Assembly (NCBI RefSeq): GCF_030867145.1
Contig: NC_134434.1
Coordinates: forward strand, 8,866,001-8,930,000
DNA length: 64,000 nt
Direction: 5' to 3'
DNA from: Opisthocomus hoazin
Lineage: Eukaryota; Chordata; Aves; Opisthocomiformes; Opisthocomidae
Below, one piece after another: positions 1 to 64,000 of the stretch. Both the position numbers and the translations under genes were made by a program. The notes beneath the pieces are model-generated. The model made no database searches and had not been told where the DNA came from. It saw nothing but the letters and a program-made list of their open reading frames with translations. How positions within the stretch are numbered: position 1 is the stretch's first letter; each line of letters begins with the position of its first letter.

Positions 1-127
1 ATGGCATCCCAGACTCGTAACGCACCTCACATAGTTGTTTGCAAACCACAAAAATAGTCCAAACCACACTGCAACGCTCCTGAAGTACCTCCCAGAGCTC
101 CAGCCACTCACACCCAAAGAATCCTAC

Positions 128-991
128 CGTGCTGATCCCAGCTCCCGTGTAGATGACAAGGTGCCTGGCATTCCGGACAGCAGCAGCCAGCTCAGTAGCC
201 TTTCTCTTTAACTCCTCTGGTTCGTCACACACCTAGAAAACACAGCTGAGCAAGCTCATGTGTTTCTGAGATGCCGTGCATCCCTGAATTGGAAGGAACG
301 GGGGTTCCCGGGAAGCTTTAACGCAGGCCTAGCCCGGCCATCGAGTGACACACGCGCTATCAGAAGTGGCTTCCAAACAAAAGAACGCGGGCGGTGCCCA
401 GGGAAGATGCAGGGAAGCAGCTTCCCGGACGGCCGCACGCGCAGCTCCGCCCTCCCAGCGGACGTGCCCGCACAGCACGCGGCAGAACCCCGCACGCGGC
501 TGGGAGACGCGGCGACACAGGCCCGGCGGGCCTCGGCCCGGGGCCCGGCGGCACAGCAGCCTTGCTGCGGGGCCTGCCGCAGCTCCGGAGCTCGCCCCGC
601 AGCCGCTGGCCCGGCCGCCGCAGACCCCCGGAGCGCGGCGCTCCCCCCGCCGCGGCCACCGGAGCCCGCCGCCCCGCCGCCGCCCACCTCCTCCTGCCGC
701 CGGCGCAGCCGCTCCCGCCGGGCGCGGCGCCGCTCCAGCTCCCTGACGATGTCCTCGCCCTCGCTCAGCGCCTGGCACTCCTCGGGGCTCCGCTCCGCCG
801 GCGGCTTCCTCCAGATGCGGGACACCTGCGCGGGACACGCGGCTGGTCACGGCGGCCCGCGGCGGCGCGGCGCGGCGGGGCGGGCCGGGCCGTACCTGTC
901 TCCGCCGGTCCCGCTGCTCCTCCTGCTGAAGGATCTCGGCGCGCGCCGCCGCCTTCCGCTCCGAGCGGCTCAGGCTGCCGCCGGCCGCCAT
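128..991 (-). CDS. SIRT7: SIRT7, sirtuin 7, N-terminal part (coding exons 1-3; gene continues past left edge)
   Basis: NAD-dependent protein deacylase of the nucleolus and chromatin (H3K18 deacetylation, rDNA transcription, from family knowledge). Coding exons in transcript order: 991-896, 825-688, 232-128, giving 113 residues with phase kept throughout. The start MAAGGSLSRSERKAAA is almost the human SIRT7 start. Exon 2 encodes the basic helical N-terminal extension, with the arginine-rich run RRRARRERLRRRQEE at about residues 63-78. Exon 3 starts VCDEPEEL and ends on the sirtuin NAD-binding motif YTGAGIST. All sites seen are GT-AG (donors at 895, 687 and 127; acceptors before 825 and 232). 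The Zn-binding module and catalytic His lie outside the window. The ATG at 991 is chosen because it aligns with human residue 1 and sits in a CpG island. SIRT6 and other sirtuins are excluded by this SIRT7-specific N-terminus. Confidence 0.97.
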
Positions 992-1150
992 CTCCCCGGA
1001 AGCGCTGCGCTTCCGCTGCCGGGCGCTCCGCGGCAGCGCCGCTTCCGGTGGCCGGCGAGAGCGGCCGCGCCCCACTTCCGGCGTCGCCGCCCCCGGTGCG
1101 GCGGCGCCCCCCCGCGCCGCGGCAGACCGCGCCCCAAGGAAGCGCGAGGC
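992..1150 (-). promoter_or_regulatory. SIRT7: SIRT7 promoter / CpG island core with ETS-type sites
   Basis: Very GC-rich, CpG-dense DNA directly upstream of the SIRT7 ATG; the island also covers exons 1-2 (about 400-1150). Three CTTCCG cores (CGGAAG on the transcribed strand) lie at 1010-1015, 1042-1047 and 1075-1080, typical of ETS/GABPA-driven TATA-less housekeeping promoters. No TATA box is seen. The inferred MAFG cleavage site is within about 150 bp upstream, so this promoter is squeezed between two same-strand genes. The start site is inferred from position and motifs only. Confidence 0.6.
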
Positions 1151-1169
1151 GGCGGCTGTTGGGAAGCGG

Positions 1170-1175
1170 TTTATT
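1170..1175 (-). terminator. MAFG: Candidate distal MAFG poly(A) signal (AATAAA)
   Basis: AATAAA on the minus strand, after two TATTTATTGC-like AU-rich motifs at about 1217-1272. Cleavage would fall near 1150, only about 160 bp before the SIRT7 start codon on the same strand. The downstream GU element is weak by eye. Confidence 0.55.
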
Positions 1176-3542
1176 GTCACGTACAGACCGGCGGCGCGCG
1201 GACGGACACGGAACAGCAATAAATAACGCCCGCCCGCTCGCCGCCCCGGGCAATAACTTAGCAATAAATACCGCCGGGGCGGGGCTCCCCACGCCACCGG
1301 AGAGCGGCGCGACAGCGCGACACGATTCACCACACGACAGAGAGCCCCGCGGCACGGGGACACGGCGGGGCCCGGGAGGGAGGGGGACCACGACAGCCTG
1401 CACGGCGGGAAACCACACGGACGAGCACCTCGGGCACGACAGGCTGCGCTGCGGGACGCCACGCGCGGGAGAGGCCCACGGGCCCGGAGGGGACGGGAGA
1501 CACCGCGGGCACGGCAGAAACGTGACGGGGGCCAACAGGCCACCGAGGACGAAACCCAGACCAGCGCACGACGGGGGGGAGCAGCACCCCGAGGCCCGGG
1601 CCCCCGCCGACACCCGGCCCTGCGCCCACAGCTCGCGTACACACCCGCTGCCGCAGGCGAGCGAGCGCTGCACGGCGGGAGCAGCGACAGCAGCCGATGG
1701 AGCCGGTGCCGCCGCCCGCTCCGTCCCCCGGGCTCGACCCCTCACTCAGCGGCAGCAGCACAGCTGCACCCAGCCGGCCGGGAAGGACCCGGACACTCCT
1801 CGCAGCAGAGCACGACAGAAGCAAGCTCACCACGGCTGCAGGATTGCCCGCCACCGCCCGCCCTGTTGATGGGGCCCTCCTCGCACCACAGCCTCCAGCC
1901 CCCAGAGCTCAGTTCCTCACAAGCCCTCAGCTGCTCACCCTGCCGAGGTCAGGCCTCCGACGGGGTTCAGAACGGCTCTCCAGCCAGGTTCCATCTCAGG
2001 CTGGCTGCAGGAGGGACGGGGCTGGAACCGACACCCCAGGCCAACTGGAGGTCTCCATGGTTTGGAACACCTCACCTCTTCCAGGCACTGCGTCACCAGC
2101 TGGAAGATACAGGTTAGGGCCCAGAGCTCTGTGCTCAGTGCTGCTCAGAGCACAGCCCACCTGGCAAAGGGCTGGGAAGTGGCACATCGGACACCTCAGG
2201 TCAGAGAAGAGCGAGCTCAGGGCTAGGAGGGGGAAGCCTGGAGGGCAATGTTCTAACCCACTCCTTGTTCGGGAAGTTCACTGGGAAAAGCATCCCAAAC
2301 AGCTTCCAAAAAACAGCTTCCTAAACTCCAAATCAACCAGAGCAAAGCCGATGTCCACCTCCAGCAGGAAATCCCCACCAGCTATCTGCTCCTGTCCTGC
2401 CACATCATGGCTTTCATCAGGTTTACCGGCTTCTCAGCCCAGAAGACGGCAGTATCAGTTCAGCTACATGAGAAACACATCACCAAAAACCACCCAGTAT
2501 GGCAAACTGCGGTTTCACTTGTGCCATCCCAGTCTGTCCCCTCTGCTCAGGAGACTTTCAGCAGCCAGGAGATCACAGACTTCACCCCCACGTCCTGCTT
2601 CTCTAAAACAACTCGGTAATCAGCTCAAATCTCTGGGGAGGGGAGAGGGGGATCAAAGTGTTTGTGGAAATGAAGCCTGGCCACAAATAGCTTCTCAGCT
2701 GTGTCACACAGCTCTAAGTCTAAGCACTCTTCCAACACCCACAGACAGAAGCTGCACCAGGAAAGACAGTAACCATGCCACAGCTTAATTTCCAGTAATA
2801 TGCAGACACTCAGGACTAGCGCTGGTCCCGCGCTGCCCAGAAGGCAGGCAGACTTGCCCCTCTTGTCAGACGAGCCGCAAGAGCAACACAAGTTCTGATC
2901 ACAGATCCAACTCCAGAGTTAAATCCCGTCAGCCTCCTCCCAAACTCGGACAACTCTCCCTTCTGTTACTTCTCTACCAGCTTTGCTGGAGGAAGACAAG
3001 CGCAACGTTTTCCCCATCCCGGCAACTGCATCACCCAGTGTCGGCTGCTCAGCAAGAGGCCCAAGCTGCCCGTCCTCCTGCAGCACACCTCTGCAGAGAA
3101 GGGTTTTCTGGGCAGGCATCACTACTTTAGTTGCACCAGCCATTCATTTTTGCCTTCAAGAGCAGCAGCACCTTTGCCTGCATGCCAGAAGCCTTGTGGA
3201 GAATTCAGAGAGATTCCAACTCAATCTCTCAGTCAAGCTTAGAGAAAATGATGGCAGCATGAAACGACAGCACACGGCAAAGGCAGCCAGCGGCAGCACC
3301 ACACCACAGCGCCTCGCAAGAGCCCAGAGAGCACAGAGAGCGCAACACAAGGGGACACAACGGAAGCCAGCAAGGTCGAGAATAAGTCACTTTTGGTACA
3401 ATTGCAAAAAGATATCAAACAGGACTTGCCTCTTTTTTTGTCTTTTTCTAAGTTTTATAAATAAAGTCTGATAACTCTTTATAAAAACTAACCTCAGAGC
3501 CACAAACAGTTTGCAGGAGGTTCATGAGAAACTTTAAAATTA

Positions 3543-3552
3543 TTTATTTATT
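3543..3552 (-). terminator. MAFG: Candidate proximal MAFG poly(A) signal (two overlapping AATAAA)
   Basis: Two overlapping AATAAA hexamers read on the minus strand (3543-3548 and 3547-3552). A GT-rich stretch (CTGTTTGTGGCTCTGAGG) lies about 40 nt downstream in transcript direction, as expected for a working cleavage site. Use would give a 3'UTR of about 1 kb. Transcript data are needed to tell which end is used. Confidence 0.5.
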
Positions 3553-4569
3553 AACTTTCAACTAGCAAAGTCTCCGAGAATATTTCCCCATTTATATGGT
3601 CAAATATTCTCACCCTCTCGGATAAAAAAGCTGACTATAAATACGCTCTCTCTTCTGACTGATTTTAATTTTAAACTTAGATAATTTAATAACTCTTAAA
3701 ATGATGTTTCTCTCTTTAAATAAAGGGCTATTTAACCACATAAACTGGTTGTGTAAACCATCACACTAGAGACACTTGATACCCTCAAAACACGGGAACA
3801 ACTAGTGATTTTGGTCTTGTTCAGTGCAACGCATTAGGCACAAAACCGGCCTGCAGCCAACACGGTACCTTCCCTCCCTCCCCGGGGGTGCTGGGCCGCT
3901 GCCCGGGCCCCGTCCCGGCTCCCTCCCCGGCGCTGGGGCAGAGGCAGCGGGGCACGACAGCCTCCTCCTTCCCACCACGGCTAGTTTACACGGCTAACGC
4001 AACGGACGTCTGAAGGAAACCCACTGTTCGGGCACAGAGGCATACTAGAAAGAAATACAGACCTATCACACAGAACACCCCAACTGCAACTACGGGTACC
4101 AAATGAGACAAAAGCAGCAGGTTCGGGCGCCTGGCAGTCAGGCACCGAGATGCACCGCCCGGAAGAGCCATGAAATAAAGCCTTTGGCAGCGACCGGACA
4201 CGCGGGTTCCCCGCCCCAGGAAGAAGCCTCCCTCCGGACCTTCCCCAAGCCCTTCCGCCACCCTGCTGTCAGCCACGCTGCACAGACGTTCTTTGGCTAG
4301 AAAGCCAAGATCTCGCAGCCTGTCCCAAGGGCGCCCGAGGCCTACGGACCGCTGGGCAGGAGGCTACGTCTGCACAGGACACGGGACGCACCACCACTGC
4401 TCATACCAATCTGGACACAACAAAACAAAACCGGAGTGATCAGCAGGCCAGTCCTGGGCCAAGTGGAAGGAACCCGGACCCATGTGGGGAGGATTTGTGC
4501 TTTGGGGATTCCAGGCTGGTTTTGTGCCTAATTGCCCTGCACAGACAAGCTCAGGCAAGACTTGCTTCA

Positions 4570-5147
<578 letters not shown>

Positions 5148-5540
5148 AACACGGCAGCCTTGTCAGTCAGGTTCTGGAAGGGAAGGAAGGTCCGGTCAGC
5201 CACGCAGGACGCAGCAGAGCCCGCGACACTCCTGCAGCAGGGCCCAGCAGCAACGCCCCGCACGGCTGCACATCCCACTCCCCCCTGCGCAGGCGAGACT
5301 CGACAGCACCCGACCGAGCGGGACTCACAAGCGGCAGGTTCTGTCCCTGAGCAGAGGCTGCTGCCCTTCCACACCCCTACTCCCATGAAGACTTTGTGGC
5401 AATGCCTTTTTTTTTTTTTTTGCTTGGGGTGGGCGAAATTAAAAAACTAGGAGGAGTCAGAACACACGGAAGCCACATTTTTAAAAATAGCCTGGCAGGC
5501 AGCAGGCTGGGTCCAGAGCACGGCTGCTCCGGGCCAGTCA

Positions 5541-5553
5541 TGCTGACTCAGCA
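5541..5553. promoter_or_regulatory. MAFG: Perfect T-MARE / ARE (TGCTGACTCAGCA) in MAFG intron 1
   Basis: The 13-mer TGCTGACTCAGCA is the full palindromic T-MARE consensus and also contains the ARE core TGACTCAGC on both strands. It lies 368 bp upstream of the acceptor of the ATG exon. This is the sequence small Maf homodimers and NRF2-, BACH1- or p45-Maf heterodimers bind. Induction of mouse mafG by Nrf2 through an ARE has been reported, so an autoregulatory role is plausible; whether the bird site is the orthologous element is inference. Confidence 0.8.
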
Positions 5554-6506
5554 CGCCGGCACTCTGTGCCTCTTGCTCCCAGCCTCATCCTTGTCGCTCC
5601 CCAGCAGAGCAAGGCAGCCAGCCGCTCCGGCGCGCCCTTCCAGCAGGTGCCCAAGCACAGCCCAGAAACTGCCCCAGACAGGAGTCCTGCAAGATTCTAA
5701 GGGCCCCCAAGGAGCCAAACCAGCACAGTTCAAGAGCACGCGACCCTAGGCAAAGAGCACAGGGGAAGCCTTTGCTTCGCTGGGCGCGGTGCGGGAGGGG
5801 AGAATGCCACTGCTGCGCTCATGCCTCTCCAAACTTTTTCTGCTTCCCAGGAAAGCCAGCACATCCAAGTTCACATCAAAGTTCTGTACCCAGCCTTTCC
5901 CAAGGAGCAGAAGGACAACCTGATACTGCAGCACACGGAAGAATTTGGGCACATGGGAATCCCATCACAAATCTGGGACGACGCCTCAGCAGCCTTCACC
6001 TCTCCCAGTCACGCAAAGCTGACCCTGGCTGTAGGTCTCTCCTGTGAGAAAGTCCCTATTAGACCCCGGAAATGCCAGGGCACAGAACCACCCTGCCCCT
6101 CCCTCATCTTCAGAGCCAAGGTATGGTCACAAGAAAACAAAGATCAAGGACAGCCAAAACCAGAGGAGAGCAGACTCCTTTGCTGCCACGGAATACACGA
6201 CATCAGAACTGGTAAGAGCAATTCTCAGGCCTGTTTTTACAGTGAACCATACCCAAGCTCCTGTTTCTGTCCCTACATACGTCCTCCCCTCAGGCTTTAG
6301 TTCAGAGTGCTACTACATTGCCCAATGAATTAATCCGCTCAGATACTGCTTGACAGACATAGCTGCACCTCAGACAGCCAGGAACCGCACACCTCCTTAA
6401 ACGAGGCAAGCGTTCATGTGCACGCGCAGCCTACAAACACCTCTGTGCCTTTCTCCTCTTCGGAGCCAAACAGTCAAGAAAAATGTTGTTGTTGCTACTG
6501 CTTTGC

Positions 6507-6507
<1 letters not shown>

Positions 6508-6533
<26 letters not shown>
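6508..6533 (+). repeat. Poly(A) homopolymer, about 26 bp
   Basis: Uninterrupted A run in MAFG intron 1. No retroposon body is recognised immediately upstream, so it is annotated as a simple repeat only. Confidence 0.9.
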
Positions 6534-6538
<5 letters not shown>

Positions 6539-7737
6539 TGATGCACAGCTGTAGCCAAGAACCAGATGCACAAGTCAGCAAATACAAATCTATGCTCTCC
6601 CAGCAGCTGCACTGCAGGCTCCCCGCAATGCATCTGCCACCTACTAGAGGTGAGCGGGGTCAGCATTCCCCAGGACGCTGGCAGAGACGCTCCCAGAGCC
6701 CCCAGCCTGCCAGGAGGCAGGCTATTTATACCCAGAGGACAATGCTCCTTCCAGCGAGACGTCTGCTACAACCCGGCAGTGCTGGTGCAGAAAGGGTCAC
6801 TTTGTCATCCAAGGAAGGCGGCTGCAATGAAGCAGACTAACACAGGACGGACAGCACACAAGCAACTGCTGCGTAAAATCAGTTCTTCACTCTTTCCCAT
6901 ACCGTTGTAGTTCTTTCCTCTGCTCCTACTGGGCAAACAACACGGCTGCTGGGAAAAGGGGAGCAGGCGGGGAGCAGCTGGGGAGCCCAACAGTGTCCCC
7001 CCCGCAGCACCCCTCTGCGCTGTCCTCCAGTGCGCGCAAGGAGCCGAGGGCAGGGGTGGTCAGCGGACCACAGAAATCGCTTTGCCTCGTGGTGCTACAG
7101 GATTGCCAGCTGCCTGGCAAGCGCTGCAGCTTCCCTCCTCACAGCAGCGCTGCAATAAAACAAACAGGGCAACAAACGTGCTGCATCAGGCAGGGTGCTG
7201 GGAAGGGAGGTCCTGGGGTGGGCTGGGGAATCGGCAGGGTGCTCCCACAGTCCAGACCCCGCAATGTCCCCCGGCCCAAGGGGATCAAAATGGACACGCA
7301 CAAATCAGTCAGTGGAAGGGGAAGAACAACCCAGACACCAGCTGGCCCTCGGTTATGGCTATTTTTTGTGTCCCGTCCGAAGGATCAGAGGCAGGGCTAT
7401 TCGGCAGCTCACAGAGAGGACACCCAGAGAACTGGCACCACGACAGAGACCAAACTTGGCCTAACTCTCAAGACTGCTGATTGCTCAGCTTTTGATAGCT
7501 TCCTGAAGAAAGATTGGGCTGAAAAGCGCCAAATGCGATGACTGCAATGAAGAAAATGCAGCCTCAACACATTTCCCCAGAGCTGAAAAGGCCTGAACTC
7601 AGCACAAGCGCAGCCAATTCTCTCCTCAGCTCAAAGGCAGCGCAAGGGAGCTGACAGCACCGCGCATGATTCAACGCAGGCCCCATTCTCCACATTCCAG
7701 ATCGCAGAACCGTGCCACGAGCCCCGTGTAAACACAG

Positions 7738-7745
7738 TGACGTCA
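7738..7745. promoter_or_regulatory. CRE palindrome TGACGTCA
   Basis: Full CREB/ATF consensus octamer at the start of the CpG-rich region that precedes MAFG. Its CpG has been retained, which suggests an unmethylated or constrained setting. Assignment to MAFG is positional only. Confidence 0.5.
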
Positions 7746-8924
7746 CCCGTTCCAGTGCAGGCCGGCCCAGAGGAGGGAAGGAGAGAGACCCATCTGCGGG
7801 GACAGGGAGGCAGAGGAAGGGGCCGTGCTCCACAACGGCTCCGCAGCAGCCGGCGGACGGAGGAGCGAGGGCGGGTGGCAGCGGCCAGGCACGCCACACG
7901 ACAACTCCCTCTCCCAGCGTGGATTTCACACTCTGTTTATTTGCTTTCTTGCACATCAGCTCACACAGCCCTCCCCGGAACCCACGAGATCGGGTGGCTC
8001 CCCCAGCTACACACAATGCCAGGACAGTGCCTCCCCTGTGCCCCCCCCCGCAGCTCCCGGTGAGCTGGGTGCTGCCCCGGGCACGCTGACAGCAGCTCCC
8101 GCCGCAGAGAACCGGCCGGCCCGCGGGCTGACCCCGCTGGCACAGACACCGGGCAGAACCGGCTCCGGGCAGACAGACCCCCGTGAGCCCCCCCCCCACG
8201 CTCCGTGCCCGCTCAGCTCCCAGGGCCCCGCGGCGCCGAGCCCCGAGCAGACCCAGCGCCCCGGCCCACGCGGGGGCTCCGGCGGGGGGGGAGTCCGCAG
8301 CCCCCCGCGGAACGGGGCCCAGAACCCGGCGGCATCGAGCTGGGGCAGCGGGGAAGCGCGCCCAGCCCACCCGCGGCCGAGCCCCCGCCCCGACCCCAGC
8401 CCCCGGGAGCCGCCGCCCGCCGCCACCGCCCCTGGCGGGAGCGGGGCCCCGCGGGCCGGCCGCGAATCAGGCCGCGGCGGGTGCGGGGGGGTCCGAGGGC
8501 CCGGGCGCGGCGGGGCTGGCGGGGGCCGACCGGGAGGGGCGGGGCGGGGTGCCCGCGCGCGGTCCCGGGAAGCGGCGGGCGGGGCCGGGCCACAGGCTGA
8601 CGGCCCCGCGCACCTGTTGCTCGGCCGCGGGGCGGGTGACGGGGCCGGGCGGCGCCGGAACCCCCACTGCGAGTCGGCGGCGGCCCCCCCGGCCGCCATC
8701 CCGGGCCCGCCGCGCCCGGCCCGCCCCGCCCCTGCCCGCCCCCGGGGACCGGCCCGCCGCCCCGCCCCGCCCGGTGCCAGGGCCGCGCCCGTCTCCCGGG
8801 CCGCGCCCGCCGCCGCCAGCGGCGCTCACCTCCTCACGGGGCCGCCGGGCCGGGCCGGGCGGGGAGGCCGCGCTGGGAGGGACCGGGACGCCGCGAGCCG
8901 CTGCCACCGCCGCTCACGGACGCG

Positions 8925-8949
8925 TCACGTGATGTTTGGGTCACGTGGC
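8925..8949. promoter_or_regulatory. Paired CACGTG E-boxes (TCACGTGA and GTCACGTGG)
   Basis: Two CACGTG cores, at 8926-8931 and 8942-8947, 16 bp (about one and a half helical turns) apart, both in GTCACGTG context. This flank is preferred by USF and by MiT/TFE factors. They lie just upstream of the best candidate MAFG first exon. Confidence 0.55.
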
Positions 8950-9052
8950 TCCATTCATGAAGCGCCCGGTGCAGCCGCCCCGGGCCTTAAGGGGGACGCG
9001 CGTTTCTGTCGGAGGCGGCGCCTTAAAGGGGAGGCGGCGGCGGCAGGCGCGG

Positions 9053-9111
9053 GGCCCCGCCCGGCCCGCGGTGCAGGCCCCGCCCGGCCCGCGGTGCAGG
9101 CCCCGCCCGGG
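9053..9111. repeat. 23 bp GC-box tandem repeat, about 2.6 copies
   Basis: The unit runs 9053-9075, repeats without visible mismatch at 9076-9098 and continues partly to about 9111. Each unit contains CCCCGCCC, an SP/KLF-type GC box, so the array gives a cluster of GC boxes in the MAFG promoter island. Confidence 0.8.
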
Positions 9112-9800
9112 AGCCGCGGCGCTCCCCGGTCCCGGCTCCGCCTGACGGCGCGCGGCAGCTCCCGGCCCGGGCCGAGCCCTGCGGCCGCCGCCCCGCCCAG
9201 CCCCCGGTGCCTCGGCGGCGGGGCGGGTCTCCCGGCACGTCCGGCCGCAGCCTGCGGCCTCCCGCGGCGGCACCGGCGGCCGCAGCAGCTGCCGGGGGTG
9301 GGGTGCGGTGGGCGCCTCCCTCGCGCTCCCACGCGTGTCAGCGGCGCGCGGCGAGGCAGCAGCGAGTGCTCCCCGCCCCTTGCCCGTTCTGAGCCGTCTC
9401 CGGTGCGGAGAGCGCGGCCGCCTCCCGCCGCTCTGCCCCGCCCGCAGCCGGCACTCGCCGGAGCTGCCCAGGCCGCGCGGGGAGCCGCAGGGGTCCGGCG
9501 GCAGCCCCCACCCCCCCGGGCACGGGCGGCAGCGCGGCCCCGAAGCCGGGCTGACCCCCCCGAGGAGCGATGCTGCTTTCCCGGGGGCGTCCCGCCCGCT
9601 CGGCTGAGGGTCCGCACCGCAGCACGGCGGCTGCCGACGGCGCTTACCGAGTGCTGGAAGCAAAGCGGCTCTGACGAGCTGCGCCGCAGCGGACGGGGGG
9701 CACGGGGAAGGCGCAGCGGCGAGCCTGGGCATACGGGGCGAAGGCCACGCCATGGAGCGAGTGCTCCCTAGAAGGGCAGAGCCTGGGCCCGGGGGTCCAG

Positions 9801-10504
9801 CAGCAGCACCGGGCTCTCCGCGGTGCACGCAGCGGACGAGTGAACCGACCCTGGTGGGCTGCGTGTCCCACCGGCTGCGGCAGCAGCTCAGCCGCAGCCC
9901 CGCAAGCACCCAGAGGCTCCCGTACAGCTCTGCCTCTGTGGGGTGCAGCCTGGGGCAGGCCACACGTCTCCCCGTGGAGGGGCCCAGGCGCAGCCATCCT
10001 GCCTTTTATTCCATATCGTGCTATAAAAGCAGGAACTCGTTCACAACGTTTCCCTTTCACTTGGCATCAGCCAGGGCCAAAGCCATCTGACCCACAGCTT
10101 GGCCTGTCTGCACGGGGTTTTCACAGCAGGGGAGCACCCGGCTCCTGCTCGCCTCCCGTGGAATCTCCTACAGAGTGGCAGAACCGCTAGCACGCCCGAA
10201 GGGTTGGGATACTCTGAGAAGGGTTAGCACTCCATGTCCTTCCTGTCAGATTTCAGCCAGACACCCTTCCTTCTTCCGCTCTCTTCGTATCTCCAAACAC
10301 TGGTAGCACGGCCCTAGAACAAGTTTTGTGTTGCTGCTCAGGAACCATGGGCGACAACGAGAAACAGGCCACCACACCCCCCAGTCCCACGCCGAAACCA
10401 GCCTCAGAGACCCCTCGAGCACACTCCCTGCGGGCAGCGAGGACCCCACAGCCACTGCCAGGGGCAAGAGGTACACCCAGCCCACACAGCTGGGATCAGC
10501 CACA
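9801..10504. other. Intergenic interval between MAFG promoter and PYCR1 3' end
   Basis: CpG density falls and no coding exon is recognised. A second minus-strand AATAAA lies at 10005-10010, a possible later PYCR1 end. Nothing else here can be supported. Confidence 0.5.
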
Positions 10505-12879
10505 GGTCTCTGCCACAGCAGCAGTTTATTATGTAAACAGGGAAGAGGAGTAACCATCTGTTGTGCCCGTAGGGTCATACCCTGCTACCAGCCAAAAGCC
10601 CAGCACTAAAAACACTTTAACATCAGTAGCACCTTTGGCAGCCTCTGCATCAATACCAAAATGCTCTTCCTGCAATGCCTGCATGTCCAAGATTCCTCTG
10701 GAGACAATAAGCCCATCTCAAATGTTCTCTTTTTACCAGCACTCCCCCAGTACACCCCAAGGTAGCATGCAGTGCAAGTTACCCACCCAAACCCATCCCA
10801 CCCCTTCAGCCTGTTGCTCCCACTGCAGCCCCATGGAAGTGACAGGGGCAGCTTGCATGCTCTGTGCAGTTTTCTGGCCCAGGACAGGACTCCGGCTCTG
10901 GGAGAAATGTGGTGAGGCAAGGGAGCCATGCAGGGACACCGGCTCCAAAGAACTCACAGAAAGCAGCACATGCAATCTTCTCTTTGCTGCTGTTCTGGGG
11001 CTGGCTCCCATGACTGTGCCCAAATGAGAGGTTACATGTCCTTCTCGATGACGGGCTGTAATCCACCTTCTGCCCTTTGATTCTGCGACCCTCACTCGTC
11101 CCTTTCCCTGTGGGCCCCGGGTCCTGCATCGCCCTTGACAGCACAGTGCCTGGTGCTCAGGGCTGTGCCAGCCAGCAGGAAGGGTTGAGCAGGGATGCCT
11201 CTGCTCGCTGCTACCACAGCCCTGGCCAGATTCCTTCCCTCACAAATACTGGAGTTTCAGGGGCAGAAGTGACTGCTGCTCCTAGACCCCATGCTTCACT
11301 GCCGTTTCTTGCTCATAAATTTGAGTCAGATTTGAGAAACTCTCCAGACCAGAACAGCAAAGGTCTTCCCCCTCTGCAAAAGCGTAGTCATCTGCACCAT
11401 CTGTTTCACCAAGCAAGCCCTTGTTCTTGGACAGGCATCAGGCATTCTCAAATCCGCCCTGAACCTCTTTTGTCAAGCAAGGACGGACTTTCCTCCTGGG
11501 TCTCACGCAGGACAAGCTGGGCGAGATGGGACAAGATCCGAGTCACAAGCCAGACCAGATGACTTGGTGTTTCCATTTAGTCCTATATTCTACAGAACTA
11601 GGAGTGCAACTGCACGAAGCAGCCCCAAACTTTTTTTCTAGGCATTAGCAGTGCAACACCTTCAGAGAAACAGGAAGAAAAAAAGAAACGGTTTAGAAAA
11701 CACCAAAGAGACATAACTGTGCCCACATAAGGTGATACTGAGTGCTGCTGCTGCTTAGGGGCTCTGCTGGGAGGAATGCTGTCTGGAAGGACAACCAGTC
11801 CTCCACCCGACAGCTGGACTGCACAAGCTGAAGCAGAGCAGCCACTGTCAACAGGCATCAACACTCCAGTCCAAGGAGGAGGTACAGCCCGATGTAAGGA
11901 ATGGTGCTGAGGAAGAGTCCTGCCACCATGCAGCAGCCCAGCACCTGGGCACAAAACCCTCCTCAAGTCTCAGGGAATGGTACAGGACGCGGCTTTCTCT
12001 GGAGGTTGTCCTTGACTTCAGCTCTGCTCCCAACTGCCCCAGTAGCAGTGCAAGCAGAGCGCCAGGCAGCACAGTGACACAAACACATCCACGGGTGTGT
12101 GGGAGCAGATTCTGCCCATGGAGAGCATGAGGAGGTGTCAGAGGGAAAAACCCCTCCACCTGCCCAACCACCCAAGCAAGGCTAGCAGCAAAGGATGGAC
12201 AGGACAATGAGAGCAGCTCACGGTTCCCCAAACCAGACCAGGTAGAGAGAAGGGGTGGCTCCCAAAGAGGGAAATGGAGTATGGTCCAGAGGTTCACACC
12301 ATCCCTCTCCCAAAGTCAAAAGCAGATGGGAGATGGGACAGAGGCACTTTGGTCTCTTCTGAGAGGTGCTTTAGGGCCCAGCCTCTAACATAGTGCGCAG
12401 CATTGCATTCGTGTGGCAGCATCTGCTCTAGCTACTAAAGACAGCAACGAGACACAAGCTCTGACAGCAGATGCAAGATGGGGCAAGAGGGATCCAGGCC
12501 TGCTTCAAACCTTTGAGACCAAAAGGTGTTCTGAAACCTCTTCAGAAATCCTGTTAGTAACCATTTCTTCATGGAACACCACGAACACTGCCTGAGACCT
12601 AGAAGCATCCAAGGCTTCTGGACAAACAATGCCCTTGATGAAGCTCTGATGATGGTACCACCCCTGCCCAACAGAGAACAGCAATGCCAGGGACAGTTTG
12701 CACCAACCCTGCTACAGGTTAAAGGCCCTCTTCTACAGCATTGCACTGCCCACAGCTGCTGCAAGCCAAGAGCCAAGTATGGGGGACACCAGCATTCAAA
12801 GGCAGCATTTTTGCTCAGACAGAAAAGAAAGGGCATGGAGGGGACTGATGTTCAGTACAGCCGGACTGCAGCAGTCCAG
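10505..12879 (-). other. PYCR1: PYCR1 3' untranslated region (inferred, about 2.35 kb)
   Basis: From the PYCR1 stop to shortly after the first minus-strand AATAAA (10525-10530). I found no AATAAA on this strand closer to the stop codon. No conserved protein segment is recognised. The length exceeds what I recall for human PYCR1, so an unrecognised variant hexamer nearer the stop is possible. Confidence 0.45.
10525..10530 (-). terminator. PYCR1: Candidate PYCR1 poly(A) signal (AATAAA)
   Basis: AATAAA on the minus strand, followed in transcript direction by a GT-rich stretch (GCTGTGTGGGCTGGGTGT) about 35-50 nt later, consistent with a cleavage/polyadenylation site. Confidence 0.5.
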
Positions 12880-15612
<2,733 letters not shown>

Positions 15613-16760
15613 GGTGCCGTGCGCAGCGCTGCCGTGCGGGAAGGAGCGGTGCCGTGCACAGTGGTGCGGCCCCACCGGAGCCCACCTGCAGCCGCGCCGC
15701 CGTCCACGTGGCCGCCCGCCGCGCAGGGAGGCGGTGCCGCGTGGCAGCGGGGCGGGGAGTCGGCGCGCAGCAAATCGGCGGGCTGCAGGGTGGGGCCGCG
15801 CCGGCTCTCCGCCACTCAGGGGCGAGGGGGCGGTGCCACCGGCTCAGCTCTCGCCAGCTATTGGTGCAACCGGCGTTGGGTGTTGCATCATTCACTGCCT
15901 ACGGGGGCCGCTGGGGGCCAGCCACGGCGCCCCACGGCACCGCGCCGCGCCGCCAGGCGGTGCAGTCCCCCCGCCGCAGCCGGGGGCCGGCGGCGCGCGC
16001 GCTTCTGGAAGCTTCGGGCGGCGCCGCGTGCCGGGCCGTGCCGCGCGCCGCCGCCGTGAGGCCCCGCGGCGCCGAGCGGGAGGGGCCCTGCCCCGAGGCC
16101 TCAGCGGGGACGGGCGGGCTCGGGCCCTGCCTCGCTGCTGTCCCCGACGTCCCAGGGAAGCTCTCGCCCTGCTCTGCAGAGCCGCACGCGGCCGGGGCGC
16201 CCAGTGAGAGGGCCCCGTTCGTGTCCGTGCGGGCCGCCCTCGGTCCGGGGCCGTCCTCGTCTCCGTGGCGCTGCCGGCAGCGCTCCCGGGTGGAGTGGCT
16301 TCCCTGCACCGGGACCACGGTGGGCACTTATGCTGCGGCGGCCGGAGCCGTTACCAGGCAGAGGCCCCCGTCCCTGCCCGGGGCGGGGGTGCAGCCTCGC
16401 GCGGGGATGCCCGTGATAACGGGAGCGGGGTGGGGCGGCGGGCCGCGGGCCGGGCCTGCTCCTGCTCCGTGCCCTGCCCGGGGGCGCGGGGTCGGTGTCC
16501 CGCTGCTCCGGCTTCCGGTGGGCCCGCATGTCTCCGGGGGTGCCGCATCCCGGGCGTCAGCAGGAGAGGGTGGCAGGAACCGCGCTGCGCCCCAGCCCCG
16601 AGCGACCCGGGAGGTTCGTTGTGTGTAACGGGCGCTCCTGGCCGGAGCCCCGGAGCAGCCTCGGCGCACCCCAGCCACAGGGCGGCCGTGCCACGCAGGC
16701 GCGCCCCTGGCCTTCGTCTGCCCAGAAAGCCGAGGGTGGTCGGTCGGTGTCGCAGGGAGC
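15613..16760 (-). promoter_or_regulatory. PYCR1: PYCR1 promoter and CpG island
   Basis: CpG-dense DNA from inside exons 1-3 to about 16760. It contains an inverted CCAAT box (15860-15864) and a CARE at 15882-15890, about 250-280 bp upstream of the ATG. No TATA box is seen. The island extends over 1 kb upstream, so divergent transcription is possible, but no plus-strand gene is recognised. Confidence 0.65.
15882..15890 (-). promoter_or_regulatory. PYCR1: C/EBP-ATF response element (CARE), TGATGCAAC
   Basis: TGATGCAAC on the PYCR1 sense strand fits the CARE consensus TGATGXAAX bound by ATF4-C/EBP heterodimers. PYCR1 is a well-known ATF4 target in mammals during the integrated stress response and amino-acid limitation, and the element sits close to the inferred start site. 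Confidence 0.65.
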
Positions 16761-18380
16761 CGCGCGTGCAGCAGGACACGAGTTACTGATTCGGGTCTGT
16801 TAACTGAGGGGAGAGCTGAGCTCTGGAATGCAGGGGGGTTAATGGGCTGAATGGTGGCAGGGGCGGTTGTTAATGTCGCATTGGGCAGATATCGGATGTT
16901 CTCTGTCCTGGGTTGGGTAATCTCATAGTTTCCAATGGTTAGTGAGTGTTTTAACCACTGAAGCATGAGGTTTTGATTTTTTTTTGTTTTGTTTTTTCCT
17001 CCTACAAGAGTGGATTGTTGTCCACACAATCTTTTTTTGCCATTTTGACCATGCTAACATTTTTTGCTCAGTCTTTGGCTGGCAGATGAGAAAGCTAAAT
17101 CTGAACACGCTGTTCCTGGCAAAGACTTCTCTTTCCACTCCTCCAGTCAGCAGTATCATGATTTCCATGTTAAATTCTATTTCCACCTTATTGTGACGGC
17201 ACTAAATTTTACCCCCATTGTTTCCCAGTTACCTGTTTCTTTTGGGCCATTCTTTATGTCCCTGGCACAGTACAAGTTGCATCAGCTTGTGTCATTAGCA
17301 GATTTTATCGTATTGCTGCTAGTCGCTCCTTCTTGGTGCAAAATCTTCACAGCAAAAAGCAAGCAAATGCGTAGCTGAAAGAAGCGTTAACCAGCTGAGG
17401 AGCTTTCCAGCAGACTTCCCTGCCCGAAAGGCACAGGGTGGTCTCTGGGGTCAAGCAGCCCCTGCCTGCAGGACACCCACCGCTGCTGTCCCCAGCCCCC
17501 ACCAGCCCCCTCGGAGCCGCTCCGGCCTCCGCAGGAAGGTGCTTCTGGAAAGCAATGTTCCTGGTTTTGCAGGTTTGGGTTTTATAATGGAAGCCATGAT
17601 GGTTCACAATCAGCTATGTGATTTTTGGTGCCCTGTAATAACAAAAAATAAGTAATTTTCAAGTGTGACAAAGCTTAATTCGTCCAGGTTGACGGGTGCA
17701 AAAAGAATACATCGTAAATGCTCAAGGTTCATTTTGTGTGCCCCGTGGCTCTCTTTGTATGCTGTCTCCTGCAACACAAATGGATTTCTTTCCCCAAGTT
17801 AGCATTTCTTACTTGTACAACCTCTTAATTTGTTTGGGTGGGAAGAAATTCTGCTCTCTAATACCCTGTTTTATATTGATAGTAGATAGCCTTGGGTCTT
17901 GCCCTAGAACAAGCGGACCAGCCTCCTGCTGGACTGTCCAGATTTCCTGCCCTCAGCGGGGGCCTGTGGAGGAGGAGACCCCTCAGAAGGCAGCTCAGCG
18001 CATTCCCTTTCTGCTGGGTGCTGCGTCGTGACCTCTTTCATGGGCTGATAATTCCCGCTGCTGAAGGTTGCTACTTACTCAGTAGCAGAATTATGCAGCG
18101 CAGTCTGTCCCAACAACTTTTTACTTTGCTTTTCAAACCCTACACAAAGCACTGATGAAAAGTGAGTTTCCTTCCTTTTTCCTGAGTGACTCTGCCACAA
18201 AGAATGTCAGTCAGAGGTCTCGGCTGTCTTGTCTATATACTTTTGGGGGGCTGCGTTCAGGCTTCATACATCAAAATAAATTGAGCTGAGCTTTCTAGCA
18301 GAAAGCGGAAGGGCTATGTCTGGCGAAATAAAAGCAGGGTGGGGAGCACGATTAAAGGATACAAATCTCTGGAGATGTAG
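16761..18380. other. Intergenic interval between PYCR1 promoter and MYADML2 3' end
   Basis: No coding exon is recognised on either strand. The composition changes sharply from CpG island to AT-richer DNA near 16760. A segment at about 17000-17350 has the look of an old interspersed repeat but I cannot assign a family. Confidence 0.5.
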
Positions 18381-18401
18381 TATGTAAGTCTGCCATTCAG
18401 C

Positions 18402-18407
18402 TTTATT
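18402..18407 (-). terminator. MYADML2: Possible MYADML2 poly(A) signal (AATAAA)
   Basis: Minus-strand AATAAA about 1.3 kb after the MYADML2 stop codon, which would make 18385-19726 the 3'UTR. No other support; a nearer variant signal is possible. Confidence 0.35.
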
Positions 18408-19726
18408 TTAATTTGGTTAAAAAATAAGCCTTGCTTCTGACAGCTACTTTAGATTTGAATCAAACCTATCTATTCCGCATGCTTTCTGCACAAGTACTCA
18501 GACTGCTTTGGTTTCTCCCTGGATCAGAAATGACGAGCATTTCTTCCTGTTAAGCTTGAAATCTGAACTATGCAATGTGGGACTTCAAAGTGGGTGTTTT
18601 GTCAGGGATGGGTCGGAGAAATGCAGCTCGCTGGTGGCACAGAGAGCTCGGGAATCCCAGTGCCTGTCTGGTCTGAGGCAGCGCTCCCAATTTGTTACCG
18701 TTGTATGCAAGTTTTGTTGCGTCCCGTCCCATCCATGCCACCCCCCAGGTTTGGTCTTATGCAGCGCTGTAAGGTCAGTTCATGTCTGCATCCCCCTCCC
18801 CACAGAATTTATCTTTAAGCTTCCAGAAAAAAAAAATTCTTTACATCAGTATAAGGAAACGGTGCATGTGAACTGAGGCAAAGCAGGTGCCAAGGTACCT
18901 TCTGGTCCTGCTCGAGCAAGGACGTCAAGCTGCACGTGGTTATTTTGCAGTTTGGCTCTGTTCCGCACCCTGTTTGTTGGCAGTAGAGCCCCAATTTCAC
19001 AAATCTTCATTTCTGTAACGACTCAATGTTTGCTAAATAGGAATACCCCATGCTTCTCCCCCAAGGTGCGTGCTTGAGGATATTCTTTTTCTGTGCTAAA
19101 CAGCAAAGGAGAAGAGAGGCAGGGAAAGGACTGGTAATCTTCAAAATACTATTGCAGTTATGGTGTTCTTCTCAGAAACACCCCAGCTGGGATTTTCCCA
19201 CCCTTGCAAGCATTTCATGTCTCACCACACAGCCCAAACTAACCCAAACTCTGAGGGACTGTTTTTCATTTCCAGAACTGCTGTTCCTTGATGGAACTCT
19301 TAACTTTCCCACTTCCTGGGTAGTCACTTGATTACAGCTAAGCGTTGGTAACAGTTTCAAAATCCTTGGTGTCTTTCCTAATATTTGGCTCGGTAATCCA
19401 GTAGCCTGCAGACCCACTGTTGCAGCAAGCGTTTCTGCTGCCTGGAGATGAAAGACCGTTTTGCATACTTTGAGCTGTGTCGTTTCTTCGCTCTGGCACC
19501 AGGCAGCTGCACCAGATGTTGCACGGTGGGGGAGGTGGGCTTTTCCCAGGGTTGACTACAGGATGTTAATTTGCTGATCGAGTCAGTCTTGACCTTGAAG
19601 TTTGGCTGATGGTTCTTGAGTGCATGCCTGATCAGCACCTCCCTTCCCTGCGTCCCGTCTCCGGCCGCATCCCTGATCGCTATTGCTCGCGGCACTGGGA
19701 CAGCTTCGCAGTGGCAGACCCCTGTG

Positions 19727-20635
19727 TCAGAGGTGCGAGACAAAGCGGATGCGCTGGGAGTATGCCAGGTCTACAACGTAGAGCAGCAGGTTCACGTAGG
19801 TGAAGATGGCGACCACCAGCTGGCTGTCCCAGGGGCACTTGCCTTTGGCGCAGAGGCCGGGGCGCCGCGGAGAGCCATACTTGCTATCAAAGCAGAACAC
19901 CGGCCAGACAACCGCTGCGCTCACGTACAGCAGCACAGCCCCAAAGGTGTAGATGACCACGGAGCGCTCGAAGGGGAACCACGGCAAGGCGGTCTTACCT
20001 GTGACGCTGAAGGCCACTACCACCACTGTCGCCACAAAGCAAAAGCTGTAGACGGCCACGCACCACTGCGTCGCCACGTATTTGCTGTACTGGCTGTCGT
20101 TCACCAGTGCCCCAAAGATGATGCAGGCCACGAAGGCCTGCACGATTTTCAGGAGCCCAGAAACAGTGGCCATGTAGCTAGTGACTTGTCCCGGTTTTGC
20201 CCTGGTTAAGAACACCTCGGTGGCATACACAACGAACAGGAGGCCTGCGAAGACACTGGCTGCGATGCGAAAGTCTCTCACCTCACAGCCGATGGGGTAA
20301 CAGCCAACCTGGACAAAGTAGAGCGGGTAGATCACCGCGGCCGTGACAGACATGAGCGTGGCGAGCATGGCAAAAGCAGCAGTGAAGTTTCCCCAGGAGA
20401 TGCTCAGGCAGCTGTGCAGATGCGTGAATTCGCAGGTGATGATGAAGACAGTGACAGCGAAACAGAAGGTCCAGACAAACATGCAGAAAGTGCCGTATGC
20501 TGCGCTGAATCCCCCCTGATGGGCCACCAGGCTGAACGTGGTGCATCCGAACGTCATCTGCAGCAAACGAGCTATTCCCACAGGGGATGTCACAGCAGCG
20601 GTGTTCAGATACGGCCCACCTGTGCTCTCCATCAT
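19727..20635 (-). CDS. MYADML2: MYADML2, myeloid-associated differentiation marker-like 2 (complete, single coding exon)
   Basis: Multi-pass membrane protein with two MARVEL domains, family of MYADM; molecular function poorly known. One uninterrupted exon of 302 residues, close to the human length (about 307). First MARVEL domain at about residues 16-150, beginning TSPVGIARLLQMTFGCTTFS, and a second at about 155-295, each with four hydrophobic helices; small polar loops contain Cys residues, and a lysine- and arginine-rich loop KYGSPRRPGLCAKGKCPWDS precedes the last helix. Two ATGs are adjacent (20633-20635 and 20630-20632); the first is used here. A single coding exon after a non-coding first exon is the known layout of MYADM-family genes. 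Position between PYCR1 and NOTUM on the same strand matches human. Confidence 0.97.
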   Translation of the reverse strand: MMESTGGPYLNTAAVTSPVGIARLLQMTFGCTTFSLVAHQGGFSAAYGTFCMFVWTFCFAVTVFIITCEFTHLHSCLSISWGNFTAAFAMLATLMSVTAAVIYPLYFVQVGCYPIGCEVRDFRIAASVFAGLLFVVYATEVFLTRAKPGQVTSYMATVSGLLKIVQAFVACIIFGALVNDSQYSKYVATQWCVAVYSFCFVATVVVVAFSVTGKTALPWFPFERSVVIYTFGAVLLYVSAAVVWPVFCFDSKYGSPRRPGLCAKGKCPWDSQLVVAIFTYVNLLLYVVDLAYSQRIRFVSHL

Positions 20636-21090
20636 CTTTCCAGTCCAGCAGACAATGCACTTAAAGCCCCCTCAAAACGTCCTTTCAGGCTTTTGCTCCT
20701 TTGTCCTGAGTCACACCTGGTACGGGGTCGGCAGAGCGGCAGCTCCAATCCCCGCCTGTCTCTGCCGGTGTCGGTAGGTGCTGCCTGTGACGCCGAGCTG
20801 CGCTGCTGGCAGCCTCTCGGCGCAGGCTGGCTGGCTGCAGTGAGGTTACTGGCTGGCTCTGCCTGCCGGCTGCGTTCTCAGGGTGTCGTGATCAGCTCGC
20901 TCCACTTTCTCAGGTCTGAGACTTGCCCCATGTTCTGTCCTTTCACCATCTCCTTTCCCACATGATGGCTGAAAGGATCATTTTCTCCCTGGAGGCTGAC
21001 ATATATTCCATTTTAGCTCTGCAGCTGTAGCTCTCTGCTGCGCCGTTCACAGGAACCTAGCAGTATAAATAGGGGCTATATTAATAGTTC
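20636..21090 (-). promoter_or_regulatory. MYADML2: MYADML2 5' region with E-box and MEF2-like motifs
   Basis: The 5'UTR exon and promoter should lie here but no boundary can be fixed. A CAGCTG E-box is at 21022-21027, and two near-consensus MEF2 motifs on the gene strand are at 21063-21072 (CTATTTATAC) and 21078-21087 (CTATTAATAT), each one base off YTAWWWWTAR. There is no CpG island, unlike the other five promoters, which fits a tissue-restricted gene. Mammalian MYADML2 expression is, from memory, muscle-enriched. Confidence 0.4.
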
Positions 21091-23720
21091 TGGAATGGGT
21101 CCTGCCCCTCTCAACTGCTATGAGCAGGTGTTATTTAACACTGAAACTGCGAGCTCTATCAGAGGCTCTTGGTTATCCTGCTGCTATTGCTCTAGAAATG
21201 TTCGGGTTGCTGGGATGCTGTTGTTCTCCCAGCAGCCACCCCACGCCATGGGGGCTGTCTGTGGAAGTGGGCTGTGATCCAGCTACGCTGCAGAAGCAGG
21301 AGCTCAGACCCATGGACCCAAGGGCCCCTGAGCGGGGGCACAAGCCCAAAGGCATCGCAAGCCCTATAAAAGGATTTAGGGCAGAGGCTGTGATAAAAGC
21401 TGACTCACTTTGCTCCATTGGATCTGGAGCGGTAATATTATTTACCTGCCGTGGAAGGCCTTGCTGTGCTTTGAGTATTAGTGAGGGCATGTGGCTGTGA
21501 AGATTTTGAATACCAGTCCTCACTGTCTCCTTAAACTCTTCCCTGTCTCGGTTTTACTTATATGGGAACCAGCTATCCTTGTATCTCTGAATGCCAAAAC
21601 CAAATACAATTGTGGAAAAAAAAAAAATTGCTTTTATATTCTTAGCTCTGTTTTGGAACACAGATTTCAATGTATCATGTCACACCCTCCCCTCTGTTGG
21701 ATCAAAGCTTTCCTAGGTAGCCATTTTTGGTATATATTTCCCCATACTTGGTCTCTACCCAAAAGTGTCTTAATTCTAACTCTAAAAGCCACTAAGAAAA
21801 TTTCTGGTGTTTCAGAATGGGAAAAATGAAAAACACAACATAGAAGAAAAATTCCTCGCTTACCTCATGGCAGCATTGGTGACACCTCGCCTGCAGGTCA
21901 GCTCTCACTGTGCTGGTCCCAGTATGGATGCGGGATCGGCTCAGGAGTTCTGCATGGGTGCAGGGAGTCAGCCTGACCGGGGGCCAGCCCAGCACCTGAA
22001 AACCCTTCTGAATGGCTCAAGGTAGTCACCAGCTGTGCTGATACAGTCTGTAACTTCCTAACCAGGAGTTATTGACCATATGCTTGGTAACAATAATAAT
22101 TGCTTAATATCATTGTTTCTTATTCGTATGTTCATGTAATGATGTGACACCCACCAATGAATTGCACATGTGGTGCTAGGTATTATAAAGAGGAGGTGGC
22201 AAAGGAGAGTGTCTGCTCCAGTTTATGATCTTGGTGTGCAGTTCTGGGGCAGTCTGGGTTTGTCCAGGTGAAGGACACTGCTCCTCCTTCTCCTGTGACC
22301 CTTCCTTGTGCTGTGACTGGGGACTTGGACAGGCTGGTCTGGGGAGCTCAGAGAGGTGAAAGCTCCCAGACTCCTGGAAGAACACCCGTTCTCAGCCAGT
22401 TGCTGCCTGCGAGGTCTGCTGGCACCAGTGCTGCTGGCAGGCAGGACCACAACCCGCGATGTGTGAGTGCTGCAGCTCACGCTGCCGGGAAGTGCACCTT
22501 TACCTGAGTCTCTGCTTGAGTAAAATGGGCTTTGGAGACGATGCAGCACGCCCAGTTTCTGGCTGCCTGTGCCCACCCCTCCACCCTCTTCCCTTGCTCT
22601 TACACAGCTTGCCTACACGACTGCTCTGCGAGTTGGGTCAGGATACTAATCTCAGCTTTAAAAAAGAACGGCAGAAAATTTGCACCTGATGGGGATTATT
22701 TTTAACCTGGAGTCATCACTGCTCTGATTTACACTGCAGATGTGCATGGTTGTGTCCACACAGCAGTGACATTGACAAGCAGAGTAGCCAGGACCAGGGG
22801 ATTGGACAGGAACTATTTTAAGCTAGTATTGCTGCTGCCAGTCTTGTGATCCAGCTGTGTATTAAGAGACAAATGGAGACAGTCATAGGTTACAGCAGGA
22901 TTGCTTTCGGTGAAAAGCAGTGGATACATCACTCCGGTAGCTCACAGCGTTTGTAGGCCAGGGATAACTTTACAGAATGATTCACACGAGAACAGTACAA
23001 ATTTTGTGGATGTAAAGGTAAAATGTGCCTACCTTCAGTTTTGCTACCGTCTTGTAACCTCACTGTCTCTTTCACAAAAATCCCTCCCATTTTCCTTAAA
23101 AAGACCGCTGGTGCTAAGTGTAGAAAACATGCATTTATTTGGGGTGGAAGCTGCGCAATTAACATCACAACAACCAGGAAATGCAGCAGGAGAGCCAAGG
23201 AGCTCCAGGTGAACCGTGCTCTCACCCCGAGTTCTTGCCCTTCCCGACTCTGTGATGTTAATCCTTCACCTCTAGCAGGAGTTTCCCAGACTTGCTCAGC
23301 TGTGCAGCCCTCCTCCACGAGGACTAAAGTGGGTTATCTGGGTAAGAGCTAGCTTCTCTCGAGCCCCGAGTATTAGCAGCGATTCCTGCAGTGAACAGAG
23401 GCACAGGGTCTACCCTCCAGCTCATGGCTGAAACTGTTCACGTGCCCAACGCCCAAGTCTGGACTTGTAGTTATGCAGTGCAAATACATTCCGCTATCCG
23501 CTTGTGACTTCCTGGTTGCCTTTTAATTCTGGCTCAATCATATGATGCTTTTGGAGACAATTTTTCCCTCTCAGAGGGAAAGCGTCTCATCTAGTCATGA
23601 GATCTGAGAGTACAAACACATAGTACTGAATTCTTCCAGTCTTGCCCTTTTTGCCACTGGCTTCCACACAGCAGCTGTCACTGCGCGTGGACTCAGAAGT
23701 GCCAGCTTTACAAAGGCTTG
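21091..23720. other. Intergenic interval between MYADML2 and NOTUM 3' end
   Basis: No coding exon, RNA gene or recognisable mobile element seen on either strand. Short open frames only, without homology that I recognise. Confidence 0.5.
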
Positions 23721-26171
23721 GGAAAATTATGTTTATTGCACAAGAAACAGTATAGAGCTAGAAATTACTTCCTGGGTTACAGATTCCAGTTTCCAGCTAC
23801 GACTTGCAACCACATTGTATAATTTTTCTAATAAATTAGCAAAGTTCCCCTTTAAAAACATATGTTAGACTTCTGTTACACATTTTAAAAGACTGTTGCA
23901 GCACAACACAAAGCTAAAAGAGTGATCCCTGACCCCCAGGGATTTTTTCCAGGTGTCAGATGTCCCCTCCAAACATTCTCTGCCTTTTAGAAATTAACCT
24001 TTGAACTAATGCTTTAGATATACAGGTAACCAGCTCTGCAAAAAGTATTCCAGATGTCAGCAGTGGCATTTATACTTCACTGTTTCCTAGTACAAATACA
24101 TCACTAGACTAAGGCCTAAGGCACTTGCCATGCCTACGGGTGCATCATCTTGTGTATAGTCATCCTGTGAACAACTGATGTGCACAGCAACTTCCCCTGG
24201 TGCTCCCAACTGAACTATTCCAAGCAGTAATTCTGGCTGCTGCTCAAGTACCAGCACTTTGATTGAATCTGCGCGACTCCAGCTCTCAAAGGAATCCCAT
24301 CTTCCTGTATGGTTTTCCAAATGTCTGCACTGAAGAAGCCTCTCAACTTAGTGGCACGAAAAAATGTAATCAGAATAATTTTACTTTTATACCCAAGTCA
24401 TTACAACATAAAGGATATCAGCAATCCCTAAACTGGTATCAGGGAAACTCCACTGGCAGTTTTCATGCATTTCAGTTGTGCTGAGAGCACCATCCATTTT
24501 CTCTTTAGCTACTGTTTTATCTTAAATGTGTACTAAACCGATCTTGCACAGCAGGATAGCTAATTTCCTGCATGGTACTGCCCGACTAAGTCCACAAAGA
24601 GTAACCAGATGGCTGCGGGTTTTTGTTTTACTCACCTAGGGCAATGGATCTTACAGATAGCACCAAGACCTATCTTAAAAGTGCATGGAATTTCTTCCAA
24701 AATTAGGCCCTAATTTTCTGTCACCTACATATTGTGTACCCATTTACACGAGTGCAAGCAAATGCAAAGTCAGTATCGGGAACTTCTGCAGAACGGACGT
24801 AAATTATACTCCTTGTGCAGGTTTGTCTCTGCTGGCTGCAGTACGCTACAGCGTGAAGCTTTTTTGCAACTGCCTGTGTGCTCTCTGCCCCAAGGAACGG
24901 TCTCTCACTCTCCCCAGCTTCAGTCACACATTCCTGATCCCCTTGTCCTCCTCCCATTACCATCAAAGGGGATGCTGTATGTTCTGAGGTGGGCGAGTTC
25001 ACAAACGACTAGAACAGAAATATGTTGGTGCTTGTCTTGTGTTCTCTGCCTTTTATGTTCCAAATGCTCCCCATCTGAAGACAGGCCAGGCGGTCTGATC
25101 AAACATTTCTCTCACTAGAATAGAGGCCTTTGCTGCAAAACCAGATCTCCCTGTGTCTTAAAATGCAATGCCCTGGAACACCTGGCAAATCATAGTCAGG
25201 CTGAAAATGCTGTGCAAGTTTGCTGTGCAAACATCAGATGCTGAGTGAAAATCTGTGTACTTCGACCTCATATTACAACCTCTTCATCAGAGAAACAATG
25301 ACAAAGTGTACTGCGAGGGGAACACAGAAGTCTTAATTATTACAGAATATCAGTACCACCCTCAGCCCTCTCCCAGGCACAAATGATCGTAAGGATAACC
25401 CATCGAAATGAGCAGCATATACAACTTTACAAAGACATATGTATGGTTCTCTGGTGAGCCCTTATAAATAGCATTTTACATATTAAAATAAATATGTCCA
25501 CGTTGCCAAAGTAGCAAGAGGTTTCTTCGTTATTTAAAAAAAATATGTTACAAAACAATATCATTTATATTTCTTGCTTAGTTTAAAAAAGTAATAAAAA
25601 AGTCATTTTATAAAATAATACGAAAGTAAATTGAGTATAAGAGTGTCCATCCCTAGCACGTGTCCTGGGTTTGTATGTTATGACTCATCATCAGATGCTG
25701 ACCTCCAGGGAGTCATGTAATCATTCCTTCACTTCCAGTTGGACAAAAGAAATCCAGTGCTTGCTTTTTTCACCACTTGTATCAAGTCTATGATGTAAAA
25801 TTCATGGCAAGGGAAGAAGTCCTAGATCTGGGAAGGTTCTTATTGCTGCTATTTGTGGCTTTGCTACTCCCTGTATCAGATTGCCTTGTGTAACACAGGA
25901 AGAGGACGTGAACAGCCAAATCTGAGCCGTGGAATCTGGAGGTAATGAGTTCCAGTCAAATAGTGTAAGCAAGAAACTGCTTCTCTTTTTTTCTTGACAC
26001 ATCCTAAGTGTGCAAGAGCGTGGGAGCATGTGGGTGTGTACAGGTTGGAGCATGCATGGGTGTGAGTGTGCATCTGCCTGCATGAGCGTAAGGAAGAAGA
26101 TTAGAAAGTGTGGGAGAAGGGCTTAGAGTCTCCTCCTGCTCTAATCTCTCTGCCCCTCTGAAGACCCCTTC
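23710..26171 (-). other. NOTUM: NOTUM 3' untranslated region (inferred)
   Basis: Sequence after the NOTUM stop up to the first AATAAA. It holds an AT-rich block at 25440-25640 with several AU-rich motifs on the transcript strand. No coding exon is recognised. The true end may lie near the AT-rich block instead. Confidence 0.4.
23732..23737 (-). terminator. NOTUM: Possible NOTUM poly(A) signal (AATAAA)
   Basis: First clear AATAAA on the minus strand after the NOTUM stop, 2.4 kb downstream. It would define a 3'UTR of about 23710-26171, including an AT-rich block with ATTTA motifs at 25440-25640. A nearer variant hexamer inside that AT-rich block is an equally fair guess. Confidence 0.35.
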
Positions 26172-29100
26172 CTAGTTACCACTGCTGAGCATCCCCAGGA
26201 GTTTACTGGGCTCCAGGCCCTGTTGCTGTGCCATTTTCTGAACATCAAAGCCCATGTGCATGAGGAACTGGATCACATTCATCTCCTGCCCTGTGAACTG
26301 GTCCCTGATAGTGGGGCATGAGGGGTTGCAGTGAGGCCATGGACAGCTGTCAATCAGATGAATTGGGCAGCCTTTCAGAGGGGCCTTCCCATTTTTGTTG
26401 CTTTCATGTAGGCTCCGATCCCAACAGTGCAGGGCACGGGGTAATGATGTCCCCTTCACCTGGATGTCTGTCCAGTGACTGAAAAGAGAAACCGTACAGA
26501 TTCTATCAGAGGGGTCAGGCTGTCAGAACTGGTTAATTCCCCTACCGTTTCCCTGTTGACCTTTTGTAGAATCTGCAAAAGCACTCACTTGCGTGTAATG
26601 ATCTCATGAGACAAACAGGCAGGAGCAAAGCTAGCGCTAAAGGAAAAAAGGAAACATGGATTAGGTCTTGGAAGGACAAAGTAACTCCTGCTAAACAGAA
26701 CCTTCTGGACTAGGTACAGAGGGGAATTTTTGCTGCCCCTGGCAATATTTTAAAACCAGCAATGACTACCATCACACAAAACCCAACCGGACTGGAAAGT
26801 ATCCAGAAGAAAGGGGCTCCATCCTGCCTAACTGCACATTAGCAACAAGAGGCTCCTGAATACTTGCTCTTGCATGAAGTAAGGCACATTAACTGTTCCT
26901 CCTCTGTTGTCTCATCAACTCTCTGGATGTTTTATGATCAGTACTTTTCAAAACATCCCTGTGAGGTTAATGGCTGTGCAATGGCAAGGAGTCAGACCTC
27001 ACCTTGGAGGTAGCAAAGAAAAAAACATGATCCTATTGATAACAATGGGTAGCTGATAATTGTGAAGCTGGAAATTACTTTGCACTTATCCAGAAATAAA
27101 AAAGGCAAGATTCTTGACGTAGACTAACTAATAGTTATCGAATTTACAACACTAATTTCTACAGAGATCTGAGAAATGCTGCAAGGATACTGGATATCTC
27201 TTAGAAATAAATGTGCCAAGCTTTCTACAATGAAATACTTACGTCACATCCTTCAAGGTGTTTCTCAGCTCCCTACCCAGATTCTGGATGTAGAGCCACT
27301 GCCCTTCCTGAACAGGCTGGCCAGTGAGGTGTACATTGTCTACTGTAAGCTGGGCCTCATCAAAGAGCCACTGGACAACAAAGACTGGACCTAGGAAGAC
27401 AAAAAATTTGGAAAAGGAATTGCTCTAACTTAGCTGTGATTACAGAGGAAGCTCTGTATACATATATACACACCTATATGTAATACATTTTATATCTCTC
27501 CTCTGATACTTACATCGAAGAGTGGGGTAAATTTTGTATCCAAAAAAGCAATTCCACTCCTCTCCCTCTTTAAACTGCAGCTTACAGCGTTCAGGAACAA
27601 TACCATTCCAATACCTAGAAGACAAAGCGATATTAGAACGAAAGTCATAGCGCAATGTTAGCAACAGCCTTTCCATATCCTGGTCTGTTTCTGTTCTGAT
27701 TACAGTTCCAACTTATTGACAGCAGATTCTTTCTTAGCTTCATTGTCCCACCAACAAATTTTAGAGCATCTACAATCACAGGCATTCTTTTGCAGGTCTA
27801 GATTTTAAATTATTTTCTTTTCCAAGACAGTAATTGAAAAAACAGTGACATAGATGATAAATACTCTTTAAGTATCAAAATGAAGGAAGACAGAGAGGGA
27901 GGACATCTTCTCCACACACTAACCTCTTATAAAAGTGTACTTTAGAGCATCTGCTTGTACCTTATTCCTCTTTTGATGGCTTCTGTTGGAGCACATGTTA
28001 TGGTATCAATACAGTCAGTTCTGCGGTACTGTTTATTATCCAGGAACCATCCAGAGTCTGCCAAGCCTCGAACCTGAATCCCTTGATAACCCATCTCCTC
28101 CAGCTGCTCGGCCACTCGATCCACATTCAGCAGCACTCCTGTCCCTCCAGCACTGCAACGGCAATGTTAATACTTCAGTCATGCAGCACACACAGCTATT
28201 AAACGACTGGCTGGCATACGCATCCTCACAGCAGTGACACTCTACAAACGACTCCATCTATCCACAGGACAATCCACTACTAACCTGGTAGTCACCAAGT
28301 TATTTCCTTGATGTACAAAACACTCAGAAATAAAGCCAGTGCTGAGTAACAATCTGGTACCTCAGAAACCAAATCTCGTTCCTGTTTGTTCTTCTGGGTG
28401 ATATACATGCTTTGTCTCATTTGCAAGGGGTTCAGCTGTTCAAAACCCAAAAGAATCTGAAGTGAGACAAATTCACCCTTTGCAACTTCTGTATTACACC
28501 CCTGTGCAACATATGCTGAGTGTACCATAGCCTTCCGCAACACTGCACGATTCTGAGCACCTGCATCAGGCAAGTCTGATTTTTTAATTCAGATGTCCCA
28601 AATCAACCCATAAGAGACATGAATCTCATGGTGTGGGCCAACAGGAGCCAGCATTCTTGATGCAGAGAAGAATGAACACATTCCCTCCCTCTTGCAAAGC
28701 TTTCACCTTGCTGTTATTTTCTGCATTTTCTCGTAAGTGTACCTGGACCAAAAGCTGAGGAAATAATACTGAATCGTCCCCTATGGTACCACTCAAAGGA
28801 AAAAACTGAGAAGAGATAGAGGGTCTGCTGCGTTAGTACTCCTAGAAGAAATTTTTGAGGAGCTGCCGAGACCTCCTCCCTAACAGCTTTCTACTGGGAA
28901 ACCTCCTGTCTTCACCACAGGAAATCTTGTCGATACCCACCTGCTCCCTGCCAGCAGCAACACTTTGGCAGTGCCAAGACCTTTTCCCACCAGCTCCTTT
29001 ACAACCTCCTGAATGATCAGCGCTCCCATGAAGGCATATTCATCTGGAAGAGACAGCTCAGTATCAACAAAACTGTTTCCTGTCCAGGCTAAGACTTTTG

Positions 29101-32100
29101 CTTGCTCTCCACAAGGGATTGTGAACCTAAAACCAGGCCCATTTTCTCCACCCGTATTGAGCACATCTAACAAGAGCTACCCCCTGTTCCCCCTCCCCGC
29201 ACAAAACTTGCTTCCCTGAAAGAAAGCGAAGAGAGAGTGAACAGAATACACAATAACACAAGCTCACCTTCCTACAACAGTGCTTAGTAGCCGGTAAAGT
29301 TGGAGAGGGAAAACAAGAGCAAACCAGGAAGGCGCTGGGACCCTTTCTCTATACACGAGCAATACGCACACCTTCCTACCCCCTGGAATCTCAGTTCCAA
29401 CTAACTGCATCCCTTTTTTTCCCAGTTCAGACAAGCAATGTTTCGAAAAACGCTATACCTACATATATCGCTACTTTCTCGGCACCACCAGCAGGCAGTC
29501 ACGTTTGCTGAAGTGTAACTGCTTCATAGGAACAACTGTAAGAAGCTATGACGAAGAGAAAAGGTCCCTTACTGTGACAAAAAGTGTATCTGTTGTACCC
29601 ATGAGTGGTCAGTTTCTCAGCGTAAGAGTTAGTGTAAAAAGACAGTGACACAATGTTTGGTTTCAGGCCAGAACTCACAGACGAACTCAGAGAAAAGCAC
29701 TGACCTTCTGCCTTTTCAGTGCCACATGACAGAGCATCTTAGGCACAATTCTTTCGTTCACAGCAGCGTATACCAACAGCAACTCCATTCTGGTCAAAGA
29801 AAACTCTTCATGAACAAACGAGGCGAGAACTAAGCCCCTGGTGTTTCTGTAGACATTACTGTACCCAAACACCAATCCTGCTGAAGTTGGGAAACCCAGA
29901 GAAGTACACTATGTAGAACAACTCGTTTGCATGAAACCTAGGTTAATCTGGAAGAGGACTCCTTTAAGCAGACTCCCACAGTTCCATCATCAAAATGACA
30001 GCCGATGGCAACGCATGTGTTAAGATGAACTATCCTTCGTTTCCCAAAGAAACCTGCAGACAGCTTTAGCCTAACACACGAGGGCTCCTTTCAAATGCCA
30101 GATACTCTCCTGATTGAAGTCTGAAACTGAATTCACTGCTCTTGCCTCTCAGATCAGCAAAACCAAAGTCGCATGCAACAAACTCTGGTTCCTCAGCTAC
30201 ACCATTTAATTTGCAGTGTGCTGGAACCTGGAGATTCATCTAAAAAGAATTTCGTTTCTCTAATCCTTGCATACTGTATCATTGTAACAACTCCACAAGC
30301 AGTGGCTCTGAATTATGTCAAAACAGCCTGAGCTAAAGAGATCAGGATGTTTTATCTGGAAGTAGACTGATATTCTTTCCTGCCCTTCAGCAAGAAATAG
30401 CCTGTTCTTCATTCGCGTAATTTCACAGAAGTCTGGCCATATCCTTTAATGCGCAATGTCTGGGGCAGCAACAGCCCATCAGCAACACTCACTTTTCTCA
30501 GACTTGGACGAGGCACCACTCCAAACATCACTTGAGCAATAAGGGATGAATCTGTAAGAGAGACTTGTGTGAGTACCAATGTTCCTTTGACATGCGAGGA
30601 GGGGTGAGGACAGGGTCAAGTAACCGGAAGAAAATTAAACCCCGGGGAGGGGAAAAGGGAAGTTTCTTGTCCAGTTAGACAACATACCTTCTTGCACACC
30701 AAGCCAGAATTATAACTGTCTTGAATTTTCTCCTGAATACTGAGTTAAATCAATAAATAATGTGTCTTTTATCAAGATAATTGAAGCACTGAGCTCAGTG
30801 GACAGAACCATGGGCCAAGATTTTGCTCTTAGCTGTCCCACTGATATGGTGGATGGCCTGCCACAGGGAAACTGTCTGTGCTTCAGTTTTTCACAGGAAA
30901 ACTGAAAATACCTTCTCAATCCAGTGTCAACGCTGACTGCAACCACTGGAGGTTTTTGCAGGACTGAAGTTCTCTTCCCATTTTTGTCTCTGGCTTGCAG
31001 AATGCAAATAACATCCCCTCTCTTCTGGCTTTCCCTCCTATACGCTAGATGCTAGGCACCTAGCACACGTAAACGGGTGTCTTTCTCATTCCTCTGAACT
31101 AGAAGAGCTCCTCCACATCCCTCAAACTGGCACATGTGTAACATACTATCAGCCCACCCCTCACAGCAGTATTTGCCACTTCAGTTACTGGAGAAGGCTC
31201 TCCAAGCTATGTCCCCAGTTTTTCTTCATTGGATCACCCCACAACTCCAAGCACACTGGACTTCAGTTTCTCCAGACCTTGCCAGCAGTACTTGTTAGAG
31301 CGCTGTACTAGAGTAAATGAGGACACACACACTTCCCTCCTGCGTGCGTTAGTCTTACATCTGTCTTTGTAGCGTTCTTGCTAGCCTACAAGGCAGGAGA
31401 TGCTGTTTAAGGACAAACCCATTTCCCTCCGCTGTCCCTCCTTACACCATGTTTGCATTCCACCAGTGGGGGTTTTCTTCTGGCTGTGACGACAGGATCC
31501 CGGTTCCTGCAGATGGGCACAAAGAAACAAGACATGTACAGACAGCAGTCCGTGCCTCCAGAGAAACCCTGTGAGCCTCACGCAGGATCTCTGACCACGC
31601 AGAAAACAAACATCCACGATGAAAACCATCGGCAAGGGAAGCGGAAGGAATGCTTCTACATTTGCCCTTAGGCAGTTGTGACTCTCAGAATTTGATCCGT
31701 ACGGAGATGAAGTCCCTCTAGGAGCCTCTGGCAGTACAAAGAACCTGTGACACCTGCTTAAAACTAAGCGCTTCCCAGGCGTCCCCGCAGGTGCACTCCA
31801 GGACAGGCAGCCCCGGGTCTGTGCCAGCGACAGAGGCCTGGGCGCGCAGCGAGTCGGAGCATGAGCAGCGAGAACGGGGAGAGACACTCAACACCCCGCG
31901 CTGTGCGGGGAGCCCCGCGGGCCGGGGCGCGGGTACCTGGGCGCTGGCTCTGCCTCCCGCACAGCCCCGACAGACGCTGCTTCCCACAGAGCAGCCCTGT
32001 GGCCAGGTCAGCGGGGTGCGGGGGCAGGACCGGGACCCCAGGGCTCCGGCGAGAGCGCAGGCAGCGGACCCCGCTACGGCTGTGGGCACGGGGCTCCCAC

Positions 32101-33130
32101 CCCGGGAGCCGCCCTTGGGGCGGGGCAAGCGGAACGCGGGGTCCCCCCAGAAACCGAAGCCCCGCGCGGGCTCCAGCAGAGCGGGGCCGTCCCGCCACAC
32201 CCGCCCGCGCTGCCCCCCGGGGCGGGGGGGGGACTCACCCACGCGGGTGGCGGGCCACTCCCGGGAGCTCATCAGCCGCCGCATGGTGTCGTAGCGCGAG
32301 TCGCAGTTCTCCCTGCTGAAGCAGTACCACCCTCCTGCGGAGGGAGCGGGGGTCAGCCCGCGGCGGGCACCCCCTGCGGGGCACGCCCGGCGGGCAGCCC
32401 CGGGCGACGGGCGCGGGGCGAGCGCGGGGGTCCGAGGCGCCGGCGCTCACCTTCCAGGAACAGCAGCCACCGCCGGCTGCCCTTGGACTCCTTCAGGTAG
32501 AAGCTGCGGACAAACCAGGCGCGGGCGGCGCGGCGTTAGCGGGGGCCGGGCCCGGCCGCAGCGCTCGGACGCCGCCGGGCCGGGGCTGCGCCGCGCGCGG
32601 GGGCGGAGCGCGGGGGCGGCGGCGGCGGGACGGGCGGAGGCGCTCGCGCCCGCCGAGACTCAGCGCCTCGGGCCGCCGCCGCCGCCCGGCGGGCGCGCGC
32701 TGCACCTGTCGCCGCCTCGCCGCGCGCCGCCGCGCGGTGGCGCCACAGCCCTCGGGGCCGGGCCGGGGCAGCGGGAGCGCGCGGCGGGCCGGGGCCGCCC
32801 CGGGCGCGGCGCGGGGACTCACCCGGCCGGGCTGCCGTCGTTGCAGGTGACCGAGGCGTTGCGCAGGAGGTGCAGGCGCAGGTCGTGCGGCAGCGCCTGG
32901 GCCGAGCAGGGGTACAGCGACTGCGCCAGGCTCTTGACCTGCGCCATGAAGCTGTCCATGTTGCCCTCCACGGCGGTGAAGTCCAGCGGGAAGCTCTCGG
33001 CCGCCGCCGCCGCCTCGCCGCGCTCGCGCGCCGCCAGGCCCCGCCGCCGCCAGCCCTTCCTGCCCTCGCCGCCGGGCCCGGCGTGCAGGAGCCCCAGCAG
33101 CAGCAGGAGGTGCACGGCCGCCGTGCCCAT
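26172..33130 (-). CDS. NOTUM: NOTUM, secreted palmitoleoyl-protein carboxylesterase (complete, 11 coding exons)
   Basis: Extracellular hydrolase that removes the palmitoleate from Wnt ligands and so shuts off Wnt signalling. Coding exons: 33130-32823, 32503-32451, 32334-32239, 31506-31446, 30551-30493, 29043-28941, 28152-27961, 27614-27514, 27390-27243, 26636-26589, 26478-26172. They sum to 1476 nt, 491 residues against 496 in human; all junctions are GT-AG and in phase. Signal peptide [20 protein letters not shown] at residues 1-20; possible N-glycosylation site NAS at 91. GGWYCF oxyanion region in exon 3, nucleophile motif GSSAGGTG with Ser227, acid Asp335 in QWLFDEAQ, and His384 in CLSHEI: each is exactly five residues before its human counterpart (232, 340, 389), so the triad is intact. 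The low-complexity segment after the signal peptide (residues about 24-45) accounts for the length difference. C-terminal disulphide-rich region [10 protein letters not shown] is conserved. Confidence 0.98.
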
Positions 33131-34270
33131 CGCCGCCCGCCGCCACCCGCCGCTCGCCGCGGCGGCAGCCAGTCCCCGGCGCCGGGCAGCGCCGCCCGCG
33201 CTCCGCCGCGCCCCGCCGCGCCGCCCGCGGGGACGGGGGTCGGCGGCGGGCGGCGAGGGCGGCGCGGGCTCGGCGGCGCGGCTGCCGGCGCAGGAGCCCG
33301 CCGCCCGCTCCCAGGCGGCGAGCATGACAGAGGGGCACGGAGTGCGCGGGGAGCGCGCCGGGGGCGCCGCCAGCCCGGGCGCCGCGTGGGGCAGCAGCCG
33401 GCCAGCCCCCGCCCTGCCCTGCCCTCCGCCCCCTCGGAGCGAGGCGGAGGGAGCGGGGGGTCTGCTCCGCGCCGCACCGGCACGCCGGGCCGCTCCGTCG
33501 GACGCGCCCCCCGCCCGCCGGCGCCGCCATCGCCGCCCCTGCCGGCGCCGGAGCCGCGGCCGGCGGCGCCCGCCAGCCTCGCCCGCGGGGGGCGGAGGGG
33601 GCGCGGGGCCGCTCCTCCGCGGGACGGGGCCGGCCGTGGGGGGGGAGGGGGGGGCTAAGGAGGGGGGGAGGTCGAGCCGCGCGGGCGCGGGGATCCGCAC
33701 GTGGCAGTCCCCGCGGCGGCGCCCCCGGCCCGCGCCGCCCCCCCGCTGCCTCCCCCCCCCCCCCCCCGCGGCCCCGACGGCGGCTCCTCCCCGGCTCCGC
33801 GTGGGCGCTGCCGCCAGCCCCGCCCCGCGGGACGCGCCAGCCCCGCGCCCTCGGCCACCGCCGCTGCGGGGCCCCCCCGGGGCTGGCGGCGGGGTCCTGC
33901 GGCCCGGGGGCCTGCCCCGCGGTGCCGCGCTCCGGCCCGGCCCCGGCCCGCAAGGAGCAGCGGAGCGCCGGGAGGCGGTCGTTTGGCCCGAGACATCGGC
34001 GTTCTGTCCCCGTATCCGCCCGGGGGACCGGGGCGGGCAGCGGGTCGCTCCCGCGCGTGGGGCGCGGTGGCCCCGGCGGCGCTGGGAGGAGGGGGCTCCC
34101 CCGCGGGGGGGGGCGCGGCGGGGCAGAGGCCCGGTCGCAGCCCCCGGGCCGGAGCCTTCGCGCCGCGGTCCTGAGGTTCGGCTCCCGGCAGCTCTCCCTG
34201 CGGCCGGGACGCTTCCGGGGAGCGCGGCAAGAGTCCTGGAGAAGAAGCCGCGTCGGGTCCCAGTCAGCAG
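31850..34270 (-). promoter_or_regulatory. NOTUM: NOTUM CpG island and promoter
   Basis: About 2.4 kb of extremely CpG-dense DNA covering NOTUM exons 1-3 and about 1.1 kb upstream. It includes long G/C homopolymers (for example 33752-33767) and several possible G-quadruplex runs around 33640-33680. I see no TCF/LEF core (CTTTGAT or ATCAAAG) in the upstream part, although NOTUM is a Wnt feedback target in mammals. The long open frames on both strands are composition artefacts. Confidence 0.6.
33752..33767. repeat. Poly(C) tract, 16 bp
   Basis: Uninterrupted C run in the NOTUM upstream CpG island. Homopolymer length may be unreliable in assembly. Confidence 0.85.
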
Positions 34271-37200
34271 AGCGCTGTCGTCTGGAGGGCAGGCAGTGTC
34301 ACAGAAATGCTGTCCTGATCGCAGACCTCGGACTTAAAAACCGAGGAAAAACAGAGGAAGTGAATAATTCCATCTTCATTTGGATGGCAGACCAGACAAC
34401 TCGTCCCCCTCGACAGCCCTCCAGAGAGGAGCAGGGAAACAGTCTGGTTTTACTGGGAAATGTAACCTATCTGGGATCAGAATAGGTGAAAATAGTATAG
34501 TCGTATAATTAATAGTAAATAATAGTAAGTGGAGGGTGTTTTTGTAGAGCAAGAGTTAAGGCTGTCCAGCTGCTGCAAGTACGTTTTTTACCTTGGCGTG
34601 CTTGGACTTCTGAAGCGTACCCGCAGCTCTGAATCTCCTACGTACGTAGCGCATGGTTTTGCAGTTTGCTTGCCATGTCAGGTTTTTTGGTCATGCTTTG
34701 TCTTTTGTTTTTTAATCTTTCAGTTACTCTTCTGTAGTGTCGGTCTTAGGTCTGTCCTCAGTCAGATTTTTACCTCCAAATGTTTTCTTTTATTGAAGTG
34801 CTGATAGTACCAGCAGCATCTCTAAGCCAAGAAAAGCTGCTTAATTGAACATACCCCTCCACACACACACCACATTCACTCCCTGACGTATTTGTGGTCC
34901 CGGGACAGTTCTGCATCATCGTACCACCTTCTACACTGGCCTTACCATCCCTTCCTCACTGGCCGTGACAGGTCTGAGCAGTTCATCACTGGGACTAGTT
35001 ACAGCAGGTTAGAGATCTTGTCCGGCTGCCTGAGCAGAGGCGCAGCTGGAAGCGGGTTAGTTTGTGCAGAGTCTGCACAGATGAACCGGTACGTCGTGAG
35101 GAGTGCTGCAGGATCACTGACTGGAACCGTCAGTGTGAACAACTCCAGGACCTCATGTTCCACTAGCTACAGCAAGAAAACAGGACGGGTAAAATTGCTG
35201 AACTCCATCCTACTTCTTTAGAGAAAAGGCTGCCATTCACCTCACTGATAAGCTTGCGTTCTTCCTGGGTTCCGTGCTCCTTTTCTTAGGGGAGGTCTGC
35301 AGTTCCTGGAGTCTGTAACGCTTTGTACCATTAAGGGGTGACTGGATGCAATATACCAAGGAAGAACCTTAGGGCAAAGAGAAATGCATGTTAAAGTTGC
35401 AGGTCTTTGGGCCTTTGTCGGAAGAGGTGAAGCAAAGAAATTTAAATTTTGCCTGTCTTGGCTTTACTGAGCCCCTTTTAGCTTTCTTAATTCTCCTGGC
35501 TCAGGTAACTCAGGGTTTCTTTCAGAGCACTCTCACTTGTCATCCTTCCAAAGCCCAGTAAAACGTTCACGGTACCTCTGTCATGAAGGAGCAAGGGGGC
35601 TGTTAAGAAGAGTGTAAGGCTGCGTGAGGTTATGTCATGACAGACTGCTCCTCCTTCTAGACATTTAAATCTGGTACAGTTTAACTCTTTGACATCCTGT
35701 GCTTGAGGGAATGTCAAAGTGTGCACAGATTTTAGAGAGTTTTATAATACTGTCCCTCAGCACGAGAGGTTCACTGAGTTTTAATCTTTTGAGAAGAGCC
35801 ACCCTACACTGAACAGTTTGGGCTCGGTGCAGAAGAAAGCTCAGGGAAAGCTCTGAAAGAACTGGAGTTCTGCTCCAAGCACTGAAGATAGGGCATTTTT
35901 ACTGATAGGTGTAAGGCACACAGGAGGCCAGCAAGAGATTTTTAATGATTGGGAATAATGTTAGGGCAGATACTGTTTTCATTTAATACTTTTCAAAATG
36001 AAATATCCTGCATAATGCGTTCCACTATGTCCTAATGTAGTTCTCTATGTTGGAATATATTGGACTGTGCTATACAATAGCAAACGAGACAGTTCTGAAA
36101 TTCTCTAGTGCTCTGCCAGGACCAAGGCAGCTCCAGCACTCGCCCTTTTGATGCTTCCCTGTCAGACACCGAGAGGACTACACCTGGAGCCCTGTGCAAG
36201 GACTTGTGCCACAGGTATATTTCCCCTTCGTCGCCAGCTCTCATGCCTGATTTAAGCAGCTCTGCAGCCATGGCTCAGTTGAAGTTCCTTGGCTTGTTTC
36301 TTGGGTCTTGTGTTGACCAGAAGTGTGTGTGTTTGTCTGGCGTAAGTCACCCCATAGAAGACCACTCACCAACAGGTAAAGTCCTGCTTTCCTGTAGTCA
36401 CACTACCACCATCTCTTCTAGCATCATTGGTGGGCAGGGGTGAAGGAACTCTGGTAGGGCAGCAGAGCTCGTTCAGCCCCTTCGTATGCAGCATGCTGTG
36501 CGATGCTCTGGTAGCAGCCACCCTCTTGAATGTCCCCAGGACTCAGCATGATCAGTAGCGTGTACGGTGGCCCCTACAGGAGGAAATACTTTTCAGAATC
36601 ATTGTTACTGTAATAAGTCACTCTTGTTCTGTGTCATATTTTGGAACTGGTTACAACATATTTCTAGGTGTTCACAGTTAATTTCCTAGCTATTTGAAAG
36701 CAAAAAAAAAAGGGGGGGGGTGTTTCCTTGCTTTACTGAGAAGCAAATTTATGCATTATTCTCTGTGTGGCTGTCTGACAGAACGCAAACGTGCATAATG
36801 CCAGGGATATGTACCTGATGCAAAGCACTAGCTGCCTAAAAGGTGATTTTAGGGAAAGTTCATGCTATAGTTTGTTCACTGTAATCACTAATGAAATGTA
36901 GTTGTAGATGTTGTTTTGCTGAGACTCACCTGGCAAATTTGCAGGCATCTTCTTGATCCGGACAGTGGCAGAAATGGGAATTGTTAAGGGTGTTTTCAGC
37001 TATTCCCTAATGAGTTCCTCTTTCTTAGTAGCACTGTAATGAACTCCAGGTTGTAGTTACCTCCCCCTTCTTTTTGTCCTGGTGCTTCTAAATTCAGACA
37101 AGTATTTGAGATTAGAATTGTCTCTGGCTATGAAATGTGACCCTTAACCTCGATGCAACTTTCTGATCATGACATGCCGTTAAAAACTAGATTCATCTCT

Positions 37201-39500
37201 CTAATCCTGCAACTTGAAAATGTTCAGCTCAAATTACATTGGTGTCTTTTTAACAGGAGCACCATTTCTTGACGGGATGTGTCACTTCCAAATGCAAAAT
37301 AGGAAACAGCTGCCTGCTTCAGACATCAAATGGGAGCCACCCCCATTCAGAAAGAAGACGAATTTTTTTGGCTCCATGAAACCCAAAGTGTATCTTTTAA
37401 AATGGAATGGCTGCTCCACCTCAGCAGCTGAATAATCACTGGTGTTAACATAGCCATTTTAATTGTTTCTTCTTCTTCATACCATCTGTGAAGGTATTAG
37501 TTAGTGGAAGGACAGGATATCTTCATTCTGTGTTAGATACTTGCGGAGCTTTGGCTCTCTACCCTATTTTAAAGACTAAGAGGAACTTGCACGCCATGGA
37601 TATTTGTTGCACCCTTTGCAGGCAAAAGTGTGAAAACTTTCAGAACAATCTTGCCCTCAAGTCCTCATGCCTCTTCACATATTTTACAGCAAAAGGCAAT
37701 TAAAAAGGTAGAGAATTATAAGAAATATGTCTCTAGACTTGTGAATGTTACAGAGAATGATTAGTGATTGTTTCTTAATTAGAGCCAGGGAACACCAAGG
37801 AAGAAGTTCTAAAACAAACAAAATTAAGTACTGCTGTCGTACAACACCATGGCATCGGTTGCCCCATGATTCTGTGGATGCCAAAAGCTCAGGTGGGCTC
37901 AAAACATGGCTGGGCAAATTCTTGTAAGAAAAATCCATCAGACATGATTAGATGTAAAGACACAACATCTGACTTGGGAAATCTAGAAGATGCAGATGGC
38001 TGAAAACTGGAAGTTGATACTGGGGAAAATACAACGGCAGAGTGTCCTGCTGTGCTGCTGTTGGCAGTTGCCGTCACAGGTAGTGTTCCGATGACCTTGG
38101 TGTGAGCCAGTGCAGCCATTCTTATGAAGAAGCCCTGCTAAGATGTGGGCCTCTCCCCTAGAAAAGAGCATCCTTGGGAGGACGGTAATTCATAATCTCC
38201 TTCTGCAATGCTGACTTTCAAAGTGCGAACAAAGTTTTTTGCTACACAAGCTGGGAACTGACAAGTAAAACGAGGATGGTGGCAATAGCTCCACATGTAG
38301 CTATCATGGTTATATACAGAAGGCTCCGCAGCTGCTTAGCTGAAATAGCAAACAACAACAAAAGTGCACACAGACTACTTACAAGGTATTGATATATGAT
38401 TGAAAGTCATTCAGCTGATGTGGACCGACAAGTTACTAATCCGTTGTTCTGTGGTAACTGGCCACATATATATATACACACACCCCTTGTCCATCCCAGC
38501 TCTGAGAGTGAAATACATCAGCTTAAATCATTTTAATGCGTTTAGGAATTACAGACGTGGACTGGGATGCCAGTATCCCAAACGCTGTAGCTGTATAAGT
38601 GATAAGATAATGATACTTCCCAACGGAATGGAAAGAACAAATGTAAAGACTTTTTTAAGCGTTATTTTTAAACAACGCATTATACAACAGGACATCCTTC
38701 ACTACTGTTGCTACATCCTATTCAGCAGTTATGGTGTTGGGTGGACTTAGGAATCCACATGCACGCAGAAGCAAGGGGCTGTCCCTCCATCATTAAAATT
38801 CCCATCCTCTCTTTTTCTCCCTTCTCTCACACTGCTGATATGGTAAAAACGAGCAAGTGTTATCTTTTACAAAAGTGTCTTTCCTTAAAAGGATATTTTT
38901 CCTTTATAAGCCAAGCAAAGCAGACATTTTTGTGGGCGCTGGGGGCAGCGGTGGGGACCTAAGCTTAACATATATGATAAATATAGAAGAAGTAGAGAAA
39001 GTATTTGGCATGTGGTAACAACTTAGGCTAAATAAATTCCAGTGGTTACCCAAACTGAAGGTTTTTTTATGACAGCAAACAAAACAGACTGTAGTTGAAT
39101 CTCTGAGAGTGCCTTCGACGCTGAAAAGGTGGTGTGGAGAGGAAGGGGAAGCTCGTAAATGAAATAAAGTCTGAGAAACTTTGTGTCATAAAATGTAAGA
39201 AAATCTTGGATCCCTAGCTGCAGTCATCTCATCTGAATGGCTGACCTTGCAACACTAATCATGAGATGCCCAATCAGGATTTTTCCTTTTTTTGTCTTTG
39301 GCCAGAAGAAACGGCTTTTGAAGGCAGCGGGATGCTGTAATTTGTCTTAACACCGGTGTCGTGATTGTGACACTGTCTAGACGCTCATCTGACAATGGGA
39401 ACGTAGCAAGATGCTCCCCTCTTCTCTCTGACGTGCGGTTGTTGCAATAAATTTTATATTTTGCCAAGGAGTACCTTTCTTGTATGCGTAGATATTTTCG
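34271..39500. other. Intergenic interval between the NOTUM and ASPSCR1 promoters
   Basis: About 5.2 kb of AT-richer DNA separating two divergent genes. No coding exon is recognised on either strand. Simple features only: A10-G9 run at 36702-36720 and a short TA/CA microsatellite near 38466-38483. Enhancers or a non-coding RNA could lie here, but nothing visible identifies one. Confidence 0.5.
36702..36720. repeat. Compound homopolymer A10-G9
   Basis: Ten A followed directly by nine G. Simple repeat with no retroposon attached that I can recognise. Confidence 0.85.
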
Positions 39501-40900
39501 GAGTTATTAGCCACCGCCATCGCTGTTTGGTAGGGAGGCAAGAGCTGAAGTCTGTGGGGGAGATTTCCTGGTATAAATTCTGCACCTGAGTGCCCAGCCC
39601 CGCGCGCAGACCCCTCGAGCGAGGGTGACGAGCGCCTGGGCCACGAGCGCGTGGCGCGTTGGCGGCTGCGGGCCCGAGGCTTGCTGCGCTCGCAGGACTG
39701 GCGCGCTCCAGTCTGGGGTTCCTACGCGCGTCGCCAGAGCAGGTCCCGGCACAGCGAGGAAATCTGTTTTACCTCCTCGGGGCTCAGCCGTAGCCCTGCA
39801 AAGCCAAGCCCAGAATACAGCGCGTTGCCGGCCGCCGCGGGGAACGCCGGCTGCTCTGCTCCCAGCTCGCCGCAGAGCTGCGGGACGGCGGCGGGCCCGG
39901 CCCGGGCTCGGCTCCCCGCACAGGCCCCGGAGCCGCCGCCTCTTCCCGCCCTCCCGTCCAGCTCCCTCAGCCACGGCAAGAGCCGGTGCCCCGGCGGGCG
40001 TCCGCGCGCCTCCCCGGCCTGCCCGGCGCCCGCCCCGCTGCTTCCCCGCCCGCGCCCCGAGGGCCGGAGGTGCCGCAAGCCCCATTGGCGCCCGGGGAAA
40101 CGCAAATGCCGCGCCGCCCGGGCCCCCGCCCCGCTCCCGGCCCCGCCACGCCGGGCTCGCCCTCCCGCGCCACCGCGCGCTGCTCCGCTGGGGAGGGGAG
40201 GGGGCGGGGCGGGGCGCGGCCGGCGGGCAGGGGCGGGCCCGGGCTCGGCTCCGCCCTAGCCGCGCGCAGGCCGGCGGCGCGGCGGGCGGGAAGATGGCGG
40301 CGGCGGGTGGGGGGGGTGGCGTGGTGTCGGTGCTGGCCCCCAGCGGGCGGCGGGTCACGGTGCGGGTGGGGCCCGGCACGGTGCTGCTCCAGGTGGGTCC
40401 GGGGCGGTGGCGAGGGCGGCGCGCGGCGGCGCGGGCCGGCCCCTGACGCCTCCGTTCTCTCCGCAGATCCTCGAGGAGGTCTGCAGGGAGCAGGGCGGCA
40501 GCCCCGGCGAGTACGGCCTGAAGTGAGTCTCACCGCGGGGCCGCCTCCGCCCGCCCGGGCACCACTGCGGGCCCGGCCGCAGGCCGCGCCGCGCCGCCGG
40601 TGGGAGAGGCCCCGCGCGCCCGTGCCCGCGGCCTGCCCGTGGTCCCCGCGGGCCTGCCCCGCCGCGAGCGCGCGTGTGGCTGGCGGGCGCGCGCCGGGGG
40701 GGTGCGGGGTCCCTGGGCCGCTCGGCGGGGTCGGGCTGCGTGTTGTCCTGGCCGTGGCTGCGGGGGTCCCGCGCGGGGAGGCTCCGCGCAGCCGCCCCCG
40801 GGAGAGGGCCCGCGGGCCGCGGCTGGGGCCGGCCGCCGGCTCAGCTCTGCCGGTCGGGCGGGCCTCTCCCGGCTTCCCCGTGCCCAGTTCCCTTCGCTGC
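39500..40900 (+). promoter_or_regulatory. ASPSCR1: ASPSCR1 promoter and CpG island
   Basis: CpG-dense DNA starting near 39600 and running through exons 1-2 into intron 2. An inverted CCAAT box (ATTGG) is at 40084-40088, about 210 bp before the ATG; GC boxes (GGGGCGGGGC) occur around 40200-40215. No TATA box is seen. Housekeeping type. Confidence 0.65.
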
Positions 40901-43900
40901 GGGGGCCGGTACCGAGACCTTGGGGGACTTCCACAAGGACGTGTGTCTCCCCCCCCCGCCCTGCTGCTCTCCCGCAGACGGGTAGGACTCTTCTCACCTG
41001 GTGGTCTGGCCCTGCGCTTTGGGGTGTCGTAACCAAGAGCTGCTTTGTCTGAGTGGCAGCGAAATGCAACCGCAGAAAGCCACCTTTTTATTTAACAGTG
41101 AACACGAGGCTTGGATATGTACTCGGCTGCTGTTTATCTCTGAAAGCCTGAGGAGGAACGTATATTTGGGTATTTTATCTGTGACCTCTACGAACTGCAG
41201 CTTTTTTGGCATGCAGAATAAATTTGTGTTCTGAGTTACCAGAAGTTGTGTGGTGTTGAATCGTGCTCTATGGCATCCAGTCAGCCTGTGGGGAATTCTC
41301 TTGCTCAGTATCTGGACCTTGCATTGTTGCCAGTCTCTGAAGCGATCTGCAGGTGGCAAAGGGTGGTTCCTGGTGTCTTCATGGGCTGTGTTCTTCTTTA
41401 GGTTTCAGAGGAGTGTGTTGGATCTCTCTTTACAGTGGAGATTTGCCAGACTGCCCAACAATGCCAAGCTGGAGATGGTGCCAGTCTCTCTTAATAGAGT
41501 GGGAGGTGGAAACACGGTATGTTCATTTCACAGTGTGACCCGATTTGTTCAGTTACCAGCCGTGCTGGGTATGATCCCCTCAGAGCTAATGAGTAAGAGT
41601 ATGGTTAGGCTTGGCCAATGCTTGAGTGGAAGACCACCCAGAGGCTGTTTGAGGTGTGGTGGAAAATGGTAATTTAGTAGCTGGAAGTCTTTGCTCGAAG
41701 CCTGTGTGGTGGTGTAGTTCCAGCTGTGTGCTGGAGGATAGGGAGATCTTTTGGGGAGCTGAAAAACTGGTAGTCGTGAATGTATAAGAAGTTAAACATT
41801 ACTGATGACTTAGCTCAGCATTAGAGCTACTAACTCAGTTCCCTTTCCTCATTTCTATTTCAGTTACTGTTGTCTGCCCCTGGATTTTGACTAAAATCAC
41901 AAATTCTTACAGGATTATTTTTTGCTTCTTTCCCGGCGTTGCTGTTCACGGTGTGTTCACACAGCTTTAGAATTCTTTGTGGTGTGTGCTGTCTTTAGCA
42001 GTTGTAGAATGTCCCTGTTTAGTATGACATACAAAGGGCTTGCAGATGGCACATTCTGTAGGAATTATCGTCATGTTTAGGAGATTTAAAAATCTTTTAT
42101 GCATGTCATAACAGCTGGAGGAATAATTTTTAGAACGATGCATAGGTGTTAAAGAACGTGAACATTTTATGTGGTAAAAATGATGAATGTTCTTATTTAA
42201 GTAGCCTGGGAATGAAAACTTGTCTGTCACTAACAGTCATCTCTCTTCTTACTGACTTCCTCATACGGAGTTTCTCAATTTCTGTGAAAATTTCAGGTCT
42301 GTTAGTGCTAATCTCTTAAAGTCTGTCTGCCAAATTGTGTTAGTGGTATTTTGTTACAGGCAGTTGCCTTAGCTGTCACAAAGGTAAACTGATACATACA
42401 TTGAAAAGTGAGCTTTGTAGTGTGAAGTGGTTTTGGAATCTCTGCTCTAGTTCACAGATCGTGTGCAGCGTAGTTTTGGGAGTCACTGATGTCCACGTTT
42501 TTCTCTGTAAAACCTCAGTGTGCTTTGTTTTGACGCTAATGTTTTCTTTCTGACTTTGTGGCAGAAAGAAGTTTGTGCTCCAAATGATGTATTTAGTTAA
42601 AGAAAAATACCACAAGCTGGTAGCATCTGCTTAAAATTTTCAGTTAAAGAAGTTGTGATGGCATGGAGTTTGTCTTCCAGAGGAAAGTATTTCTGTTAGA
42701 ATGGTGCAATGCTGACTTTGCCTGTCATTTGCATCCAGTTTTGAGAGGTGTTGTGCTGAAGGAAAACAGGGATTTTATTATTTTTTTCCCCCAGTACCAG
42801 AAAGGATGAGAAGGTCTGTGTGCTGTAGCAGGGGGGCTATAACATGGAATCACTACTTCAGATCACCAAAGAAGACCTAGTGAAAGTTTAAGTTGTTACT
42901 GTTCAGTTGTAGCTCAACAGGAGAATCTACGGAAATGAGGCTTCCCTTGGAGTGCGCGTTGCTGTTTTATGGAGTTGAGAAGATACAGCAAATAAGCTTG
43001 TGAAGGGTGCAGTCTAAACAGAATTGCTATCCCATAAGCTTAGAGCAGAGGTTTCACTTGGGAGAATTTTACAGACAGTATAAGAAAATACTTTGTACGG
43101 AACAATTGACCAAAAGAATTCCCTTCCACAGGGAGCTAGTGTCAAATCCTATAGGAAGTTTAAAACAGCCCGTTAACTGTAACTAGAACTGACACTAGCG
43201 TTATGCCCTGATAGAGTGGCAGCTGAGATCCGGACTCAGTCATGCAGGCCGGCTGCAGTAATGTTGGGATGAATTTGGTTCTGTGCCTTTTGTTATTGTC
43301 TCTTACTGAGATAACGTGCGTGGAAGCAGGTGTGCTTTTCTGTGGTGGGTTGGCAGCAGTTACCCAGTTTAGATAAATCACGAGTTTGTTCAGCAGGTCT
43401 GATATTTTAAAAACAGAATGCTTTTGGATTTGCCTTCACATGTAGAAATCATTGATTCTTGTAAGGCGTTTTTTTAGTGAAAACTTGAACAAATTTCCCT
43501 TGTGGTGGCAGGTGATCTAGGGGTACCATCAGTACAGTTCTAGTGTTAAAGTTGTTAGCCTTTTGTTTATATGTTTGTAAACTTAGAAGATGATTGGCAC
43601 TGGTCTCTCTGTTATTTTGTTGGGATTTTTAAAAATATTTTTCTAGTTGACTGAATAGGACTTTCGTGACATACTTAGCTTTGAACTGTTGCCCAAAAAC
43701 TGATGCAACTGGTAGTTTGAATTTCTGGGCTGGATTATTATAGCATGGTGATGTCAGCTGTCATCACTCTGCTGTAGCTGAGAGTAATCTAAGGCTTGTC
43801 TCCAGCACAGGAGAAACCAGGAGGTTGTGCAGTGGGATGAAACGACTGAGTTCTGTTGACGATGCCACTGTTTCCTTTATGTAGAAAAATTCCTGTCTCC

Positions 43901-46900
43901 AGCAGATCACAATCTGCAGTCCTGCAAGGACTGGTAGGAGCCGAGGCAGATGACAAACGTACTCCTCCAAGGAAATCACAGTCGATTGCTGGAGTGTGTA
44001 GTGTCTATTTTTTCTCATCTCTCGCTCGCTCTTCCCCTCATGCTCACACACACACTCTCTCACAGCGAGAGAGAGGATGCCCTGAGATTGTTGGTAGGGA
44101 CACATGAAAACACAGAATGAAAGAAAGCTTCTGCTCGTGTCCTAGGCTTATGTCCTTCTCAGACTTCTGAATAAGGCCAGTTTCTGTGGACTTCAGAAAA
44201 CTGTACCTGACTAGAGACACTAGGTGCTATCTCATAGGGACTTTTTTTTCTTTGCATTTCTTTAGACATGTGAGCTAAGTGGGAAAACTTAGGAGTTAGA
44301 CATTTTGAAAAAGAAGGCTCAATATTCTCTAAAATGTAAAGATAACACCTGAAGTGCACTGCCATTTCCCATCTCTTGGTCGGCTGCTAGATTTGTTCCC
44401 TTGGGACCATCAGGAGTTTGAAGTTCTTCAGGACTGTCCTCAGTGTGTTCATTTTAGAAATGCCTTGGATTTTTTTTTTTTTTAATGGCAGCAGTGCTCT
44501 GAAGAATGTGAAGGATCTGCATGAGCCCCTGCTAATGAATGTGAATGTTCACATCCCAGGTTGGAAAAGGCCTGTTAGAATAGACAGCTAGCTGTCCTTT
44601 GGCTTTTTCTGCAGGTGTTTAAGAGCTTACTAACTGAATGTCCAGAATTATTTTTGTGATTTTTGATTAATTTACTCTTAAATTGTATGTCAATATTTTG
44701 TGGTTAGGAAGCCTTAGTGAATTGCAAATTACATATATCTCTTTGGACTGATGATAGTTGTATGTTCTTCAGTAACTCAAAGATAGATTTGGGCTGTGTT
44801 CGTTGTTTCTCTGTGTGGATGTACAAGTATACTGTTTGTTCTGCCTCAGTGAAGTTCCGCAAATCAGTGCTTAAATCGACAGCTCTGCGTTGGTGTTTTG
44901 GTTTATGCAGCTGCATCAGTCCTGGCTGGGTTATTGGAATTCATCTTGTATAGCTGTGAAGACCCTTGCTGTAAAGTTTCAGCTAGTGTAAAGCAGAACA
45001 TATCAATTGCTTGTGGTGACATGTTATTTGGGACGCTTGCATTGGCTTTTGAATATGTTTCGGTTCAGGATATGGCAGGGAAGAGGAGCCCAAGGAAGCT
45101 GGTTAATATTCAAGGATTTCAGCCCCTACAACTCTGTGATTCCGTGATCATCTCCTCCACGCTCAAGAGCAGTCCATTCCAACGAATAGGAAGTCAGGCG
45201 AAAGTGCCAGTGTGTCTGAATGGATGAACAAGGAGCTCCTGACCAAACTCAAACACAACATGGAAGGGTACAGAGAGCGAAAGCAAGGGTGGGTAACCTG
45301 GGAGGAATAGAGAGATCTTGTCCGAGCACCTGGGGATGAAATTAGGAAAGCTTAAGACCAACTAGAATTGCGTCTGGTCAGGGACGTCAAAGACAGTAAG
45401 AGCAGCTTCTTTAGGTACCTAGATGACAAAAGGAAGGCTAGGGAAAATGTGGGCCCATTGCTCAACAAGACAGAGGCCTTGGTTACATAGGACAGGGGAA
45501 AGGCTGAATGCCTTCTTTGCCCCAGTCTTAGTACCAAAGTCCCAGAGACCAGGGGGAACGGCTGGAGCAAGGAAGATGTCCTAAGTGGAAGAGGATCAGG
45601 TCAGGGAATACTTCAGCAAACTGAACATGTGTAAGTCTATCCTGATGGGATGCACCCGTGAGTGTTGGGGGAGCTGGCAGATGTGACCGCAAGTCTATGC
45701 TTGATAGTCTTTGATTGATCATGGTGATTAGGAGAAGTGCCTGAAGACCGGAAGAAAGCAAATGTCACTCCTGCCTTCAAGAAGGGCAAGAAGGAGGACA
45801 CAGAGAACTACAGGTGGGTCAGCCTCACCTTGATCCCTGGGAAGGTAATGGAGCACCTAATCCTGGAAACCATTTCCAGGCACGTGAACAACAGGAAAAT
45901 CCTCAGGAGTAGCCAGCATGGATTCAAGAAGACGCACTCATGCTTGACCAACTTGATAAGCTTCTGTGATAAAATGACTAGCCTGGTACATGAGAGGAGA
46001 GCAGTGGATATTGTCTAACTGGACTTCAGTAGGGCCTTTGACACTGTCTCTCACAGGATCCTCATACATAATACTCATGTTCATAGCAGAATAGAACTAT
46101 TCTAAATATTAACTTCTGAAATAATAATTTGAATACTCTGCATTTTTAACTGATGTAATTCTTTGCAGCAAGTGTTTAGAAGGAAGTGATGTTTTTTTGG
46201 ATGGCAGGTTCTAGAGATCATTGAAATATTGAAAAAATTTGTTGTGAAGAAAAAAAAGTTTTCATTGAATTTTCAGATTAATTCAGTGTGTTTTTCCTGT
46301 AGGTTCGGGTTGCATTACAATTGGATGATGGCTCCCGTTTACAAGACACCTTTCTCTGTCGACAGACTTTGTGGGAACTTCTCAACCATTTTGCAAAGAT
46401 CAGGTGAGCAGTGCAGTGAGAAAATACTTGTTTGGATGGATCTCTCTATGCCAGTAGCTAGCTGTTGTTACCGTGACCCAGCTAAATCCTGAAGATTTGT
46501 AGAATTTGCATTTATTTTGCTGTGTTTTTTTCCTTTACAACACAGACATTTGCCTTTTCCTTGCTCTTTCAGATTTGACACTTCGTAGTTTTGTTACTAT
46601 TTTTCAGTTCTGGAGTAGCACTCCTGGTTCAGGGCATAAACTGGTAAGAGACTGATAAGGCTGGGAAGAAACTATACATGGATATATTGCTGCACCTGTC
46701 TTTTACACAGACTTGTTTGAAGTCAAGTTACTGCCGGAGTTGAGGTGGTAGCCTACATTATCTTGATCACTAGTATTTCTGTGCTGTGGTTCCATGTGAT
46801 GGAGAGGCTTTTTAAGTGAGTTGCTGTTGCTCTTTAGGCTTACTGTTTTGTGAGTTCTTCAAGGAAATTTGGAGCTCTCAGCAGGCTAATGTGGAATCTT

Positions 46901-49900
46901 CAAAAGACTGATTAGATCCTGTTTAAATGGAAGAATTTCTGGTCCTACATTTACTGAATATATACGTGGGTTAGAAATCTTATTACAGTTCAGACTACAT
47001 TCATGCTTTCTTTTGTCTTTAGTTTTGACTTTAAAGCACTGTATTGTTTTGAAATGTCAAGCTAATAAACTTTTCTCTAAAGACAGTTCATTTATTTTTG
47101 TCAGGGCTTAGAAGATGAAGCCTTGAAGCTGTGACAGCCATTCTATTCTGAAAAGAATTTCCAAATTTCATTTTTTTCAGTTGTAGTTGGCTTTACCTTT
47201 CTCTTGATAAATTTGGTTTTTTTTAGATCCTGTATTTCTAGCTTGTTCTTTCTTTTACATTCCTCGCCTTCTGCTAGTTGCTCTGTTGCAGTTGAATCTC
47301 TTGCCCATCCGTACAGATGTTGTGCTATGGTATTGTGCAAGTTGGAACTATTTTTGTTATTTTTCTCAAACCAATTAAATACTCGTCTAAAGAGACAGTA
47401 GCTTTCTGTGTCAAAACTTTTGAAGTCTCCAAGGCTGTGGTGCTAGAAAAGCAATGAAAAGAGTAGTCAGTAATAAGGGTGATAGCGCAGTAGCATTCAG
47501 ATAAACACAGCCTTTTACAGTACAGGTACAGGATGCAGAATGGTGGATTGTCACCTGTTAGCTGAGCTGTAGTGATTGACTGGTTACGGGTGTGTGTTAG
47601 TACTAGACTAACCTGTACTAGCATAAATTACTTTAACTGAAGTTTAAAGTTGCTCTTTCTACACTACAGTTGAAATATCCTAAGCAGCATGGTTCTGGGG
47701 TTGAATTGGCTGATGTTATCTCATTAAGTCAGGGTTGCACAGTTGAATTGTGTGACTGTAGTTGCTCCAGAGCTGTTGTCAGGGTGAAGGAACTAATTCT
47801 TCCAGCTTCCCACTGCTGTGCTGTTAGTTTTCTGCTAGCTTAGCTCCCTGACTGGCCTGTAACAAGATCAAAGGAGTGACTAGTGCTGGGCAAGGGAGGG
47901 AGTTTGGATCAGGGGGCATTTTCTGTGTAGCAGTAAGGGATTGAACAGTTAATGCTCAATTCCTGCCCTCCTGTCTAACTCCCCTCATACGATTTGTGCA
48001 GCTGTGTTGGGAATTGGCTGAATAGCTGATTCAGCTGCAAAATAGTATTTTTCCTACATTATCTTTCAGGTAGGTAGGTTTCCTGACACAGTTAAGGGTT
48101 GTGTCTCATAGGCAGTGATGACAAGAACTGTAGCGTGTCTGGTAGCAAGAATCCAAAAAGAGGAAGCAGCAGATGGGTAGTATGTCAGTTTTTCTGCTCA
48201 ACGTGTTGTGTCATCAAACCATAGTTTGAGGAAATGTTGGAGGTAGCCTAGTGACTCTGAAGTGACATAAATGAGTCTTGCTGATCATTCTCTTTTTGTC
48301 TCTAATGGTGATGGACCAGGCCTACACTGTGGCATTTTACTCTTAAGTCAAAAGGGACAGTCTTCATGTAAATGCTAGAGAGAAAAGAATTGTTTTACTT
48401 TTGATCAGGGAACGAAGTAGGCAAGAAAAGCCGGGTATAATTTTCCTGTCTTTTTCAAGGCCCCTCTTCTACCTTACTACATACTTTGTGACCTCTGGGA
48501 GGAGAAGAGTGCCTGTTGCTGTTTGGGGACTGCTAGGCTGGTGGGGATGGTAATTATGGACAGTGACAAATAGCCTTTGTGTGGCTTTCTCACACATTAG
48601 TTATTTCTTTGGTTTAAATTTTGAGCTTTTTATATAATTTTGCTCCTTTGGAGTGGTTTTATTTGTTACAGGTTATTGTAATACTAATAGTTAATGTGCA
48701 TGTTGCTCTTTTGAAGACTCTAACTGCTGCAGTGTGCTAAGCATTATTAACTTCAGTTCATAAGACACAGCTGTTCTTTTCGGCCCGCTGGAAGCTGAAC
48801 TCAGATGTTTGGTTGGACTCTGCAAACTTTTGATTAAGTTCAACAAGCAGCAAAGATGCTGTGTGTGACTTAATCACAAAACAAGTTGGATCTATAGCCA
48901 TCCATATAGATTTCATGGGCTATGTTGCTTTTCATTGTGTGTTGACTCAGTTGACTAACTAGTCAGCTAATTGTTGACTTTTGCTGAATCCTTCTGTGAC
49001 TTTCCAACTGGAGACATTTTCCTGGAATGCTCAGCTGCTCTAAGTGCGTGAGGGGAAGTATTCTAAATCCACTGGAATTTCCCCCAGGTTTCTAGTGTCC
49101 ATCTTGGCTAATTGGGTCTGAAGAAGGTCTGGAAGCTATTGTAAGGCTGCTCCTCCTCTCAGCGTGCGGCAGTCCTTGCACAAGATGTTTACAGGCCCTG
49201 TCAGATCACTACATGAAGGAATCTAATCTGCTTGCTGTTCCCCTTCTAAAGAACAGCACATCAAAGAAATGACAATGTGTTTGATGTGTGTGCTTGCCTC
49301 AGTGAACGCATGTAATGGATTAACAGCAGCTGGAGGAGGAGCCTGCTGGCTTCCAGGAGTTATACAAAAATAAGTCTCTGGGGGATCTTTGCTTGGAGTC
49401 TGTTCTGCAGAGACTGGTTGAGGGCACAGTGTTGTGTACCCTTTTAGCATTAGGCCTGGGAGAGCTGTTGCTTTTCTGTCTGCTACTCCTGCCTGTCTGG
49501 CAGCTTCAGCAGCCTTGTAGACTCTTTTACGTAGAAGTGATTGCAGTCTGGGCACTTGAAGACAGTTTTGACAATGACTGTGACTCTTTGCTACTTTGTG
49601 GTATCATTCCTTAAGTTCAGATATTTTCCACACGTTTTTAGAAAGCGCTTGAATTCAATGAGTTGCTTAAATTGAGAAAGCCGTTTTGGAAAGCTGAATG
49701 AAACTGGGTTGTGTACGTCAAGTTGGTTTCCTTTTTTGCAGGTCTTTGTGGTGAGGACATTGTGCCTCTGTCCTCCTAAATGGTGATCATCCACCTTTCC
49801 TGATAGACAGGCAACTTGACATTCAAGCTTTTATTGCTCTGGGCTGTTTCATCTGCCTTTTCTGTGATTCTGTACTGTTTCCGCCGTGTCTCAGCAGTCC

Positions 49901-52900
49901 TTTGTCTTTTGTGCATTTCCATTGAGGATTCCTATAGGGATACAGCTGATCCTGACTGGAAGCAAAAAGCACTGAAAATAAGATAGGGGATGACTAGCTC
50001 TCCTGGATTGTCTGGAACAGTCTGAGCACACACAGCCTGCTATGGTGTACTAAAGGTAGTCTCTTAGGTGCTGTTTTGTTCCAGTCTTCCAGTCAGGCAA
50101 GATATTTTTCTGCCTTTGCTCATCAAGCTTACTCAGTTACTGCTGAAAAAGGAGTGAGGGAGGTCAGAGCCTGAGTCTTGAATCACAAGATTATGCTAAT
50201 TCGATATTAGGAACTTAATCTCTTGATTCCTGCAGGGCCTTGTGTAAGGCTTTCTGTCCTTGACAGAGAATAACTGCAGAACCGTAAATGGTGTCAGACC
50301 TATTCTAGTGTTGTTTTGGTTGTTCATCTTGAGTTAGAAAGTTAACTGTGTTTCATAATCTGAAGCTTGAATGTAATAGTTTGGATGCTCTGGGTGTGTC
50401 TGTTTCTTGCTGCACAACAGGATTTGTTGTGGTGGCTGGGAGAGGTGTTCTGAAAGAATGGTACCTGAGGATTATAAAACCCTTGTGACTTGATGCACCT
50501 TGTCTGGAAGTAGTTGTCAGCCCTTGACTTCCCTAAACCAGACCTGGCCCTCAGGACTGGTTTTACAGGTTGCTCTGGATTTGCCAGCTCTAGCGAGTAG
50601 GGCTTCTCAGTTGCATTGTGACTCATCTTGTCCCATATCACCATGCTGTTGCATGCTTTGTTTAGAAAGTCTTAAGTTTTAACTGTTAGATTAAGACGGG
50701 AGATAGACTGCTACAATTAAACCAAATGGAAGTCTCAACTGTGGTCTGCTCTTCAGAGGTTTGGTCCCCCACATCCTCCAGCTGGAACTCTTTGATGTGC
50801 TCTTGCTCTTGAGGATTACTCAAAGGTTGGGTGTAGTAATTTCCAGGTGGTGTGCTCAATGCTGAGTGACTTCTGGTTCCAGCTATTTTGCTTACATTTA
50901 ATTGAAGCTGAGTTTTGAGTCTACATGTAAATGTTCTTGATGCATTTTCCCTGAACTTAATGGGTATTTCCCTTCGTTTTCTACTCTGTAGGCTGGTTGA
51001 CTTCTTCCCTGTTCAGTTTGTTATGTCACTTTGTTGGCCTGAATAAATTAATGTTAAAATACTATGTAAGACATTGATTGTGTATCTATTCTGTGAAGCT
51101 GCCCATCTGTGATGCGTTTTGAATGTAATAGAAAGATAATACCGGCAAAGCTGTTGTTAAGTAACTTTGAACATGATGATCATACGTAAGATTATTGAAA
51201 CAGCTGCATTCAAAGTAGTGAGATGCATTTGGGTGTGCAGCCTCTTGTCTTCTGCTGTGCAGGCAGGTTGCTGAAGTGGTAAGGGTTAGGAGATGAGCAA
51301 GGATGTGTTGCTTTGCTGGGCTGTCGGGTAGGTTTCACTAGCTGATCTGCAGAGAGGTGGGTTCTCTTCGAGTGATGGGTGATTGGTTCCTGGTGGGGTG
51401 AGGCATGGGGGAAAGCCATATTTTTCCCCCCAGAGACTGGACTCCAGGGAGCACTAAGATCAGGGGAGTTTACCATGAGGCAGTATTTCAGCTGTTTTGC
51501 TTTTGACTGTAAAACAGCTGTTGCAGTGCAGATGGAATATACCAGCTCCTTACCAAGGGATGTCCTGGTGCAACTGAAATGACAGAGAGCTCAGGATAGA
51601 GTGTGCAACAAGAGCTACTGGAGTGTTATGGAGAAGGATAAATCTCATCAGTTCTCACTGTGTTGATGGGGAATATCCGGGGGCGATTTTCTCACCTTTT
51701 GTTTTGTAGTTTCCCCTACTAAGTTAGGCTGAAACTTTTGAATCTAAGACTTTTGAAAAAAATGCTGTGAGAATTCAGTCAGTTATCTGTCCGAACCGCA
51801 TCTGTCTCAGCATGGACAGTGTTCTCCTGGTCACCTTTTGCCGTTGGTGTGCTTGGAGGGGGGAGAAGCAAACTATTCTTCTCCTTAATTTCACGTTTTA
51901 CCACATTCTCAGCTGATGTCAGTTGGAGTTTCACATTGATGGCTGAAGGGGAGACCAGCATGAGACAGTTTCTTCTGCTGTTGAATCTAATTCTCTCTGA
52001 TTTCAGTGCTTCAGTGTAATGTACTGGTTAATTCTTGAAGGCATCTTACTTTGCTACAGACATCTGAGGTTTCCCTGCTAAAAGTGTTAGTCCTTCCCCC
52101 CCCCTCCTTTAGGAGCACCATGTTGCAGGGTTTCCTACGTGCTCTCTTTTGAAATTGCATGATCTTGGATGGATAAGAACTGAGACTTGCTGTGACAGGC
52201 AGTGATTGTCTTTTCCCAGTCCATCTTCTGTGTTTGATCGAGTGAATGTGTAATAAAGCTTCTCTTCTACTTGAATGTCTCAGAATTGCTTTTCTAGAGG
52301 AAAACGGGAAGAGTAGCATCTTGTCAAGAGTACCATCTTACTGTTTTTTCCCATTTCTCTATGCTAAGAGTCCTTCACTTATGTCTTCCTCTGCAGATGG
52401 CCTGTCAGCAGTTTGTGTTGTTTCTGATATGTGTCCTGCCTCACTGAAATGCTTAAATGTGGGTTGGTCTTCACTTTGTCTACTGCAGCAGCCTTTCTGT
52501 GTCTTTTGTTTTGTCCCTGGTCTCCAGAATCTGAAAGCTTCTGCTGGTTTTTTTTTTTAATTTTTTCTTTTTTAATTTGTCCGATACTAAGACAGGCAAA
52601 TTATTTGTCCTCAGATTATTTGCTTTTGAGCAGTATTTCATTCTGTTTGTTGCTCTGCATACATGGAAAGAAACTGACGTGTCCCCAGGGAAAGTACAGT
52701 CTAAACTGTAATAAACCATTTAACTTAGATAAGGGATTACAAAGAGCAAGTATTATGAAGGCATGTTCCAGATTGTCTCCTGAGGCACATGAAGAATGAT
52801 GTGCTCAAATTTAGCTAGTAAGATTGACTAATATCAGAATTAACTTTAATTACTTATCCTTTGTTTTTAAATTTTCAGGGCTGTGTTTAAGGAATAATGA

Positions 52901-55900
52901 ATGCATTGGAGCAGATTCTTTACCCGATGTCTAATACTGACTCTGTGAACTGTGCAATGGTTGTTGCTGGAGCAGGAGACTGTTGCTAGCTAGTTTAACT
53001 TCTTACTATTGCTCTGCATTGGTTTTGGAGGGGGTAGGCTGTTCTACGGATGCTGCAGTATTTTGCTCTTTATTGCAGGGAGTTTATGGAACAGCATGGT
53101 GAATTCTCTCCAGTGTGCATTTACATGCGAGACGAGGTAAGTCAGCTAAGTCTGCTTAACTGTCTCTTGTCCTTCTGTCCCTAAAAAATAAGAAAAACTC
53201 AGCTCTGCTTTCCAACCTGGAAAGTGTTTCTTTTGAACTTTCTTGAGAAGGGAAGTAGAAACATGTTGGTCTCTTCAAAGCATTACGTGTCTGTATGGAA
53301 AAAAGCTCTCTTGGAACGTAACCCTGGGCAGTTTAGACGTCTGAGCCCATAAAATGAGCTCAATGACCTGTTTGTGTTTTTCTTTCCAATTTCTTTTCAA
53401 GCTCGAGTCAAACCAGTGGTTTCATTTTAATAAATATTTGCTTTTCTCTGTGTTTTGATCTTTTGCTATTAATGTTTTCTTTAATATTTTGAATGTGTGT
53501 ATTATGGAATTTGCTCTCCCTAGCTGTCCCCTTCACTTCCCACTGACCTCTGTGGACAGATCATCTTTATTCTGGAACGCGTCATTACAGGCAGATGGGA
53601 ATGTATGTAATGAAGTCGACTGTCTTTCAGCTCAGAGATGTTGCCTGTGATTTAACTTCTGACATAAAAATAATGCTTTGCTGAGGTCAGATCCGTTCTG
53701 CATATATGTACGGGATGGAATTATATGTAGGTCATCTTCCCTTGAGATCATTTAACAAGCGATGAATTTGGTAAAGTGGTACAGGTGAATAAAGATGGAT
53801 TCAGGTCTCACTTCCAACTGCAGAAAGAGTGTGTTTTGAGCTGTTTCTGGTGTTGTGTAGTGTTTGCTTTCATACGGGCTTCTTTCCAGAATACTTTAAA
53901 TGCTTTCTCAGGTAGGTAGTTGCCATGATTACTCTTCTCTGTTTTTGTTGCAGATACCAGGAAAAGATGCCCTAGAGAAGACAACACTGAAGTCACTTGG
54001 CCTGACTGGAGGCAGTGCCATCATCAGGTTGGGAGGAGCAAAGTTTTTTGAATTCTTTATTTTTCCTTTCCACTCTGGTGGTGAATTTTTTTTTTTTTTT
54101 TTTTTTCTTCAAATACCCAAAACAGAAAAAAGGCATGAAAAAAGTTCAAAAAGACAAACATCGCAGCACTCGATAATTATTGCATTTGCCTGTTTATCTG
54201 AAACTGCTGCCCAGATGTGCTTCCCACAACTGCAGATTTTGGCACTGACCAGTCCTGTGCAGATTAAAGGGGCTTGTTTGCTGCTTCTCCCCCCCGCTGC
54301 CATGAGTGAAACAGACAATTCAAAGTTAAAAGTCCCTCTGAGAGGACCATCATCTACCACTTAATTCTTCCCAGCTTTGGATTTCAGACATGAAACTCCC
54401 AGTCCTTGCAGTGCCTCCTGCTGACTGTTTGGGAGGGCGAGGCGGGGTACAATGACAGCCTTTCTGTGATCTTCTAGCCAGTTCTTCGCAGTATATACAA
54501 AAGGCAGGAGTGATCAGAAGCTGTGCTTTACAACTGACTGCTGTTTTTTCCTGGAAGGCAGTTTTCTTCCTGTGGGGCGGGTACTTCCTGTTCTGTTTTT
54601 TTTTTTTTTTGCACAAACCCCTGACCCCCCACCTCTAACTTCAGGGCAACTGGAGCTTGTTCTTTTGTGAGGGTCTGGAAGAAGCAGATCATTAAATTAG
54701 GGATATATTTGAGTCTAGCTGTCTTGTTTGTGTCATGGTCACATTGAGAATGGGGAGGGCAGTACTGTTGGGATAAATGATTTTGGTTTTATTCCTTTTG
54801 GTGTCTTATTTAAAGAGTTGTCATGAAGAAGTGCAGTTCATCTGGTCGGGAGGAAGCTGTGGGTGCCACGGTGCAGTGTAACGAGCCGACAGTGAGGCCA
54901 GGCTCTATTGAAGGAGCAGTGGATGTACCCCTACCTCAAGCAAACACATTCCCAGAGGACTTGGACCACAGGGATGTGGCCACGTCTTTAAACAGCTGCA
55001 CAGACAAGCAAGACTCAATTAGAGAATCTCATGTCCGCTTGGAGGAGCAGCGGCCTTCCTCAGAGCCTGAGTCTACCCCATTTGTCCCTTTTATTGGAGA
55101 TGAACAGTGTCTGGGGGACTCTTCTGTAGCTCTACCGCCTCTTGGGTTAGATATGCCATCTTCAAAGCTGCCAACAACTTCTTCCAGCCCTGGAGGCCCT
55201 TCTAAGCCAAAGAAGTCTAAGAACAGCCAAGAACTGCAAAAGGAGCAAGAACAGGTAAGGGAAAATTTGTTTGCAATGAGGGCTTTTTTTATCCTGCCTT
55301 GCCTGAGGCTGAGCTTCTACAAGGAAGAAGATATGTCCATGTTTAAGACTCTTTCCCCTTAATATAGGATTAGGTGCCTTGGTAACATACAGATCTTCGA
55401 AGAGTTCAGTAAGGAAGTATTGCATTTTGGACAGTTTACTATAGGAAGTATGAAGGATAGGAATTTAAGAATTTGCTGTCCAGAGGCAAACAAAGCTTTG
55501 AATCTTGAGGTATCCTTGATAGATGGTTCTAATGGAGGCAACACAACTGCAATAAAAGCACAGTCCAGAAGAGCCTCAATGTCCGTGCCTCAAATTTCAT
55601 GCAAATTTCATTAACAAATGCCCACTTTGTCACCTGAGCCCTCGGTACTTGTCCTTCTTTTAAAAATTGGTATCTGCTGTGTAGTTTTGCTAAAGATGAG
55701 CAGAGTTTGGTCAGACTAGTGTTGTTGTAATACCCTGAAGGTGCTTACTGCTTGTTGTGACTGACTTATCTCCCAGATCACACAGAAGGTATAAGCTTAG
55801 TAGAGTTTTATATATGGAAAGGGATAACTTTTCTAGCTTGTAGGATTGTCCTGGAGCAGAAGCGGTCTTAATAGGTTTGTTGCAACTTGATCCCATGACT

Positions 55901-58900
55901 TCCAAGATCTGAGAAGCTGGTCAGAGTTTCTAACTCTTAGGTAGTTGTAAGGTGTGCTCAGATTTCTCATCAGAGCCTTTCTGTTGATCATGGAACTCCA
56001 TAGTAAAGCTATTGTAAAAGCAGTACCCCATGCTGGTAGTTGTTAACATCTGCTTCCTCAGAGTTCCTTCTGCCTGTGGTCTCTCTGACTTACAGTTTAA
56101 CTCTTTCGGTGGCACATGTGGTAGAATGTAAGGGGTATAGATCTAGGAAAGGAATTTTTCAGCTACAGTCGCATCTTACTTGCTAGGAGTTCAATATTGA
56201 GGGGAGGGGAGAGGTCTGCACCTCTTACTTTCAGTCTAATCCCATCCCCTCTCTTTTCTTAGTATTGTAGATGAAGCAGAAACCTTCCATCCTTTTCCTT
56301 CTCTATTTCTGCTTGCATGTAAAAGTGTCTTCTGTCTTGCTCAAAAATATCCTGCTTCTTAAATAAAGTCTACCTCTCTCTAATCCTTTTCCCAGGGAGA
56401 CAAACTGCACATCTCTCATCATTGTTGGTGTCCCTGAAGTATAACTGTATTGGTAAAAATAGAAAATGCTTTAGCCCGTGTAGAGATACCAGAACTTGAT
56501 GGCTCAAGAGTGCTGTGATGCCATCACAGCATGGCCTTTGAATGGTGTTAAGTATGCTTTCCGTAGGGCAGCTGTATGGAATTGAATTCCTTCAGCAAGG
56601 TTGGATATGTCTGGCAAGTAGTGTAAAATGAAGTACAGGAGGCATTAAATTCATAACTTACTCCACATTATTGCCCCCTGGGAGTTTCACTTCCTGGATT
56701 CTCTGTGAGCGGCTCTTTCCCTTGGCCCTTCACTGCACATATCATCACTAGGGCTGGCTTTAGTGTTGAGAGATGCCCTTCATTAGTACGTCCTAGAGTT
56801 GGAGTTTTGGTTCTGATCCAGCCACTGGATTAAACAATGGAAAGCCCTAAGTAGAAGGAAAGGGTGCCTGATGGGATTCTAAGGGAGCTCAGTCCAGGAG
56901 GAATTTAGCAAGACTATGTACATGGTCTCATGTTGATGAAGAGATTCTACCTTGGTTGACTTCTTTGTGGTTGCAGTCCATTCTTGATGAGTTTCTGAAT
57001 TGTTTAGGATCAGAAGCCAGACTCTGGAAGGACTCTGGAGCAATTACAGATGTAGCAGAAAGAGGCCTTGCCAACCCAGTGATGAATATTTCAGTGTATT
57101 AGAAACATGTTTGGGTCCATCTAATCAGTGTTATTTAACCTTTTGGAACAGACCCTAAGTGTGGAGCACTAAACAGTAGGCTGCGTGATTTGTGTGGTTT
57201 AATGTGTTGCTTGCTTCAGTCACACTTCAATCTATGAGGGGTTAGGAAAGAAGGAGTTGCAGTTGTGTCTGAGAAGGAAGGAAGGAAGAGTTGTGAGGGT
57301 TTGTGGTGGTATTCTTCACCAGTCCTGTGGTCCACACTTCTCTGTGTGCTGGCTGGAGAGGCAGAGCTCATTTTATCATTTTACTGGCTACAGCTTAATG
57401 TGAAGTTGCGCTGTTGGGCACAGAGCTGAACAGCGGTGGCCTAAGGCCTCTCGTGATCCGGTATCTTTCTCAGAATTGCAGTGCAGTTCAGACCACTCCA
57501 GGGCACTTCTGGAGCCAGCCTCCCTTCCAGTTTGAGAGCAGCCTTGGAAGCAGCTGCAGATTCTGTTGGGGGGGTTCTGCGCTTGTGTTAAACAGCATGT
57601 GATTTTTGACTGCTGCTTTCAAGCCCTTTGATCTCTGGTGCTTCTGCTGCTGATTGATTACATTTTATTCCCTCCTCCATTCCTGCCATCCTCCGCTCTC
57701 CTTGCTCTCAGCAGCAACAGCAGAGCAGGGCTAGCCACATGGCATCTGCTTTTTGTCCCTTTTCAGTCCTGAGGAAAAAAACCAAAACAAAACAAATTAT
57801 TTTTAAACATCAAAGGTCCATTTTTGTAAAAGAATCTTCCCATTAATGCTTTGCCTGTGTGTGGTTTTTGAAGCTGGAGAGAGAGGCTGGATAAAATCTG
57901 TGCCGGCGTCCCTTCGTTTCTTGGTCTAAAGATGGTTTACAGACAGCTGCATGCTGACTTTGATGTCAGAACATTAATTATTAGAAAGTAACTTTACACC
58001 AGATTCCCCAGGAGATTAGAGCTCCCTGAGGTGGTGGGAAGGAGGTGGGTCTCCAGGGAGAGCTTGCTGCTGTGGAAAGCACAATAGCCACTACTTCACT
58101 TAGCATGGAAAAAGTTTTTCTCTGCTTACCTGCTTACTTAGGTCTGGGGTGGTTACCATAGAGTGAACTGCATTCTTCCTGACACCTGGCTTTATAGTAG
58201 ACTACCTCATAGACACTGCTGTGAGTACATGGCTTCAGCCTGCTGGTGAAGAGCACTTAACATCTCAACTTTGGCAGCAGCAGTAGAGACTTTGAAGAAT
58301 GAAAGTGACAAACCGTAACACAGCACCTCTGGCTCCTGAAAGGTATCGCTGACAGAAATATGACAGCAAAATGCACAGCTTGCTGTCCTCCAGGATTACG
58401 AAATGGAAGGCAGAAACTGCCAGGTGGTGGCCATTTATTATTGGAGGAGGTGGTTACCTTTTGTCACCGTTGCAGGAAACACTAGATGTGTAGTGGACTG
58501 GGAAGAGAGTCGGTGTACCTGGTAGCTTCCTTTTTGTAAATTGCCGCGGGAAGGTGGTTCTGGGATTCCGTCTGTGCTTTAGGATTGTTGGTGACACATT
58601 AAAATAAGGCTGTATTGAGAGTACTCCGGTTGAGAGATGCCTAACTGGAATACGTAAGTGAGCAAATGGTAACGGATGAGGAAGGGGGAGCAGGATGATG
58701 GCTGGACTCCGAGGAAAGAGAGAACTGGTTGTGCAACAGGAATGGTTACTTCTTTCTCTCTGAAGAGTGTTTCTGACGTCTGTAAGGAGGTGAGATATAT
58801 GGTTGATTCCATGGTATGTTAAATACATGGCAGAAGAGATATTACGATGATACGATGTAGTAGTGTTTGCATCCTGAGTGGCAAAATGATGATGTCTTTT

Positions 58901-61900
58901 GGTTGTTAAGCAGTGCTTAGTAGACACCTTGCGCTGCCCTTCTTTGATCAGACCCTGTTGTGCAGTTCTGGAATTGAGTTGCAGAAATGCTGAATCAAAC
59001 CACCTGAATTAGGTTTCACAAAAACTCACTTGTTACAACTCTCTCCAGACATCTCAGTGTTATTGGGGGCTAGCTGAATGTTTAATATTAGGGAATTCTT
59101 GCACTAATTGTGTATTTTTGCAATCTTGTTAGGCGTGCACAGATCTGCTGCTGCTTCTGTATGGTAAAGTATGTTTCTTCGCGTTAAGTAGTAGCTAAGT
59201 AATGTGTCTTGGTGTGGAAGTTAAGATACTCCGCATTCAGTGTTGGCTGGGGAAATGGATAAAATTGCAGACTTAGGAGCTAAAAGGTAGCTGTGTGTCT
59301 GTGCAGGGCCCGTACAGGTGTGCTACAGAGAATTAAATGGGGACATCTTGGCTGGATGCAAGTTGGAGGTCAAGAATAGGGCGTTTATGTCTGGAAAGTA
59401 GTGGATTTTGTATCACTGTGTAAGCAGTTGTGGTAGGATGGGAAGTGGCTCTAGAGGGGAAGTTCTGACTGCCCATTTGCAGTACCTTGATGGCGATGGA
59501 GACCCACTTGTTTGAACAAAAATTTCTGGAAAGCAACGTGTGAATGACAGTCCTAACGTGCAGTGAACGCACAGTGAGGAAGAGGGGGGAACACTTAGGA
59601 CTGGCATATATGTCTGCCTTCTGCTATGTCGTGATTTCTGATGTCTTGGTTAAAGTCTTTAGCTACTACCACGGTTTGGGCAGTGACTGATGCTTTTCCT
59701 GTGAAATATGACTACTCTTAGGGTTAGCTAAAGCGCTTGCTAGAGCCAATACTAAATGGTGAGTTTAGGATTTGCAAATGCAGACATAGGAATTCTCTCC
59801 ATCATATCCCAGCACCCTTCACAACATGTACCTGATTACTGGGGAGGCCTGATTAATTCTTCTCTGGCCTCTGACATTGACCTGATCTTACCAGGCCAGC
59901 TGCTGGCAGCAGTTAGGACTGCTGTGCAATGGGCTCTTTCCCAGAGGGTGGCTCTGCACCCTCGGGATCACTCCCCAGACGCTGGGCATTCCTCCCCCTG
60001 AGCCCCAGGAAAGCTGCAATCAGGCTCCTTCACCCTCTAGTTACAGCTGACCCTGCTCAACTTTCTAAAAGTAGCCAAGGGTCCCACCCACACAACCTCG
60101 CTCTTTTTATTTCTCAAATTACCCTTTAGTGCCCACAAGCAGAGCGAACATTGCCTTGTAATTTGTGTTGTGCTTTGACAATTGAGGGAGACTCCTGTTC
60201 CCAAGGGGCCTGTGCCTGGGGGAAGGGAAGGTGGATGGGACAGATGGAGGGAGGACATTTGGGCGTTAATTAGAATTGGAAAGAGTACAGGAGGAAATCA
60301 GGGGAGAAGAAATGGGTGTCAGGTTTGTTCATAGAGGCTAGAGCTGTGTTAGGCTGGCAACTGGCTGTAAAGAAATGCTGTATTAACTGTCAAAGTTTTT
60401 GTTTTCGTGGGGCTCTTCAGTCATGGACAGCTTCCTCCCCTGCATCTCCTTTGGCTTGCAGTACGCTATTCTGTTTGTTTCCAAGCTTTGTGCCTTTAAA
60501 CATTTCTGTGATTTAAAAAGTTTGGATTGTTCAGAAGCCAATAGGTGTAACTGCCTCTTGTGTGTTTCGCTCCAGTAGTGGTTTGTATTCATATACTGAC
60601 ACAGCTGCTGCTTTTGACATAAGGGAAAGTAGCCAGTATCTAATGTTTTCTAAATTGGGAGGGATACACAATGTCATCCTTGCTTCAGAGACAGCAAATG
60701 CTGTTTGATAGCTTGGGATGGGGGTGTTTGGGTTGGGCTTTTGGCGGGTTGTGGGTTTTGGTGTTGTTTTTTGTTTGTTTGTTTTTTAATAGCTGCAGCC
60801 ACAGTTATAGGCCAGGACACAACTGTGCTGAAAGGTTTGCCACCATGATCTCTGTCTCCCAGTTCTGGGCTCTGGAGTTGGGGGGAGCAGAAGGGCCAGG
60901 CTGCCTGTGCCCTGCTGTGCAGGTGAGAGGGGTATCTCAGCTGTTGGAGGTCTGTGTGCTGCTTGAATGGCCTGTCCGCAGCAGCTGGGGTATAGGGAAA
61001 GTTGCTGATAAATGTATTAAGTACCTTTATTGCAGCTAATGCATACGGTGAACTGCTTTCCTCCATTTGTCTGCTTTGCCTGCAGCAAAGGCTGATTTCA
61101 GTGCTAAGTACTTTGTAAGTGCAAAACAAAAGAGTTTTTACTGTCTTGGAGCTTTATGCACACCAGAAGCCAGGTTAAAAATTTGAAACGTGTACAGTGA
61201 AACCCTGCAGTGGCTCAGTTCAGAGAACTCAACAGGTCAAAAACTACTTTACCAAAACAAAGGATTGCTCTCTAGAGTAAGAAGTGGAGTGAGCCCTGGA
61301 TGGGAACTAGTGCTGTTCATTCTGTGGCAAGAGAATGTGAAGCGGAGAGAACAGAAGATATGGTGTGAGTCAGGAGTGCATGGCAGATGACAAACTTAAA
61401 AGGGCAGTTTATAGTCTGTAGTATGAAGAATAGCACCTGTGTAAGTTATGTACTGCCTGTAGAATGGTGATTACCATCATTTGATTTTGCTTTATTTCCA
61501 TTTTTGGTTAGGCTGGCAACTGGCTGTAAAGAAATGCTGTATTAACTGTCAAAGTTTTTGTTTTCGTGGGGCTCTTCAGTCATGGACAGCTTCCTCCCCT
61601 GCATCTCCTTTGGCTTGCAGTACGCTATTCTGTTTGGTTCCAAGCTTTGTGCCTTTAAACATTTCTGTGATTTAAAAAGTTTGGATTGTTCAGAAGCCAA
61701 TAGGTGTAACTGCCTCTTGTGTGTTTCGCTCCAGTAGTGGTTTGTGTAATCACTTCAGGTGGGAAGTGATTACATACTGAGAGAGATTTGGAGTAGAGCA
61801 GAGAGTTAGGTTGTGGTCTTGGGACAGAAGCAATTTCTGAGTGCTTGTAACTAGATAGAAGTATGGTTCAGCTGCAAAATATCTTTGTAAGTGAAGAGAT

Positions 61901-62393
61901 TCCACAGGCACTCCTTGGAGAGGAGTTATGTCTCCTTAAGTTAGATGACTGCTGAGGTTATTACCCTGGGCTTCCTATGCTGACAGTGGAGAGCAGTTAA
62001 CTGCTAGGGTGTGACTCACCCGACAATATAGATTGCTCCTGCTTACTGGGGGGAATTGTGCCCCAAGCTCTATCAACTATAAAGAATGAGAACACTAACA
62101 AGCTCTATATCATTAGTATAATCTTAGTGACATGAATGCCACACTGACTGTCTTTCAGTTTGCAAATACTGTCCTTGTACTTTTTTCAGGAACCTTATAG
62201 CATAAGCAAAGCAATGCATTTAAGACTAATCAAAGCTCATTTTTGTTCTGTAGCTTGTAGAACGAGAGCCACTTGTGTGTCACCTAGACCTACTGGAACC
62301 ACTTCCTGCTGGCCGAGAAGACCTTCCTGATGAGTTTTTTGAAGTCACAGTGGATGATGTACGGAAACGTTTGGCACAGCTGCAGAGTGAGAG
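40294..62393 (+). CDS. ASPSCR1: ASPSCR1 (TUG/ASPL/UBXD9), N-terminal part, coding exons 1-8; continues past right edge
   Basis: Tether that retains GLUT4 storage vesicles in the absence of insulin, and a UBX-family p97/VCP cofactor. Coding exons: 40294-40392, 40467-40522, 41402-41516, 46303-46403, 53079-53136, 53954-54027, 54816-55254, 62254-62393; about 360 residues, phase continuous. Residues 1-90 form the TUG-type ubiquitin-like domain (VSVLAPSGRRVTVRVGPGTV, then KFQRSVLDLSLQWRFARLPN). Residues 91-170 form the second UBL-like region (VRVALQLDDGSRLQDTF, LKSLGLTGGSAIIRVVMK). Exon 7 encodes a low-complexity linker ending SSPGGPSKPKKSKNSQ. Exon 8 carries LPDEFFEVTVDDVRKRLAQL, as in human. The UBX domain is beyond the window. 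Start: ATG at 40294 in AAGATGG context, aligned to human residue 1. Exon 8 ends at an apparent GC donor (AG|GCAAGG). Other junctions are GT-AG. Confidence 0.97.
41517..46302 (+). other. ASPSCR1: ASPSCR1 intron 3
   Basis: 4.8 kb intron bounded by ACG|gtatgt and ctgtag|GTT. It holds the CR1 LINE fragment at about 45085-46066. The rest is unique-looking AT-rich DNA with no exon recognised. Confidence 0.85.
45085..46066 (+). mobile_element. CR1 (chicken repeat 1) LINE fragment, reverse-transcriptase region
   Basis: Non-LTR retrotransposon copy in ASPSCR1 intron 3, sense orientation. The clearest part (45737-46050) reads as the CR1 reverse transcriptase: ENYRWVSLTLIPGKVMEHL, ISRHVNNRKILRSSQHGF, SCLTNLISFCDK, then after one stop LDFSRAFDTVSHRIL, equal to the family motif LDFSKAFDTV. 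The upstream part (WMNKELLTKLKHNMEG..., 45220-45540) matches the inter-domain region but has several frame breaks and internal deletions. The copy lacks the endonuclease domain and stops within the RT, so both ends are missing and it cannot move. The level of decay suggests an old insertion. Confidence 0.85.
46404..53078 (+). other. ASPSCR1: ASPSCR1 intron 4
   Basis: 6.7 kb intron (AG|gtgagc ... ttgcag|GG). No exon, RNA gene or mobile element is recognised. An AP-1-like TGACTCA occurs near 48944; no wider context supports a function. Confidence 0.8.
53137..53953 (+). other. ASPSCR1: ASPSCR1 intron 5
   Basis: Short intron (GAG|gtaagt ... ttgcag|ATA). Nothing further is recognised. Confidence 0.85.
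54028..54815 (+). other. ASPSCR1: ASPSCR1 intron 6
   Basis: Short intron (AG|gttggg ... ttaaag|A). Contains a 21 bp poly(T) run at 54086-54106 and another near 54597-54610. The donor is weaker than its neighbours. Confidence 0.8.
60348..60586 (+). repeat. Intronic direct duplication, copy 1
   Basis: 239 bp block in ASPSCR1 intron 7 that recurs 1159 bp downstream with a single visible mismatch (T at 60478, G at 61637) and no indel. No family is recognised and no terminal inverted repeats are seen. It includes a plausible but unproven splice acceptor (GGCTTGCAG). Confidence 0.92.
61507..61745 (+). repeat. Intronic direct duplication, copy 2
   Basis: Second copy of the 239 bp block, same orientation. 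Its 3' edge abuts a perfect 11 bp inverted repeat, after which ATACTGA appears as it also does 6 bp beyond copy 1. The identity of about 99.6 percent points to a very recent event or an assembly artefact. Confidence 0.92.
61746..61773. repeat. Perfect inverted repeat, 11 bp stem with 6 bp loop
   Basis: GTAATCACTTC at 61746-61756, loop AGGTGG, then its exact reverse complement at 61763-61773. It lies directly at the 3' boundary of duplication copy 2 and is absent at the matching place beside copy 1. Confidence 0.88.
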
Positions 62394-64000
62394 GCAAGGT
62401 CCCTTTCTGCTGGTGACTGAGATTGTTCCATATCTTTTTGTTGAGCAGTGTGACACTATGCACTTACAGCTGGCTGTGATCACTGGGTAAAGGGTTGTAG
62501 AGAAGTTACTGGGTGTGGAATGAATGAATTAGTCATCAGCACTGGAAATCTCTGCTCTTTATGCAATTTGAGTTTAAGGGCTATGTCCTGTTTCTGTGAC
62601 AGAACCCATGTTGTTGTGTGAATTGATTGAGCATTTGTGCATGAGTGTTGAAAATTTCGTCATGAAGTGTCTGTGATGCCTATGAGGTGGAAAGTTTATC
62701 TGAGAACCTCAAGCTAATCAGAGATGGGCCCTCGCTGAGGAAGGGTTAAGTGAAAGATTCCTTCCCATGTTGTGCGTTTCGGGGAGTTATTCAAAGCCAC
62801 TTAACACTGCACCTCTCTTTCTTTCTTTCCTTCTCCCTTCTTCTGAAAGAGAAGCCACTGCCTTTGTAATTAGATGTGCTCTTACTTGCTAGAGGCCCAA
62901 AGCAGTGATGAGCTTCCGCTACCTGTTTTGATCTGACTTCACGTTAAATATTAGAAATTAAATGGATGGAATTTGTAACTTGTGATGGATAAATATATGA
63001 ACACAATGATCCAGCTTCATAGAAATAATTCAGTGACTTCAGTAGTAGCTAGTAGCATTTTCAGCCAGTAAGAAGCACCTTGTGTTTTAAGTAACAGAAT
63101 TGACCTTTTATTAGACCTCATCAGAAAAGACCAACTTTCAGACATTACCAAAAATGGAAATAAAGCAAAATCAAACTTACCCGTGAATCAAGACATGAAA
63201 ACGTTTGGAACACACACAAAGAGGGGGAAGAAGTATAGGAAGCTGGACTGATTATGCATCTCACTGTTCAAATAGATTGCTGTCAAATATTCATGAATTT
63301 ACTGTAGTCTTATTCCAGTTCTAAACTAAAAAAAAGGATTAAGGTAAACTAGGCTCCCTATCACAACAGCATTTTATTGTCTATACGTTCCTTAAAGAAA
63401 TTAATTTCATGGATGTATTTAGCTTCAAGTGGATCATAACATCCTTTAAACATTACAAGCATTCTCTTGAGACTGTGGGACAGCCTACTTTACAGTGTAA
63501 CCAAGTCTGAGTTGAACTTTTTACTTCGAGCTGATTCTTTTTTTCCCCACAGGCTGCTGAAATCCACATGAGTACACAGATTGGCCTGAAAATTTCTCAG
63601 TCGCTTGTGGGTCTGGAGTATGTAGTGGTACAAATGTAGGATCCTTTGGTTGAGGGTTACTGGAATACAACCCCCTGAAAAAAAAGAACGAATTTCCAAA
63701 CTTGCTGATGCTTGTAATCCCTTTTTCCCTCACAGCAGGGATAAAAATAAAGGCAAGTTACACATGAAACTGATAGCAGTTGGCTTCTGATCTTAACAAA
63801 AACTAGCTGCATACAATGCAGTATTTCAAATACAATTATAATTTAATTCTGACTTCATGAAGAGCGAGGAATTGGTGTGAATCAGCAGTTGGTACACAAA
63901 GAAGGAATGGAGCATGTTAGTTTCGTGTTTGCTTTTCAGATTATAAATTGGCACTTTTGCATCTTGGAATGTGGTGTACCAGCTGACAGTTCTGAGCACG
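62394..64000 (+). other. ASPSCR1: ASPSCR1 intron 8 (start; continues past right edge)
   Basis: Sequence after the exon 8 donor. I searched for the expected next exon (conserved KRLEEAPLV / EAQIKEKLERYPK region) and did not find it, so the remaining exons including the UBX domain lie beyond the window. An acceptor-like CCCCACAG near 63552 is not followed by matching coding sequence. Confidence 0.7.

Follow-up and report, generated by a model that had tools for sequence, protein, structure and literature searches.

A perfect palindromic T-MARE just upstream of the MAFG coding exons of Opisthocomus hoazin and its probable role in MAFG feedback

Introduction

Small-Maf homodimers are repressors, and the abundance of small Maf proteins helps to decide between activation and repression of ARE genes. 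Activation of mouse mafG by NRF2 via an ARE is the reported finding of Katsuoka and colleagues (2005), and for mammals a loop leading from NRF2 to MAFG has already been published. The mouse element has in common with the arrangement proposed below that it belongs to a small-Maf gene which NRF2 reportedly activates by way of an ARE. The human MAFG ARE, TCACGCTGACTCAGCACATTG, is listed in Table 3 of PMC6949066 as overlapping NRF2 ChIP-seq signal in A549 and is credited in that table to Hayes and McMahon 2009. The authors of PMC6949066 refer to promoter regions for their AREs, and in the portions of the literature covered by our search no location of the mammalian ARE within the MAFG gene was found.

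On CsMBE DNA, the consensus of which needs A or G before TGA, KD values of 0.53 nM for Nrf2-MafG and 0.69 nM for the MafG homodimer are given in the relevant sections of PMC9756947, where the two dimers are described as competing for this DNA and Jun-Fos as binding it approximately 200-fold more weakly than MafG dimers. According to the same sections, the affinity of Nrf2-MafG on MAREs is lower than that of the small-Maf homodimer. The 13-bp T-MARE palindrome, as quoted in PMC5613631 and PMC6623464, comprises all 13 positions of TGCTGACTCAGCA.

Results and Discussion

The stretch of O. hoazin DNA analysed here, 64 kb in length and referred to as the window, was subjected to a motif scan, which returned a single perfect T-MARE, the palindrome TGCTGACTCAGCA at 5541-5553 (no strand assigned). 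It agrees with the consensus TGCTGASTCAGCA in 13 of 13 positions and, as judged from its letters, is identical to the known element throughout. The definition TGCTGA(C/G)TCAGCA, with both GC boxes, describes the site completely, and full TGC/GCA boxes are present on both half-sites. An earlier note on this DNA had claimed that all 13 T-MARE positions are present; this was read directly from the sequence and holds for the sole perfect copy in the 64 kb. When up to two mismatches to the T-MARE were allowed, two matches were obtained in the window against 2.5 expected, and since near-matches occur at the expected level, it is the perfect copy alone that is unusual. No other T-MARE-like site with a score of at least 11/13 was found at 4500-10000. 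The loose ARE core TGACNNNGC is also contained in the site but is uninformative, as its 28 occurrences in the window lie below the 34 expected and thus indicate no enrichment. The CsMBE/ARE core TGASTCAGC is present as well, but the strict CsMBE pattern [A/G]TGA[G/C]...GC is absent, C rather than A or G preceding TGA on both strands. Compared with the MARE consensus as PMC9756947 writes it in the section concerned, with outer A/T (AGCTGASTCAGCT), the site scores 11/13. A C-type MARE with three mismatches at 6567-6580 was set aside, such matches being common.

The TGACTCA core present in the site could in principle serve as a TRE and thereby make of it an AP-1 (Jun/Fos) site, and control of the MAFG promoter by AP-1 is reported in a passage of a review (PMC9903618). 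A full GC box on each side is nevertheless a Maf feature, and the approximately 200-fold tighter binding of core-containing DNA by MafG dimers than by Jun-Fos, a ratio measured on CsMBE (PMC9756947), points the same way, so that an AP-1 site is considered highly improbable.

The limits of the MAFG exons were set using splice-site consensus in combination with protein match rather than transcripts. MAFG runs on the minus strand, and its first coding exon was placed at 5112-5173, with 26 nt of 5'UTR, the ATG at 5147-5145, an acceptor at 5174/5173 and a donor at 5112/5111, and the last coding exon including the stop codon at 4570-5022, with a translation running from VKREPGEN to KTDARS and containing a bZIP_Maf domain (Pfam, E = 5.8e-32). 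The predicted MAFG protein was compared with the MafG chain of PDB 3a5t, to which it is identical in 102 of 104 residues (DNA-binding region), and Maf-dimer binding at the site is predicted from this conserved region together with published work. Measured from the acceptor inferred for the first coding exon, the T-MARE is located 367 nt upstream. Further upstream on the gene strand (minus), a CpG island at approximately 8000-9900 probably acts as the main promoter of MAFG and would include a first non-coding exon, the end of which was put at 8838 on the basis of a donor-like CCC|GTGAGG; the far end of the intron is a guess within the island. If transcription starts in the CpG island, the T-MARE is intronic. 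The bZIP_Maf match, the identity to 3a5t and the distance of 367 nt together bear out the earlier placement of the motif just upstream of the MAFG coding exons.

Chance expectations were calculated for the intron and for the genome. Between 0.0003 and 0.0008 perfect T-MAREs are expected in the MAFG intron (Markov order 1-3, 5174-8837), and a density-based estimate (233 copies per 1.482 Gb) yields 0.0005 over 5174-8300 (3.1 kb of intron) and 0.01 per window, values to be read in the light of a 64-kb scan that could have turned up many other motif-and-gene pairs. Genome-wide, the 233 perfect T-MAREs observed amount to 1.3-1.8 times the 126-178 expected from the composition of a 200-kb sample taken from contigs C1 and C2, while models trained on the GC-richer window expect 147-275. 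This excess being so small, a perfect match alone is no proof of function; many, perhaps most, perfect T-MAREs in the genome may have arisen by chance, and what is notable about the copy at 5541-5553 is its host gene, MAFG, and not its perfection. The comparison of 233 with 126-178 also provides a useful base rate for other claims that rest on a perfect T-MARE.

These figures bear on the reading that the palindrome has no role and was noticed only for lying in MAFG. A genomic copy number little above the composition expectation is consistent with it, as are the solitary position of the site at 4500-10000 and a CpG observed/expected ratio of just 0.43-0.52 around it, in DNA that forms no CpG island. 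The very small expectation within the intron argues against chance, as does the human MAFG gene, listed with a near-identical sequence under NRF2 ChIP-seq signal in the table of PMC6949066, and we regard a chance origin as distinctly unlikely. The likelihoods assigned to the preferred explanation and to the rival ones are overlapping quantities whose total is not one, the chance reading alone excluding the others. No sign of a repeat origin emerged when the 400 bases around the site were compared by blastn (1e-5) with the surroundings of 40 other T-MAREs, none of which matched.

The human 21-mer, as listed in PMC6949066, was placed on the window, and the best position was 5538-5558 on the plus strand (TCATGCTGACTCAGCACGCCG), with 17 of 21 positions identical to the published MAFG ARE and a next best place of 14/21. 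Within the 13-mer the two sequences agree in 12 of 13 positions, the outer T of the window being C in human; one box of the human ARE is CGC, so that its palindrome is imperfect, whereas that of the window is perfect. The two elements, which belong to the same gene, share GC on both sides, TCA before the 13-mer and C after it. Outside the 13-mer, five of the eight flank positions match the listed human sequence. A control set of 40 further perfect T-MAREs, namely the first 40 among 50 listed out of 233 in the genome, contains two that match as well or better, for which reason the flank match was rejected as a proof of orthology. TCA and C together flank none of these 40 controls, while C alone was found in 10. 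That the window site is orthologous to the human MAFG ARE, at the same inherited position, is plausible from the sequence comparison. Among the seven human NRF2 AREs of Table 3 in PMC6949066, GC occurs on both sides in that of MAFG alone, the T-MARE score is 12/13 for MAFG and 8-10 for the other six, and the strict CsMBE pattern is absent from two, MAFG and TXN. As the human site is already a 12/13 T-MARE, the window site is one base nearer to the palindrome and no more.

Mouse mafG has several first exons. A speculative alternative promoter and first exon can be drawn at 5329-5492 on the minus strand, in the interval from the MARE to the first coding exon, using a TATA/MEF2-like CTATTTTTAA at 5481-5490, which on the gene strand follows the MARE at a distance of 50 bp, and a donor-like CTT|GTGAGT that would set the exon end at 5329. 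The site would then be a proximal element of this exon, an arrangement suggested by the TATA/MEF2-like element and by the occurrence of one GTGAGT donor where 0.16 GTRAGT are expected (5174-5540). However, this short stretch was chosen after GTGAGT was seen, and over 5174-9900 the single GTRAGT falls below the 1.5 expected; in addition, the T ahead of the donor is unusual and the site has no CpG island. The arrangement is therefore unlikely, and the alternative promoter is offered only as a lead.

The sequence feature is real and is probably a functional element. We consider it likely that the site is the O. hoazin counterpart of the known NRF2/small-Maf ARE/MARE of MAFG and that it is used in MAFG feedback, a reading that draws on the 13/13 match and the expectation of 0.0003-0.0008 in the intron, on the human MAFG ARE listed under NRF2 ChIP-seq signal, its 17/21 identity and the combination of shared flanks seen in none of the 40 controls, and on the 102/104 identity of MafG and the competing sub-nanomolar dimers described in PMC9756947. 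In resting cells the site would be held mainly by small-Maf homodimers and by BACH1-small Maf (MafG dimers without an activation domain), and this occupancy would hold back transcription of MAFG; when oxidative or electrophile stress sets in, NRF2-MafG would take the place of these dimers and MAFG would be raised. We infer the occupancy of the site in O. hoazin, the dimer concerned, the promoter acted on and the shared ancestral position. The suggestion of the earlier note that MAFG may carry its own feedback site thus stands as the most likely reading, in view of the near-identical human sequence listed under NRF2 signal, but what it adds is limited, since the loop is already published in mammals and the site is only one base closer to the palindrome.

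A different division of labour was also weighed, in which the site is a dedicated silencer bound by the small-Maf homodimer (or BACH1), serving mainly for negative autoregulation of MAFG while NRF2 acts elsewhere. The full TGC/GCA boxes on both half-sites, the absence on both strands of the CsMBE A/G before TGA and the weaker binding of Nrf2-MafG than of the homodimer on MAREs, as stated in PMC9756947, are all in keeping with such a silencer. Against it stands the human site, where TGA is likewise preceded by C and which PMC6949066 nonetheless lists under NRF2 ChIP-seq signal, and we think a dedicated silencer rather unlikely.

With the site taken as the counterpart of the known MAFG element, its perfect palindrome more probably acts as a brake subject to override by NRF2 than merely as a stronger activator. 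This assessment follows from the GC boxes on both sides, the lack of A/G before TGA and the edge of the homodimer at MAREs described in PMC9756947; small-Maf homodimers, perhaps together with BACH1-small Maf, would have the advantage at rest, and NRF2-MafG would take over under stress. The earlier proposal that a perfect palindrome would be a strong form of NRF2 activation is accordingly at odds with the lower affinity of Nrf2-MafG for MAREs in that source. The palindrome should strengthen the brake, although the human site is listed as NRF2-bound (PMC6949066) in spite of the C before TGA that it shares with the window site, and although the MARE shown in PMC9756947 has other outer bases (AGC...GCT), which makes it uncertain how much MafG gains from the outer T. 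It is put forward tentatively, as a view with the balance somewhat against it, that the MAFG element is of the MARE class and not of the CsMBE class, so that a built-in brake favoured by the homodimer would set the level of MAFG and would be one base stronger than in human. If the MAFG palindrome is conserved, the small-Maf set-point would be coded in the gene itself.

MAFG is accompanied on the same strand by coding stretches that we take, on the basis of motifs, to be SIRT7-like (~685), PYCR-like (14288-15586) and NOTUM-like (32318). A search of prokaryote and virus contig collections returned no relatives of MAFG, as is expected of such collections, and tRNA and Rfam scans of the 64-kb window found nothing. 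Several minor features were recorded during the analysis. A perfect 23-bp GC-rich tandem repeat of 2.5 copies is present at 9053-9110, within the MAFG CpG island. The sequence AGCTGAGTCAGCT, a perfect palindrome of the alternative MARE AGCTGA(G/C)TCAGCT given in PMC9756947, occurs on C21, the contig that contains the window, at ~8936246, outside the window and ~65 kb from the MAFG site. At 28883-29176 on the minus strand, a pectinacetylesterase-like stretch (Pfam PAE, E = 1.5e-5, under the curated cut-off) fits a NOTUM exon, and at 45728-46015 on the plus strand, a reverse-transcriptase fragment (Pfam RVT_1, E = 7.1e-5, likewise under the curated cut-off) is probably an old LINE remnant.
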